Position numbers and translations under genes: made by a program
In this document: piece by piece, positions 1-64,000 of the stretch
Position numbering within the stretch: the first letter of the stretch is position 1
How the letters are laid out: each line of letters begins with the position of its first letter
The notes under the pieces: generated by a model
Databases searched by the model: none
What the model was told of the DNA's origin: nothing
Seen by the model: only the letters and a program-made list of their open reading frames with translations
DNA from: Catenulispora acidiphila DSM 44928
Lineage (GTDB): Bacteria; Actinomycetota; Actinomycetes; Streptomycetales; Catenulisporaceae
Assembly (NCBI RefSeq): GCF_000024025.1
Contig: NC_013131.1
Coordinates: 6,386,001-6,450,000 of the forward strand
Length of the DNA stretch: 64,000 nt
Direction: 5' to 3'

Positions 1-941
1 AGGACGGGCATCGACGGTCCGAGGCTCTTGGCGAGCGCCGCCGGATCCTGCTGGTCTTCGTCGTGCAGGATCGGGACGTTGGTCCGCGACAGGAGCGCGG
101 CGACGCTCTTGTCGTCCAGCTGGGTGGTCACCGGGTTGCCGGCGCGGATGCTCGCGAAGGCGGTGTTCAGCTGCTGGGTGAGGACGTTCGCCTCGTCGTG
201 GGTGATCGTTCCGGCTGCGGCTTGAGCCTGGTAGCCGGCGGTGTACTGCTGGTCCAGCAGGTCGATGAAGCGGAGACCGACCGTGGAGGCGAGGATCAGC
301 GCGTGCGGGGCGGGGGGAGCGTGCAGGGCGGGCGGAGCGGGCTGGGTGCCGGCACCGCTGCCGCTGCCGCTGCCGCTGCCAGTCGCCTTCAGCTTGTTCG
401 TGAGCCAGAGTGCGTACAAGCCGCCTTCGCTGTGGCCGAGGATGATCAGCTTGTGCGGGTCCACGCCGGGCTGCGCGGCGAGGGTGCGGTAGGCGTCGAG
501 CGCTTCATTGCCATAGAGGTCGAAGGTGATGCCTTGGCCGGTGGTGTGGGTGGCCAGTCCGGTCTGGCCGCTGCCGAGCTTGTCGTAGCGCAGGGAGCTC
601 ACGCCGTCGGCGGCCAGTTCCTGCGCGAAGTGCTGGTAGGTGTTGCCTTTGACGAGCTGCGCGTCGTCGCCGTTGCGGTCGGTGGCGCCGCTGCCGGCGA
701 TGATGAGGACGGCTGCGCCGGGGTTCTGCGTGCCTTCGGCCGGCTGGAAGGTCGCGGAGATCTTGTCCGCACCGCTGGTGAAGGTGAGGTTGTGGGGCGC
801 GGGCGCGGGCGCGGCGCCTGCCTGCTTCACCGACCCCGCGGAGCTGCACGCGGCGAGGAGCAACGCGGCGGCTCCGATGGCCGCGGCGGCTTGGACGGCG
901 TGGACCGCGTGGACGGCACGGTACGTGCGGTGGGTACGCAT
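1..941 (-). CDS. Lipoprotein alpha/beta hydrolase (3' end cut by the window)
   Basis: This is an exported alpha/beta hydrolase, about 313 residues visible, with its C-terminus beyond the window edge. The N-terminus has a basic start, an Ala/Leu hydrophobic core and a lipobox (LLAAC) with Cys at about 32, so it should be a lipid-anchored lipoprotein on the outer membrane face. A GHSEGG nucleophile elbow and an upstream SGATDRNG segment (oxyanion region) are typical of secreted hydrolases of this fold (BAAT/peptidase S9-like). A (Gly-Ser)4 run and a Pro/Ala/His-rich stretch follow the elbow and are unusual for the cap region. The ATG at 941 is chosen because it precedes the signal peptide. The substrate is unknown. 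Confidence 0.85.
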   Translation of the reverse strand, partial: MRTHRTYRAVHAVHAVQAAAAIGAAALLLAACSSAGSVKQAGAAPAPAPHNLTFTSGADKISATFQPAEGTQNPGAAVLIIAGSGATDRNGDDAQLVKGNTYQHFAQELAADGVSSLRYDKLGSGQTGLATHTTGQGITFDLYGNEALDAYRTLAAQPGVDPHKLIILGHSEGGLYALWLTNKLKATGSGSGSGSGAGTQPAPPALHAPPAPHALILASTVGLRFIDLLDQQYTAGYQAQAAAGTITHDEANVLTQQLNTAFASIRAGNPVTTQLDDKSVAALLSRTNVPILHDEDQQDPAALAKSLGPSMPV

Positions 942-1047
942 GGTGCCCCCTGATCCCTGATCCCTGCGTGTTCGGCGTCAGATGCGTGACACCAGCATGC
1001 CCCCGGAAGGGAGGAAGGCGGTCAGTTCCGGCGCAGGAATCATGGAG

Positions 1048-1554
1048 CTACTCGACGATCGGGCTCCGCCGCTCGAGGAGCACCACGTCGCGCCACACTC
1101 CGGCGGCCGTCTTGCCGATCCGTTCCTGGCGTCCGAGGACGCGGAAGCCGTGGCGCTCGTGCAGGGCGAGGCTCGCGGTGTTCTCCGGGAAGATCCCGGC
1201 GTTGATCGTCCAGACACCCGCCGCCTCGGTCGAGGCGATGAGGGCGCTGAGCAGGCGGTTGCCGACCCCGCGACCCCGAGCTGCGGGATCGACGTAGACG
1301 GAGATCTCGACGACGCCTGCGTAGCACGCGCGTTTCGAATTGGCCGACACGACGACGTACCCCAGAACCGCTGGCTTCGCGGGGTCCAGCGCGACGAAGC
1401 GATGCTCGGGCAGCTTCCCGGCATCGAAGACGTCCCAGCTCGGCGCAGCGGTCTCGAAGGTGGCGTTGCCCTCGTCGATCCCGTGTTGGTAGATGCGCAG
1501 GACGTCGTCCGCGTGTGCGGCCGTCATCGGGGCGATCACGATGGACGGAGTCAT
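1048..1554 (-). CDS. GNAT N-acetyltransferase, phosphinothricin-acetyltransferase-like
   Basis: 168-residue single-domain GNAT enzyme, expected to transfer acetyl from acetyl-CoA to a small amine or amino-acid analogue in the cytoplasm. The acetyl-CoA binding loop is visible as ARGRGVGNRLL near residues 93-103. The family-typical motif A strand (VEISVYVDP) precedes it, and a late FPENTASLALHERHGF segment matches the Pat/YncA subgroup (IxxxNxxSxxLHExxGF). Length is normal for the subgroup. It is monocistronic, divergent from the exonuclease gene across about 90 bases. Specific substrate (phosphinothricin, methionine sulfoximine or another) cannot be read from the sequence. Confidence 0.9.
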   Translation of the reverse strand: MTPSIVIAPMTAAHADDVLRIYQHGIDEGNATFETAAPSWDVFDAGKLPEHRFVALDPAKPAVLGYVVVSANSKRACYAGVVEISVYVDPAARGRGVGNRLLSALIASTEAAGVWTINAGIFPENTASLALHERHGFRVLGRQERIGKTAAGVWRDVVLLERRSPIVE

Positions 1555-1643
1555 GATCGTAGGCTAGAGGCGCACGGTTTCCCCAATGTTTCGGCGGAAA
1601 ATCGAGCGGCGCACCAAGCCCGTCCACATCTACCCTGCCGACC

Positions 1644-2210
1644 ATGGAAACGCACGGACGCTTTCTGAACGTAGTCGACGTGGAGGCCACCTGCTGGTCC
1701 GGCAAACAACCGGCGGACCAGGTCTCCGAGATCATCGAGATCGGCTTGACCATCGTAGACGTCCACAAGCGCGTCCGCCTCGCAAAGCACCAGATCATGG
1801 TGCGTCCGGAGCGCTCGACAGTGAGCGAGTTCTGCACCGGGCTCACCGGACTGACGCAGGCACAGGTCGACACCGGAGTGACCTTCGCAGAAGCCTGCGA
1901 CCAGCTCCGCCGCCAGCACTACGCAGACTCCCGACCATGGGCAAGCTGGGGCGACTACGACCGCAAGCAGTTCCTCCGTCAATGCGACGCCACCACCGTG
2001 CGCTACCCCTTCTCCTCACTACACACCAACGCCAAGCAGCAGTTCGCCCAAGCCAACGGCTGGACGAAGGGAGTCGGCATGCACCACGCACTGGAGATCG
2101 CCCAGCTACCCCTGGAGGGCCGCCACCACTGCGGCGCCGACGACGCATGGAACATCGCAGCCCTGATACTCCAGTTGATGACAAGCCACACCTGGCCGGA
2201 GGCACCATGA
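1644..2210 (+). CDS. DEDDh-type 3'-5' exonuclease (KapD/ERI-1-like)
   Basis: 188-residue exonuclease-domain protein. Motif ExoI is VDVEAT with the metal-binding Asp12 and Glu14. A WGDYDRKQF segment in the middle supplies the ExoII Asp, and the C-terminal HHCGADDAWN motif supplies the ExoIII His and Asp of the DEDDh class. The closest family pattern is KapD/ERI-1-like exonucleases acting on single-stranded RNA or DNA, rather than the proofreading subunit of DNA polymerase III. Its stop overlaps the start of the downstream phosphotransferase (ATGA), so the two are translationally coupled. Confidence 0.9.
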   Translation: METHGRFLNVVDVEATCWSGKQPADQVSEIIEIGLTIVDVHKRVRLAKHQIMVRPERSTVSEFCTGLTGLTQAQVDTGVTFAEACDQLRRQHYADSRPWASWGDYDRKQFLRQCDATTVRYPFSSLHTNAKQQFAQANGWTKGVGMHHALEIAQLPLEGRHHCGADDAWNIAALILQLMTSHTWPEAP

Positions 2211-3013
2211 CCGACGAGCAGATCCTCAACGGCGGACTCGCGAACCAGGGACAGGTCGTCCGACGCGGCGACTCCGTCGAGCGCCCCGCTCCCCCGCACG
2301 CCGCCGCTCTCCATGCCTACCTGCGCGCGCTGCATGACGCCGGGTTCACCGGTGTGCCGGAGCCGAGGGATCTGCGCGGGGAGCGCGAAGTGCTGAGCTT
2401 CGTGCCGGGGGACGTGGCGGTTCCGCCGTATCCGCAATGGTCGCGGGGCGAGGCCGAGCTGGCGTCGGTGGGGCGGATGCTGCGGCGGATGCATGACGTG
2501 GCCGCGACCGTGCCGATCCCCGACGCCAAGTGGCCCACCGAGTTCACCGATCCTGAAGCCGGGAGCGGACAGAACCTCGTGCTCTGCCACAACGACGCCT
2601 GCCTGGAGAACATCGTCTTCCGCGACGGCGAGGCGGTGGCGCTGATCGACTTCGACTTCGCAGCGCCTGGGCGGCCGTTGTGGGATCTAGCGATGTGCGC
2701 GTTCTACTGGGTACCGATGCTTCCGGAGGCGATCGCCGCCGTCGAAGACTTCGACGGGATGGACAGCGCGGCTCGGCTGCGGATTCTGGCCGATGCATAC
2801 GGGCTCGACGATGCCGAGCGCCGAGCGTTGCTGAAGCAGTTCCCCGTGATCGTCGCCGTGATGCAGCAGTTCATGAGGGGACGCGTCGCCGCCGGCGATC
2901 CGGTCTTCACCGAGGTCGACGCACAGCGCGATCCGTTGCGCTACACCAAGATCCTGGCCTGGCTTGAGGACCAGGACGCACACTTCCTCACAGCGCTAGG
3001 CGTGCAGGGGTAG
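2207..3013 (+). CDS. APH-family phosphotransferase
   Basis: 268-residue aminoglycoside-phosphotransferase-fold kinase. The catalytic loop reads HNDACLENIVF (Brenner motif HxDxxxxN) and is followed by the metal-binding LIDFDFAAPG motif and a WDLAM segment, all standard for the APH/choline kinase superfamily. The N-lobe is short and I see no clear glycine-rich loop. The start at 2207 is chosen because the ATG overlaps the TGA of the exonuclease gene by ATGA and the fold begins soon after. Longer in-frame starts would run through that gene. The substrate is unknown; many such actinobacterial genes are not resistance determinants. Confidence 0.88.
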   Translation: MTDEQILNGGLANQGQVVRRGDSVERPAPPHAAALHAYLRALHDAGFTGVPEPRDLRGEREVLSFVPGDVAVPPYPQWSRGEAELASVGRMLRRMHDVAATVPIPDAKWPTEFTDPEAGSGQNLVLCHNDACLENIVFRDGEAVALIDFDFAAPGRPLWDLAMCAFYWVPMLPEAIAAVEDFDGMDSAARLRILADAYGLDDAERRALLKQFPVIVAVMQQFMRGRVAAGDPVFTEVDAQRDPLRYTKILAWLEDQDAHFLTALGVQG

Positions 3014-3048
3014 GTCCCGCGACCAGACCAGCCCGCTACATCAGGACA

Positions 3049-3573
3049 TCAGTCATCGAACACATTCCAGCAGATCGCACTCCGAGCCCGCTGGTCATCA
3101 AGCACCAGCTCGCGCAGCTCCGCCGGAATCCGCTCCCGCTGCCAGTCCCGCTCCTTCAGCCGCGCTGCCTCCGCCTCGTCGGCGGGTGCCGCTGCGACCG
3201 CCGCGCGGATCGCGTACGCCGCCGCGCCGAGGTCGTGGGCTGCGACGTGTGCGACGGCTACGGCTTGGCCGGCGGCGAGGGCGGCGAACTTTGCCGGGGC
3301 GGGGCGGCCCTTGGCGGCGGCGTTGGCTGTGAAGGCTGTGTTATGGGCGTCGGTCATGCGGGCTTCGCCGCGGATCCAGGCTCGGCCGACGGCGATGGCT
3401 TCGCGGGGGCGGGGGTCGTGCGGCTGGTCTTGTTCGAACAGGGGCAGGACGTGTTCGGCGCATTGGGCGGCCCACTCGGCGAGCTGCTGGTGGTGCTCGT
3501 CGGTCAGCGTTCCGCCGCGCCGGACGGTGATCAGTCGGGGGTCGCGTTCGGAAGGCAGGATCATGCGCTTCAT
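3049..3573 (-). CDS. Imm-5-like (putative immunity) protein
   Basis: 174-residue all-alpha protein. The conserved features are WAAQCAEHVLPLFE near residue 34, DPRPREAIAVGRAWIRGE around residues 52-69, an Ala-rich helical middle, and a C-terminal ERIPAELRELVLDDQRARSAICWNVF. I recognise this pattern as the Imm-5-like family often annotated 'putative immunity protein'. No polymorphic toxin, toxin fragment or secretion gene is adjacent: its neighbours are a kinase and a PLP enzyme, so an immunity role here is not supported by context. Assignment to the family is from memory of the motif, not from a search. Confidence 0.75.
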   Translation of the reverse strand: MKRMILPSERDPRLITVRRGGTLTDEHHQQLAEWAAQCAEHVLPLFEQDQPHDPRPREAIAVGRAWIRGEARMTDAHNTAFTANAAAKGRPAPAKFAALAAGQAVAVAHVAAHDLGAAAYAIRAAVAAAPADEAEAARLKERDWQRERIPAELRELVLDDQRARSAICWNVFDD

Positions 3574-3583
3574 CTTGGCCGTT

Positions 3584-4756
3584 CTAGGACCGCAGTGCGC
3601 GCTCCAGGTCCGCGTACAGGTCCTCCGGGTCCTCCAGTCCGACCGATACGCGCAGGACCGCGGCGTGTGGCTTGGCGTCGGCGGCGACCGGGCGGTGGGT
3701 GAGGGAGGCCGGGTGCTGGATCAGCGTGTCGACGCCGCCGAGGGAGACGGCGTGTGTGATCAGGCGAACCGAGTCCGCCACGCGCGCGGCCGCCTCATAG
3801 CCGCCACGGACCGCCATGGCGAACACCGCACCGGGCCCGGACATCTGGCGGCCGATGAGGTGCTGCGGGTCGCACTCGGGCAGCCCGGGGTAGTGGACGC
3901 GCTCCACCGCCGGGTTCGCCAGGAGGCGGTCGACCAGCTTCTCAGCGTTCTGCGACTGGTGGCGGACGCGCAGCGGCAGCGTCTGCAGACCGCGGTGCAG
4001 CAGGTAGGACGAGAGCGGGTGCAGGACCGATCCGGTGATGGCGCGGATCGGGCGCAGGCGCTCGGCCCAGGCGTCGGTGGTGGCGACCACGCCGGCCAGC
4101 ACGTCGCCGTGGCCGCCGAGGTACTTGGTGGCGCTGTGGACGACCAGGGTCGCGCCGAAGTCCGCGGGCTTCTGCAGGATCGGCGTCGCGAAGGTGTTGT
4201 CCACCAGCAGCGGGACGCCGCCGCACTGCTCGGCGACGCGCGCCAGGTCCAGCAGCTCCAGCGTCGGGTTGGCCGGCGTCTCCAGGATCACCAGGCCGGT
4301 GTCCGGGCGGCGCGCGGCGGCGATGCCGTCGGCGGCGGCCCAGGTGACCTCGGTGCCGAGCAGGCCGCTGGCCAGCAGGTGGTCGCTGCCGCCGTACAGC
4401 GGACGCACCGCGACCACGTGCCGCTTGCCCTCGGCGGCCGCGGCCAGCAGGCAGGCGGTGATCGCGGCCATGCCGGAGGCGAACGCGACGGCGGCCTGCG
4501 TGTTCTCCATCCGCGCCAGCGCCTCCTCGAAGCGCGCGGTCGTCGGGTTCCACAGCCGCTGATAGACGTGGCTGCCGCCGCTGATCGGGGTGCCGCCGGT
4601 GGCGAGCGTCTCGTAGCTGTCGCCGCCGAGGCCGACGTTCGGCAGCGGGTTGGTCGTCGACAGATCGATCGGCGGGACGTGGACGCCGAGGGCGGCCAGG
4701 TCGTCCCGTCCGGCGTGGACGGCGATGGTGTCGGGCAGTGCGGAGGCGGGCAGCAT
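3584..4756 (-). CDS. Cys/Met metabolism PLP-dependent enzyme (cystathionine gamma-synthase/lyase type)
   Basis: 390-residue fold-type I PLP enzyme of the trans-sulfuration family. Visible signatures: SGMAAI (cofactor phosphate region) near 94, LVDNTFATP with the pyridine-binding Asp at about 186, and SATKYLGGHGDV with the Schiff-base Lys at about 211 preceded by Ser208. The N-terminus (STTNPLP...GGDSYETLATGG) is less canonical than MetB or CGL, so gamma-synthase, gamma-lyase and methionine gamma-lyase remain possible. It is transcribed divergently from an Lrp/AsnC regulator with 110 bases between the starts, an arrangement that suggests amino-acid-responsive control. Confidence 0.9.
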   Translation of the reverse strand: MLPASALPDTIAVHAGRDDLAALGVHVPPIDLSTTNPLPNVGLGGDSYETLATGGTPISGGSHVYQRLWNPTTARFEEALARMENTQAAVAFASGMAAITACLLAAAAEGKRHVVAVRPLYGGSDHLLASGLLGTEVTWAAADGIAAARRPDTGLVILETPANPTLELLDLARVAEQCGGVPLLVDNTFATPILQKPADFGATLVVHSATKYLGGHGDVLAGVVATTDAWAERLRPIRAITGSVLHPLSSYLLHRGLQTLPLRVRHQSQNAEKLVDRLLANPAVERVHYPGLPECDPQHLIGRQMSGPGAVFAMAVRGGYEAAARVADSVRLITHAVSLGGVDTLIQHPASLTHRPVAADAKPHAAVLRVSVGLEDPEDLYADLERALRS

Positions 4757-4772
4757 GCGGTCATTGTTGAAG

Positions 4773-4815
4773 ATACAGCGGTGGGATGGAAAGTATCGCG
4801 AACAAGATTCTGTAT
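4773..4815. promoter_or_regulatory. Divergent promoter region with inverted repeat, possible Lrp site
   Basis: Between the PLP-enzyme start (4756) and the Lrp-type regulator start (4867), the hexamer ATACAG at 4773-4778 and its complement CTGTAT at 4810-4815 form a widely spaced inverted repeat in locally AT-richer DNA. A further related GATACTG lies just upstream of the regulator. Placement fits an autoregulator binding site, but the arms are short and the assignment is tentative. Confidence 0.3.
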
Positions 4816-4866
4816 GGTGCGGCCCGATTGTTGAGAGATTCAGTGTTACCGGTGATACTGAGCGCC

Positions 4867-5397
4867 ATGCCGAATGATGTGCGAGCCGCTCGACCGGTCC
4901 TGGACGACACCGACCGGGCGATCCTGGCCGTGCTGTCCGCCGACGCGCGCACCCCGAACAACGCGATCGCCGAAGCGGTGGGGATCGCGCCGTCCACGTG
5001 TCTGGCCCGGATCCGGACGCTGCGCGAGCGCGGCGTGATCCGCGGGTTCCACGCCGACATCGATCCGACGGCGCTGGGGCGCGGACTCCAGGCGATGATC
5101 GCGGTGCGGCTGCGGGCCCACACGCGGGAGCGAGTGCAGGAGTTCATGCGGGACGTGCCCGGGCTGCCGGACGTCGTCGGGGTCTGGCACGTCGCCGGCG
5201 CCGACGACTACCTGCTGCACATCGCGGTCGCCGACTCCGACGCGCTGCGCGACTTCGTCCTGGAGCACCTGACCACGCACCCGGCGGTCGGGCACACCGA
5301 GACCAGTCTGATCTTCGGCCACCTGCGCGGCGCGGTCGGCGCCACGGCGCCGGTAACCGATCAAACCCCTATCGGCCCACTACCGTCCGAGCGTTAG
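4867..5397 (+). CDS. Lrp/AsnC family transcriptional regulator
   Basis: 176-residue regulator. The N-terminal AsnC-type winged helix-turn-helix is clear (LDDTDRAILAVLSADART, then AIAEAVGIAPSTCLARIRTLRERGVI), followed by the RAM/effector domain (VRLRAHTRERVQEF, GVWHVAGADDYLLHIAV). These proteins sense amino acids and regulate amino-acid metabolism. The ATG at 4867 is preferred over an in-frame ATG 81 bases upstream because the HTH begins about 13 residues after it, and the upstream part would be an atypical extension. Divergent partner: the Cys/Met PLP enzyme, its likely target. The stop lies 10 bases before the next gene's start. Confidence 0.92.
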   Translation: MPNDVRAARPVLDDTDRAILAVLSADARTPNNAIAEAVGIAPSTCLARIRTLRERGVIRGFHADIDPTALGRGLQAMIAVRLRAHTRERVQEFMRDVPGLPDVVGVWHVAGADDYLLHIAVADSDALRDFVLEHLTTHPAVGHTETSLIFGHLRGAVGATAPVTDQTPIGPLPSER

Positions 5398-5407
5398 AGT
5401 CGAGGGT

Positions 5408-7441
5408 GTGACCATCGAGAATCCCTTTTTCCCGGCCAGCACCCTGCCCTACGAGCTGCCGCCGTTCGCCGCCATCCGGGAGGAGCACTACACCCCGGCG
5501 TTCGACGCCGGGTTCGCCGAGCACCTGGCCGAGATCAAGGCGATCGCCGAGAACCCGGAGCCGGCGACGTTCGAGAACACGATCGTCGCCATGGAGCGCG
5601 CCGGCGCGCTCCTGCGCCGGGTCGCCGCGGTCTTCTTCGCGCAGACCTCCTCCGACACCACCGACGGCATCCAGGACATCGAGCAGGACGTCATCCCGCG
5701 CCTGGCCGCCCACTCGGACGCGATCACCCTGGACGCGGCGCTGTTCGCGCGCATCGACGACCTCTACGAGCGCCGCGCGGATCTCGGGCTGAGCGAGGTC
5801 GAGGTACGCCTGTTGGAGAAGCACCACCTGAACTTCGTGCTCGGCGGCGCGAAGCTCTCCGCCGCCGACAAGGACCGCCTCAAGGAGCTCAACGAGCAGC
5901 TCGCCGCGCTGTCCACGGACTTCGACCGGAACCTGCTGGCCGCGAACAAGGCCGGACAGCAGGTCTTCGACTCCGCCGAGCAGCTGGCCGGGCTGTCGGC
6001 GGACGCGGTCGCGGCGGCGAAGGAGAACGGCGAGGCGGTCGGGCTGCCCGGCAAGTACGTCATCTCCCTGAAGAACTTCTCGAACCAGACGCAGCTGGCC
6101 TTCCTGGACGACCGCGAGGCGCGGCACGCACTGCTGACCGCGTCGCTGGAGCGCGCTTGGGACACCAACGGCCCGATCGCCGTGCAGATCGCGAAGCTGC
6201 GGGCCGAGCGCGCGGCGCTGCTGGGCTACAGCTCCTACGCCGAGTACGCGGTGCAGGACCGGACGGCCCAGAGCACCGAGGCGGTCGAGGACCTGATGTC
6301 GCGGCTGATCCCGGCTGCGGTGGCGAACGCCGCCAAGGAGGCCAAGGCGTTGCGCGCGCATCTGCCGGCCGGGCAGAGCCTGGAGGCGTGGGACTGGACG
6401 TACTACTCGGAAAAGGTGCGCCTGGCCGAGTACGACGTCGACTCCGAGGCGCTGCGGCCGTATCTGGAGCTGGACCGCGTGCTGATCAACGGCGTGTTCC
6501 ACGCCGCGGAGCTGGTGTACGGGATCACCTTCAAGGCTCGTCCGGACCTGGTCGCCTACCACCCGGACGTGCGCATCTGGGAAGTGTTCAACACCGACGG
6601 CTCCGGCATCGGACTGTTCCTCGGCGACTTCTACGCGCGCGGCTCCAAGCGCGGCGGCGCGTGGATGACGAACTACGTGGACCAGTCCGGTCTGCTCGGC
6701 CAGGCGCCGGTCGTGGTGAACAACCTGAACCTCGCCAAGCCGCCGGCCGGCGAGCCCACGCTGTTGACGTGGGACGAGGTCCGCACACTGTTCCACGAGT
6801 TCGGACACGCCCTGCACGGCCTGTTCTCCGACGTGGAGCACCCGACCTTCTCCGGCACGAACACGCCGCGCGACTTCGTTGAGTACCCGTCCCAGGTGAA
6901 CGAGATGTGGGCGGAATGGCCGGAAGTACTGGCGAACTACGCTAAGCATTACCGCACTGGCGAGCCGGTCCCGGCGGAACTGCTGGAGCGCATGGCCGAG
7001 GCGGAGAAGTTCGGGCAGGGCTTCGCCACCGTGGAGATCCTCGGCGCGGTGATGCTGGACTGGGCTTGGCACAAGCTGGCAGCCGGCGAGGACCCGGGCG
7101 ACGCCAAGGAGTTCGAGGCCGCCGCGCTGACGCACTACGGACTGCTGGTTCCCGAGATCCCGTCGCGGTACCGCACCAGCTACTTCGCGCACATCTGGGG
7201 CAACGACTACAGCGCCGGGTACTACTCGTACCTGTGGAGCGAGGTCCTGGACAAGGACACGGTCGACTGGTTCAAGGACGGCGCGGCGCAGGGCCGGACG
7301 ATCCGCGAGAGCGGCGAGGCGTTCCGGCGTGCGGTGCTCTCGCGCGGCGGGAGCGTGGATCTGATGGCGGCGTTCGCGCAGTTCCGGGGGCGCGCGCCGG
7401 AGGTCGGTCCGATGCTGCGGGCCCGAGGGCTCGAGGGCTGA
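5408..7441 (+). CDS. dcp: M3 family metallopeptidase, dipeptidyl carboxypeptidase (Dcp)
   Basis: 677-residue zinc peptidase matching E. coli Dcp along its whole length: the NPFF...STLPYELPPF start, HYTPAFDAG, the LGLSEVEVRLLEKHHLNFVLGGAKL region, VYHPDVRIWEVF-like and GDFYARGSK segments, and the zinc site HEFGH at 463-467 with the downstream SGTNTPRDFVEYPSQVNE containing the third ligand Glu. It releases dipeptides from peptide C-termini in the cytoplasm. Translation probably begins at GTG 5408, which fits the family N-terminus. The distance from the upstream regulator gene is only 10 bases, so read-through from it is possible. A strong hairpin follows the stop. Confidence 0.96.
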   Translation: MTIENPFFPASTLPYELPPFAAIREEHYTPAFDAGFAEHLAEIKAIAENPEPATFENTIVAMERAGALLRRVAAVFFAQTSSDTTDGIQDIEQDVIPRLAAHSDAITLDAALFARIDDLYERRADLGLSEVEVRLLEKHHLNFVLGGAKLSAADKDRLKELNEQLAALSTDFDRNLLAANKAGQQVFDSAEQLAGLSADAVAAAKENGEAVGLPGKYVISLKNFSNQTQLAFLDDREARHALLTASLERAWDTNGPIAVQIAKLRAERAALLGYSSYAEYAVQDRTAQSTEAVEDLMSRLIPAAVANAAKEAKALRAHLPAGQSLEAWDWTYYSEKVRLAEYDVDSEALRPYLELDRVLINGVFHAAELVYGITFKARPDLVAYHPDVRIWEVFNTDGSGIGLFLGDFYARGSKRGGAWMTNYVDQSGLLGQAPVVVNNLNLAKPPAGEPTLLTWDEVRTLFHEFGHALHGLFSDVEHPTFSGTNTPRDFVEYPSQVNEMWAEWPEVLANYAKHYRTGEPVPAELLERMAEAEKFGQGFATVEILGAVMLDWAWHKLAAGEDPGDAKEFEAAALTHYGLLVPEIPSRYRTSYFAHIWGNDYSAGYYSYLWSEVLDKDTVDWFKDGAAQGRTIRESGEAFRRAVLSRGGSVDLMAAFAQFRGRAPEVGPMLRARGLEG

Positions 7442-7460
7442 GGTTCCCCCAGACATTCGT

Positions 7461-7495
7461 GGACCGCGCCGGGCACCCTTTGCCTGGCGCGGTCC
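7461..7495. terminator. Bidirectional terminator hairpin
   Basis: A 15-bp stem with one mismatch (GGACCGCGCC-GGGCA against TGCCTGGCGCGGTCC) and a 5-nt loop lies between two convergent genes, the Dcp peptidase and a GNAT. There is no U-tract, as is usual for GC-rich actinobacteria. Confidence 0.85.
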
Positions 7496-7500
7496 GCGCA

Positions 7501-7959
7501 TTACGCCAACTTCAGCTTGAACCCCACATGTGAGGGCACGAATCCCAGCCGCTCGTAGAACCGGTGCGCATCGGCACGCGCCGCGTTCGACGTCAGCTGC
7601 ACCTGTCCGCAGCCGGCTTGCCGCGCCTCATCGATCGCCCAGCGCATCATCTGCGTGCCGAGCCCGCTGCCGCGCTCGCTGGTGACGACGCGCACGCTCT
7701 CGATCATGGCGCGCTTCAGACCGCGCTGCGCCACGCCGGGGATGAAGGTGAGCTGGAACGTCCCGACAGCGGCGCCGGCGCGCTCGGCGACGATCAGGCG
7801 CTGGTTCGGGTCGGCTTCGAGCTCTGCGAAGGCCGCGAGATAGGGCGTCAGGTCCTCGGGGTCCTCGCGTGTGGAGCCGAGCTTGTCGTCGGCGAGCATG
7901 GCGACGATCGCGGGCAGGTCGGCGGCGGTGGCGTCGCGAAGGATCAAGGACTCGCTCAT
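7501..7959 (-). CDS. GNAT family N-acetyltransferase
   Basis: 152-residue GNAT. The acetyl-CoA site is SERGSGLGTQMMRWA in the second half, followed by AGCGQVQLTSNAARADAHRFYERLGF, the classic motif B pattern of small-molecule acetyltransferases. The ATG at 7959 begins with SLILRDATAADLPAIVAML, a normal GNAT beta1-alpha1, so longer in-frame extensions are rejected. Monocistronic and divergent from the ADP-ribosylglycohydrolase. Substrate unknown. Confidence 0.92.
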   Translation of the reverse strand: MSESLILRDATAADLPAIVAMLADDKLGSTREDPEDLTPYLAAFAELEADPNQRLIVAERAGAAVGTFQLTFIPGVAQRGLKRAMIESVRVVTSERGSGLGTQMMRWAIDEARQAGCGQVQLTSNAARADAHRFYERLGFVPSHVGFKLKLA

Positions 7960-8013
7960 AGATCGGCACTGTAGCTGGCACACTGGCACGGTCGGCCAGC
8001 GGGAGGGGATCAC

Positions 8014-9015
8014 ATGACGGCGACCGGCTCGATGTTCGGGCTCGCCTTCGGGGACTGCATGGGCAAGCCCACGGAGTTCCAGCGCTTCGAGGAGATCGTG
8101 CAGCTCTACGGTCCGCAAGGGCCGACGCTCCTGCCGCCGGGCGGCCTGGTCACCGACGACACGCAGATGGCGCTGGCCGTCGCCGAAGCCCTCCTGGAGC
8201 AGCCCGCCGGCGCGGATCTGGCGGTGGAGCCGTTCACCGCCTCCTTGATCGAGCACTTCCTGGCGTGGGCGAAGTCGCCGGACAACAACCGCGCGCCGGG
8301 CATGACCTGCCTGCGCGCCTGCGGCAATCTCTCCTCGGGACAGCCCTGGCCGCAGGCGACCCAGCGCGGCTCGAAAGGCTGCGGCGCCAACATGCGCGTG
8401 ACGCCGATCGGCTTGGTCCCGGACCTGCCGGAGGCGACCGTCGCCGGCGCCGCCCAATTGCAATCGGCGCTGACCCACGGCCACGCGACCGCCCTGGCCG
8501 CCTCGGACCTGACCGCCTTCGCGACGCGCTGGCTGCTGGCAGGCATGGCGCCGTCGGACCTGGTTCCGGCGCTGCGGGAACGCTGCCAGGAGCAGCGCCG
8601 CGTCTACCACGGCGACTGGCTCGGCGACGATCTGTGGCGGGTCCCGATGCGGAACTCCCCGGAGGAGTTCATCGAGAACGGCTGGGTCGAGTGCGGGATG
8701 GTCCTCGGCGTCTTGGCCAAAGCCGCTGAGAATCCGGATCCGACCATCGATCCCTGTGACTACACCGGCGAGGGATGGATCGCCGAGGAGGCGCTGGCGA
8801 CCGCGCTGCTGTGCTTCCTGATGTACCCGGACGAGCCGGTCCGCGCCCTCGGTCGAGCCGCGGCGACCGGCGGCGACTCGGACTCGATCGCCGCGCTGGC
8901 AGGGGCGTTCTTGGGGGCGAGGCACGGGCTGGATGCGTTCCCGGCGCACTGGCCGGAGCACATCGAGTACCGCGAGCGGCTGGCGCGCGCCGGCGCCGCG
9001 TGGGACCGGACGTGA
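8014..9015 (+). CDS. ADP-ribosylglycohydrolase (ARH/DraG family)
   Basis: 333-residue ARH-fold hydrolase that removes ADP-ribose from a protein or small molecule using two Mg ions. Metal ligands are visible in both halves: VTDDTQM (Thr47-Asp48-Asp49) and the C-terminal GGDSDSIAALAGAFLGA motif. The N-terminus GSMFGLAFGDCMGKPTEF is the standard first helix with its Gly-Asp. The middle segment GSKGCGANMRVTPIG is the family substrate loop. The length is usual. The stop overlaps the start of a 65-residue protein gene, so the two are coupled. No ADP-ribosyltransferase is adjacent. Confidence 0.95.
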   Translation: MTATGSMFGLAFGDCMGKPTEFQRFEEIVQLYGPQGPTLLPPGGLVTDDTQMALAVAEALLEQPAGADLAVEPFTASLIEHFLAWAKSPDNNRAPGMTCLRACGNLSSGQPWPQATQRGSKGCGANMRVTPIGLVPDLPEATVAGAAQLQSALTHGHATALAASDLTAFATRWLLAGMAPSDLVPALRERCQEQRRVYHGDWLGDDLWRVPMRNSPEEFIENGWVECGMVLGVLAKAAENPDPTIDPCDYTGEGWIAEEALATALLCFLMYPDEPVRALGRAAATGGDSDSIAALAGAFLGARHGLDAFPAHWPEHIEYRERLARAGAAWDRT

Positions 9016-9209
9016 CGCGAGACGAGGCGCCGGACGTAACGCAGGACGCCTCGCGGACCGTGTTCGAGCTCTGGCGGCAGGACGACAACGGCAACCGGTT
9101 CCTGATGTCCGGTCACCCCGATCGCGCCACAGCGGAAGCCGCCGTGGCCGCGATGGAGGCCGGGGTCCAGCACAAGCAGTTGTACTTCCTAGTGGAGCGG
9201 GCCCGCTAG
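9012..9209 (+). CDS. Small conserved-looking protein downstream of ADP-ribosylglycohydrolase
   Basis: A 65-residue protein starting at a GTG that overlaps the preceding stop (GTGA). It reads VFELWRQDDNGNRFLMSGHPDRATAEAAVAAMEAGVQHKQLYFLVER: a compact alpha/beta protein with alternating hydrophobic strands. I do not recognise a family, but the pattern resembles short SPOR-like or YciI-like folds. Coupling suggests co-translation with the hydrolase. Its last bases overlap the end of the convergent flavin/F420-type gene by 4 bases. Confidence 0.7.
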   Translation: MTRDEAPDVTQDASRTVFELWRQDDNGNRFLMSGHPDRATAEAAVAAMEAGVQHKQLYFLVERAR

Positions 9210-9634
9210 CCGACGTAGACCTTCGTCAGCTGGATCACCAGACCGGCGGTGAACTGGTCGCCGAAGTTCTCGGGCGTGTCGAACATGGCGCCCATGCGCT
9301 CGATGTACTTGGCGAGGAACGCCGGGTGCTCGTGGGCGCGCGGCAGGCTGGGGTCGTGGTGCGCCACGCCCTCCAGCCGCACGATGTTGCGCCCGATGTC
9401 GGTGACGTCCAGGCCGAGGCTCACCTTCGGGTTCGCCGCGATGTTGGCCAGCTTCGCCTTGTTCGCGCGGCTGTAGATGAGCAGGGTCCCGTCCTCGCGC
9501 GCCAGGAACCAGACCGGGACGCTGACCGGCTGGCCGTCCGGGCGCACGGTGGTCAGCCAGACCATGAGGTTGCTGTTCAGACGGCCCAGGACGCGCTGCC
9601 GGTCGGCGTCGGAGAGGTGATCCAGAAGTTCCAT
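9206..9634 (-). CDS. Pyridoxamine 5'-phosphate oxidase-fold protein, probably F420- or flavin-dependent
   Basis: 142-residue split beta-barrel protein. The pattern NSNLMVWLTTVRPDGQPVSVPVWFL, LIYSRANKAKLANIAANPKVSLGLD and IVRLEGVAHHD is typical of the PPOX-class F420-dependent enzyme group in actinobacteria (for example TIGR03667-type proteins): the strand that reads vPVWF, the SR..KaKl.NI phosphate-binding stretch and the G.A strand. Likely a cytoplasmic reductase or cofactor-binding protein. F420 use is inferred from the subgroup and is not proven. Monocistronic. Confidence 0.85.
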   Translation of the reverse strand: MELLDHLSDADRQRVLGRLNSNLMVWLTTVRPDGQPVSVPVWFLAREDGTLLIYSRANKAKLANIAANPKVSLGLDVTDIGRNIVRLEGVAHHDPSLPRAHEHPAFLAKYIERMGAMFDTPENFGDQFTAGLVIQLTKVYVG

Positions 9635-9720
9635 GGGTCAGTTCTACACACAAGATCCGCCGCCCGCCTCGGATTCGGGGTCGTCCGAATCCAAGCGGCG
9701 TGCGTGCGGGTCCTGCTCGC

Positions 9721-10587
9721 TCAGGCGCCCTTGCGGGCGTTCGCCACGATCGCCTCGACGTAGGTCGGCCACAGCTGCTCGGGCAGATCGTGGCCCGCGC
9801 CGGGCAGGATCAGCGGCTCGACGCCGAGCGCGGCGGCGGTGGCGCGGCCGCCGCTGACGTCCACGAGCTTGTCGGAGTCGCCGTGGATGACCGCGCTGGG
9901 CACGCTGACGGCGGCCAGCGCGGCGGTCCGGTCGGGCGAGGCGACGATGCAGGCGATCTGGCGCGCGGTGCCCGCGGGGGTGAAGGAGCGGTCGTACGCC
10001 TGGCCGATGAGGGCCCGCAGCTCGGCCGGCGGCATCGGATACGCCGGGGAGCCGATCGTGGCGTACATCCGCTGCCCGTTGTCGACCGCCTCGTCGCGGT
10101 TGGTGGCCGCCGGGCTCAGCAGCAGCGTGAGAACCTCGCCGGAGGGCTGCCCGACGTCGGCGGCGCCGGTGGTGGACATGATCGAACACAGCGTGCGCAC
10201 CCGCTGCGGGTGGTCGATCGCGAACTGCTGGGCGATCATGCCGCCCATCGACAGCCCGACGATGTGCGCGCTGTCCAGCCCGAGCGCGTCGAGCAGCCCG
10301 GCGACGTCGTCGGCGAGGTCGGACATCAGGTACGGGACGCCGGAGGTGTCGCCGGCGAGCAGGTCCCCGAAACTCGGCGCGGGGACCTCCAAGATGGTGG
10401 ACAGCCCGCAGTCGCGGTTGTCGAACCGGATGACGCGGAACCCCTCGTCGGCGATCGCCTGGCAGAACGGCGCCGGCCAGGCGGTCATCTGGGTGCCCAG
10501 CCCCATGATCAGCACCAACGGCGGCGCGCCCGGGTCACCGAACGTGTCGTACTCGAGCTTGATGCCGTTCGCGGCGGCCTGGGGCAT
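9721..10587 (-). CDS. Alpha/beta hydrolase (catalytically intact)
   Basis: 288-residue alpha/beta hydrolase. The oxyanion region LIMGLGTQMTAWP, the nucleophile elbow GLSMGG, the acid in VIHGDSDKLV and the catalytic His in LPGAGHDLPEQLW are all present, so this is an active-looking esterase or lipase-like enzyme. The subgroup (RFDNRDCGLST after strand 4) is common in actinobacteria. The ATG at 10587 is selected from the fold start (MPQAANG-like region). It is divergent from ogt across a 100-base spacer holding short direct repeats. Compare the related protein at 31910-32776, which has lost this triad. Confidence 0.93.
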   Translation of the reverse strand: MPQAAANGIKLEYDTFGDPGAPPLVLIMGLGTQMTAWPAPFCQAIADEGFRVIRFDNRDCGLSTILEVPAPSFGDLLAGDTSGVPYLMSDLADDVAGLLDALGLDSAHIVGLSMGGMIAQQFAIDHPQRVRTLCSIMSTTGAADVGQPSGEVLTLLLSPAATNRDEAVDNGQRMYATIGSPAYPMPPAELRALIGQAYDRSFTPAGTARQIACIVASPDRTAALAAVSVPSAVIHGDSDKLVDVSGGRATAAALGVEPLILPGAGHDLPEQLWPTYVEAIVANARKGA

Positions 10588-10618
10588 GCCGTCCTCCTCG
10601 AAGTCGCACCCGGTTGTC

Positions 10619-10665
10619 TGTCGGGCTGTCGGGCTGTCGGTCGGGTTGTCGGTCCAGGTTGTCGG
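10619..10665. repeat. Short direct repeats (TGTCGG) between divergent genes
   Basis: Five copies of TGTCGG start at 10619, 10627, 10635, 10647 and 10660; the first three are spaced exactly 8 bases apart. The array sits in the 100-base spacer between the divergent hydrolase (start 10587) and ogt (start 10688), so it could be a regulator-binding array or simple slippage-derived sequence. Confidence 0.7.
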
Positions 10666-10687
10666 TCCCGGTCGGCACAATGGTTTC

Positions 10688-11206
10688 ATGCAGACCGCTT
10701 TGCTGGACACCCCGATCGGCACCCTCACCGTCGGGGCGACCGCCCGCGGCCTGCGCCTGGTGCAGTTCCCGCACGACCGCGAACCCGACCAGCCCCTCGC
10801 CGCCGCCGACCCGGCCGCCAAGCCCGACCACATCGCCCAGGCCCAGCTCGACGAGGCCGTCCTGCAGCTGACGGAGTACTTCGACGGCGGCCGCACGCAG
10901 TTCGACATCGCCCTGGACTGGTACGGCGTGAACGGCCTGCGCCTGACCGTCCTGAAGCTCCTGGCCGAGGTCCCCTTCGGCGAGACGGTGACCTACGGCG
11001 ACCTGGCGAAGGGCTCCGGCGCCGGCGTGACCGCCTCGCAGGCGGTCGGCGGGATCATGGGCAGCAACCCGCTGCCGATCGTCGTGCCCTGCCACCGCGT
11101 GCTCGCCGCCGACGGCCTCGGCGGCTTCGGCGGCGGGCTGCGCACCAAGGAGTGGCTGCTGGCGTGGGAGGGCGTGATGCCGCCGGCTTTGGACTGGGGT
11201 GTTTGA
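10688..11206 (+). CDS. ogt: Methylated-DNA-[protein]-cysteine S-methyltransferase
   Basis: 172-residue suicide repair protein that removes O6-alkyl groups from guanine in DNA. The C-terminal active-site motif PCHRVL with Cys135, the preceding VPFGETVTYGDLA helix (DNA-binding HTH entry) and SQAVGGIMGSNPLPIVV are diagnostic. The C-terminus LRTKEWLLAWEG is also standard. Length matches single-domain Ogt proteins without an Ada regulatory domain. It converges with a RimJ-type acetyltransferase 10 bases downstream. Confidence 0.96.
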   Translation: MQTALLDTPIGTLTVGATARGLRLVQFPHDREPDQPLAAADPAAKPDHIAQAQLDEAVLQLTEYFDGGRTQFDIALDWYGVNGLRLTVLKLLAEVPFGETVTYGDLAKGSGAGVTASQAVGGIMGSNPLPIVVPCHRVLAADGLGGFGGGLRTKEWLLAWEGVMPPALDWGV

Positions 11207-11216
11207 GGGTTCCGGC

Positions 11217-11786
11217 TCAGCGCGCCGGCGCCGGATCCCCGATGAGCCGGCCGTGGATGTGCTCGTCGTGCAGCTCGCCGTCGCCGTACCGGTAGGAGCT
11301 CCGCGTCGTCCCCTCGTGCAGGAAGCCGCACTTCTCCGCGACGCGGCACGACGCGACGTTCTCCACGCCGTGCAGCAGCTGCAGCCGCGTCAGCTCCAGG
11401 TACCCGAACGCCCACTCCGCGACGGTCCCGACCGCCATAGTCGCCACGCCCCGCCCCCGAGCCCACGGCGCGACGCGGTAGCCGAGCTCGCCGAACGACA
11501 GGTGCAGGTCGATCCGGTGCAGCGACACCAACCCCAGCAGCCGTCCCTCGACCGCCTCGTAGACCCCGAACAGCGCGCTGCGCCCGCCGTCCCAGTCCGC
11601 GAACCGCTCGGCCCAGGCGCGCGCCGCCTCCTCGTCGACGCCGGAGGCCAGCGGGTTCCACAACGCGATGTCGGCGTCCCGCGACATCTCCATCATGTCG
11701 GGGACATCCCGCAGCGACGGCGGCCGCAGCTGGTAGCGCCCCGCGACGATCTCGGTGGGCTCCACGACACGATCAAGCGTTTCCAT
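11217..11786 (-). CDS. RimJ/RimL-type GNAT acetyltransferase
   Basis: 189-residue GNAT of the ribosomal-protein-alanine acetyltransferase subgroup. Evidence: RYQLRPPSLRDVPDM start, GELGYRVAPWARGRGVATMAV (acetyl-CoA loop RGRGVA), WAFGYLELTRLQLLHGVENVASCRVAEKCGF (motif B with the N..S..vaeK.GF signature) and FLHEGTTRSSYRYGDGELHDEHIHGRL. Such proteins acetylate N-terminal amines or small amines. Monocistronic; its start is 50 bases from the divergent YbaK gene. Confidence 0.93.
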   Translation of the reverse strand: METLDRVVEPTEIVAGRYQLRPPSLRDVPDMMEMSRDADIALWNPLASGVDEEAARAWAERFADWDGGRSALFGVYEAVEGRLLGLVSLHRIDLHLSFGELGYRVAPWARGRGVATMAVGTVAEWAFGYLELTRLQLLHGVENVASCRVAEKCGFLHEGTTRSSYRYGDGELHDEHIHGRLIGDPAPAR

Positions 11787-11836
11787 GCCGCGTATTGTGC
11801 CGGACTTTTCACGGCGTGCCGGACTAATATCCGGGC

Positions 11837-12316
11837 ATGGAACGGATCGCTGACCATCCGGCCGTGCAGGCCGTCGAGAAGGAACTCCGCGCGAAGGGCT
11901 TCGAGCCGAAGGTCGTCGTCCTGCCGGAGTCGGCGCCGAACGCGCAGGCCGCGGCGGACCAGGTCGGCTGCGAAGTAGGCGCGATCGCCAACAGCCTGCT
12001 GTTCGAGGCGGACGGCGCGCCGCTGCTGGTGCTGACCAGCGGGGCGCACCGGGTGGACACGGCGAAGGTGGCGGCGGAACTCGGAGTGGCGAAGGTCGGC
12101 CGGGCCTCGAAGGAGTTCGTGTACGAACACACCGGCCAGCGCATCGGCGGTGTCGCCCCGCTCGGGCACCCCGCGCCGGTCCGGACGCTGATCGACCGGG
12201 CGTTGGAGGCCTATCCGGAGGTCTGGGCCGCCGCGGGCCACGCGCACACGGTGTTCGCGATCACGTTCGCGGACCTGGTGCGGGTGACCGGCGGCGACGT
12301 CGTCGAGGTGAACTGA
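11837..12316 (+). CDS. YbaK/EbsC-family aminoacyl-tRNA deacylase
   Basis: 159-residue YbaK-fold protein that hydrolyses mischarged aminoacyl-tRNA. Seen: AAADQVGCEVGAIANSLLFEADGAPLLVLTSGAHRVDTAKVAAELG, with the conserved region ahead of the catalytic Lys, then the GGVAPLGHPAPVRTLID segment (GxxPxGh.) and an aGh.h.VFaI segment near the C-terminus. This is the free-standing actinobacterial type. The tRNA specificity is not readable. It ends 34 bases before a convergent serine hydrolase gene. Confidence 0.93.
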   Translation: MERIADHPAVQAVEKELRAKGFEPKVVVLPESAPNAQAAADQVGCEVGAIANSLLFEADGAPLLVLTSGAHRVDTAKVAAELGVAKVGRASKEFVYEHTGQRIGGVAPLGHPAPVRTLIDRALEAYPEVWAAAGHAHTVFAITFADLVRVTGGDVVEVN

Positions 12317-12350
12317 GGTCGGGATGGATTGAGGCCGGAACTGAGGCCAG

Positions 12351-13445
12351 TCAGCTCAGCCCTTCGTAGGCAGCCGAGACGATCCTCAAGCCACGGCTGT
12401 CGTCCTGCTCGCGCGGATCGAGCATCTGGTTCATGGCATAGGCGACGGTCATCCGCGAGGCGTGGTCGTTCATCACCAGCGACCCGCCCCAGCCGCCCCA
12501 CCCGAACGTCCCGCCGAAGACCCCGAACCCGACCCCATAGGTCGTCGGCTGCCCCAGGACGCGGTCCTCGCCGGAGTACTCGGCATGCCACGCCGGCTCG
12601 CACCCTTTCTCCGACAACAGCCGCACTCCCCCGGCCACACCGCGGTTGCTCAAGGCGGACTGGGCACGGGCGATCCCGCGCGCGTTGCCGAAACCGTTCG
12701 CCGCCGGGACCTCGGCACGCCGCCACGCCTCGGTGTTGGCGTCCTTGACCCGGATGCCGCCGACCGATTCGTACTCCGGACCGCTGGAGGCGAACTCGTC
12801 GCTCTGCGACGGCGGCGCGTACAGCCGCGCGATCCGGGCGTCGTCCTGCGCACCGAGCCCGATGTGGAAGTCCGCGCCGAGCGGTCCGGCGACCTCTTCG
12901 GCCAGGAAGCGGCCGATGCTGCGACCGCTGACCCGCCGGACGACCTCGCCGACGAGAAACCCGAAGGTGACCGAGTGGTAGCCGGCCGCCGTCCCCGGCT
13001 CCCACTGCGTCGGCATCGCCGCCAGCCGGTCGGTAACGGCGCTCCAGTCGTAGAGATCCTCGGCGACCAGCCGTCCCGGCCAGTCCGGAAGCCCGGCGGT
13101 GTGCGAGAGCAGGTGTCGGACCAACACGCCGTCCTTGCCGGCCGCTGCGAACTCGGGCCAGTAGGTAGACACAGGCGCGGAAAGGTCTAGCTCGCCCCGA
13201 TCTGCGAGGATCAGCGCACACAGCGCCGTCATCGGCTTCGTCGTCGACATGACGTTGACGATCGTGTCGCGCTCCCAGGCGACCGTGCGCTCGGCGTCGA
13301 CGTAGCCGCCCCAGACGTCGGCGACCGGTTCGCCGTCGACGAACACCGCCGCCGAAGCGCCGATGTCCTGCGTGTCGAGCAGCTCGGACAGCGCGTCGGC
13401 GACTGCGGAGAACTCTTTCGTGTACGTGCCCTGTACTTCGGCCAT
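12351..13445 (-). CDS. Beta-lactamase-fold serine hydrolase (class C / EstB-like)
   Basis: 364-residue protein of the beta-lactamase/transpeptidase-like family. The catalytic SxxK tetrad is STTK at 67-70 (in NVMSTTKPMTAL), and the second motif is YHS at 156-158 (in AAGYHSVTFGFLVGEV), the variant found in EstB-type esterases rather than YAN of true AmpC. Other family marks are LLSHTAGLPDWPG and the FGWGGWGGSLV region near the C-terminus. There is no signal peptide, so it acts in the cytoplasm; a carboxylesterase or amide hydrolase role is more likely than antibiotic resistance. It lies 9 bases after the start-side of the adjacent MFS gene's stop (same strand). Confidence 0.93.
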   Translation of the reverse strand: MAEVQGTYTKEFSAVADALSELLDTQDIGASAAVFVDGEPVADVWGGYVDAERTVAWERDTIVNVMSTTKPMTALCALILADRGELDLSAPVSTYWPEFAAAGKDGVLVRHLLSHTAGLPDWPGRLVAEDLYDWSAVTDRLAAMPTQWEPGTAAGYHSVTFGFLVGEVVRRVSGRSIGRFLAEEVAGPLGADFHIGLGAQDDARIARLYAPPSQSDEFASSGPEYESVGGIRVKDANTEAWRRAEVPAANGFGNARGIARAQSALSNRGVAGGVRLLSEKGCEPAWHAEYSGEDRVLGQPTTYGVGFGVFGGTFGWGGWGGSLVMNDHASRMTVAYAMNQMLDPREQDDSRGLRIVSAAYEGLS

Positions 13446-13454
13446 AGCCGGACG

Positions 13455-14717
13455 CTACCGCCCGACCTGCTCCACGACGTCCTGATTTTCCACGACCCGC
13501 GCGCCCAGACGCCGGATGGCCGGCGTGCACAGCATCGCGATCAGCACCGTGACCAGGATCGCGGCGGAGGCGTAGAGGGCGTGGCTGGTCCCCACCGCCT
13601 CGCTGACCGGGCCGGCGAGCGCCTGGCCGATCGGGAAGGCGATCAGCGAGCCGGCGATCTCATAGGCGGAGATGCGGTTGAGCACCGCGGCCGGAATGTG
13701 GGTCTGCACGCTGGTGGACCACATCACGCCCCAGAACGCCGTCGTCGCCCCGCCGACCGCGGCGCCGGCGCAGACCTGCGGCAGCGACAGCCCGGCAGCC
13801 AGCGTCAGCGGCCACGCCGACCAGGCGAGCAGCCCGGTGGCGCCGGCGCGCAGCGGATGCCTGGGCCGGAAGCGCACGCCGGCCAGCCCGCCGACCACGC
13901 CGCCGGCGCCGAACGCCGTCCACATCATCCCGAGCCCGGAAGCGCCGTGGCCGTCGGTGACCAGGATCGTCGCCAGCGGCCGGATCGGTCCCCAGACCGT
14001 GATGCCCAGCACGATCCACGCCAGGATCACCGCCGGCATCCACGTCCGGCTGCGGAACTCGTGCCAGCCCTCGACCAGGTTGCGCCACGTCGACTCGTGA
14101 GCGGCGGTCCTGACCACCGGAGCCAGACGCAGCATCAGCAGGCAGACACCGCTCACGGCGAACGTCGCGGAGTCCGCCGCGAGGACCACCGGGACGCCGG
14201 CGACCGCGATCAGCAGCCCGGCGATCGCGGGCCCGCCGAGCGTGGCCATCGCCTCGGCGACGCGCGTGACGGCGTTCGCGCGCTGCAGATCGCTCGACAC
14301 CTGGGTGATGACGCTGGCCAGTCCCGGCTGGAACGCCGCGGTCCCCACGCCGGACAGCCCCGACAACCCCATCAGCAACCACAGCGCCGGATGTCCGGTC
14401 GCGAACGCGGTCGCGGTGATCGCCTGCAGCACGAAGCGTGCGGCGTCGGCGCCGACCATCATCCGCTGCGGCGTGAAGCGGTCGGCGAGCACTCCCCCGA
14501 ACAGGACGAACGCTGCGAAGGGCAGCACCTGCGCGGCCAGGACCAGCCCGACGCCGGTGGTCCCGTATCCGAGGCTGACCACGCCGTAGAGCAGCGCGAC
14601 CGGGAGCATGGAATCGCCGAGGAGCGAGACCAGCCGCGCGGTGAAGTACAGCCGGAAGTCCCGGTTCCACAGGCGCGACGGCGCGGGCAGCCGGACGTCA
14701 CAGGTCGCCGTCGTCAA
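13455..14717 (-). CDS. MFS transporter (enterobactin-exporter-like, MFS_3)
   Basis: About 420 residues with twelve predicted membrane segments. The N-terminal LWNRDFRLYFTARLVSLLGDSMLPVAL and the loop 2-3 motif FGGVLADRFTPQR identify an MFS drug- or siderophore-efflux type. The cytoplasmic tail REVxN-like end is short. No clean ATG exists; TTG at 14717 is preferred because GAGGGG lies 8 bases upstream, while GTG at 14726 has its Shine-Dalgarno abutting the start. A 10-bp perfect palindrome GGTCTAGACC lies 17 bases upstream of the TTG. The beta-lactamase-fold gene follows 9 bases downstream, so the two may be co-transcribed. Confidence 0.9.
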   Translation of the reverse strand: MTTATCDVRLPAPSRLWNRDFRLYFTARLVSLLGDSMLPVALLYGVVSLGYGTTGVGLVLAAQVLPFAAFVLFGGVLADRFTPQRMMVGADAARFVLQAITATAFATGHPALWLLMGLSGLSGVGTAAFQPGLASVITQVSSDLQRANAVTRVAEAMATLGGPAIAGLLIAVAGVPVVLAADSATFAVSGVCLLMLRLAPVVRTAAHESTWRNLVEGWHEFRSRTWMPAVILAWIVLGITVWGPIRPLATILVTDGHGASGLGMMWTAFGAGGVVGGLAGVRFRPRHPLRAGATGLLAWSAWPLTLAAGLSLPQVCAGAAVGGATTAFWGVMWSTSVQTHIPAAVLNRISAYEIAGSLIAFPIGQALAGPVSEAVGTSHALYASAAILVTVLIAMLCTPAIRRLGARVVENQDVVEQVGR

Positions 14718-14733
14718 GACGCCCACCCCTCTA

Positions 14734-14743
14734 GGTCTAGACC
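14734..14743. promoter_or_regulatory. CTAG-containing palindrome upstream of the MFS gene
   Basis: GGTCTAGACC is a perfect 10-bp palindrome inside TCTAGGTCTAGACC. CTAG is rare in GC-rich genomes and is often part of regulator sites. It lies immediately 5' of the likely MFS start and may be an operator. No regulator gene is adjacent. Confidence 0.35.
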
Positions 14744-14901
14744 AATGGCGCAAACGTAGGGAGAACGCGCGCGGGTTCGCAAGGTATTTCCAAGGGAGGC
14801 CGCGAATTGCGGTGAGCTGTGGGAACACGGCGATCGGTGCGCAGACAACGACGCCGCGCCACAATGAGCTGCCCGAGTCCGCCTTTCCGGAAGGCAGCCG
14901 C

Positions 14902-16050
14902 ATGCCAGTCCCCCTCCCCGACGACGCCTCCGTCCTGCTGCTGCCGCCGGACGCCGCCGAGGTCGCCTGCGTGGCGCGCGGCGTCATCTCCGCCGTCGTG
15001 CCGGAGGGTGGTCTGACCGGGTTGCAGCAGACGCTGCTGGCCTCGATGTTCCACTCCTTGACCGGGTTCGAGATCGACCCGTTGGCGGTGCAGGCCGGGC
15101 TGGCCGAAAAGCCTTACAGCGCAACGGAGTTCGCCGAGGACCTGCACCGGCGCAACGCGGCGTTCCGGGGACGGATCGTGCAGGTGATGGTCACCGCGGA
15201 GCTGGTGCTCTCGCCGCTGCCGCCGCGGGTCGCCAAGCGCGTGGCGGAGTTCGCCGCGGAGCTGTCGGTGCACGACGATCTGGAAGACCTGCTGCACGGC
15301 CACGCCGACTCCGGCCTGCGGCTGGCGTCGATCGACTTCGACCGCAACGGATATCTGCACGACTTCGACGTCCGCCACGCCCAGCAGCTGCACGTCGGCG
15401 ACGGCGCGCTGACCGGTCCCTGGACACCGGTGGAGAACGACCCGGCCCTGGCCGCGCGGTGGGCCTCGCTCGGGGACCTGCCGACCGGAACGCTCGGGCG
15501 CGGCACGTTCGACTTCTACAAGACCCGCGGCTTCTCCTTCCCCGGCTCCCCGGGCTCGGCGCCGCCGCTGCTGGCCCAGCACGACTGGGTCCACATCCTG
15601 GCCGACTACGGCACCCGGGTCGAATCAGAGATCGAAGTCTTCGCCTTCATCGCCCGCGCCAACGACGACCTGCACGCGTTCTCGTTGCTGGCCATGGTGG
15701 TGAGCCTGTTCGAGACCGGCGCCCTGGCCTCCGGCGCCGGCCTGTTCCAGGCCGACCTCGGCCACCTGTCGCAGCCGGGGATGGCCACGCGCTTCGGCGA
15801 CGCGCTGCGGCGCGCGGCGCTGTGCACGGGCAGCAACGACTTCATGGCCACCGACTGGTTCGCGGTCGCCGACAAGCCGGTGGCGGTACTGCGCGAGGAG
15901 CTGCGGCTGCCGCCGAAGAGCGCAGAGGCGGTCGGGGCGGGCAGCGTCGGGCCGTGGGACACCGGAGGCATCAGCCCGTACCAGCTCAACGCCGGACGCA
16001 CGCTGGCCGCGGCCGAGGGGCGGGAGTATACGGGCCCTGCTGTGGAGTAG
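14902..16050 (+). CDS. Protein with COQ4-like HDxxH(x11)E metal motif, function unknown
   Basis: 382 residues, mostly helical. At residues 227-243 it carries H227-D228-x2-H231-x11-E243, exactly the spacing of the zinc/iron site of COQ4 of ubiquinone biosynthesis, preceded by GTLGRGTFDFYKTRGFSFPG. The N-terminal third (MFHSLTGF, then long helices ending in LSVHDDLEDLLHG) looks like a separate helical domain, possibly TerB-like. Actinobacteria use menaquinone, so a literal COQ4 role is not expected. No quinone genes are adjacent. The ATG at 14902 is chosen from the fold start; longer in-frame extensions enter the MFS promoter region. The C-terminal 100 residues are unassigned. Confidence 0.8.
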   Translation: MPVPLPDDASVLLLPPDAAEVACVARGVISAVVPEGGLTGLQQTLLASMFHSLTGFEIDPLAVQAGLAEKPYSATEFAEDLHRRNAAFRGRIVQVMVTAELVLSPLPPRVAKRVAEFAAELSVHDDLEDLLHGHADSGLRLASIDFDRNGYLHDFDVRHAQQLHVGDGALTGPWTPVENDPALAARWASLGDLPTGTLGRGTFDFYKTRGFSFPGSPGSAPPLLAQHDWVHILADYGTRVESEIEVFAFIARANDDLHAFSLLAMVVSLFETGALASGAGLFQADLGHLSQPGMATRFGDALRRAALCTGSNDFMATDWFAVADKPVAVLREELRLPPKSAEAVGAGSVGPWDTGGISPYQLNAGRTLAAAEGREYTGPAVE

Positions 16051-16109
16051 GGCCGCGGTCTTCTTCCCAGCCCTCGTCCTGGAGGTACGGACAGGCCCGG
16101 AAAAGGGGC

Positions 16110-16140
16110 GAGGCCCAGGGTTTTGCCCGCCCTGGGCCTC
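16110..16140. terminator. Terminator hairpin between the COQ4-like gene and the RNA array
   Basis: Perfect 11-bp stem (GAGGCCCAGGG / CCCTGGGCCTC) with a 9-nt loop, 60 bases after the COQ4-like stop and on the far side of the minus-strand RNA array, so it can terminate both converging transcripts. A second hairpin (CCACACT / AGTGTGG) abuts it at 16142-16160. Confidence 0.8.
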
Positions 16141-16193
16141 TCCACACTGCTCTAGTGTGGTGCCGTCGTGGTACGCACGCCGATGGCGTTTAA

Positions 16194-16300
16194 GAAAGCA
16201 GGTGAGTCTGAGGCACCGCGCTCTTCCTATTGAGCTATCCCCGCATGAGAGAGCAGGGAACGGGGCTCGAACCCGCAACCTCGGTGTAGGACCCGCTTCC
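16194..16300 (-). ncRNA. Y RNA-like ncRNA with circularly permuted tRNA-like module (copy 2, Gly-like)
   Basis: Read on the minus strand, the outer ends pair: GGAAGCGGGT (16300-16291) with ACCTGCTTTC (16203-16194), 10 bp with two G-U pairs. Inside lies a permuted cloverleaf: CACCG (16286-16282), variable loop AGGTT, T stem GCGGG, T loop TTCGAGC, T stem CCCGT, acceptor 3' strand TCCCTGC (16259-16253), 8-nt loop TCTCTCAT, acceptor 5' strand GCGGGGA (16244-16238), TA, D stem GCTC/GAGC, then CGGTG (16218-16214). CGGTG pairs with CACCG as an anticodon stem and GCGGGGA with TCCCTGC as a 7-bp acceptor. Position 73 is U and the acceptor resembles tRNA-Gly. The opposing CC and CAGACTC form an asymmetric internal loop. 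Bacterial YrlA RNAs have this architecture. Confidence 0.8.
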
Positions 16301-16336
16301 GGTCGATCCGGCGATGGACGGCGAGGACTGAGCTTG

Positions 16337-16472
16337 GAGCGAGAATCTGAAGCTTCTCACTGCTGCCTCTGCCAACTTGGGCTACCTCCGCACGGGATGC
16401 GGAGAGAGGGATTCGAACCCCCACTGTCGCAGTGTTCGTCAATTTCAGGCGTCACATTAAGCTTGGTCGCTC
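16337..16472 (-). ncRNA. Y RNA-like ncRNA with circularly permuted tRNA-like module (copy 1)
   Basis: The same layout as copy 2, 36 bases upstream on the same strand. Outer helix: GAGCGA (16472-16467) with TCGCTC (16342-16337), then the internal loop CC against CAGATTC, then AAGCTT with AAGCTT. The tRNA-like part reads CACTGC (16434-16429), a 6-nt variable segment, T stem GGGGG, T loop TTCGAAT, CCCTC, acceptor 3' strand TCTCCGC (16405-16399), 7-nt loop ATCCCGT, acceptor 5' strand GCGGAGG (16391-16385), TA, a D arm closed by GCC/GGC, then GCAGTG (16363-16358), which pairs with CACTGC. About 24 extra nt sit between the AAGCTT helix and CACTGC, so the fold is less tidy than copy 2. It begins 21 nt after the upstream gene's stop. 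Confidence 0.72.
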
Positions 16473-16493
16473 GCCGGTGATCCTAGCGAAACC

Positions 16494-17228
16494 TCACGCG
16501 AAGAGGTAACCGAATACCGCCTCGCCGACCCTCTGGTCCGTGACCTCGAAGGTGTTGGCCTCCTCGCGGGCGAACTTCACCGCCTGGCTGAGCTTCTCCA
16601 CACGCTCCACGAGCTCGTTGACGCGCTGCGCGGGCAGGGCGCCGGAGAACTTGGTCTGCGTCCAGTAGCCGACGGCGATGTCCTCGTAGTAGACCTCGAC
16701 CTGCGCCGGGTGCTTCTCGGTGGCCTCGGCCTTCACGTGGTTGCGCGGCACCTTCTTGGTCCGCAGCGTGCGCACGGCCTCGGTGCGGAACCAGTCGGTG
16801 GACGGGTCGTGCGTCCAGGACTCGGCGGCGTCCAGCACCGGCAGCTTCTTGACGAAGGTGTTCAGGTCCGCGAGCTGCTTCTCCAGGAAGAGCAGGTAGG
16901 ACACCGGCACGTCGCGCAGCAGCGTGGTCCCCTCGACGACGACGTCGGCGTGCGCCACGCAGTTCGCCCAGTCCTTGGTGGCGGTGACGTCGAACAGCCG
17001 GGTCAGGCCGACGGCTATCTGCCGCAGCACGTCCTCGGCCTTCACCTGCACGCGCGTGGACTCCGGCGGCAGCTGCTCGCCGTCCTCGTCCTTGGGCTGG
17101 TAGGTGCGGCTCAGTCCGGTGAGCAGCGGCTGCTTCTGGACGTCGTGGTGGGCCTGGGTGAGGTCGGCGTAGGACTTGCTCTTGACGCCTTTCTCGATGG
17201 CGATGATCTGGCTGAGCTTCGTGGCCAT
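16494..17228 (-). CDS. Conserved actinobacterial protein of unknown function (probably DUF7873)
   Basis: 244-residue soluble protein. It starts MATKLSQIIAIEKGVKSKSYADLTQAHHDVQ-like, contains SRTYQPKDEDGEQLPPEST, a VTATKDWANCVAHADVVVEG strand pair, KKVPRNHVKAEATEKHPAQVEVYYED and a C-terminal VTDQRVGEAVFGYLF. I recognise it as a family spread through Streptomyces-like genomes and some phages and believe it is DUF7873; this is recollection. The ATG at 17228 is chosen over one 15 bases upstream because GGGGGA sits 6 bases ahead of it. The gene runs directly into two Y RNA-like ncRNAs on the same strand, suggesting co-transcription and a possible RNA-related role (inference). Confidence 0.85.
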   Translation of the reverse strand: MATKLSQIIAIEKGVKSKSYADLTQAHHDVQKQPLLTGLSRTYQPKDEDGEQLPPESTRVQVKAEDVLRQIAVGLTRLFDVTATKDWANCVAHADVVVEGTTLLRDVPVSYLLFLEKQLADLNTFVKKLPVLDAAESWTHDPSTDWFRTEAVRTLRTKKVPRNHVKAEATEKHPAQVEVYYEDIAVGYWTQTKFSGALPAQRVNELVERVEKLSQAVKFAREEANTFEVTDQRVGEAVFGYLFA

Positions 17229-17433
17229 GATGGTTCCCCCCATGCGCTAGGGCATGTCGTGAGTCTGATTTGTTCGATGCAGAGCCTATGGACAGGTGCC
17301 GACAGTCCGTACGCCGGGTCGGCGGGGTCCGTGGCGTGCACATGATGATGGCAGAGCGGACCGCGACGGTTGTAGGCAATTTCGCCGTCGCGGGACGGGG
17401 TTCGGGGTGCTGGCTGTTCCCTGGCTCATTGAT

Positions 17434-17452
17434 TGACTGACTGAGTCAGTCA
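17434..17452. promoter_or_regulatory. Perfect 9-bp-arm palindrome upstream of the glycosyltransferase gene
   Basis: TGACTGACT-G-AGTCAGTCA has two perfect 9-bp arms around one base. It lies 58 bases before the glycosyltransferase start and about 205 bases from the divergent DUF7873-type gene. The size and symmetry match operators of dimeric regulators (TetR/GntR types). No regulator gene is adjacent. The 280-base spacer otherwise shows nothing I can assign. Confidence 0.55.
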
Positions 17453-17509
17453 CCTTATGCTGCGGGGCGATGGGGGTTCAGGGTTCTCCAACGGAGGGGG
17501 TCCGTCGGT

Positions 17510-19222
17510 ATGGACGGAAGCACGGAAGAGATACAGAGTCCTGTTATGGCTGGCGCAGCCGCAGCCGCAGGCGGTACCGGCGAGCGACGCGTCGCGTGGC
17601 GGCCGATCGCGCTGGTGGCTGCCGCCGCCGGAGCCGTGCACCTGACGGTCGCGACGCGCTATGGCTGGCACCACGACGAGTTCTACTACGTCATCTGCGG
17701 CCGGCATCCCGCGTTCGGCTACGTCGACCAGCCACCGGCGGCACCGCTGCTGGCACGCTTCGCGGACGCGGCGGGCGGGCTGTTCGGCGTACGGCTGCTG
17801 GCGATCCTGGCGCAGCTGGGCTGCATCGTGCTGACCGGCGTACTGGCGGCGCAGTTCGGCGGGCGGCGCGCGGCGCAGACGCTGGCGGCGGCTGCGGTGG
17901 CGGCGTCGCCGGTGTTCGTGGCGTCGTCGATGCTGTTTGGGACGACGGTGCTCGATCAGGTGGCGTGGGCGGGGCTGTTCGTGCTGGTCACCGGCGCACT
18001 GCGGGAGAACCGGCTGCTGTGGTGGACGGGCGCGGGCGCCGTGGCAGGACTCGGATTCGAGGGCAAGAACACCATCGCGGTACTGGCGCTGGGCATCGCG
18101 GTGGGCGTGGTCATGTACAGGCGGGATGTGCTGCGCACGCCGGGCCCGTGGGTCGCACTGGCGCTGGCGGCGCTGCTGGCGGCACCGAACGTGGTCTGGG
18201 ACGCACTGCACGGCTGGCCGAACCTGCGGATGGACCACGTGCTGTCGCAGCAGCAGGGCGGCCCGCTGGCGTCACTGGCAAAGTCCCCGGAACTACCGCT
18301 GCTACTAGCCGGACCGCCGCTGATCGCCCTGTGGTGGACCGGCCTACGCTGGCTGCGCTCGCCAGAGGGCCGCACCCACCGCTGGCTCCTGCCGGCCACG
18401 GCGGTGGTGACGGCGGTCTTCATCGCCGGCGGCGGCAAGACCTACTACCCGGCGCCCCTACTGATCCCCCTGTTCGCCGCCGGCGCAGCCGCTGCTCCGA
18501 TCGAGTGGTATCCCCGGCGAGCCCTTCATTCGGCGGTTGACGAAGCGGGACAATCTACACGAGGGTGGGTGTCCCCCGGATTGGGGCGGGGTGTACCAGA
18601 GACCGATACCGCGCCAGGTCGCCCTGGACCAGCCGCCGCCCGGCGTCGGTGGCGGCAACGGATCGCCCCCGGCGCGTCCCAGGGCGCGTCAGGGCTCCGC
18701 GCAATAGCTTCAGCATCGTCTGTCAGGGCGGTCGCGATATCAGCCCTGTTCGCCGCCATCATCGGCCTCCCCTTCCTCCCCCCGGCGGCCGCCACCGCGC
18801 TCCGGCCGGTGAACCCCGAGCTGATGCAGACCTACGGCTGGCCGCAGTTCACGCGCGAGGTCGCCGCAGCCGCCGCGACACAGCCGGCAGGCGTGCCGAT
18901 CTTCGCGAGCGACTTCGGCGAGGCGGGCGCGCTGACCATCCTCGGACCCGCAGCCGGACTGCGCCGACCGGTCTACAGCGGCCACGACAGCTACGTCTAC
19001 TGGCCCCCGCCAGCCGGCACACCGGACACGGTGCTGTGCGTCGGCAAGTTTCAGCCCGCATACCTGGAGCGCTTCTGGGCGCAGGTCACGGAAATCGCGC
19101 CGATCACGCTGCCGAGCGGACTGAAGAACGCCGAGACGGAGCAGCACGCAGCGATCTACCTGTGCCGCCAGCCACGCGGAACGTGGGAGCAGATGTGGCC
19201 CGCGATGTGGCATGTGGACTGA
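17510..19222 (+). CDS. GT39-type membrane glycosyltransferase (PMT_2/ArnT-like) with an internal insertion
   Basis: 570-residue polytopic membrane protein. The first periplasmic loop has YGWHHDEFYYVICGRHPAFGYVDQPP, whose paired acidic residues and DQPP motif mark PMT/ArnT-type transferases using polyprenyl-phosphate sugars. Multiple Ala/Leu/Val membrane helices follow, and a C-terminal soluble domain ends with VCRQPRG-like cysteine. GGAGGGGG lies 9 bases before ATG 17510. Between helix GGKTYYPAPLLIPLFAAG and the next helix there is a 70-residue Arg/Pro/Gly-rich, non-membrane stretch (residues about 332-404, DNA about 18505-18722) that relatives of my recollection lack; it is in frame. Confidence 0.88.
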   Translation: MDGSTEEIQSPVMAGAAAAAGGTGERRVAWRPIALVAAAAGAVHLTVATRYGWHHDEFYYVICGRHPAFGYVDQPPAAPLLARFADAAGGLFGVRLLAILAQLGCIVLTGVLAAQFGGRRAAQTLAAAAVAASPVFVASSMLFGTTVLDQVAWAGLFVLVTGALRENRLLWWTGAGAVAGLGFEGKNTIAVLALGIAVGVVMYRRDVLRTPGPWVALALAALLAAPNVVWDALHGWPNLRMDHVLSQQQGGPLASLAKSPELPLLLAGPPLIALWWTGLRWLRSPEGRTHRWLLPATAVVTAVFIAGGGKTYYPAPLLIPLFAAGAAAAPIEWYPRRALHSAVDEAGQSTRGWVSPGLGRGVPETDTAPGRPGPAAARRRWRQRIAPGASQGASGLRAIASASSVRAVAISALFAAIIGLPFLPPAAATALRPVNPELMQTYGWPQFTREVAAAAATQPAGVPIFASDFGEAGALTILGPAAGLRRPVYSGHDSYVYWPPPAGTPDTVLCVGKFQPAYLERFWAQVTEIAPITLPSGLKNAETEQHAAIYLCRQPRGTWEQMWPAMWHVD

Positions 19223-19660
19223 GGGTTGAGTGGCGCCCGGCCGCCAATCCCGGTGCGGTTGGTTAGTGGATTTAGAAGCTTCTTTTACGGCTTCGCGCGG
19301 GTGTTGATGGCCTCGCAGGGAACGCAGTTCGGTGGTGGGTAGCTGGGTGGCGTTGGCGGCCGGCGGTGGTGGAGCGCCACGACCACGCGTAGGTCCGAGT
19401 CACTGCGCATGCGTTGGGGCTGGCGGGTGGCGGCCGCGTCTGAGGGGCACCAGAAGTCAACGTCAAGAACACGCCTGAAGCAGTCGGGCGTTGGCGGCAA
19501 AATGCGAGGCGTGGGAGGCGTGGCTGTTGGTAGGGTCCGGGCCGTGGAGTGATCTCTCGAGGTGTGGTGGCCCGGTGGCTGCTGCGCGATGTGTCAGAAC
19601 TGACCCCGACCGCGGCGTCCCGTTGCGTTGATGCGGGCGCTTCTTCCTGGAGAGATCTCG
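19223..19660. other. Gene-free stretch holding one copy of a dispersed repeat
   Basis: 438 bases between the GT39 gene and the next glycosyltransferase-like gene. I see no convincing coding region on either strand. It contains repeat copy A (19271-19370) and a GC-moderate promoter-proximal part with TGGAGAG ahead of the next start. Short open frames here have no codon bias or family resemblance. Confidence 0.5.
19271..19370. repeat. Dispersed repeat, copy A
   Basis: About 100 bases matching copy B at 35725-35820. Shared blocks are TTTAGAAGCTT, TTTTACGGCTTCGCGC, ATGGCCTCGCAGGGA-CGCAGTTCG and GGCGGCCGGCGGTG, with small indels between them. On the minus strand both copies keep a Cys-x-Pro-Cys-Glu-Ala-Ile reading (about 15 codons, ending in stops in different frames), so they may be decayed ends of one gene family or an intergenic element. 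Confidence 0.75.
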
Positions 19661-20824
19661 ATGCCTGAGCCTGTGTCTACTTCTCGTGTCTCCGCCGCTT
19701 CCGGACGGTTGCTGGTGGACTGGTCGACCTATCCGCCGGTCGGCCATGTGATTGAGGGGATGCAGATTGCCGGTGCGTATGCTGCCGCCAATCCGGGACT
19801 TTCGGTCTCGCTTGCCTTGCCCTATCGCTCGCCTCTGGAGCTGGCAGAGTGCTGCGATTTCCTCGACGGCGTGTATCCGGTGGCGTTCGATCCGATCGGG
19901 ACGGAGTTCCCGACCGATCCCTATGCGGAGGTGCCGCGCGATTTCGAGTGGACGTTTCGCTGCCATCGGCGGGATGACCCGGTCGAGCGCGGGAAGTTCC
20001 CGCTCCTCGCCCGATTGTCCGACGCCGCTGCCGCGCACTTCGCGGTCCCCGGCGACGCCCCCGGTCTCCCCTACCGACGTGAGCAGAACCTGCGGCTGCG
20101 GCTCCCGGCGCAGGCGCGGCAGGAGGCCGACCGCATCCTTTCGCCGCATGTGGGCTCCGGTCCGGTGCTTGCCGTGCTGCCCAGCGGGGGTGGAGAGCGG
20201 GCCGGCTACCCGTCCACCGGATCGTGGCTCCTGATGCTCCGTGAGCTGCGCGCGGCGTGGCCGGACGCCACCATCGTCCTGCTAGGCAAGACCGCCGGGG
20301 CGCACGGGCGCCGCTCCAGCGCGATGCCGCAGAAGGATGCCGCCGAATTGATGGCTGCCGTCGATGCGGTCGACGGCTACGACCTCCCGCTCCTGGTGCA
20401 GCTGGCGCTGATCCAACGTGCCTCGCTGCTGTTCTCCCCGCATTCAGGATTCTCCTTCGCCGCGCTCACGGTCGGCACGCCCTGGCTGACGCTCTCCGGA
20501 GGGGCGTGGTTCGAGTACTTCCACAACGGAGTGCCCTTCCACTCGCTCCTGCCGGATACCGCGCGCTTCCCGGCCTTCGGCGGTGTCGCACATCGGACGA
20601 ATGACAGCGACGGCAGCGGCGTGCGCGAGGCGTCGATGACCCGCGAGCGGATCGAGGAGACCATCCCCGAGCTGTTGGAAGCAGCCAGTGACCTCATCGC
20701 AGGCCGCCGGGACTACGAGCAGTGCCTCGCCGCCTACTTCCCACGCCTGCTTTCGGCATTGGGCGGCGACAAGACGGCGATGGCCTCCTGGGACCGAGTC
20801 CACGAGCGCTTCATCGAGGCCTGA
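19661..20824 (+). CDS. GT9-like glycosyltransferase-fold protein
   Basis: 387 residues, two-lobed alpha/beta protein. The C-terminal half has VLAVLPSGGGERAGYPSTGSW, DATIVLLGKTAG, LPLLVQLALIQRASLLFSPHSGFSFAALTVGTPWLTLSGG: the pattern of GT-B glycosyltransferases of the heptosyltransferase/O-fucosyltransferase type, where the SPHSG..F.A.. loop binds the nucleotide. The N-terminal half (LLVDWSTYPPVGHVIEGMQIA) fits a GT-B acceptor domain. The ATG at 19661 has TGGAGAG 6 bases upstream; a TTG start 33 bases earlier is less likely. Acceptor and donor are unknown. Confidence 0.72.
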   Translation: MPEPVSTSRVSAASGRLLVDWSTYPPVGHVIEGMQIAGAYAAANPGLSVSLALPYRSPLELAECCDFLDGVYPVAFDPIGTEFPTDPYAEVPRDFEWTFRCHRRDDPVERGKFPLLARLSDAAAAHFAVPGDAPGLPYRREQNLRLRLPAQARQEADRILSPHVGSGPVLAVLPSGGGERAGYPSTGSWLLMLRELRAAWPDATIVLLGKTAGAHGRRSSAMPQKDAAELMAAVDAVDGYDLPLLVQLALIQRASLLFSPHSGFSFAALTVGTPWLTLSGGAWFEYFHNGVPFHSLLPDTARFPAFGGVAHRTNDSDGSGVREASMTRERIEETIPELLEAASDLIAGRRDYEQCLAAYFPRLLSALGGDKTAMASWDRVHERFIEA

Positions 20825-20936
20825 GACACGGGCCTGATACGCCAGCCTGTAGATCGGCCGACCATGAACTCCACGCGAACCGAGGAGCTCGGCGGCGCGG
20901 GCATCGGTGTCGTAGGCGCCGTCTAAGGTCGGTCGC

Positions 20937-21329
20937 ATGGAGATCGTCCACGAGGTCGCAATCGTTGTTCTCACTGACCCAGCCGGGCGGGTGTTGATGC
21001 AGCATCGCGGTCACGATGCGGACGTGGAACCGGACCGGTGGACGCCTCCGGGTGGACACCTGGAGCCTGGGGAGGATGCGATGACCGCCGCCTGCCGCGA
21101 GCTGCTTGAGGAGACCGGGCTGACGGCTGTTCTGCAGCCCGGTCGGGTGGTGGAGCGAGTCGATGCGGCCGGGGCTGGAGTGCGCTTCCATGTGTTCACC
21201 GGCCGCACCGACGCCCGCCAGGAAGACGTGATCTTGGGTGAGGGACAGGCGATGCGGTTCCTCACCCTCGACGAGATCGCCATAAAGGAACTGGTCAGCA
21301 ATGCTGATCTGTTTTTGAGCCTGGTTTAG
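20937..21329 (+). CDS. Nudix hydrolase
   Basis: 130-residue single-domain Nudix protein. The Nudix box G(x5)E(x7)RELLEETGL is complete at residues 40-62, preceded by DRWTPPGGHLE. The N-terminal VAIVVLTDPAGRVLMQHR is the usual first strands (MutT/8-oxo-dGTP or NDP-sugar type). Substrate not readable. It stands alone, convergent with a methyltransferase. Confidence 0.95.
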   Translation: MEIVHEVAIVVLTDPAGRVLMQHRGHDADVEPDRWTPPGGHLEPGEDAMTAACRELLEETGLTAVLQPGRVVERVDAAGAGVRFHVFTGRTDARQEDVILGEGQAMRFLTLDEIAIKELVSNADLFLSLV

Positions 21330-21358
21330 TCAGAGCCTGGCCGGGGGCGCGCTGCCGG

Positions 21359-22180
21359 TCAGGCCGGTCGTCCCGTCCGCCGCGCCGTGTAGACGACTGT
21401 CAGCCGGGGGTCGTCGACGGTGCCACCGAGGTCGTCGATGATCCCGCTCATTCGGGTCAGGAACTCTGTGCGGGCCGGTGGGGGCAGCTCGGCGATGTTC
21501 GGGAACGTGGACCACAGGTCGCGAGCGGTTTCGGGGGTCAGCGGCTGGTTCCATTCGCTGATCTCGATCGCGACGTCCGTGAAGAAGTCGCCGGCGGTCA
21601 GCTGCTTGCGCCAGCGGTCGGCGTCGAGGGCGTAGGAGCGGCTCTCGCGGTAGCTCGTCTCGATGGAGAGCAGGTCGTGGTAGACGGCGTCGAGACGGTC
21701 GCGGAAGACGGTCGGGCGGTTGACGTCGCCGAAATCGTTCCACCACGCGGCGAGCCAGCCGTCGGGGCGGACCAGGGTGGCGATGCGCTGGGTGGAGGTG
21801 GCCGGGTCGAGCCAGTGCAGGGCGGATGCCGCCACTGCCAGGTCGAATCCCGGTGACAGGTCGGCGGTCTCGAAGTCGGAGACGGTGATGTGCAGCCGGT
21901 CGCAGGCGTGGTCGGCGGCGAGGAGTGCGGCGAGGCTTTCGCCGGGCTCGACGGCGACGACATGAGCGCCGGCAGCGAGCAACGGGCCTGTCGCCAAGCC
22001 GGAACCCGCGCCGATCTCGAGGACGCGCACCCCCGGCTTCAGCCCGCAGCGCTCGGCCAACAGATCAAAGACAATATTCGGATACGGCGGGCGCCCGCGT
22101 CGATAGGTGGTCGCGTCGGCGTTGAACGACATCCGGCGGGTCGCGCGGAGTGAGTCAGGGTCGGGCTCATGCTTGTTCAC
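21359..22180 (-). CDS. Class I SAM-dependent methyltransferase
   Basis: About 273 residues. Motif I VRVLEIGAGSGLATGPLLAAG, the acidic loop VVAVEPGESLAALLA and the post-I segment FDLAVAASALHWLDPATS are typical of Methyltransf_11/25 proteins of the trans-aconitate-methyltransferase-like type. RRMSFNADATTYRRGRPPYP before motif I is also typical of that group. The start is uncertain: GTG 22180 is given, ATG 22132 is the alternative. Substrate unknown. Confidence 0.88.
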   Translation of the reverse strand: MNKHEPDPDSLRATRRMSFNADATTYRRGRPPYPNIVFDLLAERCGLKPGVRVLEIGAGSGLATGPLLAAGAHVVAVEPGESLAALLAADHACDRLHITVSDFETADLSPGFDLAVAASALHWLDPATSTQRIATLVRPDGWLAAWWNDFGDVNRPTVFRDRLDAVYHDLLSIETSYRESRSYALDADRWRKQLTAGDFFTDVAIEISEWNQPLTPETARDLWSTFPNIAELPPPARTEFLTRMSGIIDDLGGTVDDPRLTVVYTARRTGRPA

Positions 22181-22299
22181 TCCGGCACTGTGCCAGGCGA
22201 AGCACGGTGGTGAGAAACGAGTTTGGCGGGCGCCGCGAAGCACGAAGCACGAAAGCGCGCGAAAGCACTAAGCACCCGCCAACCCGACAGCGCGAACCC

Positions 22300-23796
22300 C
22301 TACTCCCCCGTCTTCATCGCACTCAACACCGCCGACACCTGCGCCACGATCCCGGCCAGCGTCCCCGCGTCCGACCCGCCGACCGTCACCGCCTTGTACT
22401 CCGACGGCGTCGGCATGGCCTCCACGATCTGCGGCAGCCGCCCGATCAGCTCCGCCTGCAACGCCGCCGCGGAGCGCGCGTTCGCGATCTCCGCCCGTAC
22501 CCGCTCGCGCTCCAGCTCCATCAATTGCTTGTCATGATCCGCAGCATGACGCGCGCGGGCCGCAGCGAGCTCAGCCTCCAGTCGCAGCCTGCTGAGTTCC
22601 TGCTCCTCCTCCAAGCGCAGGCGCGCCATCACGCTCTCCTGCTCATGCCGTTCACGCTCCAACGCCAGCGTGCGCAACCGAGTCCGGTGCGCCTCCTCCG
22701 CCGCCTTGCGGGCATTGCCCTGCGACTGCTCGTCGCGCCGTGACTGCTCGCTGGCGTCGCGGTCGAACTCGCGCGCGCCGTTCAGGGCGCGGAGCTCGGA
22801 CAGTTCGCGTTCGTCGGACAGCCGACGGGTTTCCTGCTTCCGTGCCTCGGCCATGCGGCTGTCGGTGATGACGCTGTCCGCGGCCAGCTCCGCCAAGGCC
22901 GCCAGGCGCCCCTGCTCGGAACGGAACGGCTTTTGCAGGTTTTCCCACAGGGTTTTGGAGCTGACCACCGCTTCCTTGATCTGGACGGTGACGATCCGCA
23001 ACCCCAGCCCGTCCTCGGCCTCACCGGCGCCCTCGGCGACGCCGCGCAGGCGCGCGGTCAGCTCCTCGATGATCGGCTGCCGGTCGGAGAGAACCTCGTG
23101 CACGCTCATGGTGGCGACCTTGTCCTTGATCGCCGCCTCAGCCTGCTCCCGCAGTTGGGTGTTCACCAGCCGCATCGGGTCCACCGGGTCGGAGAAATCC
23201 AGTTTGCGGTATGCGGTGCCGAAGTCCTCGATGATCCATTGCACGTAAGCCTGGACGAGGATGCCCTGAAGCTCGCTGCATATGCAGAACGCGTTCATGA
23301 GGATGGTTTGCATCGCGCCGGGGACGACCAGGAAGGAGTCGGTCGCCGGGCGGTAGCGGAAGGAGACGCCCAGTCCGATGTGCCGGGGCTGGGTCTCGCC
23401 GCGGCGGGTGTGGACCACGAAGGCGTTCGGCGGGACCAGAACCGTCTTCCAGCGTCCGACGCCGGTGATGCGCACCTCCACACCGTTGGTCCCGGGCGGT
23501 TCGACGCCGCGGCCGGCGTCGGTCTCGGCGGCGAAACGCTGCAGGCGGGCGGCGCGACCGCGCCCCGGACCGCCTGAAGCCGAAGGAGCCGTGGAAGCCG
23601 CCGGAGCCGCGGGCGCGGGCATTCCCGGCGAAGGCATCGACGGCGCCGGCGGCTTCGCCAACGCCGGAACCTGCGCCGCCGAGCGCTCCGCGCGCTGGCC
23701 GGCGGCGGCGTACCCCTTGGAGCGCAGGTCGGATTCCAGACGTTCTTGGTTGGCCAAGACATCGTCGAGATAAGTGTTGCGGCCTTGGTCCGCCAC
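22300..23796 (-). CDS. SPFH/Band 7 domain protein with long coiled coil
   Basis: 498 residues. An N-terminal Ala/Pro-rich region (residues 40-80) is followed by an SPFH/Band 7 domain (VRITGVGRWKTVLVPPNAFVVHTRRGE, then YVQWIIEDFGTAYRKLDFSDP, ITARLRGVAEGAG-like) and a long charged alpha-helical segment rich in Glu/Arg/Ala (RTLALERERHEQESVMARLRLEEEQEL), then a short hydrophobic C-terminal tail. There is no transmembrane helix at the N-terminus, unlike stomatin, so this is a flotillin-like scaffold lacking an obvious anchor. Role in bacteria of this type is unclear. Monocistronic. Confidence 0.88.
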   Translation of the reverse strand: MADQGRNTYLDDVLANQERLESDLRSKGYAAAGQRAERSAAQVPALAKPPAPSMPSPGMPAPAAPAASTAPSASGGPGRGRAARLQRFAAETDAGRGVEPPGTNGVEVRITGVGRWKTVLVPPNAFVVHTRRGETQPRHIGLGVSFRYRPATDSFLVVPGAMQTILMNAFCICSELQGILVQAYVQWIIEDFGTAYRKLDFSDPVDPMRLVNTQLREQAEAAIKDKVATMSVHEVLSDRQPIIEELTARLRGVAEGAGEAEDGLGLRIVTVQIKEAVVSSKTLWENLQKPFRSEQGRLAALAELAADSVITDSRMAEARKQETRRLSDERELSELRALNGAREFDRDASEQSRRDEQSQGNARKAAEEAHRTRLRTLALERERHEQESVMARLRLEEEQELSRLRLEAELAAARARHAADHDKQLMELERERVRAEIANARSAAALQAELIGRLPQIVEAMPTPSEYKAVTVGGSDAGTLAGIVAQVSAVLSAMKTGE

Positions 23797-23937
23797 GATG
23801 TCGCCCCCTGAATAGTCGCGATGGTGACGGAACCGTAGCAGGGCACGACGACAGTCGGAGCCCGATCCGCGGACAGGGCCAAAGAGCCGGAAGTGGCCCT
23901 TGGAGCCGACACCGGCGGCCGTTTACGATCATCGGGC

Positions 23938-25104
23938 ATGGAAACCCTCGACAATCCCCTGTGGGGCGACGACTGGACCGAGGTCCGTGCCCTGTTCGAC
24001 ACCCTCCAGCCCGGCCACGCGTATCTGAACCACGGCGGCTTCGGCAACTCCCCCCGCACCGTGCTGCTGGGCCAACAGCAGTGGCGGGCCCGGATGGACG
24101 CCAACGCCACCCGGTTCTTCCGCCGGGAGCTGGCGCCGGGGATGGCCACGGCGAGCCGCGCCGTCGCGGAGTTCCTCGGCGCCCCGGCCGGCGACTCGGT
24201 CGCGCTGGTCACCAACGTCACCGCCGCCACCTCGATCGCGGTCGGCTCGGTGCCGCTGGCCGCCGGGGACGAGTTCCTGGTCACCGACCACGGCTATCCG
24301 ACCTCGAACCGGGCCGTCGAGCGCCGGGCCCGGGACACCGGGGCGAGCGTGGTGACCGCGCGGATACCGCTGGAGGCGGACGCCGCCGAGATCGCCGAGA
24401 CGGTGCTGGCGGCCGTGACGCCCCGGACGAAGGTCGCCCTGATCGACCACGTCACCTCCTCCACCGCGCGCCGTTTCCCGGTCGAGGAGCTGGTGCCGGC
24501 GTTGCAGGAGCGCGGCGTGATCGTCATCGTCGACGCCGCGCACGCCCCCGGCATGGTCCCGATCGATCTGGCCACGCTGAACCCGGACTTCTGGGGCGGC
24601 AACCTGCACAAGTGGGGATACGTGCCGCGCTCGGCGGGGGCGTTCTGGGCCGCGCCGAAGTGGCGTCCGGTGCTGCGCAACCCGATCGTGTCCTGGGGCG
24701 AGGACGACGAGTTCCCGGTGAACCTGCAGGAGATCGGGACCAACGACCCCACCTCGCGGCTGAGCGCGCCGCACGGCATTTCCTTCCTGCGTGCGCTGGG
24801 CCCGCAGCGCGTTCGGGAGCACAACGTGAAGCTCGCCGAGTACGGACAGGCGGCGCTGGCCTCGGCGCTGGACGTCGATCCGGCCACGCTGCCGGGCGAC
24901 CCCGGGGTCTCGATGCGCCTCGTGCCGCTGCCGGTGCCCTACGACGATCCGCGCGACCTGCAAGCCGAGATCTCCGACCGGCTCGGCGTCGAGGTGTCGG
25001 TGCCGAAGTGGAACGGGCTGACGCTGCTGCGGGTGAGCGCGAACGTCTACAACGCCCCGGCGGAGTACGACAGGCTGGCGGCGGGAATCAGGGCTCTTCT
25101 GTAG
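23938..25104 (+). CDS. Class V aminotransferase-fold enzyme (isopenicillin N epimerase-like)
   Basis: 388-residue fold-type I PLP enzyme. It opens with AYLNHGGFGNSPRTVLLGQQQW, the hallmark of CefD-like proteins. The PLP-binding Asp is in VIVIVDAAHAPGM and the Schiff-base Lys in GGNLHKWGYVPRSAGAFW, the same HKW.. context as isopenicillin N epimerase and cysteine desulfurase-like relatives. No beta-lactam biosynthesis genes are nearby, so the activity is probably a lyase, racemase or desulfurase-like reaction on another amino acid. The ATG at 23938 is the one preceding the conserved start. Confidence 0.92.
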   Translation: METLDNPLWGDDWTEVRALFDTLQPGHAYLNHGGFGNSPRTVLLGQQQWRARMDANATRFFRRELAPGMATASRAVAEFLGAPAGDSVALVTNVTAATSIAVGSVPLAAGDEFLVTDHGYPTSNRAVERRARDTGASVVTARIPLEADAAEIAETVLAAVTPRTKVALIDHVTSSTARRFPVEELVPALQERGVIVIVDAAHAPGMVPIDLATLNPDFWGGNLHKWGYVPRSAGAFWAAPKWRPVLRNPIVSWGEDDEFPVNLQEIGTNDPTSRLSAPHGISFLRALGPQRVREHNVKLAEYGQAALASALDVDPATLPGDPGVSMRLVPLPVPYDDPRDLQAEISDRLGVEVSVPKWNGLTLLRVSANVYNAPAEYDRLAAGIRALL

Positions 25105-25149
25105 GACTGAAACGTTCCGCTGCGCGCCGTCCTCGGCGATGCTGGAAGC

Positions 25150-25767
25150 GTGCATGTTCGACGAGAGCAAGGGCAGGGCTTCGGCTGGCGGATCGCGCTG
25201 GGCGACCGGCAGACGATGACGATGGCGCTGTGGCTGCGCGACGCCTCCGGCATGACGCCGGACCTGGACCCGGCGATCCCGCCCCTGGATCCGCCGGTGC
25301 CGGTGGACGAGGCGCTGGCCGCGCTGGCCGGACCGCGCGCCACGGCGCAGTGGACCGGCTTGTGGCTCGGGCTGTGGGAGGGCCGCCTGGAGGACTGGTT
25401 CACGCTGGAGACCCTCGGCCCTCCCGGCTTCGAGCTGCTGACCCGCTCCCCGGAGCTGAAGGCGGTGGTCGAGGCGGGCTTCCAGCACGCGGTGAGTTGG
25501 TCGACCAAGAACCGTCCGCTGGCGCCGTCGAGCCCCGCCCCGCCCGCGGCTTCCACCTCCCGGGAGGCGGCGACGGTGGTGAAGCAGCTGGAGGGCGAGC
25601 TCGGGCGCCGGGCGAGGGACTTCGACCTCGACATCACGGTGCTGCCGGTGGCCGGGCGGGTCTTCTGGCAGCCGACGGACGGCACGTTGATCGTGAGCGA
25701 GAACCTGGTGCGCGATCCGCGGGCTTACAGGGCCCTGCTTTACGACGTGCTGGCGCCGCTGGTTTAG
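25150..25767 (+). CDS. Hypothetical protein
   Basis: 205 residues, GTG start with GGAAG immediately upstream. No family is recognised. The sequence reads as a soluble alpha/beta protein with a Trp-rich central part (ATAQWTGLWLGLWEGRLEDWFTLE), a Pro/Ser/Ala linker near residues 125-140, and a C-terminal strand-rich part ending DITVLPVAGRVFWQ. GC skew and codon use match neighbours, so it is probably real. It lies 46 bases after the class V enzyme and may be co-transcribed with it. Confidence 0.7.
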   Translation: MHVRREQGQGFGWRIALGDRQTMTMALWLRDASGMTPDLDPAIPPLDPPVPVDEALAALAGPRATAQWTGLWLGLWEGRLEDWFTLETLGPPGFELLTRSPELKAVVEAGFQHAVSWSTKNRPLAPSSPAPPAASTSREAATVVKQLEGELGRRARDFDLDITVLPVAGRVFWQPTDGTLIVSENLVRDPRAYRALLYDVLAPLV

Positions 25768-25989
25768 CTTGGTTTAGCTGGTTTAGCCGACCTTCGTGCA
25801 CTGCCGCGTCGACGCGGACACGGGTCGGTCATGCGCGACGGGCTCGGGCCGCGAGCTACGGGCGGGTTTCCGGCAATGACTGCGAACTATTCTGGGACCT
25901 GAAGGCGAACAACGGCGGGGCTGACTAAAGAAAGCTGCGGCGGCAGCGCGCGGCGAACTTCGGCCATAGCCGAAGCACCGTATGACAGC

Positions 25990-26006
25990 ACGGTCTGTCT
26001 GACCGT
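25990..26006. promoter_or_regulatory. TetR-type operator palindrome
   Basis: ACGGTC-N5-GACCGT (6-bp perfect arms, 5-bp spacer) lies 33 bases upstream of the TetR start at 26039. The position and symmetry fit autorepression. Confidence 0.6.
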
Positions 26007-26038
26007 CCGTCGTGGCGCCGGCGGCTACTGTAAGAATC

Positions 26039-26629
26039 ATGACCGCCCCCGCCAAGCGTCCGGGTCGCCGGCCCGGTTCGGCTGACACCCGCGGCGAGAT
26101 CCTGGACGCGGCGCGCGCCGAGTTCGCCTCGCGCGGGTACGAGAAGGCGACGGTGCGGGGGATCGCGCGTGCGGCCGGGGTGGATTCGGCGCTGGTGCAC
26201 CACTACTTCGGGTCGAAGGACCGGGTGTTCCTGGCGGCGCTGGAGTTCCCGGTGGATCCGGCGGCGGTGCTGGAGCAGGTGGCCGGGGATCCGGCGGGGA
26301 TCGGCGAGCGGCTCGCGCGGCTCGTGGTCGGGTTGTGGGACGTGCCGCAGGCGCGGGAGCGGTTGCTGGCGGTGGTGCGGACGGTCGCCTCGAACGAGGA
26401 GATGGCGGTGCTGCTGCGGGGGTTCGCCCGGCCGCAGCTGATCGTGCCGTTGGCGGCGCGGATCGGCGGGCCGGATGCCGAGGCGCGGGTGGAGATGGCG
26501 ATGGCGCAGATCATCGGGCTGGCGATGGCACGCTATGTGATCGGGGTGGAGCCGGTGGCTTCGCTGGGTTCTGAGGAACTGATCGCGCTGCTGGCTCCGG
26601 CTTTGCAGCGGCTCCTGGTCGGCGAATGA
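26039..26629 (+). CDS. TetR family transcriptional regulator
   Basis: 196 residues. The N-terminal HTH is canonical: EILDAARAEFASRGYEKATVRGIARAAGVDSALVHHYFGSKDRVFLAAL. The C-terminal ligand domain (GLWDVPQARERLLAVVRTVASNEEMAVLLRGFARPQL) matches the common actinobacterial TetR_C type (SACE_7040/ACP33-like). The ATG at 26039 places the HTH about 20 residues in. The adjacent MFS gene is convergent, not divergent, so its target is not obvious; a palindrome upstream suggests self-regulation. Confidence 0.94.
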   Translation: MTAPAKRPGRRPGSADTRGEILDAARAEFASRGYEKATVRGIARAAGVDSALVHHYFGSKDRVFLAALEFPVDPAAVLEQVAGDPAGIGERLARLVVGLWDVPQARERLLAVVRTVASNEEMAVLLRGFARPQLIVPLAARIGGPDAEARVEMAMAQIIGLAMARYVIGVEPVASLGSEELIALLAPALQRLLVGE

Positions 26630-26693
26630 GACCGGCGGCTGAAACCGGCGGCTGAGAGCTGAGAAGCTGAAGGCCGAACACGACTTGAAAAAC

Positions 26694-26742
26694 ACGGCGA
26701 CGCGGTCCCGGACCTGAAAACAGGTCCGCACCGCGCCGCCGT
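26694..26742. terminator. Bidirectional terminator hairpin
   Basis: A long stem with small internal loops: ACGGCG...CGCGGT...CGGACCTG, loop AAAA, then the complementary CAGGTCCG...ACCGCG...CGCCGT. It separates a TetR gene and a convergent MFS gene. Confidence 0.85.
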
Positions 26743-26768
26743 TCCGGGTCGGGTTCGTGCTCCGCCGG

Positions 26769-28250
26769 CTACCCCTTGACCGGCTCGCTCCCCCGCCGCG
26801 GCAGCAGCGCCGCCACGACACCGGCCGCGGCCACCACGATCGCCGCGCCGACCATCGCCCCGCTGTAGCCGGCGGCCGTGGCCTCCTTGAGGCTGCCGCC
26901 GTGGTGGGCGGCGATGTGCGCGGAGATCGTGGACAGCGCGGCCAGGCCGATCGCGCCGCCGACCTGCCGGGAGGTGTTGATCAGTCCAGAGGCCAGACCC
27001 GCCTCGTGCCGCGGCATGCCCGCGGTGCCGGCGACCGCCAGCGGCGTCATGGCCAGGCCCATGCCGAAGGTCAGCAGCATCAGCGGGCCGAGCACGTCGG
27101 CGGTGTAGGAGCCGCCGGCCGGGAAGCGCGAGAGCCAGGCCAGGCCGACCGCCGCGACCAGCGGGCCGGCCAGCAGCAGCGGCCGCGGGCCGATCTTCGC
27201 CAGCGCGCGGGTGGCCAGCATCGTGCCCAGCACGATCATCGCCGAGCCCGGGACGAAGGCGAAGCCCGCCTGCAGCGCGTCGAAGCCGAGCACCTGCTGC
27301 AGGTAGAGGCTGACGTAGAACCACATGGCGAACATGCCCGCGCCGATCAGCAGCGCGGCGACGTCGGCCACGGCCAGCGAGCGGTTGCGGAACACGCGCA
27401 GTGGCACCAGGGCGTGCTTGCTGCGCGCCTCCAGCAGGACGAACAGCGCCAGCAGCACGGCACCGGCGACCATCGGCGCGAGCACCGCGCCGGAGCCCCA
27501 ACTGTGCGTGTCGGTGGTGACGACGCCGTACACGATCCCGGTCAGACCGAGCGTGACGGTGATCGCGCCGGGCAGGTCCAGGGTCCGCAGCGTGGCGCCG
27601 CGGCCGCGGGTGCGGGCGATCAGCGGCACGGCCGCCAGGATCAGCGCCACGCCGATCGGCACGTTGACGAACAGCACCCAGCGCCAGCTCACCCACTGCG
27701 TGAGCATCCCGCCGACGACCGCGCCCATCGCGCCGCCGGCCGCCATCGTCGCACTCCAGGCGCCGAGGGCCTTGGTGCGCTCGCGCGGGTCGGTGAAGGT
27801 GGTCATGATCAGCGTCATGGTCGCCGGTGCCAGCACCGCGCCGGCCAGGCCCTGCACCGAGCGGGCGGCGATGAGCAGACCGCCGGTGTCGGCCATGCCG
27901 CCGGCCAGGCTTGCGGCAGTGAAGCCGACCAGTCCGGTGAGGAACACCGGCTTGGCGCCGAACAGGTCGGCGGCGCGTCCGCCGAACAGCAGGAGCCCGG
28001 CGAAGCCGAGCGCGTAGGCGTTCACGACCCACTGCACGCCGGTCGGCGACAGGTCGAGCGCACCGCGCATGGCCGGCAGCGCGACGTTCACGATGCTGAC
28101 GTCCAGCACCACCATGAACTGTGCGACACAGGCGATGACCAGCAGCGCGGTCTTGTTGCCCGCGCGCGAGCCGCCGAGGCGCTGGCCGGGCACGACGACC
28201 GCGTCCGGCAAGGACGGCGGCGAGTCGGCGATCTGATCGGTCTGAGACAA
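26769..28250 (-). CDS. MFS transporter, DHA2 family (14 TM)
   Basis: 493 residues with 14 predicted membrane segments. LVIACVAQFMVVLDVSIVNVALPAM and LSPTGVQWVVNAYALGFAGLLLFGGRAADLFG are the first two DHA2 signatures (motif D and motif A). SRQVGGAIGLAALST near the C-terminal part is motif C-like. It probably exports drugs or lipids using the proton gradient. Divergent from a TetR gene with a near-perfect operator between them, the classic repressor-pump pair. Confidence 0.95.
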   Translation of the reverse strand: MSQTDQIADSPPSLPDAVVVPGQRLGGSRAGNKTALLVIACVAQFMVVLDVSIVNVALPAMRGALDLSPTGVQWVVNAYALGFAGLLLFGGRAADLFGAKPVFLTGLVGFTAASLAGGMADTGGLLIAARSVQGLAGAVLAPATMTLIMTTFTDPRERTKALGAWSATMAAGGAMGAVVGGMLTQWVSWRWVLFVNVPIGVALILAAVPLIARTRGRGATLRTLDLPGAITVTLGLTGIVYGVVTTDTHSWGSGAVLAPMVAGAVLLALFVLLEARSKHALVPLRVFRNRSLAVADVAALLIGAGMFAMWFYVSLYLQQVLGFDALQAGFAFVPGSAMIVLGTMLATRALAKIGPRPLLLAGPLVAAVGLAWLSRFPAGGSYTADVLGPLMLLTFGMGLAMTPLAVAGTAGMPRHEAGLASGLINTSRQVGGAIGLAALSTISAHIAAHHGGSLKEATAAGYSGAMVGAAIVVAAAGVVAALLPRRGSEPVKG

Positions 28251-28277
28251 GGGACCCTCCCCGGAGTGTGTTTAATC

Positions 28278-28292
28278 TTAGAGTGACTCTAA
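28278..28292. promoter_or_regulatory. Operator palindrome between MFS pump and TetR
   Basis: TTAGAGT-G-ACTCTAA: 7-bp perfect arms around one base, 27 bases from the pump start (28250) and 32 bases from the regulator start (28325). Its AT-rich halves stand out from flanking GC-rich DNA and match TetR/MarR-type operators. Confidence 0.75.
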
Positions 28293-28324
28293 TGATAGAT
28301 GACGTCCAGCTATTATGTTGCTCT

Positions 28325-29065
28325 ATGGAGACCGGACCAGAGGACGCCGAGCCGGGCACGCTCGACCCGCAGAGCGACCCGCAGAGCGACCCTCAGAGCG
28401 ACCCTCAGAGCGACCCTCAGAGCGACCCTCAGAGCGACCCGCCGCAGCTGGGCCTGCGTGAGCGCAAGAAACAGCGCACGCGCATCGCGATCCACGAGGC
28501 GGCGATGACGCTGTTCGCCGAACGCGGCTACGACCACGTCACGATGGCCGAGATCGCGCGCGCCGCCGACGTCGCCCCCGCCACGGTGTTCACGCACTAC
28601 GCCTCGAAGGAGGACCTGGTCTACGAGCTGCGGCACGTCGCGAACGAGCGGCTGCGCGTCGCACTGCGCACCCGGGCCTCGGAGGTCGGCGTGCTGGCCG
28701 CGGTGAAGGAATGGCAGCAGGACATGTACGAGTACTACGTCCAGTCGCCGAAGCAGATCGACCGCTCGCGCACGTTCTCGCGGCTGATCCGGGAGAACCC
28801 GACGCTGTGGTCGCGGTCGGTGGGGTTCATGTTCGAGCGGCAGAACCTGCTCACCGAGCTGCTGGTCGAGCAGCATCCGCAGGCGGACCCGTTCCTGCTG
28901 GAGGTCGCGGCGGCGCAGATCGCCGGCGCGGTGCAGGCGGCGCAGGTGCGGTACCAGGGGGATCTGGCGGCGGGCATGGCGAAGGACGAGGTGCTGGCGC
29001 GCGCCACGGCACGCTCGGAGCAGGTCTACGAGCAGTTGGCGCGGGGGTTGGCGGAGGTGCTGTAG
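28325..29065 (+). CDS. TetR family regulator with N-terminal DPQS repeat
   Basis: 246 residues. After METGPEDAEPG-like leader comes six tandem DPQS tetrapeptides (residues 14-37), then a normal TetR HTH (RERKKQRTRIAIHEAAMTLFAERGYDHVTMAEIARAADVAPATVFTHYASKEDLVYE) and a ligand domain (EYYVQSPKQIDRSRTFSRLIREN). The repeat is encoded by a perfect-period 12-bp tandem repeat and probably makes a flexible arm. The ATG at 28325 is the first in frame after the operator; earlier starts would overlap it. Likely represses itself and the divergent DHA2 pump. Confidence 0.93.
   Translation: METGPEDAEPGTLDPQSDPQSDPQSDPQSDPQSDPQSDPPQLGLRERKKQRTRIAIHEAAMTLFAERGYDHVTMAEIARAADVAPATVFTHYASKEDLVYELRHVANERLRVALRTRASEVGVLAAVKEWQQDMYEYYVQSPKQIDRSRTFSRLIRENPTLWSRSVGFMFERQNLLTELLVEQHPQADPFLLEVAAAQIAGAVQAAQVRYQGDLAAGMAKDEVLARATARSEQVYEQLARGLAEVL
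28364..28435 (+). repeat. 12-bp tandem repeat (x6) inside the TetR gene
   Basis: Six head-to-tail copies of GACCCKCAGAGC, encoding DPQS six times, with a degenerate seventh start. A length-variable, in-frame microsatellite at the N-terminus of a regulator. Confidence 0.95.
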
Positions 29066-29100
29066 CCGCCGACGCCCGGCGCAAAAGGCCGTCTAACGCA

Positions 29101-29667
29101 TCAGCGCCGTCGCCGGTATCGCAGCTCCATGATCCCGCTGGGGGAAGCCGTGCTCGAGATCAGCTCGAGCGCGTAGGACGAGGGCACGCCGTCGAAGATC
29201 CGCGTCCCCTCCCCCGCGATGTAGGGGAACACGCTGAGCCAGAGTTCGTCGACCACGTCGAGGTCCAGGAGCGACCGGAAGAGCCCGACCCCGCCCCAGA
29301 CCACGATGTAGCCGTCGCCGCCCTGCTTGAGCTGCTCGATCTCATCGCGCGTGTCGCCCGAGGCGATGGTCGTGTTGGCCCAATCCGCAGTCTTCAGGCT
29401 CCGACTGAAGACGACCTTGCGCCCGGCGGTCAGGATGCCGGCGAACGGGTGGTCGGTCGCGTGCACCGTCATGGCGGCCGAGATGCCCTCATACGCGGCG
29501 CGGCCCATGACGTGGGCGTCCGCGCCGCGCAGGAACTCCAGGTGCTCCGGGTCGTCGGGCTGGTTGTTCTCGGGCTGGTCGAAGCAGAACCGCCAGAACT
29601 CGGTGTCCTCGTCGGCGAGCAGGCCGTCCAATGAATAGTTGAACACTGTCGCGATCAGCTTCCGCAT
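29101..29667 (-). CDS. Dihydrofolate reductase-family protein (RibD C-terminal-like)
   Basis: 188 residues. KLIATVFNYSLDGLLADEDTEFW is the start typical of the RibD_C/DHFR-like stand-alone proteins; DAHVMGRAAYEGISAAM, RKVVFSRSLKTADW and GYIVVWGGVGLFRSLLDLDVVDELWLSVFP supply the nucleotide-binding strands and GG loop. NADPH-dependent reductase of unknown substrate. Monocistronic. Confidence 0.94.
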   Translation of the reverse strand: MRKLIATVFNYSLDGLLADEDTEFWRFCFDQPENNQPDDPEHLEFLRGADAHVMGRAAYEGISAAMTVHATDHPFAGILTAGRKVVFSRSLKTADWANTTIASGDTRDEIEQLKQGGDGYIVVWGGVGLFRSLLDLDVVDELWLSVFPYIAGEGTRIFDGVPSSYALELISSTASPSGIMELRYRRRR

Positions 29668-29719
29668 CCCATCAGTATTGCGGGACGTACTGACAGTCGG
29701 CAGTCAGGACCGTCGGCGC

Positions 29720-30565
29720 TCAGGCGCCCGCGCCGCCGTCGACCGGCACGATCGCGCCGGTCACCGCCGAGGCCCGGTCGCTGAGCAGCCAGGCGGCGGC
29801 CTCGGCGACCTCGCGGGGTTCGGCCATCCGGCCGAGCGGGGTCGCCGCGATGTTCCGCTGGATGATGCCGGGCGAGGCCGCCTCCCACGCGTCCATCATC
29901 TCGGTGGCAGTGCCGCCGGGAGTGATGCCGTTGACCCGGATTCCCTCCGCCGCCCAGGTCACAGCGGCGCTCTCGGTGATGCTGTTGAGCGCGCGCTTCA
30001 TGGCGCCGTAGGCGGGCAGCGCCCGGTTCGCGCGGCGGCTGCCGATGCTGGAGGTGTTCACGATCGCCCCGCCGCCGGTGCGGCGCATGAGCGCGGCCTC
30101 GGCGGTCATCGCGGTCCAATGGCCGCGGAAGTTGACCGCGAACTGCTCCTCGATGTCCTCGTCGCTGGTGGCGTCGAGCGGTCCGGGCCGCTGGACGACC
30201 GCGCCGTTGTTGAAGGCGCCGTCGAGCCGGCCGTGCAGCTCCTCGACACGGTCGAGCGCCGCACGGATGCTCGCGCGGTCCGCGAGGTCGAGGGGCACGG
30301 CGTCCGCGACGCCTCCACCGGCGCGGATCTCGGTGACGATCTGCTGCAACGCCTCGGTGCTGCGGGACGCGAGGACGACAGCTGCGCCCTCGGCGGCGAA
30401 CAGCCGGCCCGCGGCCGCGCCGATACCGCGGCTGGCGCCGGTGATGAAGACGACCTTGCCGGCGAGCAGGCCGACGGGAGCGCTGGGGATCACGGGAGCG
30501 CCCGGGGTTGTAGGAGCGCCAGGGGTTATGGGAGCGCCGGGAGTGGTGTCGTTGTCATTGCTCAT
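29720..30565 (-). CDS. SDR-family oxidoreductase with N-terminal TPGAP repeats
   Basis: 281 residues. The Rossmann motif TGASRGIG, the structural FNNGAVV (NNAG-like), catalytic Ser in NTSSIGS and YGAMK (Tyr-x3-Lys) mark a classical short-chain dehydrogenase; the C-terminus VPVDGGAGA is also standard. The first 30 residues are four near-repeats of (T)PGAP, a low-complexity leader not needed for the fold, so the true start could be a later one but ATG 30565 is the only strong candidate. Divergent from an MmyB-type regulator 87 bases away, a common regulator-target pairing. Confidence 0.93.
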   Translation of the reverse strand: MSNDNDTTPGAPITPGAPTTPGAPVIPSAPVGLLAGKVVFITGASRGIGAAAGRLFAAEGAAVVLASRSTEALQQIVTEIRAGGGVADAVPLDLADRASIRAALDRVEELHGRLDGAFNNGAVVQRPGPLDATSDEDIEEQFAVNFRGHWTAMTAEAALMRRTGGGAIVNTSSIGSRRANRALPAYGAMKRALNSITESAAVTWAAEGIRVNGITPGGTATEMMDAWEAASPGIIQRNIAATPLGRMAEPREVAEAAAWLLSDRASAVTGAIVPVDGGAGA

Positions 30566-30651
30566 GGCGCCAGTGTCAGTCGGATCTTCAGACCGGATAC
30601 AGGCACAAGCGGTACCAGGATCAGCCGGCGCCAGGCTCGCATACTGGGGAT

Positions 30652-31497
30652 ATGGACAAGCACGAGCTTGGGGCATTCCTCCGCAGCCGACGCGAGCGGA
30701 TCCAGCCGCAGGACGTCGGTCTGCCCGCGGGCCCGCGACGCCGGACGCCGGGTCTGCGCCGTGAGGAGGTCGCGGTCCTGGCGCACATCTCGACCGAGTA
30801 CTACGTCCGGCTCGAGCAGGGCAGGGCGCCGCGTCCCTCAAGCGAAGTGCTCGCCGGGATCGCCGGCGCGCTGCGGCTCACCGATGCCGAGTCCGATCAC
30901 CTTCATCTGCTGGCCGGTACCGCGCCGAACCGTGCCGGGCTGCACCGGCGCGACGTGCGGCCCAGCATCCTGCGGCTGCTTGAGCGGCTGCCGCAGACGG
31001 CTGCTTTCGTGACATCGGCGCTGTTCGAGGTGCTTGCCTGGAATCGCTTGGCGGCGGCGCTCATGGAGGACTACTCCAAGCTCGCCCCGCGAGACCGCAA
31101 TCTCGCGCGCCGCGCGTTCCTCGGGCCGGCGGACCCCGACGCGCCGCTGTATGGGATCTCCGACGCCGCGGAGTTCCGGAGCAACGTCGTCATGGAGCTT
31201 CGATCAGCTCTGGCGCGCTACCCCGCCGATCCCTCGGTCGCCGGGCTCGTCGACGAGCTGCGCGACGGCAGCGCCGAGTTCGTCCGGCTCTGGGAGCGGC
31301 ACGACGTGCAGGCCACGACGATGCTCACGAAGACGTTCCGGCATCCGGTCGTCGGAGACGTCACCGTCGACTGCGACTCGCTCGACCTCGCGGACCGCGA
31401 CCAGCACCTCGTGCTCTACAGCGCGCCGGCTGGGTCGCCGGACGCGGAGGCGCTGGCGTTCCTGGACGTGTTGGGAGCCGAGGGTCTCGTGCGGTGA
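30652..31497 (+). CDS. XRE-family regulator with MmyB-like ligand-binding domain
   Basis: 281 residues. The N-terminal HTH reads LGAFLRSRRERIQPQDVGLPAGPRRRTPGLRREEVAVLAHISTEYYVRLEQGRAPRPS, the signature of this family, followed by the PAS-like MmyB domain that binds fatty acids (ALFEVLAWNRLAAALMEDY, then ARRAFLGPADPDAP). These regulators generally act on a divergent oxidoreductase gene, here the SDR at 29720-30565. The gene is followed after 16 bases by a NIPSNAP gene. Confidence 0.96.
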   Translation: MDKHELGAFLRSRRERIQPQDVGLPAGPRRRTPGLRREEVAVLAHISTEYYVRLEQGRAPRPSSEVLAGIAGALRLTDAESDHLHLLAGTAPNRAGLHRRDVRPSILRLLERLPQTAAFVTSALFEVLAWNRLAAALMEDYSKLAPRDRNLARRAFLGPADPDAPLYGISDAAEFRSNVVMELRSALARYPADPSVAGLVDELRDGSAEFVRLWERHDVQATTMLTKTFRHPVVGDVTVDCDSLDLADRDQHLVLYSAPAGSPDAEALAFLDVLGAEGLVR

Positions 31498-31513
31498 TGG
31501 GTAGCCTCGAACG

Positions 31514-31834
31514 ATGATTACCTGTGTCGTGGAATACGTGATCGATCCGGCGAAGACCGAGGCGTTCGAGCGGTTCGGCCGGCGGTGGATGGAGCTGGTC
31601 GACAAGCACGGTGGTACTCACCACGGGTACTTCCTGCCGTCCGAGGGCGCCAGCGACAAGGCGCTCGCGCTGTTCAGCTTCCCCAGCTTGGCCGCGTATG
31701 AGGAGTACCGGACCTTGTTCGGCCGCGATGCCGAGTTCATCGAGGCCGACCGTATTCGGGACGAGAGCGGTTGCGTGCTGCGCTACGAGCGGACTTTCAT
31801 GCGTCCTTTGCTGCCTGAGACACCCGAGCGATGA
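31514..31834 (+). CDS. NIPSNAP-family protein
   Basis: 106-residue ferredoxin-like alpha/beta-barrel protein: ITCVVEYVIDPAKTEAFERFGRRWMELVDKHGGTHHGYFLPSE, FSFPSLAAYEEYRTLFGRDAEFIEADR and a final strand CVLRYERTFMRPL. This is the small stand-alone NIPSNAP/antibiotic-biosynthesis monooxygenase-like fold. No catalytic residues can be assigned. Sixteen bases after the XRE gene, so probably co-transcribed. Confidence 0.9.
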   Translation: MITCVVEYVIDPAKTEAFERFGRRWMELVDKHGGTHHGYFLPSEGASDKALALFSFPSLAAYEEYRTLFGRDAEFIEADRIRDESGCVLRYERTFMRPLLPETPER

Positions 31835-31909
31835 GTTCCGGGGCGCCGATTCGTCTGAGGTGAGGACGCGGGTGTGTCGGCTCGGCTCGGAAGGAACAGA
31901 GGACAGGAA

Positions 31910-32776
31910 ATGCAGATCAAGGTCAACGGTGTCGAGGTGTGCGTGGAGACCTTCGGCGACGAGGCGGATCCGCCGGTGTTGCTGGTCGGGGGCGTCACGA
32001 TGCTCAGCTGGCCCGACGGGTTGTGCGCCGCGCTGGCCGAGCGTCAGCGGTATGTGGTGCGCTACGACCTGCGCGACGCCGGCCGCTCGACGTTCGCCGA
32101 CCCGGACCAGCCCGGCTATGGCCTGCGCGACCTGGTGACCGACGCCTCCGAGCTGGTGACGGCGCTGGACCTGGGACGTGCGCACGTGGCCGGGATCGGC
32201 GTCGGCGGCTTCGTCGCGCAGCTCCTCGCGCTCGACCACCCCGAGCAGGTCGCGTCGCTGACGCTGGTCTCGACCCGGCCGGTCGCGCCCGGCCCGGTCG
32301 ACGCCGACCTGCCCGACCATTCGCACGAGGTTCTGGGGCAGCTGTTCGGGCGTCCGGCGCCGGACTGGACCGATCGGGACAGCGTGGTGGAGTACATGAC
32401 CGGCTCGGCGCGGCTGCTGGCCGGGTCGGCGGGGTTCGATGAGAAGGACGCCCGCGCGACCGCCGGAGCGATCTTCGACCGGGCGGGAGACACGGCGCAG
32501 GCGCAGGTCGCGAGCCACCTCGGCACGGTGTTCGCGGCCCTCGACTGCAAGCCGCGATGGCGTGAGCGCCTCGGCGAGATCACCGCGCCGACGCTGGTGG
32601 TCCACGGGGACGAGGACGCGTTCTTCCCGCACGGGAACGGGGTCGCGCTGGCCGCCGAGATCCCGGGCGCTTCGCTGCTCACCCTGCCGGGCGTCGGCGT
32701 CGGGCAGGGTCTGCCGCGCGCGGCGTGGCCGGCTGTCGTCGAGGCCTTCGACGCCTTGGTGGATCAGGCTTCCTGA
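31910..32776 (+). CDS. Alpha/beta hydrolase-fold protein lacking catalytic Ser and His (pseudoenzyme)
   Basis: 288 residues with the complete alpha/beta hydrolase scaffold and strong similarity in layout to the intact enzyme at 9721-10587 (RYDLRDAGRSTFADPDQPGY, LVVHGDEDAFFP). The nucleophile elbow GxSxG reads G95-I-G-V-G99, so Ser is replaced by Gly97. The His loop that reads GAGHDLP in the active paralogue reads GVGQGLP here, giving Gln266. Only the Asp region survives. DNA at the elbow is unambiguous. Either a non-catalytic (binding or sensor) protein or a degenerating enzyme. AGGAAATG-type Shine-Dalgarno supports ATG 31910. Confidence 0.9.
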   Translation: MQIKVNGVEVCVETFGDEADPPVLLVGGVTMLSWPDGLCAALAERQRYVVRYDLRDAGRSTFADPDQPGYGLRDLVTDASELVTALDLGRAHVAGIGVGGFVAQLLALDHPEQVASLTLVSTRPVAPGPVDADLPDHSHEVLGQLFGRPAPDWTDRDSVVEYMTGSARLLAGSAGFDEKDARATAGAIFDRAGDTAQAQVASHLGTVFAALDCKPRWRERLGEITAPTLVVHGDEDAFFPHGNGVALAAEIPGASLLTLPGVGVGQGLPRAAWPAVVEAFDALVDQAS

Positions 32777-32786
32777 GCCGCTCGTC

Positions 32787-33311
32787 TCAGTTCTTGACGG
32801 CTTCGGCGATCTGCAGCGCGGCTTCGGCGGGCGTCAGACGCGTGGTGTCGATGACTTCGGCCTCGCGGTGCAGCCAGGTGCGGGCCGCCTCGGCGTAGGG
32901 CTCGAGGTACTGGAGGCGGAACGGGGAGTTCGGGCCGAGCACCATGTCGCCTGCGATGCGTCCGCGGAGGGTGTCCTGGTCGGCGTGAAGGACGAAGTGG
33001 CGGACCGGGATGCCGTGGTCGGCCAGCCCGGCGCTGATCTCACGCCAGTACTGCTCGACCAGGACCGTCATCGGGATCACCAGAGTGCCGCCGGTGTAGT
33101 CCAGGACGCGGCGCGCGGTCTCGACGACGAGCGGTCGCCACGGCGGCCAGTGCTGGAAGTTGTCCGTCTCGGGCAGCCCCGGCGTGATGTCCATGAGCGT
33201 CTCGCCGACCTTTTCGGCGTCGAACACCCGCGAATCCGGGATCAGCTGCTGCACGAGCGGACTGGTGGTCGACTTGCCGGAGCCGTGAGTGCCGTTGAGC
33301 CATACGATCAC
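32787..33311 (-). CDS. P-loop kinase-like ATPase (AAA_33-type)
   Basis: 174 residues. A Walker A motif GTHGSGKST occurs at residues 7-15 right after the first strand IVWLN, followed by FDAEKVGETLMDITPGLP and the substrate segment FVLHADQDTLRGRI, which matches the AAA_33/zeta toxin-like small-molecule kinase group. No antitoxin is next to it. Probably phosphorylates a small metabolite or antibiotic. It converges with the alpha/beta pseudoenzyme. Confidence 0.9.
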   Translation of the reverse strand: MIVWLNGTHGSGKSTTSPLVQQLIPDSRVFDAEKVGETLMDITPGLPETDNFQHWPPWRPLVVETARRVLDYTGGTLVIPMTVLVEQYWREISAGLADHGIPVRHFVLHADQDTLRGRIAGDMVLGPNSPFRLQYLEPYAEAARTWLHREAEVIDTTRLTPAEAALQIAEAVKN

Positions 33312-33428
33312 GCGCCGACGCTAGCAGGGGCGGGCTGTCGCGGGGGCTGTCGAGCGGAGGGGATCTTGAGGCACAGCCGCTGACCACGTTCCTTGACACC
33401 CCTTCCCTGTCGGGCAGAAACTCATCGC

Positions 33429-34148
33429 ATGATGAATTATGCCGTCGAGGTCCGCGACCTGCGCGTCGTGCGAGGCGGGCAGGTGGTGCTGCACGACGTC
33501 AGCGCGCAGGTGGAGGTCGGTTCGGTCACCGGGCTGCTGGGTCCGTCGGGGTGCGGGAAGAGCACGCTGTTGCGGTCGGTGGTCGGGGTGCAGAAGGTGG
33601 CCGGGGGCTCGGTGCGGGTGCTAGGGGCGGCGGCCGGTTCGGCGGCGTTGCGCGATCGGATCGGGTACGTGACGCAGGCTCCTTCGGTGTACGGGGACCT
33701 GTCGGTGATGGAGAACCTGCGCTACTTCGCGGCGGTTGTCGGGGCGCCGCGTGAGGATCCCGAGCGCGTGATCGACGCGGTGGGGTTGGGAGGCAAGGAG
33801 GGTGCGCGGGCCGATCGGCTCTCCGGCGGGCAGCGTGCGCGGGTGTCTTTGGCCGCCGCGCTGCTCGGGGCGCCGAAGGTGCTGGTGCTCGATGAGCCGA
33901 CGGTCGGGTTGGATCCGGTGTTGCGGGCTGAGTTGTGGGAGTTGTTCCATCGGCTGGCCGCGGCGGAGGATCCGGTGACGTTCCTCATCTCCAGCCATGT
34001 CATGGACGAGGCGTCGCGGTGCACGCAGCTGCTGCTGATGCGGGAGGGGCGGATCTTGGCGGCCGACACGCCTGCGGCTTTGCTGGAGCGGACTGGCGCG
34101 CGCGATGTCGAGGGCGCGTTTCTGCGGTTGGTGGGTGCGGCGGCATGA
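33429..34148 (+). CDS. ABC exporter ATP-binding protein
   Basis: 239 residues. Walker A GPSGCGKST at 38-46, Q-loop VTQAPSVYGD, signature LSGGQRARVS at 131-140, Walker B VLVLDEP at 151-157 and H-loop LISSHVMDEA are all present. This subfamily pairs with ABC-2-type permeases to export drugs or lipids. Its stop overlaps the start of the permease gene (ATGA). Confidence 0.96.
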   Translation: MMNYAVEVRDLRVVRGGQVVLHDVSAQVEVGSVTGLLGPSGCGKSTLLRSVVGVQKVAGGSVRVLGAAAGSAALRDRIGYVTQAPSVYGDLSVMENLRYFAAVVGAPREDPERVIDAVGLGGKEGARADRLSGGQRARVSLAAALLGAPKVLVLDEPTVGLDPVLRAELWELFHRLAAAEDPVTFLISSHVMDEASRCTQLLLMREGRILAADTPAALLERTGARDVEGAFLRLVGAAA

Positions 34149-34882
34149 GTCTGCGACGTATGACCGCCACCGCGCGCCGGGTACTGGAGCAGTTGCGGCA
34201 CGATCCTCGGACGATCGCGCTGATGCTGGTGATGCCGTGTGTGCTGATCAGCTTGCTGAAGTGGGTTTTCGACGCCTCGCCGCATGTTTTCCAGTCGATC
34301 GGCGCGGCGCTGCTGGGTATCTTCCCGTTCATCGTGATGTTCCTGGTCACATCCGTGGGCATGCTGCGGGAGCGAACGAGCGGGACGTTGGAGCGTCTGC
34401 TGACGATGCCGTTGGCGAAGGGCGATCTGCTCGGCGGGTACGCGCTGGCGTTCGGGGCGGTGGCGCTGCTGCAGGCGGTGCTGATCTCGGCGCTGACGAT
34501 CGGGCCGCTGGGGCTGTCGGTGGCCGGGCCGGCGTGGGCGGTGGTGCTGGTCGCGGTGCTCGACGCGCTGCTGGGGACGGCGTTGGGGCTGTTCACGAGC
34601 GCGTTCGCGCGGACGGAGTTCCAGGCGGTGCAGTTCCTGCCGGCGTTCGTGCTGCCGCAGTTCCTGCTGTGCGGGCTGTTCACGCCGCGGGATCAGATGC
34701 AGACGGTGCTGCGGTGGGCGTCGGACGTGATGCCGCTGTCGTACGCCGTGGACGCCATGGACAAGATCACCTCGCACGCGGCGGTGACCGGCGGGCTGGT
34801 CGCGGACATGGCTATCATCGCCGGTGCCGGGGTGCTCGCGCTGGCGCTGGGCGCCGCGACGCTGCGCCGCCGGACGGAGTGA
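34145..34882 (+). CDS. ABC-2 type exporter permease
   Basis: 245 residues, six predicted membrane segments. RRMTATARRVLEQLRHDPRTIALMLVMPCVLISLL is a standard ABC2_membrane start; the middle holds RERTSGTLERLLTMPLAKGDLLGGY (conserved cytoplasmic loop of this family). Translationally coupled to the upstream ATPase gene by ATGA overlap, so together they form a homodimeric exporter. Substrate unknown. Confidence 0.95.
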   Translation: MSLRRMTATARRVLEQLRHDPRTIALMLVMPCVLISLLKWVFDASPHVFQSIGAALLGIFPFIVMFLVTSVGMLRERTSGTLERLLTMPLAKGDLLGGYALAFGAVALLQAVLISALTIGPLGLSVAGPAWAVVLVAVLDALLGTALGLFTSAFARTEFQAVQFLPAFVLPQFLLCGLFTPRDQMQTVLRWASDVMPLSYAVDAMDKITSHAAVTGGLVADMAIIAGAGVLALALGAATLRRRTE

Positions 34883-34921
34883 GCGCGCGACGGCGATCAG
34901 GACTATGCGAGGGAGCCGGAC

Positions 34922-35638
34922 GTGGGCGACGGGCTGCTGGTGCTCTGGGACATCGACCAGACGTTGATCAAGACCACCGGCGTCGCCACCGAGGCCTACG
35001 CCGAGGCCGTCCTGGAGACCATCGGCAGCCCTTGGCGCGGCGACATGACCTTCAACGGCCTCACCGAGCGCGCCATGGCCGCCCGCATCCTGCGTATGCA
35101 CGACGTCGAACCCGACCCGGCCCTCCTGGCCCGCTTCCTGACCACCCTCGAGCGCTCCCTCCTGTCCCGCGCCGAGGCGACCAAGACCCGAGGCCGCGCC
35201 CTCACCGGCGCCCAGGCGGCACTGGAAGCGCTAGCCGCCACCCCCGACGCCCGCCAGTCAGTCCTCACGGGCAACATCCGCACCGTCGCCGAGATGAAAC
35301 TCCAAGCCTTCAACCTCCACCCCTGGATCGACTTCACCATCGGCGCCTACGGCGACGACGAAGTAGAACGCAACGCCCTGATCCCCCACGCCTGGCGCCG
35401 AGCCCAAGCCACCCACGGCCACACCTACGACCCACCCCACACCGTCATCCTCGGCGACACCATCCGCGACGTGGAAGCAGCCCTCACCCACGGCGCCGCC
35501 ATCGTCGCCGTCGCCAGCGGCACCACACCGAGCGCCGACCTCCGCGCCGCCGGCGCCGCCGTGGTCCTCGACGACCTCGCGGACACCCCGCGGGTGCTGG
35601 CGGCTATCGCGGAGGCGACGGCTTTGGCGGGGCGGTGA
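34922..35638 (+). CDS. HAD-superfamily hydrolase (phosphoglycolate phosphatase-like)
   Basis: 238 residues. Motif I is LVLWDIDQTLI (Asp nucleophile and Asp+2), motif II SVLTGN and motif III/IV VILGDTIRDVEAALTHGA with the metal-binding Asp pair. The cap inserted after motif I (residues 15-90) is the C1-type helical cap of phosphoglycolate phosphatase-like enzymes. The start at 34922 is a GTG with GAGGGAGCCG-type SD upstream. The coding DNA from about 35000 to 35560 uses C-ending codons and runs of CACC/CGCC more heavily than neighbours. Confidence 0.92.
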   Translation: MGDGLLVLWDIDQTLIKTTGVATEAYAEAVLETIGSPWRGDMTFNGLTERAMAARILRMHDVEPDPALLARFLTTLERSLLSRAEATKTRGRALTGAQAALEALAATPDARQSVLTGNIRTVAEMKLQAFNLHPWIDFTIGAYGDDEVERNALIPHAWRRAQATHGHTYDPPHTVILGDTIRDVEAALTHGAAIVAVASGTTPSADLRAAGAAVVLDDLADTPRVLAAIAEATALAGR

Positions 35639-35724
35639 CTGCACGCAGCAGGAGGCTGTCGATGGGGCGCTCATGACGTGTGCGTGGGTGGCGGGCGTGG
35701 GCTGGTGCGGTTAATTTGTGGGGC

Positions 35725-35820
35725 TTTAGAAGCTTTTTACGGCTTCGCGCATGGTTTGAATGGCCTCGCAGGGAGCGCAGTTCGATGGAGCACCGCATTC
35801 CACGCTGGCGGCCGGCGGTG
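35725..35820. repeat. Dispersed repeat, copy B
   Basis: The partner of copy A at 19271-19370: same block order and roughly 75-80 percent matching positions by eye. It lies in the 242-base gap between a HAD gene and the DUF3224 gene. Read on the minus strand it carries SNCAPCEAIQTMREAVKSF followed by TAA, suggesting the end of a small decayed protein gene. Confidence 0.75.
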
Positions 35821-35880
35821 ATGGGGTGACACGACTGCCGGCCGCGCCTGCATGTCCCCGCCACCGGCTACCGTCAGCGC

Positions 35881-36339
35881 ATGAGAACCGAAGGCACCTT
35901 CACCGTGATCTCCTTCGCGCCGGCGGCCGTGGAGCCCTCGCTGGAGATCGTCACCGCCACTCCGACCGGTGTCGCGACCATGGAGAAGGCTTTCGAGGGC
36001 GGGATCGCGGGGCGGTCCGCGACGCTCTTCACCTCCGCCTACGACCAGGAGCGCGGGGCGGGGACCTACGTCGCGTTGGAGTCGTTCGAGGGGAGGCTAG
36101 GCGAGTTCGGCGGGACGTTCAACTTCGTGCACTCGGCCACGACCGCCGGTGCCGACCGGTCGGATGAATACTTCCTCATCGTTCCCGGCAGCGGTACCGG
36201 TGAGCTGGTGGGCGTCACCGGTACCGGGGGGATCGAGATCGATGCGGAGGGGGTGCACCGCATCTGGTTCGACTATGAGATCGCCGGTGAGATCGCCGGG
36301 TCGCAGGGTCCTGATGTCACAGCTGGTCCGGGGCGCTGA
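35881..36339 (+). CDS. DUF3224 domain protein
   Basis: 152 residues, beta-rich. The pattern [95 protein letters not shown] matches the DUF3224 beta-barrel family, a protein fold of unknown function in actinobacteria. Its end overlaps the end of the convergent argS gene by 23 bases. Confidence 0.9.
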
Positions 36340-38176
36340 TGCCGAGCAGTGCCAGGCCCGCCTTCAGGGTCTCGCCGGTCAGTTGGACCAGTGCGGCGCG
36401 GTTTTCGCGGACGGCGTCGGTCGGTGCCTTGAGGACCGGGCAGTTCTCGTAGAAGTCCGAGAAGGTCTGCGCCAGGGCGTACAGGTACGTCGCCAGGCGG
36501 TGCGGCTCGAAGTTCTCCGTGACGGTCGCCAGGGTCGCGCCGAAGTCGTCGAGGTGCAGGGCGAGCTTGCGCTCGGCGGGCTCCAGGACCAGGTCGGTGT
36601 GGATGCGCGCCGGGGTGCCCGGGGGGAGCTTGCGCAGGATCGAGTGGATGCGGGCGTGGGCGTACTGGAGGTAGACGCTGGTGTTGCCGTGGAGGGAGAC
36701 CATGCGGTCCAGGTCGAAGATGTAGTCCTTGGTGCGGGAGGTCGACAGGTCGGCGTACTTCACCGCGCCGATGCCGACGAGCTTGGCCTCGGTGCGGGCG
36801 TCGGCGGCGGCCAGGTCCGGGTTCTTCTCCTCGACGGTGGCCACCGCGTGGTCGACGGCGCTGTCCAGCAGCTCGATCAGGCGGATGGTCTTGCCCGCAC
36901 GGGTCTTGAAGGGCTTGCCGTCGGTGCCCAGGACCGAGCCGAACTGCACGTGCACCGCCTCGACGCCCTCGGGCAGGTAGCCGGCGCGGCGCGCGGTCTC
37001 GAAGACCATGCGGAAGTGCAGCGCCTGGCGGCTGTCGACGACGTAGAGGATCTCGTCGGCCTTCAGGGTGTTGACCCGGTAGCGGACGGCGGCCAGGTCG
37101 GTGGCGGCGTAGCCGTAGCCGCCGTCGCTCTTGCGCACCATCAGCGGGACCGGGTCGCCGTCGGGACCCTTGATGTCGTCGAAGAACACGCACAGCGCGC
37201 CCTCGCTCCACACCGCGATGCCCCGCTCCTCCAGGTCGGCGGCGACCTCGGCGAGGTAGGGGTTGTAGAAGCTCTCCCCCACCGCGTCGGCGTCGACCAG
37301 GCGCACGTCCAGGCGGCCGTAGACGTCCTCGAAGTAGCGCTTGGACTCGGCGACCATCTCGCGCCAGGCTTCCAGCGACTCCTCGTCGCCGCCCTGCAGC
37401 GTCACCACGCGTTTGCGGGCGCGGTCGGCGAACTCGGCGTCGGACTCGAAGTGCGCGCGGGCGTCGCGGTACAGGGCGGTCAGCCAGGAGATCGCGACCT
37501 CGCCGGAGTGCTCGGCGTCGGCGGGGCGGGCCTCGGGGTGCTCGACCAGGTACTGGATGAGCATGCCGAACTGCGTGCCCCAGTCGCCGAGGTGGTTCTG
37601 GCGGACCACGGTGCGGCCGTCGAACTCCAGCAGCCGGACCAGCGCGTCGCCGATGACGGTCGAGCGCAGGTGGCCGACGTGCATCTCCTTGGCGATGTTC
37701 GGCTGGGAGTAGTCGATGACGGCGGTCCGGCCGACGCCGGTCGGCGCGACGCCCAGGCGCGGGTCGCCGAGGCGCTCGGCGGCCTGCGCGGCCAGGGCGG
37801 CATCGGTGAGCGTGAGGTTGAGGAATCCGGGACCTGCGACGTCGACGGCGGCGATCACGCCGGAGGTGACGACCGGCTCCGTGCCCTCGCCGCCTTCGGT
37901 CTCGCCCTCAGCGGAGACGCCCGCGCCCGCCGAGTCCGGCGCGCCCTCGGAACCCACTGAGCCCGCCGAGCCCACCAGCACCGCGGCCACCCGCATCGCC
38001 AGCTCCCTCGGGTTCCCCTTCACCGCCTTGGCCAGCGGCAGCACCCCGTTCGCCTGGAAGTCGGCGTGGTCGGAGGGTCGGATCAGCGGGTCGGCGCCGC
38101 GCGCCGCGTCCCCCAGCACCGCGGTCAGCGCGGCGCGGACGTCGTCCGCCAGGATCTCCGACAGTGCCTTGGCCAT
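36317..38176 (-). CDS. argS: Arginyl-tRNA synthetase
   Basis: 619 residues. The N-terminal Add-1 domain, the class I HIGH motif as HVGHLRS at about 166-172 (preceded by [15 protein letters not shown]), the argS-specific [13 protein letters not shown] replacement of KMSKS, and the DALR anticodon domain at the C-terminus are all present. It charges tRNA-Arg. Unusually, a low-complexity Gly/Ser/Glu/Ala insert (residues about 68-106, [12 protein letters not shown]...) interrupts the Add-1 domain. ATG 38176 follows a likely -35-like TTGACA repeat region. Essential gene, probably the only copy. Confidence 0.98.
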
Positions 38177-38212
38177 GGGTTTCCTCGCTGATCGGACCGG
38201 ATCGCCGGCGTT

Positions 38213-38240
38213 TTGACAGGGTCTGTCAAGCACTGTCAAG
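38213..38240. promoter_or_regulatory. TTGACA/TGTCAA repeat cluster between argS and the MFS gene
   Basis: TTGACA (38213-18), TGTCAA (38224-29) and TGTCAAG (38234-40) make an inverted repeat (TTGACAgggtcTGTCAA) plus a direct repeat with a 10-bp period (CTGTCAAGCA CTGTCAAGCC). On the minus strand the two TGTCAA read as consensus -35 boxes for argS; as a repeat array it could also bind a regulator for either divergent gene. Confidence 0.5.
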
Positions 38241-38360
38241 CCTATCGTCCAGCGATATTCGGCTAACTCGAACACTACCGTTTGACTTAGCCCCGTCGCG
38301 CGCGTCATCGTTGAACTCATACAGCCATGTTTGATTTCTCCGAAACGGAGGGGGACACCG

Positions 38361-39806
38361 ATGGAGCAAGACACCGACCTGGAGCAGGAAGCCACCGGCG
38401 TGGAACACACAGAGGCCGGCGGCCGCTGGACCGCCCTGACCCTGCTGTGCCTGGCGCAGTTCATGCTGATCGTCGACATCACGGCGGTGAACCTGGCGCT
38501 GCCGTCGATGGCCCAGGACCTGGACCTCGGCCGCCAATCGCTGACCTGGGTGCCGGCGGCGTACACGCTGTGCTTCGGCGGCCTGCTGCTGCTCGGCGGA
38601 CGGCTCGCCGACGGACTGGGACGCCGCCGCGCCTTCCTGATCGGCCTGGCCGCCTTCACCGGCGCCTCGCTGCTGTCCGGAGCCGCGCACACCGGCAGCG
38701 AGCTGATCGCCGGGCGCGCCGCGCAGGGGGTGGCCGCCGCGCTGCTGTCCCCGGCCGCGCTGTCGATCGTCACCACGACCTTCCACGGCCCGGAGCGGAC
38801 CAAGGCGCTCGGCGTCTGGGGCGCGATCGGCGGGGCGGGCGCGGCGGTCGGCGTGCTGGTCGGCGGGGCGCTGACCTCGGGACCGGGCTGGCGCTGGGTG
38901 TTCTTCGTGAACCTGCCGGTCGGTCTGGCGGTGCTCGCGCTGCTGCCCCGCCTGGTCCCGGCGTCGGCTCCGGCGCGGTCGCTGCGCGGTGTGGACGTGC
39001 CCGGCGCGCTGACCGCCACGGCGACCGCCGCCCTGCTCGTCTACGGTCTGATTCACGCGGGCAGCTCCGGCTGGGGCACCGCGGCGACGATGCTGCCGCT
39101 GGCCGGCGCGGTGCTGGCAGCAGGAGCGCTGGTCTTGGTGGAACGCTCGGCGCCGCAACCGCTGCTGCGCCCGGGATTGGTGCGCAACCGCGCGGTGGTC
39201 GCCGGGACCGCGGTGATGTTCGCGGCGACGATCCTGTTGCTCACCGGGTTCTTTCTCGTCTCGTGGTACCTCCAGCACCGCGCGGGTTACTCGGCGCTCA
39301 AGACCGGCGTCGTCTACCTGCCGGTGGCGGTCGCGACAGGTCTCGGCGCGCATCTGGCCTCGCGCAGCCTCGGGCATCTCGGCTTCCGCCCGACCGCCGT
39401 CTCCGGCTTCGTCGTCGCCGCCGTCGGCGCGCTGCTGCTGACCCGGCTTCCGGCGAGCGGCAACGCCGCGCTCGCGGTGCTGCCCGGGTTCTTGCTGCTC
39501 AGCGCCGGTGTGGGCATGGCGCTGGTGACGGCCACGACCGTGGCGCTGCACGAGGCCGACCACACCGAGGCCGGGCTGATCTCGGGCCTGGTCAACACCG
39601 GGCACGAACTCGGCTCGGCGCTCGGCGTGGCGCTGGCCTCGGTCCTGGCCGCCGGGAGCCTCGGGGTGACGGCGACCGGCGTCGGCGGATTCCGTACGGC
39701 GTTCGCGGTCGCGGCCGGCATCGCGGCGGTGGCGGGCGTCACGGCGCTGGGCCTGCTGCCCGCCGGACGTCCGGACCCGACGGCACGGCCGGCCTTCGCT
39801 CACTGA
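38361..39806 (+). CDS. MFS transporter, DHA2 family (14 TM)
   Basis: 481 residues. [23 protein letters not shown] and [27 protein letters not shown] are the DHA2 motif pairs; 14 membrane segments are visible. The start ATG 38361 has GGAGGGGG 8 bases upstream. It is followed by a TetR gene after 60 bases on the same strand, so regulation may be by a downstream repressor. Likely a multidrug or actinorhodin-type efflux pump. Confidence 0.95.
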
Positions 39807-39866
39807 GGTGCGCTGAGATCAGGAGCGCCGAGGAGCACTGAGCCGCCCACACCCTAGGCTTTGACC

Positions 39867-40517
39867 ATGGCCGACAAGACCGACAAGCGCCCGCGCTCCG
39901 GTGACGCCGCCGCACCAGCCGGCGGCGCCCCGGCGGCCGGCGGCCGTCCCGCGAAGCGCGCCGACGCCGAGCGGACCATCACCGCGATCCTGGACGCCGC
40001 CCTGCAGTGCTTCGCCGGCGGCCCGGACGCGACCGTCACCGAGATCGCCAAGGCCGCAGGCGTCGGCCGCGTGACCGTCTACGGGCACTTCGATTCCCTG
40101 CCCGCGATCGTCGACGCGCTCCTGGTCCGCTCCCTGTCCGAGGCCGACGCCACCTTCGCCGCCCTGGACCTGGAGTCCGGCACCGCGGGCGAGGCGATCG
40201 ACCGTCTCTCGCACGCCCCCTGGATCCTCGGCCGCTACCAAGGCCTGCTCGCCGCCGCCACCGCGCACCTGGGCCCGGACAAGGTCCACCGCCTGCACGA
40301 GCAGGTCTTCGCCCGCATCGAGGCTGTGGTCACCCGCGGCCGCCACGCCGGCGAATTCCGCACCGACCTGCCCCTGCCGTGGGTGATGGCCTCGGTCTAC
40401 GCCCTGGCCCACGTCGCCCTCACCGAGGCCGACGCCGGCCGCGTGACCCGCGAGCAAGCCGCCGACTTGCTGAGCACCACGCTGCTCGGACTGCTGCGGG
40501 AAAGGGTTCGGGACTAG
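39867..40517 (+). CDS. TetR family transcriptional regulator
   Basis: 216 residues. A 30-residue Ala/Gly/Pro-rich leader precedes the HTH (ILDAALQCFAGGPDATVTEIAKAAGVGRVTVYGHFDSLPAIVDALL). The ligand domain (IDRLSHAPWILGRYQGLLAAA) is typical of the TetR_C type that regulates MFS pumps. Same strand as the preceding DHA2 pump; a repressor encoded behind its pump. Confidence 0.93.
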   Translation: MADKTDKRPRSGDAAAPAGGAPAAGGRPAKRADAERTITAILDAALQCFAGGPDATVTEIAKAAGVGRVTVYGHFDSLPAIVDALLVRSLSEADATFAALDLESGTAGEAIDRLSHAPWILGRYQGLLAAATAHLGPDKVHRLHEQVFARIEAVVTRGRHAGEFRTDLPLPWVMASVYALAHVALTEADAGRVTREQAADLLSTTLLGLLRERVRD

Positions 40518-40620
40518 AATCGCGGCACCCTGTCACCGCTCCCTGACTTGCCCAGCAAGCGCTACCGCTCCGGAGTCGGACAGCAGCGGCGACTCTCTCC
40601 GCACTAAGGAGCATCGAGTC

Positions 40621-41268
40621 ATGCCCAACCCGAACCTCCGCCACATAGTGATGGTCCTGGACCGGTCCGGCTCCATGCAGGCGGTCAAGAACGACACCGA
40701 AGGCGGCCTCACGGCGTTCCTGGAAGCTCAGAAGGAGATCGCCGGCGATACGCGGGTGTCGCTGTACCACTTCTCCACCACGTATGAGCCCGTATACGAG
40801 AACCTGGCGCTCGCCGACGTGCCCGAGTACACGCTCGAGCCGCGCGGGAACACCGCGCTGCTGGACGCCATCGGGCGGACCATCACCGCCGTCAAGGCGC
40901 AGATCAAGGCGATGGACGTCGAGGAGCGGCCCGGCGAGGTGGTCCTGGTCATTCTCACCGACGGTATGGAGAACTCCTCGCGCGAGTACACGTTGCCCGA
41001 GGTGAAGAAGCTGATCGAGAAGCGCCGCGCCAAGGGCTGGCAGGTGGTGTTCCTCGGTGCCGATCAGGACGCGATCACCGCGGCGGCCGGGATGGGCATC
41101 GGCCGGGAGACCAGCCTGTCCTATACGGCGCGCATGACGGGTCAGTCGATGAGCACCGTGGCGCGAATGATGGCGCGCGGCTCGGCGTCAGGGAAGTACG
41201 AGTTCACCGACGCCGAGCGCAAGGCGGCTCGCGGGGAGTCGGAGGCCGACCCGAAAGCCCAGCCGTAG
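40621..41268 (+). CDS. vWA domain protein
   Basis: 215 residues, one von Willebrand A domain: the MIDAS motif DRSGS at 14-18, the metal-site Thr in RGNTALLDAIG, and Asp in VILTDGMENSS. The C-terminal 35 residues are charged and Ala-rich. Such small vWA proteins are metal-dependent binding modules of unknown partner in Streptomyces-like genomes. CTAAGGAGCATC-type SD precedes ATG 40621. It converges with a large secreted-protein gene. Confidence 0.95.
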   Translation: MPNPNLRHIVMVLDRSGSMQAVKNDTEGGLTAFLEAQKEIAGDTRVSLYHFSTTYEPVYENLALADVPEYTLEPRGNTALLDAIGRTITAVKAQIKAMDVEERPGEVVLVILTDGMENSSREYTLPEVKKLIEKRRAKGWQVVFLGADQDAITAAAGMGIGRETSLSYTARMTGQSMSTVARMMARGSASGKYEFTDAERKAARGESEADPKAQP

Positions 41269-41292
41269 GGGCGCGGTCTGGCAATCGTGGAC

Positions 41293-41325
41293 GTGTCCCG
41301 CCGGCAGTGGTTGCCGGCGGGACAC
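41293..41325. terminator. Bidirectional terminator hairpin
   Basis: Perfect 14-bp stem GTGTCCCGCCGGCA / TGCCGGCGGGACAC with a 5-nt loop (GTGGT) between the convergent vWA and secreted repeat protein genes. Confidence 0.9.
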
Positions 41326-41355
41326 AGTGCTCAGTCTCCGATGCGGGTCATGGGG

Positions 41356-43509
41356 TCATGGGCAGTTGTGGATGTCGCTGGTGGAGGATGCCAGGACCAC
41401 GTTCGCGGTGACCAGGTTCAGGCCGAGCGCGTTGATCTTGACGTGGACGGCGTTGACGGTGAGCACGCCCGGGCTGGCGAGTTGCTCGTTGAGGATCAGC
41501 GAGACGCCCGCCACGCTGATCTTCGTGTTCGGCGCCACCGCGGTCGGCTTGGAGATCACCACGACGCCGCCGACCTTCAGGTAGGCGATGGTGGTGCTGC
41601 CGTTGGCGGCCTGGCAGGTGCTCGTGGACTGGGACTGGACCGCGCCGATGGTGATCACGGGCACGCCGGGCAGTCCGATCGAGGTGTTGTCGACCGAGGC
41701 CTGGACCGTGGACTTGGACGGGTTGAGCGAGGTGGTCACCGACGCGCACAGCGTGCCGGAGTTGATCAGGCCGGAGAGGCTCACCACGCAGGGCGGGGCG
41801 ACGGTCTCGGCGGTGGTGGTGCTGACCGAGCCGGTGTCCGGTGTCGGGGCGATCGAGAGCAGTTGCAGGCCCAGGGCGGAGGCGCTGGCGGTGAGACCGT
41901 AGGCGCGCCCGGTCAGAACCTGCGGGGTCACCGAGACGGTCTCGCTGCCGCAGGCGCTGGTGGCGCCGTTGTTGTTGGCGTCACCGCTGTAGGCGACCAC
42001 CCAGTTGTAGACGCCGGGAGCGCTGACCGGCACGGTACCGGAGTTGTACGTCCCGCTTCCCGCCACCGCGTCCGTCAGGGTGCTGATAGCGGTCTGGCAG
42101 CTGGTGTCGCCGGGGGCGTACAGCTTGAACGTGAGGCTACCGGTGGGGTTGAAGCCGCCGGACAACGTGCCGGCGTCCGAGATGGTGCCACCGACCGGAA
42201 CCGAGGCGGACGGCGTGGTCGTCAGTGACGGACTGGCTTTCGTCACCGTGACGGTCTCGCTGCCGCAGGCGCTGGTGGCGCCGTTGTTGTTGGCGTCACC
42301 GCTGTAGGCGACCACCCAGTTGTAGACGCCGGGTGCGCTGACCGGCACGGTACCGGAGTTGTACGTCCCGCTTCCCGCCACCGCGTCCGTCAGGGTGCTG
42401 ATAGCGGTCTGGCAGCTGGTGTCGCCGGGAGCGTACAAAGTGAACGTGAGGCTACCGGTCGGGTTGAAGCCACCGGACAACGTGCCGGCGTCCGAGATGG
42501 TGCCGCCGACCGGAACCGCGCCGGAGGGCGTGGTCGTCAGGGACGGACTGGCTTTGGACACCGTGACCGTCTCGCTGCCGCACGCCGTGGTGGGTGCGGG
42601 GTTGTTGTTGGCGTCACCGCCATAGGACACGGTCCAGCTGTAGGTGCCCGGGACGGAGGCGTTGAAGGTGCCGGAGGGGTAGGTGCCGTTGCCGTTGACC
42701 GCGGTTGTCAGGGTGCTGATAGCGCTTTGGCAGCTGGTGTCGCCGGGACCGTAGAGGTTGAAGGTGAGCGTCCCGCTGGGAACCCGGCCGTTGGCCAGCA
42801 CGGCGGAGTCGGAGATCGTGCCGCCGACCGTGGTGTCCGGGGACGGGGTGGTGGAGGCGATCACCGGGTTGGCCTTCGGGATGATGATCGAGGCGCCGGT
42901 CACGTTCTCCTCCAAGGAGAAGAACGCACTGGCCCCGTCGTTCAATCCGGCCGACGGGCTACAGGTCGAGGCCGTGTTTCCGGTGCAGGACTCGGCGAAG
43001 TTCACCACGCCGGAGGTCTTGGCCGCGTTGATGCCCGAGTAGCTGATACCGGGCCCGCCGTATTTGGTGGGGTCGAACGGGCAGCCGGCCGGGGTGCCCG
43101 AGAAGCCCCCGGAGCAGATCCCGTCCCCGTCGAATCCGAAGATGTCGGCGCCGGAGTTCAGGGTGACGTTCGGAATCGCGACGCCGGCCTCGTTGAGCAC
43201 CCCGACTTCGGTGTCGTCCGCCCCGTCGTAGGGGTTTCCGCTGTTCGGGTCGCTGAGCACGGAGACGGTGCCGTCGGACTGGAACACCAACAGCACCGCG
43301 CAGCCGGTCGCGTTCCCGACCGCCGGGCACTCGTGGAACGGCGGCGGCGGGTTGACGGCGGCCGCGGCGGGCATCGCGCCGACCGACAGCACGGCGGCGA
43401 CCATGGCCACGGCGACACCCGCGGCCAGCGCGGTGAAGGACTTCTTGCGTGGGCGATGCCACCAGACGCCGAACACGCCGACAACGCGGCGTAAGCGGTC
43501 TCGTGTCAC
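41356..43509 (-). CDS. Large secreted protein: Ig-like repeats plus choice-of-anchor P domain
   Basis: 717 residues, secreted. After a basic start and TM-like signal (ALAAGVAVAMVAAVLSVGAMPAAAA) comes an N-terminal domain with VFQSDGTVSVLSDP and a GFDGDGICSGG-like Cys pair, then three Ig-like repeats of about 105 residues, each with FNPTGSLTFxLYAPGDTSC and ACGSETVTV, then a C-terminal choice-of-anchor P domain (TASASALGLQLL, APTPDTGSVSTTT, SLILNEQL, VNAVHVKINALGLNLVTANVVLA). The GTG start has AGGGGG 8 bases upstream. The repeats look like adhesive or surface-exposed domains; no LPXTG motif is present. Confidence 0.93.
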   Translation of the reverse strand: MTRDRLRRVVGVFGVWWHRPRKKSFTALAAGVAVAMVAAVLSVGAMPAAAAVNPPPPFHECPAVGNATGCAVLLVFQSDGTVSVLSDPNSGNPYDGADDTEVGVLNEAGVAIPNVTLNSGADIFGFDGDGICSGGFSGTPAGCPFDPTKYGGPGISYSGINAAKTSGVVNFAESCTGNTASTCSPSAGLNDGASAFFSLEENVTGASIIIPKANPVIASTTPSPDTTVGGTISDSAVLANGRVPSGTLTFNLYGPGDTSCQSAISTLTTAVNGNGTYPSGTFNASVPGTYSWTVSYGGDANNNPAPTTACGSETVTVSKASPSLTTTPSGAVPVGGTISDAGTLSGGFNPTGSLTFTLYAPGDTSCQTAISTLTDAVAGSGTYNSGTVPVSAPGVYNWVVAYSGDANNNGATSACGSETVTVTKASPSLTTTPSASVPVGGTISDAGTLSGGFNPTGSLTFKLYAPGDTSCQTAISTLTDAVAGSGTYNSGTVPVSAPGVYNWVVAYSGDANNNGATSACGSETVSVTPQVLTGRAYGLTASASALGLQLLSIAPTPDTGSVSTTTAETVAPPCVVSLSGLINSGTLCASVTTSLNPSKSTVQASVDNTSIGLPGVPVITIGAVQSQSTSTCQAANGSTTIAYLKVGGVVVISKPTAVAPNTKISVAGVSLILNEQLASPGVLTVNAVHVKINALGLNLVTANVVLASSTSDIHNCP
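41941..42885 (-). repeat. 315-bp tandem repeats encoding Ig-like domains
   Basis: Three units at 41941-42255, 42256-42570 and 42571-42885, period exactly 315 bases (105 codons). The first two are nearly identical at DNA level, the third is diverged, which indicates recent duplication or gene conversion at the C-terminal side of the array. Confidence 0.9.
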
Positions 43510-43985
43510 TTTGGGTACCCCCTGGCTTGAACGGACAGGCGGATCGACCGGTCCGCCCCGCGGGCATCCTCGCAGTGCCCACCGCCGCCCACTATCGCTG
43601 GAAAGAGTGAAGCCGCGAGAGCAGAAGACCGCCTATCGGCACAGGTCAAGCACCTAGAGCGAATCACGATGCTGATTCCCGTATATCAGGGCTCGATAAC
43701 GCTTACCGATCAGCGCGGCAGCCCGAACCCCGTGGGACGCGCCCGGCTGAAGGCACCCACGTCCCAGTACCCATATTTCGCTGACACTCCCATTTCGCCC
43801 GCCCGCGGCAGCCCGATCCGTTCTCTGCGGCCGCGGCGACGGCGGCGGCGATGTCGGAGCTGTCTTTGGGCGAGGTCGGCCAGCACTTCGGGGTCGTGAT
43901 TTCGCAGGCGGCTGATGACAGCTTCCAGGCCGGTGTCCTCGAGGGACTTCTCCAGGCTCTGCACCTGGCTCGAGCGCTCAGCGGT
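43510..43985. other. Gene-poor spacer
   Basis: Apart from one doubtful short minus-strand ORF (43710-43964), I see nothing clearly coding here. It contains the promoter of the secreted repeat protein and two short copies of GGCAGCCCGAWCC (near 43720 and 43807). Confidence 0.5.
43710..43964 (-). CDS. Doubtful small ORF
   Basis: 84 codons starting at GTG: LEKSLEDTGLEAVISRLRNHDPEVLADLAQ followed by an Arg run and a Gly/Arg/Pro tail. The first 30 residues look like real protein (amphipathic helix), the rest does not. It could be the start of a truncated gene. It lies 22 bases after a strong terminator. Confidence 0.25.
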   Translation of the reverse strand: MQSLEKSLEDTGLEAVISRLRNHDPEVLADLAQRQLRHRRRRRRGRRERIGLPRAGEMGVSAKYGYWDVGAFSRARPTGFGLPR

Positions 43986-44023
43986 GTCGCCGAAGCGCCC
44001 GGGTTTCCGGGCGCTTCGGCGAC
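43986..44023 (-). terminator. Terminator of the nucleotide-sugar operon
   Basis: Perfect 17-bp stem GTCGCCGAAGCGCCCGG / CCGGGCGCTTCGGCGAC with a 4-nt loop, 23 bases after the epimerase stop (44047). Confidence 0.9.
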
Positions 44024-44046
44024 ATTCAGCGGCTGCTCGGTCCGCG

Positions 44047-45084
44047 TCAGATGGTTCCGTTCTCGACGGCGCTGACGATCCAGGGGATGACCTCGTCGAG
44101 CATGGTGTCCAGGGTGGTGTCGGCGGAGAAGCCGAGGACGCGGGCGGCCTTGTCGGTGGCCGGGACCCTGCGCTGGACGTCGTACTCGAACGGGTCGTCG
44201 GAGATCAGAGTCATCGGCACGTCCGCGCCCTTGATCTTGCCCCAGATGGCCTGGGCCAGCTCGGCCACCGAGTGTCCGTGCGGGGTGGACAGGTTGAAGT
44301 CGTCGTTGACCGCGTCCGGGTGCTCCATGGCGGTGACGATCCCGCGCGCGAGGTCCCCGCCGTAGGTGTAGTGCCGGATCTGCTCGCCGGTGCCCAGGAT
44401 GTGCAGCGGGTCCTGGCCCTTGACGATCTTCTGCACCAGGTCCGGCACGACGTGGCTCATGGCCAGCTTCACGTTCCCGGACAGGATCTCCTCGTCGCCC
44501 AGCGCGCGCGATTCGCCGACGCCGACGCAGTTGAACGGCCGCACGATCGTGTAGGGCAGCTTGTACTGGTCCCAGGCCGCCTTGGCGAAGTACTCCACGG
44601 CGAGCTTCTGGAAGCCGTAGGAGGACAACGGCGGGGGCACCTGCCGCTCCTGGCCCTCGAAGGACGGCCACTCGGTCGCCGACTCGAACACCATCGAGGA
44701 CGACATGTACGTGACCTTCTTCAGCCGGCCCGTGCCGCCGGCGTGCGCCTTGATCGCCGCGTCGCACGAGGAGGCCATGATCCGCTCGTTGGTCGCGAGC
44801 AGGTCGTAGGCGTAGGTGTGGAAGTAGGAGATCCCGCCGATCAGCGCGGCGCCGGCGATGAAGTGGTCGCAGTCCGACAGGAGCTCGACCATCAGCTCGG
44901 TGTCGCGGACGTCGCCCTCGTGGAACTCGTAATCCGGGTGCTGGTCGTAGGACTTGGTGACTGGACCGTACTTGGAGTAGTTGTCGATCCCCACGACCTT
45001 GTAGCCCCGGCCCAGCAGTTCCTCGACCACATAGCCGCCGATGAACCCGGCCGAACCGGAAACCAGAACCTTTTTCTGCGTCAT
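44047..45084 (-). CDS. NAD-dependent nucleotide-sugar epimerase/dehydratase
   Basis: 345 residues, extended SDR. GSAGFIGGYVVEELL (nucleotide-binding, residues 10-24), MSSSMVFES and SYGFQK (catalytic Tyr156 and Lys160 as Y-x3-K), and NCVGVGESR substrate-loop. It probably interconverts a UDP- or GDP-sugar that feeds the neighbouring transferase. ATG 45084 overlaps the stop of the GT2 gene (ATGA). Last gene of a three-gene operon (dehydrogenase, GT2, epimerase). Confidence 0.94.
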   Translation of the reverse strand: MTQKKVLVSGSAGFIGGYVVEELLGRGYKVVGIDNYSKYGPVTKSYDQHPDYEFHEGDVRDTELMVELLSDCDHFIAGAALIGGISYFHTYAYDLLATNERIMASSCDAAIKAHAGGTGRLKKVTYMSSSMVFESATEWPSFEGQERQVPPPLSSYGFQKLAVEYFAKAAWDQYKLPYTIVRPFNCVGVGESRALGDEEILSGNVKLAMSHVVPDLVQKIVKGQDPLHILGTGEQIRHYTYGGDLARGIVTAMEHPDAVNDDFNLSTPHGHSVAELAQAIWGKIKGADVPMTLISDDPFEYDVQRRVPATDKAARVLGFSADTTLDTMLDEVIPWIVSAVENGTI

Positions 45085-45851
45085 GTCAGGTCGTCTCTTT
45101 CTTTCTTGTTCAACAGCTGCAACTGCTCGAGGGTCAGGGGAGGTCCGAAGGCGAGCCGGTACCACTTCAGGTACTTGGGCAGCCATTTGGAGAGCTGGAA
45201 GTTCGATTCGCCCAGCGTACGGTCCAGCCAGATCGTCGGGATCTCGGCGACCGGCCGGCGCAGCCGTCGGGCCTTGGCGGTCAGCTCGATCCCGATCTCG
45301 AACCCGTCGCGGGAGTCGATCCCGACCTCTCGCACGAAATCGGTGGAATACGCCTTGAAGGAGTTCGTCGCGTCCCGCGTTCCCACTCGCGCGAAGAACG
45401 CCAGGGAACGACCGGCCATGCTCGACAGCGTGCCCTTGAACAGCGGCCCGCCGACCTGCTGCCCGCCGGGCATGTACCGGGAGGCCGCCGCGACCGCGAC
45501 GCCGCGCTCGACCAACCGGGCCAGGATATCGATCTGCCGCGGGTCGTCGCAGCCGTCAGCCATCGTCACCACCGCCGCCGGCGACTTGGCGGTGTCGATC
45601 CCGAACCGGATCGCGTTGGCCGGGCCCCGGCCGTAGGTGTTGATCAGACAGCGCAGCCGCGGCTCGTGCTCGGCGTAGCGCTCGATGATCGGCACGGTCA
45701 AGTCCTCGGGGCTGTCCACGACGACCAGGACTTCACACGGCATCGAGACGGCCTCGAAGAGCCGGTCCAGCACCGGGACGATGTTCTCGCCCTCGTTGTA
45801 GGCCGGGATGACGACGGAGACCTTGGGATTCCCCTGCTCGACCGAGCTCAT
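45081..45851 (-). CDS. GT2 family glycosyltransferase (dolichyl-phosphate-mannose synthase-like)
   Basis: 256 residues, GT-A fold: VSVVIPAYNEGENIVPVLDRL, then the SPEDLTVPIIERY strand, VTMADGCDDPRQ with the DXD-like D-G-C-D metal site, and GGPLFKGTLSSMAGRSLAFF. There is no membrane segment at the C-terminus, so it is a soluble polyprenyl-phosphate glycosyltransferase. ATG 45851 overlaps the upstream stop by ATGA, linking it to the dehydrogenase gene. It may supply the polyprenyl-linked sugar to GT39-type transferases. Confidence 0.94.
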   Translation of the reverse strand: MSSVEQGNPKVSVVIPAYNEGENIVPVLDRLFEAVSMPCEVLVVVDSPEDLTVPIIERYAEHEPRLRCLINTYGRGPANAIRFGIDTAKSPAAVVTMADGCDDPRQIDILARLVERGVAVAAASRYMPGGQQVGGPLFKGTLSSMAGRSLAFFARVGTRDATNSFKAYSTDFVREVGIDSRDGFEIGIELTAKARRLRRPVAEIPTIWLDRTLGESNFQLSKWLPKYLKWYRLAFGPPLTLEQLQLLNKKERDDLT

Positions 45852-47059
45852 ATTCGTACCCCGTCGCCGAGGCTGTTCCAGATGTCGGCGACCGGCAGGT
45901 CGGTCTTCAGGTCCCGGTACTCCTGATGCGGCGCACCGATGATCAGCAGGTCCGCCTCGGCCAGCACCTTGTCCAGCGGCACCAGCGACGGGTCGACGGT
46001 CACCAGCGGGTCGGTGCACAGCACCTCGGAGGCCTTGAACTTCAGGATCCGCTTGAGCTTGTACGACAGCGACGAGCGGATGTCGTCACTGCCGCCCTTG
46101 AACGCCATCCCCAAGATGCCCACGGTCATGTTCTTCAGGTCGTACTGCGCGTCCAGCCGGTCCACCACATACAGGGGCAGCCCCTCATTGGTGGTCATCG
46201 CCGCATAACCCAGGGTGAAGTTGTTGTTGTGGAACGCCGCGAGCTGCATGGTGTCCTTGAACAGACACGGCCCGGCGGCGAAGCCCGCGCCGGGCATGTC
46301 CGCGGCCCGCGGGTAGTCCTGCGACAGGCCGGCACGGATCCGCTCGAAGTCCAGACCCCGGTCGTTGGCCATCATGTAGAACTGGTTGACCGCGGCGAAC
46401 TTGATGTACCGCCAGGTGTTCGTGAACAGCTTGGCCAGCTCCGCCTCCTCCGGCGACAGCGGCACGATCGTGTCCGTCAGCCGGGAGAACAACGCCGCCG
46501 CCCGGCTCTGCGCCGCCTCGGTCCGCCCGGACACGATCTGCGGCAGCTCGAACAGCTCGGTCATCGCCTTGCCCTCGGCGATCCGCTCCGGGCAGAACGC
46601 CACATCCACGTCCACGCCCAGCCGCGCGATCATCCGTTCGACGAGCTCGGTCACCCCCGGATACACCGTGGAGCGCAGCACCATCAGCTGCCCGTCGCGC
46701 AGATACGGCGCACAGGTCTGCAATGCCCGCGGTATCGCGGTCTGGTCGGGATTCAGGTGCTCGTCCACCGGCGTCCCGATGACCACGATGACGTTCTCCG
46801 CGGTGCCCACCACGGCCGGGTCCGTCGAGGCGACCAGGGCTCCGGAGGCCACCACCCGCTCCAGCACCGGCGCGGCACCCGGCTCGTCGAACGGCAGTGT
46901 CGCGGAGTTCACCAGCTCCACCGCCCGCGCGGACACGTCGTACACCGTGACCCGCGAACCACCGTCCGCCAGAGCGATCGCCAGCGGCAGTCCCACATGA
47001 CCGCCCCCGCCAATCACCACGACATCGCGTTCGAACACGCCTATGGACGATTCGGACAT
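45848..47059 (-). CDS. UDP-sugar (UDP-ManNAc/UDP-Glc type) dehydrogenase
   Basis: 403 residues of the nucleotide-sugar dehydrogenase family. NAD-binding GGGGHVGLPLA near 17-27, IVVIGTPVDEH, FCPERIAEGKAM, the catalytic Cys265 in GAGFAAGPCLFKDT and the family Lys in EEAELAKLFTN are clear. It oxidises a UDP-hexose(amine) to the uronate. AAGGAT precedes ATG 47059. First gene of the operon. Specific sugar cannot be assigned. Confidence 0.95.
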   Translation of the reverse strand: MSESSIGVFERDVVVIGGGGHVGLPLAIALADGGSRVTVYDVSARAVELVNSATLPFDEPGAAPVLERVVASGALVASTDPAVVGTAENVIVVIGTPVDEHLNPDQTAIPRALQTCAPYLRDGQLMVLRSTVYPGVTELVERMIARLGVDVDVAFCPERIAEGKAMTELFELPQIVSGRTEAAQSRAAALFSRLTDTIVPLSPEEAELAKLFTNTWRYIKFAAVNQFYMMANDRGLDFERIRAGLSQDYPRAADMPGAGFAAGPCLFKDTMQLAAFHNNNFTLGYAAMTTNEGLPLYVVDRLDAQYDLKNMTVGILGMAFKGGSDDIRSSLSYKLKRILKFKASEVLCTDPLVTVDPSLVPLDKVLAEADLLIIGAPHQEYRDLKTDLPVADIWNSLGDGVRI

Positions 47060-47428
47060 AATAATCCTTACTGTGACTGCTGTCATGCCAATCAGACTTG
47101 GCTGGAGCACTTTACATCGGATAAGGGCCGCAGGGGCACGTATAAGAAGACTGTTTCAGCTGGCAGAACAGGCTATCTCGTCGCGATGCGACGTCGAATA
47201 GGCCATCCGCGATATTGTCATCACCCCCGGCACCGGCACAGGGATCCTGCCACAGCCGGTACGCTACGGTCGCCGAGCGATCGGCGTCCTCGGGCGGCCG
47301 GCGGCTGCGGCTGCCGTCCGGAACGACGCGACTCGGCTGCGGGTCATGACATCCTCGATCACGCGAGGGCGGGACGAGCACTTCGCACTTCGCGGGGCGG
47401 CTCAGGATCTGAAACGGAAGACGTTGTG
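47060..47428. promoter_or_regulatory. Divergent promoter region of the nucleotide-sugar operon and a membrane protein
   Basis: 369 bases between divergent starts. The half nearest 47059 is AT-rich relative to the window (CATAATAATCCTTACTGTGAC). No gene or clear operator is recognised; short reading frames here have no coding character. Confidence 0.4.
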
Positions 47429-49084
47429 ATGTCAGCCGAGAGCCGGGCGGTTCAGGACCCAGACCTCGACGATGGGGACTCTGTCGCCCTGCCGCGGCGA
47501 CCGTTCGTCGTGCGGGCCCGAAGTGCCGCCGACGCGGTGGTCAGCCGGGCCTCTGACCTCAGAGCACGACTCGGCGATCGCTCCGTGTTCTTCGGCACGT
47601 TCGTCGTACTGTTCAGCGGCTTGCTCTTCCGAAACCGGTGGGTGTTCTCACGCCATGTGACGGAGTTCGGCGACGAGGCCCTGAATTCGCTTCTCGTCCG
47701 TAAGGCGCTGCGCTTCCATCTGCTCGTCGGCAACTACTCGCGGGTCGGGTTCCATCATCCGGGGCCGGCCTTCATGGACAACCAGGCGATCGGGCAGGGG
47801 CTCTTCTACGACCTCCTCCACCTGGTCCCCGCTCCGTTCAACGGCCAACTCGTGGCGGTCATGGCGATGAACTGCCTCATGCTCGCCGCGGTCGTGCGGA
47901 TCGTGTGGCGCCATACCGGATCGCTGGCCTGTGCCCTGCTGGCAGCGGTCGTCCCCTACACCTACCTCGCGTTCCCCACAGCAGGGGGCGATCCGATCGC
48001 CAGTACGTGGATGCCCGACCAGTACCTGGTCCCGGTTCTGCTCCTCATCTTCTCAGCGGCCGCCGTCAGTACCGGACGGCTCACCGAGCTTCCATATCTG
48101 GCCTTCTCCTGCCTGTATCTGTGGCACGGGCACGTATCCTTCCTCCTGATCGCGACAGCCATCGCAGCCACGGCCGTCGCGCTCCCGGCGGTCAGGCGTG
48201 TGGTCAGCGGAAGCTGGTCGTGGTCCTTCGAACGACGCCCCGCCCTGATCGCGGCGGGGTGGGTTCTGCTGTTCGCCCTGCCCCTCGTGCTGAACCTCGC
48301 GTTGCACTGGCCCGGCGAGTTCGGCAAATACCTCCACTACAGCCAATCGCCTCAAGCCGGCCATCACTCGCTGAGCCAGGCGGTGGACTACATGGCTTCG
48401 TACTGGTCGACCGGATCTCATCCCTTCCTGGAGTTGCCGGCCGTGTACCTGGCGGCCTTGTGCAGTGCGATCACCTTTCCCGACACCGCGACGCGCAGGT
48501 TCTTCACCGGTGCGGTCGTGGGGGGCGCGATGGCCAGCCTCATGCTGGTCTACTACGCGACCAACGGTATCGACGATCTCTCCGCTTCCTACATCGGCAT
48601 GTGGTCGATGATGGTGGTCCCCGCACTACTGCTCGTCATCGCCTGCCGGCTTTGGACGCTGTTCCGCCGGCCTCCGTCCGCTCTGCCGCGCGTAGCGATC
48701 CTCGGAGCGGCTGTGGCTGCTCTCTTCGTCGCCATGACGGCACCGCATCTGGAAAACCTGTACACCCCGGGCCGGAGCACTCCGCAGGCATTCAAGTCCC
48801 TCCAAGCGGTCGCGGGCGGCCGGACGATCATGATCGACGTCGGCGCCGACATCGGGCCGGACGTGCCGGGAATCGTTCTGCAGGCTGCCCGGCAGGGCGA
48901 CAGGGCATGCGTCACCGACCCGGCCATGGCGTTGTTCCTCACCTCGGACTACATCTGCACCGGCGCCGATCGGGCGCACGGGACGCTGTTCTACGCCAGC
49001 CGGCGGCCGCAGACGCAAGAGAAGGACGGACCGGCGGTGGCGATCCTGGGGGGCACGGAGTTCTCCCTCAAGCCCCGGTCGTAG
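47429..49084 (+). CDS. Polytopic membrane protein, probably polysaccharide- or glycosyl-transfer related
   Basis: 551 residues, about 10-12 membrane segments after a charged N-terminus, with a C-terminal soluble part. No catalytic motif is recognised. FGDEALNSLLVRKALRFHLLVGNYSRVGFHHPGPAFM in the first loop resembles the DE-containing loop of GT39/ArnT-like and O-antigen proteins in character. GGAAG lies 8 bases before ATG 47429. Divergent from the nucleotide-sugar operon, so a role in making or exporting a glycan is inferred only. Confidence 0.8.
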   Translation: MSAESRAVQDPDLDDGDSVALPRRPFVVRARSAADAVVSRASDLRARLGDRSVFFGTFVVLFSGLLFRNRWVFSRHVTEFGDEALNSLLVRKALRFHLLVGNYSRVGFHHPGPAFMDNQAIGQGLFYDLLHLVPAPFNGQLVAVMAMNCLMLAAVVRIVWRHTGSLACALLAAVVPYTYLAFPTAGGDPIASTWMPDQYLVPVLLLIFSAAAVSTGRLTELPYLAFSCLYLWHGHVSFLLIATAIAATAVALPAVRRVVSGSWSWSFERRPALIAAGWVLLFALPLVLNLALHWPGEFGKYLHYSQSPQAGHHSLSQAVDYMASYWSTGSHPFLELPAVYLAALCSAITFPDTATRRFFTGAVVGGAMASLMLVYYATNGIDDLSASYIGMWSMMVVPALLLVIACRLWTLFRRPPSALPRVAILGAAVAALFVAMTAPHLENLYTPGRSTPQAFKSLQAVAGGRTIMIDVGADIGPDVPGIVLQAARQGDRACVTDPAMALFLTSDYICTGADRAHGTLFYASRRPQTQEKDGPAVAILGGTEFSLKPRS

Positions 49085-49276
49085 ATGGCGTCCAGCGTCG
49101 TCCCTGACACAGAACGCGTCTTCGGCCCGACGCTGACATAGGTCCCGTGCGTGTTCGCGCTCACGGTGCGGCACGTCGGCGGTGCGCTCGGGGTCGAATA
49201 TCGCGAAGCGTTGACGGCTGTCGCCCCGACAGCGCGGTGACCGGCCCGCTTGTCGCCGTCAACGTCCGCCGCTCCG

Positions 49277-51433
49277 TCACCCGGCGAGGGCGAGGGCCAG
49301 CGGCAGCACGGCGGGGGCGCCGGCCTGGCGCAGCAAGCGGGCCGCGACGGTCATCGTCCACCCGGAGTCGACGAGGTCGTCGACGAGCAGGACGGGGCCA
49401 GGGCATTCGGCCAGGCGCTCACGCAGCTGCGGGCCGAGGTCGAAGGCGTCGTAGACCGAGCGCAGGCGCCAGGCGCTGTTGGTCGGGCCGGTGTGCCCGT
49501 CGTCGCGCGCACGGTCCACGCTGCCGGCGATCGGGAGCCGGCCGATCTGCGAGACCCCTTCGGCCAGCGAGGCGATCAGGCGGGGACGCCTGCGCGAGGC
49601 GATGGTGACGATGCTGGCCGGCCTCCCGGTTTCGCTCCAGGCCGGGCCGGAGCCGTCGCCGCCGGCCCAGTGTTTCAGGACGTTGACCATGGCGTCGAGC
49701 AGTTGGGGCGGTACCGGCTGGTCCGGTACGCCGCTCCCGAGCAGGTCGCGCAGGGCCGAGCCCCAACCGAGATCGGTGAGCCGGGCCAGCGCGCGACCCT
49801 CCGCCGCCAGCTCCCCGGCTGGGATCTTGCCCTTGACCGCCACCCCGAAAGCGCTCATCCCGGTGGGCCACTGGCGCCTCGGTTGGATCGTCACCCAGGC
49901 ACGTTTGGCGTGGCTGCCCGCCGCGTCGACCACCCCCGCGTTCACGTGTGCCTTCCAGTGCACGCCGGTACAGTTGTCGCAGCGGCCGCAGGGTCCTTCG
50001 ATGGCGGGGTCGTCGAGCTGGCGGCGCAGGAACGTCATGCGGCACTCGTCGGTGGTCTCGTACTCGATCATCGAGCGCTGCTCGGCCTCGCGAGCTGCGG
50101 CGACCCGCGCGTAGCGTTCGCCGTCGTACTGCCACGGCTCGCCGGTGGAGACCCAGCCGCCCTTGACGCGACGCACCGCGCCGTCGACGTCCAGGACCTT
50201 CAGCATCGTCTCCAGCCGGGAGCGCCGCAGGTCGACCTGGGTCTCCAGGGCCGCGGTGGACAGCGGCCGGCCGGCGGCGGCCAGGGCGTCCAGCGTCTGG
50301 CGCACCTGATCCTCCGGCGGGAACGCCAACGAGGCGAAGTACTTCCAGATCGCCCGGTCCTCCCGCCCCGGCAGCAGCAGCACCTCGGCGTGGTCCACAC
50401 CGCGCCCGGCGCGCCCGACCTGCTGGTAGTACGCGATCGGCGAGTTCGGCGCCCCGAGGTGCACGACGAAGCCCAGGTCCGGCTTGTCGAAGCCCATCCC
50501 GAGCGCGGAGGTCGCGACCAGGGCCTTGATCCGGTTGCCGAGCAGGTCGGCCTCGGCCTGCCGCCGCTCGGCGTCCTCAGTGCGTCCCGAGTACGACGCG
50601 ACCTCGAAGCCGCGAGAGCGCAGGAACGTGGCGACCTCGTCCGTGGCCGCGACCGTCAGCGTGTAGATGATCCCCGACCCGGGCAGATTCGGCAGCTGCT
50701 CGGCCAGGAAAGCGAACCGCTCCTCCGGGCTGCCGAGCTGGACCACATGCAGCGACAAGCTCTCGCGATCCAACGTCCCGCGCAGCACCAGCGCATCCGA
50801 CCCGTCACCGGTCCCGAGCTGCTCGGCCACATCCGCCACCACCCGCGCGTTCGCCGTCGCCGTCGTCGCCAGCACCGGCACGCGAGGCGGCAGATCGGCC
50901 AGGAAGGTCCGGATCCGACGGTAGTCGGGGCGGAAGTCATGACCCCAGTCGCTGACCGTGTGAGCTTCGTCGACGACGAGCAGTCCGACTTCGGAGGCGA
51001 GCTTGGGCAGCACCTCGTCGCGGAAGTCGGGGTTGTTCAGGCGCTCCGGGGAGATCAGGAGGACGTCGACGACGCCGTTGGCGATCTCGGCCTGGATTTC
51101 TTGCCATTCGTGCAGGTTCGCCGAGTTGATGGTCCGTGCTCGGATGCCGGCGCGCTCGGCGGCCTCGATCTGGTTGCGCATCAGGGCCAGCAGTGGGGAC
51201 ACGATCAGGGTCGGTCCGGCGCCGCGGGCGCGCAGCAGGGCTGTGGCGACGAAGTAGACCGCCGACTTGCCCCAGCCGGTGCGTTGCACCACCAGCGCCC
51301 GGCGGCGGTGCACGGCCAATGCCTCGATCGCGGTCCACTGGTCCTCGCGCAGCCGCGCGGTGTCGCCCGCCAGCAGGCGGAGTGCCGCCTCGGCTTCTTC
51401 GCGGTCGATAGGACTCGTGACGTCGTTGCGCAT
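49277..51433 (-). CDS. RecQ-family DNA helicase fused to a phosphoribosyltransferase-like domain
   Basis: 718 residues. Helicase motifs: RTGWGKSAVY (Walker A, 51-60), VVDEAHTVSDWGHDFRPDY (DEAH 155-158), LATTATAN, VATSALGMGFDKPD, QQVGRAGRG. The RecQ zinc cysteines follow (CRMTFLRRQL.. GPCGRCDNC). The last 200 residues leave RecQ and end in a PRTase-like domain with GPVLLVDDLVDSGWTMTVAARLLRQAGA near 679-706, the PRPP loop of ComF/PRTase proteins. ATG 51433 is chosen from the helicase start. Fusion of helicase and PRTase occurs in actinobacteria by my recollection; its purpose is unclear. Confidence 0.93.
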   Translation of the reverse strand: MRNDVTSPIDREEAEAALRLLAGDTARLREDQWTAIEALAVHRRRALVVQRTGWGKSAVYFVATALLRARGAGPTLIVSPLLALMRNQIEAAERAGIRARTINSANLHEWQEIQAEIANGVVDVLLISPERLNNPDFRDEVLPKLASEVGLLVVDEAHTVSDWGHDFRPDYRRIRTFLADLPPRVPVLATTATANARVVADVAEQLGTGDGSDALVLRGTLDRESLSLHVVQLGSPEERFAFLAEQLPNLPGSGIIYTLTVAATDEVATFLRSRGFEVASYSGRTEDAERRQAEADLLGNRIKALVATSALGMGFDKPDLGFVVHLGAPNSPIAYYQQVGRAGRGVDHAEVLLLPGREDRAIWKYFASLAFPPEDQVRQTLDALAAAGRPLSTAALETQVDLRRSRLETMLKVLDVDGAVRRVKGGWVSTGEPWQYDGERYARVAAAREAEQRSMIEYETTDECRMTFLRRQLDDPAIEGPCGRCDNCTGVHWKAHVNAGVVDAAGSHAKRAWVTIQPRRQWPTGMSAFGVAVKGKIPAGELAAEGRALARLTDLGWGSALRDLLGSGVPDQPVPPQLLDAMVNVLKHWAGGDGSGPAWSETGRPASIVTIASRRRPRLIASLAEGVSQIGRLPIAGSVDRARDDGHTGPTNSAWRLRSVYDAFDLGPQLRERLAECPGPVLLVDDLVDSGWTMTVAARLLRQAGAPAVLPLALALAG

Positions 51434-51530
51434 GGAGCCATTTGTACAGGTTCGCTGTGACACCCGCGCACCAAGTGACCGTCGTCACGGCGAGCCGCGC
51501 GCCGTTCACCGTGAGCGGGACGCGGGGGAA

Positions 51531-52430
51531 TCAGGACCCTGAGGTCGCCTTGTAGATCTTCGCGATCCGCTCCGAGAAGTAGATGCTGTACGACGTGGTC
51601 GGCGAGTTGCCGCCCTGCTCGTATCCGCCGAGCACGCCGACCAGGCGGTCTCCGGAGGCGATGAACGGGCTTCCGCTCGCTCCGTCGGGCAGGCCGGCGC
51701 AGTCCAGCTCCAGCTGCGTGTCAGAGTACTTCTTCGTGGTCGCCGTGCAGCCGACGGGCTTCTTCGCCGTCAGCGGGTAGGAGGCGATGCTGATCGCGTT
51801 GGTGTACCCCGGTGCCTCGGAGAAGGTGTCCGCTCCGGTGGCGCTCTCCAGGGTCTTGGTTCCGCCGCCGACCTCGCGCACCTTCAGGAACGCTATGTCG
51901 ACGTCCGGGTTCTGGCTGGCGACCCACGTCGAGTCCAGATACGCCGTGGTCGCCACCCACACGCCGTACGGCGCGGTGTCGTCGTGGTAGCCGGGGACGA
52001 ACACGATGTGGTTGTTCCACCCGCCGAACAGCTTGTTGTACACGCAGTGCCCCGCGGTCACGATCAGGTCGCCGGACCCGCTCTGCACGACGCTGCCGGT
52101 GCAGTAGTGCGCCGAGACCACGCCGCCGACGCCGAAGAACACCGCGCCGACCTTCGGCACGCCGTCGAAGGTCTGCGCGCTGACTTTGCCGTTCACCGTG
52201 GTACCGGCCGGGATCGCGCCGGTCAGCGGCGGCCCGGGGTGCAGCAGCGAGTGCGGGTCGTCCGGCTTGGGTTCCAGCACATGCGTGACGACCTTCGCCG
52301 CCGCCGCCTCGCTGCTGGAGGCGCTCTCAGCCGGGGTTCGGGCGTTGGAACCGCCGCCGTCGCAGGCCGTCGCCATCACCGACAGAGCGAGAACCGTGGA
52401 CGCGATCAGACCGTGGCGACGAAACTTCAT
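51531..52430 (-). CDS. Secreted lipoprotein trypsin-like serine protease
   Basis: 299 residues. A lipobox (VMATAC, Cys23) anchors it to the outer face of the membrane. The S1 catalytic triad is His128 (VTAGHC), Asp178 (NPDVDIAFLKV) and Ser253 (DGASGSPF). Cys110/Cys129-like and Cys228/Cys244-like pairs could form disulfides. It lacks a PDZ domain, so it is a short V8-like/trypsin-like protease. Monocistronic. Confidence 0.94.
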   Translation of the reverse strand: MKFRRHGLIASTVLALSVMATACDGGGSNARTPAESASSSEAAAAKVVTHVLEPKPDDPHSLLHPGPPLTGAIPAGTTVNGKVSAQTFDGVPKVGAVFFGVGGVVSAHYCTGSVVQSGSGDLIVTAGHCVYNKLFGGWNNHIVFVPGYHDDTAPYGVWVATTAYLDSTWVASQNPDVDIAFLKVREVGGGTKTLESATGADTFSEAPGYTNAISIASYPLTAKKPVGCTATTKKYSDTQLELDCAGLPDGASGSPFIASGDRLVGVLGGYEQGGNSPTTSYSIYFSERIAKIYKATSGS

Positions 52431-52498
52431 AACGGTGAGAATGCCTCCCGAATCGGAACGGTGTCAGTGGTGCAGCATACCGGCCGCGCCGGGGCAGT

Positions 52499-53518
52499 TT
52501 ATGAACCTGCTGATAAAGCACGCAGCACTGCGGCACGTACGGACAGCGGTCCCCCGTCAGCGTCCTGCGGTTCTCCGGCGCTCGGCAGACCGCCGCGAAT
52601 CCCGGGAAGGGATGCGCCGAACGGGTCCACGTCGAAGACGAACTCCGCCTTTTCGTTGTCCATGATGAGGTCCACGCCCAGCGAGCGGATCCCCGGGAAG
52701 TAGGTGGCAGCGCGCTCGGCCAGCGCCACCAGCCGCTCCCAGCGCTCCATGCCGAAGCGTTTGAGGAAGGCGTCGATCTCCAGGCGCCGGCCGCCGTACC
52801 ACTCGCGCAGGACCACCTCGTCGCGGGGCAGGCCGGCGGCGTGGGTCACCTTGCCGTCCAGCACGGCGAAGCGGAAGTCGTAGAAGGCGGTGTTGAGGTG
52901 GACGCGGTGCAGATCGGAGACGGCGTGGATCCCGTCGTCGGCCAACAGCGCGGCCACCTGGGCCAGCTCCTGCCGGTTTCCGCCGCCTGTGGCGGGAGCG
53001 CGCCACACCTCGACGCCGGTACGGGTGCGGTGCCGGAACAGCCGGGTACGCCAGGTCTCCATCGACCAGTCGTCGGAGCCGGCGAACCGCGGTCGCAGGA
53101 TGTTGTTGCCCGCTTCGGCGATGTCGGAGAGCTCCAGCACCGGAACGCCGCTCTGGCGCAGGAATGCGTCCCGCTTGGCACGGTCCAGCGCCAGCAGCGT
53201 GGGTTCGGCAGGCGTGGCGGAGGTCGCGCCGGCCTTGGCGACGGCGGCGTCCAAATGATGAAGTGCCGCCTCGAGATCCGCGTAGCGCGCCCGCTGGCCG
53301 CCCACCGGATTGTCGGGGACACAGGGATACAGACGCTCGGCGAAGACCACGTCGCCGGACTGGAACTCGGCCTCGGACCCCAGTACGTCAGACCACGGGA
53401 CGAAGCGCGGCTCCGCCACGTTCACCTCGCGTGCCGCACCGGACCACTCGGCACGCGCCGGGTCGTCCTCGGTGGCCACGACCACCCAGCCCGGGGCACT
53501 ACCCGCCGGGGCGCTCAT
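52499..53518 (-). CDS. STM4014 family protein (ATP-grasp-like)
   Basis: 339 residues. The segments SDVLGSEAEFQSGDVVFAERLYPCVPDNP, ALDRAKRDAFLRQSGVPVLELSDIAEAG and LREWYGGRRLEIDAFLKRFGMERW, then GVDLIMDNEKAEFVFDVDPFGASLPG, match what is annotated as STM4014, an ATP-grasp-like protein from the Salmonella STM4011-4015 locus. Function undetermined. Its ATG overlaps the stop of the STM4015-type gene upstream, so both are coupled. The usual STM4011-4013 genes (radical SAM proteins and hydrolase) are not adjacent. Confidence 0.88.
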   Translation of the reverse strand: MSAPAGSAPGWVVVATEDDPARAEWSGAAREVNVAEPRFVPWSDVLGSEAEFQSGDVVFAERLYPCVPDNPVGGQRARYADLEAALHHLDAAVAKAGATSATPAEPTLLALDRAKRDAFLRQSGVPVLELSDIAEAGNNILRPRFAGSDDWSMETWRTRLFRHRTRTGVEVWRAPATGGGNRQELAQVAALLADDGIHAVSDLHRVHLNTAFYDFRFAVLDGKVTHAAGLPRDEVVLREWYGGRRLEIDAFLKRFGMERWERLVALAERAATYFPGIRSLGVDLIMDNEKAEFVFDVDPFGASLPGIRGGLPSAGEPQDADGGPLSVRAAVLRALSAGS

Positions 53519-54471
53519 TCGGCCACCGCTATGAACCGGTCGCGGTCCCGCTCGAGCAGCGCTTCGTCCACGTCGACGTCCACGTCGGGAAGGGCCTGCC
53601 AGAGCCGTTCGATCATCGCCTCGCTCAGCCAGTGGTGGTGCAGGTCCAGCCGGCGCAGGTGGGTCAGCGGCTGCCCGGCGAGCAGCGCGGCCGCGCCGTC
53701 GTCGCCGAGCATGCCCAGGGCCAGGTCCAGGGATTCCAGCCGGGCCACGACCGGGGCGTGCGCGAGCGCGGCGGCGAGCGCGTCGGTATCCTCGGCGTTG
53801 CGCAGACCCAGGTGGCGCAGCGCCGGGAAAGCTGCGCCAGAGAGGATCTCGGCGAGGTCCTCGGCGGTGGCGCCGCCGTCGTAGATACGGGTGCCCAGGT
53901 AGAGGTCCAGGCCGGTGAGCGCCGGAAGCTTGGAGGCGCCGACGGCGCGCACGATCTGCGGCGGCAGACCGCCGGTCTGGATCGTCAGCTCCCGCAACCG
54001 GTCGTGGACCAGCGGCTCGATCTGCAGCCCGGACGTGCCGCGCATGCCGAACTCGACCAGGTTCGGGAAGGCGGCCAGCAGCGGAGCCGGGTCGGCCTGC
54101 TCGATCCAGGAGACCTCGCTCATCTCCGAGGGCAGATCGCCGACGAACAGCGCCTCCAGGTTCGGAAAGCGGTCCGCGGCGTCGATCAGCGCCCCGCAGT
54201 AGTCCGGCCAGCCCTCGCCGGACATCTCGGAGTCCCAGGCGCCGAGCGTCAGGGCCCTGACCCGGCTGGTGTCGACGGTGGCGAGGAACAGCGCCCAGAT
54301 CCCCTCGCCGTCGGGCCCGTCGTATTCGGCGGCGCCCACGCGCCAGGCCCAGGACTCGATGTCCTCGGGCACGCCGTGCGGTTCCAGCTGAGCGGCCTCG
54401 CCGTGCACGAAGGCGAAGACCGGCAGCCCGTGGAACACCGTCAGGGCGTCATGTCGGAAATCCTGAATCAC
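53515..54471 (-). CDS. STM4015 family protein (leucine-rich-repeat-like)
   Basis: 318 residues. Leucine-rich repeat spacing is clear in the second half (LPALTGLDLYLGTRIYDGGATAEDL, ALRHLGLRNAEDTDALAAAL, RLESLDLALGMLGDDGAAALL, HLRRLDLHHHWLSEAMIERL). The N-terminus (IQDFRHDALTVFHGLPVFAF) matches STM4015. GTG 54471 starts it; ATGA overlap with the STM4014-type gene. Function unknown, probably a protein-binding scaffold for the ATP-grasp partner. Confidence 0.88.
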   Translation of the reverse strand: MIQDFRHDALTVFHGLPVFAFVHGEAAQLEPHGVPEDIESWAWRVGAAEYDGPDGEGIWALFLATVDTSRVRALTLGAWDSEMSGEGWPDYCGALIDAADRFPNLEALFVGDLPSEMSEVSWIEQADPAPLLAAFPNLVEFGMRGTSGLQIEPLVHDRLRELTIQTGGLPPQIVRAVGASKLPALTGLDLYLGTRIYDGGATAEDLAEILSGAAFPALRHLGLRNAEDTDALAAALAHAPVVARLESLDLALGMLGDDGAAALLAGQPLTHLRRLDLHHHWLSEAMIERLWQALPDVDVDVDEALLERDRDRFIAVAE

Positions 54472-54588
54472 CCGGGCACGGTATCGGGTACCGGTGACAG
54501 TGTGTGCGCGGTTCGGCGCGACGGTGCGGCAGCCAGGCGCGGAGCGGAAGAATTCTCTCCCCACGCCCCGCGTGCGAGTCTTGATCGT

Positions 54589-55407
54589 GTGAACCCACCC
54601 CAAGTCATCGCCACCGATCTGGACCGTACGCTGCTGCGCAGTGACGGGACCACGTCCGAGCGCACGCGCGCCGCCCTTGACCTGGCCATGGAGCGCGGTG
54701 CGCAGGTGATAGCCGTGACCGCGCGGCCGATCCGGTGGCTGGACCGGCTCAAGCCGTGCTTCGGGCGGCTGCCGCACGTCATCGCCTCGAACGGCGCGGT
54801 CTGCTACGACCTGGCCACGGCGGTGGCCTACGACGCGCGGCCGTTCGATCCGGCGACGCTGCCCGCGCTGCTGGCCGATCTGCGGGCCGCGCTGCCGACC
54901 GCGCGGATCGCGCTGGAGGCGGCGCAGGGGATGGTGCGCGAGGCGGGGTACGAGCTGTCGCTGTTCGACCAGGACGACGAGGACGCCGGGCGCCGCGTGG
55001 TGCCCTTCGAGGATCTGGCCGCGGCGGTGGCGGACGGCGCGCTGCTGAAGATCCTGATCACCGACCGGGGGCGGAACAGCGCCGACATGTTCGCCGAGGC
55101 GCTGCCCGCGGTGGGGATGCTCGGCCACCTCACCTACTCCACCCCGCGCGGCGTGCTGGAGCTGGGACCGCCCGGGGTCACCAAGGCCACGACGCTGGCT
55201 TCCTGGTGCGCGGCGCGCGGCATCGAGGCCGCGGACGTGGTCGCGTTCGGGGACATGCCGAACGACATCCCGATGCTCAGCTGGGCCGGGCGCTCGTGGG
55301 CGGTGGCGAACGCGGTCGAGGAGGCCAAGGCGTCCGCGAAGGCGGTGACGGCGACCAACGACGAGGACGGAGTTGCTCAGGTCATCGAAGAGCTCTTCCA
55401 TGGCTGA
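54589..55407 (+). CDS. Cof-type HAD-superfamily hydrolase
   Basis: 272 residues. VIATDLDRTLLRSDGTTSE is HAD motif I, VIAVTARPI motif II, the cap region (HVIASNGAVCYDLATA) is C2B Cof-like, and VVAFGDMPNDIPMLSWAG is motif IV. These enzymes dephosphorylate sugar phosphates or pyridoxal phosphate. GTG start with weak SD. Divergent from the STM4015-4014 pair. Confidence 0.95.
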   Translation: MNPPQVIATDLDRTLLRSDGTTSERTRAALDLAMERGAQVIAVTARPIRWLDRLKPCFGRLPHVIASNGAVCYDLATAVAYDARPFDPATLPALLADLRAALPTARIALEAAQGMVREAGYELSLFDQDDEDAGRRVVPFEDLAAAVADGALLKILITDRGRNSADMFAEALPAVGMLGHLTYSTPRGVLELGPPGVTKATTLASWCAARGIEAADVVAFGDMPNDIPMLSWAGRSWAVANAVEEAKASAKAVTATNDEDGVAQVIEELFHG

Positions 55408-55476
55408 GTCTCTTTGGTGTCTTATAATGCGAGACACATCTTCTCGAATAGCGGTCATCTCGCTAGAGTCTCCGGC

Positions 55477-56304
55477 ATGACGACGAGGCCGGAGACCCCC
55501 CAGAACACCTACACCCACGGCCACCACGAGTCGGTCCTCCGCTCGCACCGCTGGCGCACCGCGGAGAACTCGGCCGGGTACCTGCTGCCGCACCTCTCCG
55601 CAGGTCAGAGCATCTTGGACGTGGGCTGCGGGCCCGGCACCATCACCGTGGACCTGGCCGAGCGCGTCGCCGGCGGCACGGTGACCGCCGTGGAGATCAC
55701 CGCCGACGCGCTGGCCCTGGCCCAGGACGAGGCGGCCCGGCGCGGGACGCCGAACGTCCGGTTCGCGGTCGCCGACGTCCACGCTCTGGACTTCCCGGAC
55801 GACAGCTTCGACGTCGTGCACGCGCACCAGGTGCTGCAGCACGTCGCCGATCCGGTCCTGGCGCTGAAGGAGATGCGGCGGGTCTGCAAGCCCGGCGGCG
55901 TCATCGCGGCGCGCGACGGCGACTACGGAGGCTTCCGCTGGTTCCCGGAAGTCCCGGCGCTCGACGAATGGCTGCGGCTGTATCAGGCCCTGGCGACGTC
56001 CAACAGCGGCCACCCGGACGCCGGGCGCCGGCTGCGCAGTTGGGCGCTGGAAGCCGGATTCCCCGAGGAGAGCGTGACGGCGAGCGCCTCCTCGTGGGTG
56101 TTCGCCGATCCGGCGGACCGGCAGTGGTGGGCCGAGCTGTGGGCCGACCGCACCACGAAGTCCTCGACGGCATCGCAGTACGTGGAGAAGGGCTTCGCGG
56201 CCCTCGAGGATCTGGACGCGGTCGCGGCCGGCTGGCGCGCCTGGGCGGCGCGGAACGACGGGTGGTTCAACGTCGTTCACGGTGAGATCATCTGCGTGGC
56301 CTGA
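55477..56304 (+). CDS. Class I SAM-dependent methyltransferase
   Basis: 275 residues. Motif I SILDVGCGPGTITVDLAERV, VTAVEITADALALAQ, post-I FDVVHAHQVLQHVADPVLALKEM and PGGVIAARDGDYGGFRW are typical of UbiE/Methyltransf_11-type proteins. ATG 55477 is chosen because it follows a normal upstream spacer. Substrate unknown. A terminator hairpin follows. Confidence 0.93.
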   Translation: MTTRPETPQNTYTHGHHESVLRSHRWRTAENSAGYLLPHLSAGQSILDVGCGPGTITVDLAERVAGGTVTAVEITADALALAQDEAARRGTPNVRFAVADVHALDFPDDSFDVVHAHQVLQHVADPVLALKEMRRVCKPGGVIAARDGDYGGFRWFPEVPALDEWLRLYQALATSNSGHPDAGRRLRSWALEAGFPEESVTASASSWVFADPADRQWWAELWADRTTKSSTASQYVEKGFAALEDLDAVAAGWRAWAARNDGWFNVVHGEIICVA

Positions 56305-56718
56305 TATACCCCGGATCGTCCGCCGCGCCGCCCAATACGCCGACGGACAGCGTTATTCGGGTCCCGAACCGTTCGGTGTCCCGTTATTTCCGAGTGCAGC
56401 CCGGTCCTCCCGCATTCTGAGAGGGCCGGGCTGTTCGTGCGCGATCAGGGTTTTACCGTTATGGTTCCAGCCCATGGACCGCGCCGCGTTGCTCACGACC
56501 CGCGGCCACGTGGACTTGTGCCGCGTGGCCAGCGCGCTGTGTCCGCTTTCCCGATAAGGGTTCTGACCTCCCGCCATCCGCATGCCGGTCTTTTAGCCGA
56601 AGGCTTTTGCATATAAGCGGTGATTCCCGGGTACCGATCGGTCCGAGAACCGCTCAGCGCCATGCCAAGTCCTTTCGACACGCATCAGCGTGCCCTGATA
56701 CGGGAGCCACACGACGCC
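56305..56718. other. Gene-free spacer before the peptide ABC operon
   Basis: Holds a terminator hairpin (56397-56433) and the presumed promoter of the ABC operon. An ACCGAT-CGGT symmetric element (56632-56642) lies just upstream of the operon. No gene is supported. Confidence 0.5.
56397..56433. terminator. Terminator hairpin after the methyltransferase
   Basis: A 13-bp stem CAGCCCGGTCCTC / GAGGGCCGGGCTG (one T-G pair) with an 11-nt loop, about 95 bases after the methyltransferase stop. Confidence 0.7.
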
Positions 56719-57699
56719 ATGGGTCCTTTCCTGCTGCGCAGGATCGTCAACTACCTGGTTCTGATCACTTTGGCGACGTGCCTGGGCTACCTGCTCGCGG
56801 CGTCCAGCCTCAGTCCCCGGGAGTACTTCTCGCGCCGGCAGCCCCCGCCGCCGGCCGCGTCCGTCAACGCCACGCTCACCCAGCTGAACCTCAACGACAA
56901 GACGCCTTTGCCGGACCGGTTCGAGCACTGGGCCGGCGGGGTGCTGACCGGGGACCTGGGCAAGACCATCGACGACACGTCGGTGTCGGCGGAGATGGGG
57001 CGGCGGATCGGGGTGACGCTGCGGCTGGTGCTGGTCGGCACGATCAGCGGCGCGCTGGTCGGGGTCGCGCTCGGGTTCGTCTCGGCCATCAGGCAGTACC
57101 GACCATCGGACCACGCGATCACCTTCCTGTCCTTCCTGGTCCTGTCCACGCCGGTGTTCCTGTTGGCGGTGCTGCTGAAGATCGGCACGGTGAAGGTCAA
57201 CCAAGCCGCCGGCACCACGTTGCTGCCGTACACCAACGAGACGACGCCGGGGCTGGCGGGAGGCTGGCTCCGGCACCTCACCGACCGCGCGCAGCACCTG
57301 GTCGTGCCGACCCTGTCGCTGATGCTCGGGCAGGCGGCGCTGTTCAGCCGGTATCAGCGCTCGGCGATGCTCGACGTACTCGGCGCGGACTACATCCGTA
57401 CGGCGCGCGCCACCGGCATGCGGCGCGGGCCGGCACTGGTCAAGCACGGGCTTCGCACGGCCCTGATACCCATGGCGACATTGTTCGCCTACCAGATGGG
57501 GTTGCTGCTCACCGGTGTGACGTTCACCGAGAAGATCTTCGGCTGGCACGGTATGGGCGAGTGGTTCGTGGACTCGATCGGGCGCGAGGACGTGAACTCC
57601 GTGGCCGCGATGGTGCTGTTCACCGCCGTGCTGGTGCTGATAGCCGGGCTGCTCTCGGACATCGCGCACGCGCTGCTGGACCCGCGGGTGCGCGTCTGA
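56719..57699 (+). CDS. ABC transporter permease, oligopeptide/nickel type (DppB-like)
   Basis: 326 residues, six membrane segments and the EAA-like loop at [28 protein letters not shown], standard for DppB/OppB. The ATG at 56719 opens the typical [13 protein letters not shown] start; an in-frame ATG 57 bases upstream would add a non-conserved extension. Importer component for peptides, nickel or siderophores. It overlaps the next permease by 1 base. Confidence 0.95.
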
Positions 57700-58654
57700 T
57701 GGCCGCGGGGATGGAGCTGGTGGTCGCCGAGGAGGACGCCGCGCGACCCGCGGACGACGCGGTGGCGCTGACCCGGGGACGGATCGTGCTGCGCCGGTTC
57801 CTGCGGCGCAAGCTGGCGGTATTCGGCTTGGTGGTCCTGGTCCTGATGTTCGCGCTGGCGTTCGTCGGGCCGTATCTGAACTCCTGGAACTACAAGGACC
57901 AGGACTACGAGAACTTCCTGACCGGGCCGTCGGCCTCGCACTGGTTCGGCACCACGCAGATCGGCTCGGACGTGTACGCGCAGACCATGCGCGGCTTGCA
58001 GAAGTCGCTGATCATCGGGCTGCTGGCGGCGGTGTTGTCGACCGGGCTGGCCGGGATCGTGGGCGCCACCGCCGGGTACTTCGGCGGCTGGACCGACAGG
58101 GTCCTGATGTGGTTCGTGGACCTGCTGCTGGTGCTGCCCTCGTTCCTGATCCTGGCGATCACCTCGCCGCTGTTCCACGGCCGCACCTGGCTGCTGTTCG
58201 TGATCCTGCTGGCGGCGTTCAACTGGATGGTCACGGCGCGCATGGTGCGCGGGCTGGCGCGCTCGCTGCGGGAGCGGGAGTTCGTCACCGCCGCGGAGGT
58301 GATGGGGGTGCACCCGCTGCGGATCATCACCCGGCACCTGCTGCCGAACATGGCCTCGCTGCTGATCATCGACGCCACGCTGAACGTCGGGGGGACCATC
58401 ATCGCCGAGACCTCGCTGAGCTACTTCGGCTTCGGCGTGCAGCCGCCGGACGTCTCGCTGGGCACGATCATCGCCGACGGGACCGACTCGGCGCTGAACT
58501 TCCCGTGGCTGTTCTACCCGGCGGGCGTCCTGCTGATCCTGACGGTGATGGCGGTGGCGTTCGTCGGCGACGGACTGCGCGACGCGATGGACGACACGGC
58601 CGGGACGGCGTCCGCGTCCGGCTCGGGTTCGGGCTCGGTTTCGGGGGGTGCGGC

Positions 58655-58658
<4 letters not shown>
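57699..58658 (+). CDS. ABC transporter permease, oligopeptide/nickel type (DppC-like)
   Basis: 319 residues. [28 protein letters not shown] start, [29 protein letters not shown], and the EAA loop [24 protein letters not shown] are diagnostic of DppC. The C-terminus has a Ser/Gly/Ala tail ([16 protein letters not shown]). It overlaps the preceding permease's stop by 1 base and couples by ATGA to the ATPase gene. Second membrane half of the importer. Confidence 0.96.
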
Positions 58659-60832
<2,174 letters not shown>

Positions 60833-60872
60833 CCCGCCCGGCCCTCACCCCCTCATGAAGGAGAACAGCACT

Positions 60873-62615
60873 GTGAGACGCAGTCCCCGTTCTTTGGTAT
60901 GGAGCACGGCCGTGGCGGCCGCGCTGGCGCTGGGCCTGGCCGCGTGCGGCGGTTCCTCGTCCGGCAAGTCCGGTACCGGCAGCACTGGCAGTTCATCGAA
61001 GAACATCAACACCCAGCCCGGCAACGACATCAACCCGCAGCCGCGCGAGAAGATCGCCGACGGCGGCACGCTGCGCTGGCCGGAGGCCGGGATCTCCGAC
61101 CAGCTGAACTACAACGAGGTCGACGGCACCGACGGCTCGGTGTCGGACATCATGGCCGCGGTGTTGGAGGAGCCGTTCTACGCCGATGCCAAGGGCATCC
61201 CGCGCAACAACACGAACCTGGTCGCCTCCTACACGGTCACACAGTCCCCGCAGCAGGTGGTGACGCTGGAGATCAACCCGAAGGCGGTGTGGCAGGACGG
61301 CACGCCGGTCTCCGAGGCCGACTTCGAGGCGCAGTGGAAGGCGCTGAACGGCACCAACCAGGCGTTCCAGGTGTCCACCACGGTCGGTTACAGCCTGATC
61401 CAGAGCATCAAGCCGGGCAAGAGCGACAAGGAGGTGGTGATCACCTTCAGCAAGCCCTACAGCGAGTGGCAGGGCCTGTTCTCCCCGATGTACCCGGCGG
61501 CGACCAACAGCGACCCGAAGAAGTTCGTGGCCGACTTCAAGGACGCGATCCCCACCAGCGACGGTCCGTTCAAGCTGGGCTCGATCGACCAGACCGCCAA
61601 GACGCTGACCCTGGTCCGCAACGACAAGTGGTGGGGTGACCCGCCGAAGCTGGACAAGATCATCTTCATGTCCATCGACCTCGACGCGCAGACCGACGCC
61701 CTGGCCAACAACGAGGTCGACCTGCAGTACGGGATCGGCTCGCACGTCTCGTACTACGCGCGGGTGAAGAACCTGCCGAACGTCACCGTGCACAAGGCCG
61801 CAGGCCCGGTGTGGGCGAACCTGACCTTCAACGGCGCCAGCGGCAGCCCGCTGTCCGACGTCCTGGTCCGCAACGCCCTGACCATCGGCATCAACCGCAA
61901 GCAGATCGACACCGCGCTCGTCGGCCCGCTGGGGGTGAGCACCGACCCGCTGAACAACCACGTGCTCCTCACCAACCAGCAGGGCTACCAGGACAACTCC
62001 GGCGACCTGGGCAAGCAGGACGCGGCGCGCGCCAAGCAGCTGCTGGACCAGGCGGGCTGGACCAGCACCGACGGCGGCAAGACCCGCACGAAGAACGGCA
62101 AGCCGCTGAACCTGCGCTTCGTCATCAACGCCACCAGCGACTCCAACAAGCAGCTGGCGGAGATCGTGCAGAACCAGCTGGCGGCGATCGGCGTGCAGAT
62201 CACGATCGTCCCGGTGCCCGGCGACGACTACTACACGAAGTACGTCAACGTCGGCGACTTCGACATCGCGCAGGTCGTCTTCGGCGGCAACGCCTATCCG
62301 CTGAGCACCGCGCAGCCGGAGTTCGCCAACCCGACCACCGGCTCGGACGGCACGCTGAACATCCAGCAGAACTACGGCCGCATCGGCGACCCGGCGATCG
62401 ACACGCTGTTCACCGAGGCGCTGAGCTCGCTGGACCGCACCAAGGCGGAGTCCTACGCGAACCAGGCGGACGCGGCGATCTGGAAGCTGGACACGGTCGT
62501 GCCGCTGTTCCAGCGCCCGCAGATCGTGGCGACGAACACGAAGCTGGCGAACTACGGCGCGCCGGGCGTGCAGGACACGATCTACGAGAACCTGGGCTTC
62601 GTGAGCGGGAGTTGA
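60873..62615 (+). CDS. Peptide/nickel-type substrate-binding lipoprotein (SBP family 5)
   Basis: 580 residues. RRSPRSLVWSTAVAAALALGLAACGG has a lipobox (LAAC, Cys25). SBP family 5 features follow: GTLRWPEAGISDQLNYNEVDG, TDGSVSDIMAAVLEEPFYA, WQDGTPVSEADFEAQWKAL, PYSEWQGLFSPMYPAA, and late IVATNTKLANYGAPG. The GTG at 60873 is chosen over an ATG 18 bases earlier because AAGGAG lies 8-10 bases ahead of it and the signal peptide then starts normally. Binds the solute for the coupled importer. A terminator follows. Confidence 0.95.
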   Translation: MRRSPRSLVWSTAVAAALALGLAACGGSSSGKSGTGSTGSSSKNINTQPGNDINPQPREKIADGGTLRWPEAGISDQLNYNEVDGTDGSVSDIMAAVLEEPFYADAKGIPRNNTNLVASYTVTQSPQQVVTLEINPKAVWQDGTPVSEADFEAQWKALNGTNQAFQVSTTVGYSLIQSIKPGKSDKEVVITFSKPYSEWQGLFSPMYPAATNSDPKKFVADFKDAIPTSDGPFKLGSIDQTAKTLTLVRNDKWWGDPPKLDKIIFMSIDLDAQTDALANNEVDLQYGIGSHVSYYARVKNLPNVTVHKAAGPVWANLTFNGASGSPLSDVLVRNALTIGINRKQIDTALVGPLGVSTDPLNNHVLLTNQQGYQDNSGDLGKQDAARAKQLLDQAGWTSTDGGKTRTKNGKPLNLRFVINATSDSNKQLAEIVQNQLAAIGVQITIVPVPGDDYYTKYVNVGDFDIAQVVFGGNAYPLSTAQPEFANPTTGSDGTLNIQQNYGRIGDPAIDTLFTEALSSLDRTKAESYANQADAAIWKLDTVVPLFQRPQIVATNTKLANYGAPGVQDTIYENLGFVSGS

Positions 62616-62636
62616 GTGCTGGAGTTCGGCGCCACT

Positions 62637-62667
62637 AGCGGGTCACCGGTTCGGCCGGTGGCCCGCT
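62637..62667. terminator. Bidirectional terminator hairpin
   Basis: A 13-bp stem (AGCGGGTCACCGG / CCGGTGGCCCGCT) with one T-G pair and a 5-nt TTCGG loop. It separates the substrate-binding gene and the convergent methyltransferase and overlaps the latter's last codons. Confidence 0.9.
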
Positions 62668-63392
62668 TGCGTCCGGGTGATGAAGACGTACTCCTTCCCC
62701 ATCCGGTCCGGAGCCTCGCGCACGTCGACGATCTCGAAGCCGCACGCGGCCAAACTCGCCTCCACTTCCTCGCGGTCGCGGAAGCGCAGGGTGGACTCCG
62801 AACGCAGGACGGAGCCGTCGGGGAATCGATAAGCGCCGCGGAAGTACACATACGGCAGGTCGACCCTGAGTTCTTCTCTTCGCTCCTCTACGATGCCGAC
62901 GCCCGGAACCTCGCGCACCACAGGCGCGCTGTCGACCGTCCACTCCTCCCACGCGCGCCGCTCGGGACGCCGGGTCTCGAAGACGAAGTGCCCGCCGGGG
63001 CGCAGGGCGGCGGCGATGGCGCGCAGGGTTCCGGTCCAGTCCTCGTCGGTGAGGAAGACCTGCGCGACGTTGCCGGTCATCAGCGCGATGTCGGCGTGCA
63101 AGGACGGGAGCGCGGTGGCGTCGCCCTCGATCCAGGTGACGGCGTCCGCGTGCGGCTTGGCGCGCGCGACGGCGAGCGAGGCGGCGGCCGGGTCGACGCC
63201 GGCGACGGCGTGCCCCAGCGCGGCGAGCCGGACGGCGAGGTTGCCGGTGCCGCAGCCGACATCCACGACGGAAGCCCTCCCACCAGCGAACTCGGCCGTG
63301 ATCGCGACGTAGGCGTCCAGGTCGGCGCGGTCGCCGTCGAAGGTGTCGTAGATCTCTGCGAGGCGGGGGTGGGCGAAGATCGCATCGGGCAT
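62643..63392 (-). CDS. Class I SAM-dependent methyltransferase
   Basis: 249 residues. VVDVGCGTGNLAVRLAALGHAVAGVDPAAASLAVARAK is motif I and the acidic loop; DIALMTGNVAQVFLTDEDW is post-I; FVFETRRPERRAWEEW follows. A small-molecule-type methyltransferase (Methyltransf_25-like). ATG 63392 is used since the fold starts at PDAIFAHPRLAEIYD. Substrate unknown. Confidence 0.93.
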   Translation of the reverse strand: MPDAIFAHPRLAEIYDTFDGDRADLDAYVAITAEFAGGRASVVDVGCGTGNLAVRLAALGHAVAGVDPAAASLAVARAKPHADAVTWIEGDATALPSLHADIALMTGNVAQVFLTDEDWTGTLRAIAAALRPGGHFVFETRRPERRAWEEWTVDSAPVVREVPGVGIVEERREELRVDLPYVYFRGAYRFPDGSVLRSESTLRFRDREEVEASLAACGFEIVDVREAPDRMGKEYVFITRTQAGHRPNR

Positions 63393-63468
63393 GTCCGCGA
63401 CGCTACGCGCTCGGCGGGGCGCTCCGGAAGCCTGCGGCGGGGTCGCCCGGTCGGCCACAATGATCAGC

Positions 63469-64000
63469 ATGCCATCTTCACAACCGATCCCGCCGGCCCG
63501 CCCCGACCTGCCGCCCTTAGCCGAGCTGGCGCCGTTGGACTCCCGGGTGCGCGACGAGGGCCAGTACGAATACCAGCGAGTCTCGGAGGTGAGCTGGGAC
63601 GACGTCTTCGCCAGCCACGCCCGGTTCAGCCAGTGCCTGCTGGCCGAGGTGACGGTGGTCGGCGGGGAATGGAGCAAGACCACGTTCGCCGACGTCCGCC
63701 TGGAGGATTCGCGGCTGCTCGGACCGGACCTGTCGGCCTCGCACTGGCGGGACACCGAACTGGTCCGCGGCATCGCCTCCGGCGTGCAGTGGCACGACGC
63801 GGACGTGCGGCGCGTGCACTTCGACCAGGTGAAGCTGGACGCGGTGAACTTCCGCGGCGCCGCCCTGACCGACGTGGTGTTCACCGACTGCCTGTTGCGC
63901 GAGGCCGATTTCGGCGGCGCCAAGCTGACGCGCGTGCGCTTCCCGGGCTGCACCTTCGAAGAGGCCGACTTCAGCCGCGCCAAGCTCGCCGACGTGGATC
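63469..64000 (+). CDS. Pentapeptide-repeat protein, 3' end beyond the window
   Basis: At least 177 residues, cut by the window end. The A(N/D)(L/F)xx type repeat is visible from about residue 65 (TTFADVRLEDSRLLGPDLSASHW) and again near 120 (LDAVNFRGAALTDVVFTDCLLREADFGGAKLTRVRF). Such right-handed beta-helix proteins often act as DNA mimics or scaffolds (for example gyrase protection), but no specific role is supported here. An in-frame ATG 9 bases upstream is also possible. Confidence 0.85.
   Translation, partial: MPSSQPIPPARPDLPPLAELAPLDSRVRDEGQYEYQRVSEVSWDDVFASHARFSQCLLAEVTVVGGEWSKTTFADVRLEDSRLLGPDLSASHWRDTELVRGIASGVQWHDADVRRVHFDQVKLDAVNFRGAALTDVVFTDCLLREADFGGAKLTRVRFPGCTFEEADFSRAKLADVD

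Follow-up and report, generated by a model that had tools for sequence, protein, structure and literature searches.

A structured RNA with two permuted tRNA-like modules accompanies DUF7873 genes in actinobacteria and phages

The DUF7873 locus and its downstream RNA

The window, by which we mean the whole 64,000-nucleotide stretch of Catenulispora acidiphila DNA that was analysed (6.39–6.45 Mb of a genome that forms one contig of 10,467,782 bases), carries on its minus strand a gene of the DUF7873 family and, between that gene and a GC-rich hairpin, a structured RNA. An earlier note on this DNA had described two tandem RNAs here; the tandem arrangement of two modules, which we call TLS1 and TLS2, stands. 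Judged by sequence comparison, both are modules within a single conserved RNA of about 300 nt directly 3′ of DUF7873, and hence there is no need to assume two distinct transcripts of 107 and 136 nt. The features are as follows.

16494–17243, minus: DUF7873 (PF25283) gene, 249 aa; Pfam 393.5 bits, cut-off 27
16468–16472, minus: 5′ strand (GAGCG) of basal helix P1, complementary to 16337–16341
16441–16464, minus: leader period-6 repeat, AAGCTT AATGTG ACGCCT GAAATT; degenerate in the window copy
16358–16434, minus: permuted module TLS1, with anticodon-like stem, T arm, acceptor, 3-bp D stem and A at position 73
16434–16429 and 16363–16358, minus: TLS1 anticodon-like strands
16422–16406, minus: TLS1 T arm, from the sequence
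16405–16399, minus: TLS1 acceptor 3′ strand (TCTCCGC), then a loop
16391–16385, minus: TLS1 acceptor 5′ strand (GCGGAGG)
16382–16365, minus: TLS1 D arm
16342–16352, minus: inter-module repeat, conserved columns of alignment A4
16337–16341, minus: 3′ strand (CGCTC) of P1, directly after the inter-module repeat
16308–16313, minus: 5′ strand (CGCCGG) of the outer helix of the TLS2 domain, pairing with 16178–16183; helix 1 of alignment A3
16194–16300, minus: TLS2 domain, a basal helix and a permuted tRNA-like module with T at position 73
16291–16300 with 16194–16203, minus: TLS2 basal helix, in which 7 basal pairs covary
16286–16282 and 16218–16214, minus: TLS2 anticodon-like strands
16276–16260, minus: TLS2 T arm
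16259–16253, minus: TLS2 acceptor 3′ strand (TCCCTGC), then a loop
16244–16238, minus: TLS2 acceptor 5′ strand (GCGGGGA)
16235–16220, minus: TLS2 D arm
16178–16193, minus: conserved TTAAACG motif and 3′ strand of the outer helix; columns of A3, helix 1
16110–16141, minus: GC-rich hairpin 3′ of the RNA, from its sequence a probable terminator

Both elements read, as the earlier note had it, in the order T arm, 3′ acceptor strand, loop, 5′ acceptor strand and D arm. Comparison of related loci resolves the RNA into two domains, each composed of a basal helix with U-N-R repeat segments and capped by a permuted tRNA-like module; the anticodon-like stems run on into the basal helices, and there is no anticodon loop. 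An internal loop with CC opposite CAGAYTC, pointed out before, is present but is a piece of a wider feature, the period-6 U-N-R repeats beside the basal helix. In divergent phages, by eye, a hairpin seems to stand in for the first module. Single-sequence folding did not recover the whole cloverleaf of the window copy, and the folding energies of this copy are unremarkable (z of −1.92, −1.19 and −1.43).

Recurrence and covariation of the permuted modules

Modules downstream of other DUF7873 genes were sought with a scanner that demands a T stem and a TTCRANN loop, acceptor strands of 7 nt that form six pairs or more, and a D arm. The scanner was written after set 1 had been seen, which joins a viral set (the best 80 of 278 relatives) and a bacterial set (the best 80 of at least 576), and was run with its criteria unchanged on a second, divergent viral set (set 2, the best 80 of 173). 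In set 1 this one scanner found one module or more in 151 of 160 loci (71 of 80 viral, with none in the other nine, and 80 of 80 bacterial). Among the controls, 2 of the 800 shuffles, none of the 160 reverse complements and 5 of the 160 upstream stretches had one; the shuffles, here as in set 2, were mononucleotide shuffles that keep base composition only. In set 2, with one candidate over an ARAGORN tRNA removed and 2 of the 80 loci left out for having less than 200 nt of downstream DNA, the same scanner found a module in 64 of 78 loci and none in 14; the controls gave a single hit each among 390 shuffles, 78 reverse complements and 78 upstream stretches. Across all sets, a module lies downstream in 215 of the 238 DUF7873 loci scanned. 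By eye, one or two modules are also visible 3′ of the gene in Arthrobacter phage Mimi, Gordonia phages Phendrix and Ziko, Rhodococcus phage NiceHouse, Pseudanabaena phage Pam2, Klebsiella phage KpLz-2_45, two Rhizobium phages and two Vibrio phages; none was seen after the gene in Pseudanabaena phage PA-SR01, and no clear one in a Microcoleus phage. At one further locus (L007, 2797–2977) a cobalamin riboswitch lies 3′ of the DUF7873 locus, and the first tRNA-like module there looks degenerate.

It is worth considering whether these elements could be pseudogenes, junctions between tandem linear tRNA genes, or misread linear tRNAs. Such confusions do arise: tandem tRNA-Asn genes yield weak matches to the covariance model described below (a match near 50 bits was, when inspected, a pair of this kind), and in 8 of the 80 bacterial relatives ARAGORN calls a linear tRNA of 87–89 nt that overlaps the leader and TLS1 (for example, locus L163, 3761–3847). 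The isotypes of those eight calls, however, differ between close relatives (Ala, Leu, Phe or undefined), and the calls are probably spurious. In the window itself ARAGORN predicts no linear tRNA. Furthermore, removal of candidates overlapping ARAGORN tRNAs cost one candidate in each of 10 of the 160 loci, eight of these being the bacterial loci just named, and left a module in 150 (80 of 80 bacterial and 70 of 80 viral, with ten viral loci now lacking one), the set 2 count given above having been made after the same removal; loci with two modules fell from 100 of 160 (59 of 80 bacterial, 41 of 80 viral) to 91 (51 bacterial, 40 viral). Covariation of acceptor pairs across the permuted junction largely refutes such an artefact, which we regard as extremely improbable.

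This covariation was sought in related loci using two alignments with rows picked by the scanner, A3 (49 TLS2 units) and A4 (51 TLS1 units), and both support the permuted stems. In A3, both partners change without loss of pairing in 28 of 31 pairs, 96.5% of cells are paired compared with 38.9–46.6% after sliding, and the observed value is attained by 0 of 500 shuffles on any measure. All seven permuted acceptor pairs of TLS2 covary in this alignment, with the caveat that the scanner demands acceptor, T-stem and D-stem pairs, so these helices are favoured in both A3 and A4. Helices 1–3 of A3 are not selected for; of these, the outer helix 1 has changes on both sides in 6 of 6 pairs, with 97.6% of cells paired, and helix 3 covaries in 7 of 7. 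In A4, covariation backs the T stem and the acceptor of TLS1, and the D stem varies hardly at all. Likewise, 58 of 87 distinct loci have basal helix P1 beneath TLS1, compared with a mean of 41.7 (sd 2.2, maximum 49) on swapping partners between loci, the replacements in P1 including GAGCG/CGCTC, GGACA/TGTCC, GAGTA/TACTC and AGGGA/TCCCT. All seven acceptor pairs covary in both modules, as expected from the earlier proposal that these stems pair in permuted order. Taken with the recurrence of the modules in related loci relative to shuffles, this confirms that the permuted tRNA-like structure of both elements is real and not a product of chance. The acceptor stems vary freely (108 and 59 distinct stems), and acceptor and discriminator are not constant among modules; together with the absent anticodon loop, the freely varying acceptors argue for a general rather than an amino-acid-specific tRNA mimic.

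Linkage to DUF7873, the repeats and the module ends

The AF2 model of DUF7873 is a confident fold (pLDDT 93.0, pTM 0.67) for which Foldseek gives no match at E ≤ 0.001 in PDB or BFVD; the best VIA row is 3kdq_A, a protein of unknown function (Z 9.5, rmsd 7.7, 147 aligned). Neither search brought up a recognised RNA-binding fold, and by sequence there is no convincing PDB relative (best E 0.23). Structural rows to Pur-alpha and to Cascade subunits were set aside as weak. PHROGs has no family for three of four DUF7873 proteins and one weak match, and no text on DUF7873 was found in the open-licence PMC literature. The family occurs in 6 of 198 genomes of a phylum sample (two genera); in the order it has 73 copies, spread over 72 of the 147 genomes searched. 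Of 50,697 phage records 73 contain it, as do 4 of the 72,556 records in a plasmid collection. Among the best 80 bacterial matches the genera include Catenulispora, Streptomyces, Actinomadura, Kutzneria, Kitasatospora, Spirillospora and Actinacidiphila; four loci named Catenulispora or Catenulisporales are 93–95% identical. The host itself has a second DUF7873 copy (3312371–3316096) with the same downstream RNA. The system is carried by actinobacterial chromosomes and by many phages, in the latter often within tRNA arrays: the gene lies amid annotated tRNAs in five named phages, and at least one linear tRNA is found in 48 of 80 viral loci of set 1 and 55 of 80 of set 2, although no annotated tRNA lies near it in phages Pam2, KpLz-2_45 and PA-SR01 or in the Microcoleus phage.

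The earlier note had also remarked on the tandem arrangement beside a DUF7873-type gene, and this arrangement, in which the stems covary strongly, is upheld. The 147 genomes of the order were searched with a covariance model of TLS2 (R1). At 59 bits or more, a line set after the list had been viewed (59.4 against a next score of 56.1), R1 matches in 73 genomes, namely all 72 with DUF7873 and one of the 75 without it. A match lies 138–287 bases from every DUF7873 copy (73 of 73, in 72 genomes); the window's TLS2 scores 126.9 bits, R1's alignment containing the window copy. Four matches at 49.6–56.1 bits, when inspected, adjoin TROVE. The one genome without the gene, G278, has a match of 129 bits with no DUF7873 reading frame upstream, possibly a relic. 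These observations bear on the view that the RNA acts chiefly from the 3′ UTR to control the DUF7873 transcript, for example through autoregulation by DUF7873, or to stabilise it, and that its tRNA-like parts are signals for processing or stability. Its position would suit this role, in that the RNA, where found, lies downstream on the same strand with a median of 104–159 nt (across the three sets) from stop codon to first T arm. However, G278 keeps the RNA without the gene, and double tRNA mimicry with CCA would probably exceed what such an element needs; we give this view only a slim chance.

The period-6 repeat is located in the leader and between the modules. Its unit is ANNNTN in set 1 and, by eye, RNNNTN (U-N-R every six bases) in divergent phages, and runs of at least four ANNNTN units occur in 51 of 93 leaders as against 0 of 930 dinucleotide shuffles. 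No helix between leader and inter-module repeats was found, pairing along the registers tried being equal to expectation, and the repeats are therefore taken to be unpaired or protein-bound. Coding by the repeat was considered and judged unlikely, with starts and stops inconsistent across 58 leaders.

In divergent phages N73-CCA is encoded in 60 of 69 modules, a set 2 count that may include near-identical loci; counting only distinct modules with loops of at most 40 nt, it is encoded in 43 of 88 in viral set 1 (19 of 40 TLS1, 24 of 48 TLS2) and in 14 of 114 in bacterial loci (11 of 49 TLS1, 3 of 65 TLS2). As in most bacterial copies, neither TLS1 nor TLS2 of the window encodes it. Among linear tRNAs, CCA is encoded in 39 of 245 in the viral set 1 loci, in 116 of 155 in set 2 loci and in 3 of 32 in the host genome (from 30 loci out of 58 matches). 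The frequency of CCA in the modules thus tracks that in true tRNA genes, and in phages exceeds it. A T precedes G1 in 41 of 48 viral TLS2 modules, and this junction and the CCA pattern suggest that the module ends may be processed.

Given such ends, one can imagine a tmRNA-like or chargeable RNA, with modules that are processed, aminoacylated and used in translation, and with the repeat as a short tag frame of alternating K/R/N and L/F. The permuted order, the encoded N73-CCA and the T|G junction would all fit, as would the KLKLKL-like translation of the set 1 repeat and the presence, in 29 of 58 leaders, of a stop within six codons. In the other 29, though, the stop lies 16–93 codons on; 17 of the 58 lack an in-frame start (which a tmRNA would not need); the RNNNTN repeat of divergent phages, by eye, loses the polar–hydrophobic alternation; acceptor and discriminator are variable; and Rfam has no tmRNA match in the window. 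We therefore think this role quite improbable. In Gordonia phage Phendrix a tmRNA model match of 89 bits (L010, 2075–2603) lies where no tmRNA is annotated.

Ro60, the proposed particle and known systems

The likeness to bacterial Y RNAs, put forward in the earlier note, is partly supported: the label fits the core, which is permuted in the same order as in YrlA, but not the system, since many DUF7873 genomes and viral records have no match to TROVE and thus to a Ro60/Rsr partner. Rfam cmscan at the gathering score gives no match in the window. A search with the YrlA model RF02553, a check that had been proposed, finds with relaxed settings a sub-threshold match to TLS2 (34.1 bits against a gathering score of 69; E 1.5e-5 over 801 nt), and its match to TLS1 is insignificant (18.8 bits, E 0.4). 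Four Streptomyces-type loci have other YrlA-like RNAs about 1 kb from a TROVE match, and the score does not separate the two kinds, the DUF7873-linked modules listed scoring 23.7–37.1 and the five RNAs at these four TROVE-side loci 31.5–41.2, all below 69. What does differ is the base: in an alignment of seven, the TROVE-side RNAs share a conserved basal segment absent from the window RNA, whose basal part aligns poorly with the six TROVE-type RNAs. At one locus (L198, 1453–1558 and 1713–1777, minus) two tandem YrlA-like RNAs lie upstream of one TROVE gene; they share the basal segment GGTGCG..AGGCA..TACTTC with an orphan copy in the host. This separate YrlA-like RNA of the host genome (near 3,472,970; 36.4 bits) lies away from the host TROVE and resembles the TROVE-side RNAs.

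The locus could accordingly be read as a divergent pair of ordinary Y RNAs with Ro60/Rsr on their basal stems and DUF7873 as a neighbour or accessory factor. Besides the shared core and the overlapping RF02553 scores, the gene counts offer this reading something: the proposed search of the host genome found one TROVE match, at 361 kb; TROVE is present in 45 of the 72 DUF7873 genomes of the order; among 14 control genomes the sole DUF7873 genome is also the sole TROVE genome; and four of 27 viral records contain TROVE, which in two cases is no more than about 5 kb from DUF7873. In one of the two (L099) a 502-aa TROVE frame (356–1864) precedes DUF7873 (2995–3729) by about 1.1 kb, and in Rhizobium phage RHph_TM21B TROVE (about 113363–114106) follows DUF7873 (107514–108275) by about 5 kb. 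Some phages thus do link the system to Ro60, though not as a rule, and with TROVE also present in the host, Ro60 may bind the RNA. Against the Y RNA reading, no TROVE match was found in 27 of the 72 DUF7873 genomes or in 28 of 32 viral DUF7873 records (5 of 5 and 23 of 27, some records being fragments), and co-occurrence in the order is not significant (147 genomes: both 45, DUF7873 only 27, TROVE only 35, neither 40; Fisher p 0.069). Also, the RNA follows DUF7873 in 73 of 73 copies, but for the 20 pairs on one contig that were checked TROVE is at a distance of 67 kb to 5 Mb; in the host some 2.95 Mb separate it from the nearer of the two DUF7873 copies, and it is not encoded near the window RNA. 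With the different basal segment of the TROVE-side RNAs, this leaves a Y RNA pair unlikely in our estimation.

We lean, with slightly more belief than doubt, towards a two-component ribonucleoprotein locus in which DUF7873 and the structured RNA directly downstream of it would form a particle that displays tRNA mimics and is largely independent of Ro60. DUF7873 would bind the U-N-R repeat regions, several copies to each RNA, with the tRNA-like heads pointing outwards. RNase P and 3′ processing might then open the acceptor loop and expose a CCA-type end, as in two-piece tmRNA, and the heads could engage enzymes that recognise any tRNA through its elbow and acceptor. Such a particle would act like the Rsr–YrlA tether, with a protein of its own. 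More tentatively, and here our doubt is the greater, DUF7873 and its RNA could represent a phage-borne class of ribonucleoprotein whose protein is unrelated to Ro60: DUF7873 oligomers would coat arrays of U-N-R hexamers, and RNase P would open the permuted domains into nicked, CCA-ended mimics that capture or redirect the host tRNA machinery during infection, the system having later been domesticated in Streptomyces and relatives. From its recurrence in Streptomyces and in many phages the pair looks like a so far undescribed RNA–protein machine that imitates tRNA; open-licence PMC titles and the starts of abstracts yielded nothing on a DUF7873–RNA system, on permuted tRNAs with Y RNAs in Actinobacteria or on permuted tRNAs in phage genomes. 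DUF7873, a family of unknown function, gains a candidate RNA partner, YrlA-like tRNA mimicry is seen to exist largely independently of Ro60, and such mimicry extends to phages that infect actinobacteria, cyanobacteria, Vibrio, Rhizobium and Klebsiella.

It is informative to set this RNA beside known systems. Circularly permuted tRNA genes occur in archaea and algae. There, too, the 3′ half precedes the 5′ half, but the modules described here have no anticodon loop and would form no complete anticodon arm on rejoining, so that a module is not a tRNA after rejoining. A passage of PMC10085705 treats such permuted genes; the same source, in the part that concerns us, provides the precedent of a permuted, two-piece tmRNA. 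In that RNA, too, the tRNA-like domain is encoded in permuted order with a loop to be removed; it has a CCA end, which here is encoded in most divergent phage modules. In contrast to two-piece tmRNA, the DUF7873-linked RNA has no tmRNA model match and no consistent tag frame, and as many as two of its domains are tRNA-like. Large phage RNAs such as GOLLD are comparable as large non-coding RNAs within tRNA clusters, and Rfam finds no GOLLD match in the window. The structure and partner gene of GOLLD differ from those of the DUF7873-linked RNA. A passage of PMC9569102 mentions GOLLD.

There is also the comparison with YrlA and Rsr. A passage of PMC8394870 describes YrlA as bound to Rsr and as carrying a tRNA-like domain that DusA and TruB modify; the roles of Salmonella Rsr and Y RNAs are left open in a passage of PMC7790460, and a jumbo-phage survey mentions TROVE with a tRNA-like partner (PMC7824862). 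In both kinds of RNA a basal stem carries the T arm, acceptor and D arm in permuted order, both lack the anticodon loop, and both occur as tandem pairs, in the YrlA-like case upstream of a TROVE gene. Unlike YrlA, the window-type RNA has DUF7873 as its partner gene and, as a rule, no TROVE nearby; it has period-6 U-N-R repeats and a 3-bp D stem in TLS1, a basal segment different from that of the aligned TROVE-side RNAs and, in most divergent phage copies, an encoded CCA.
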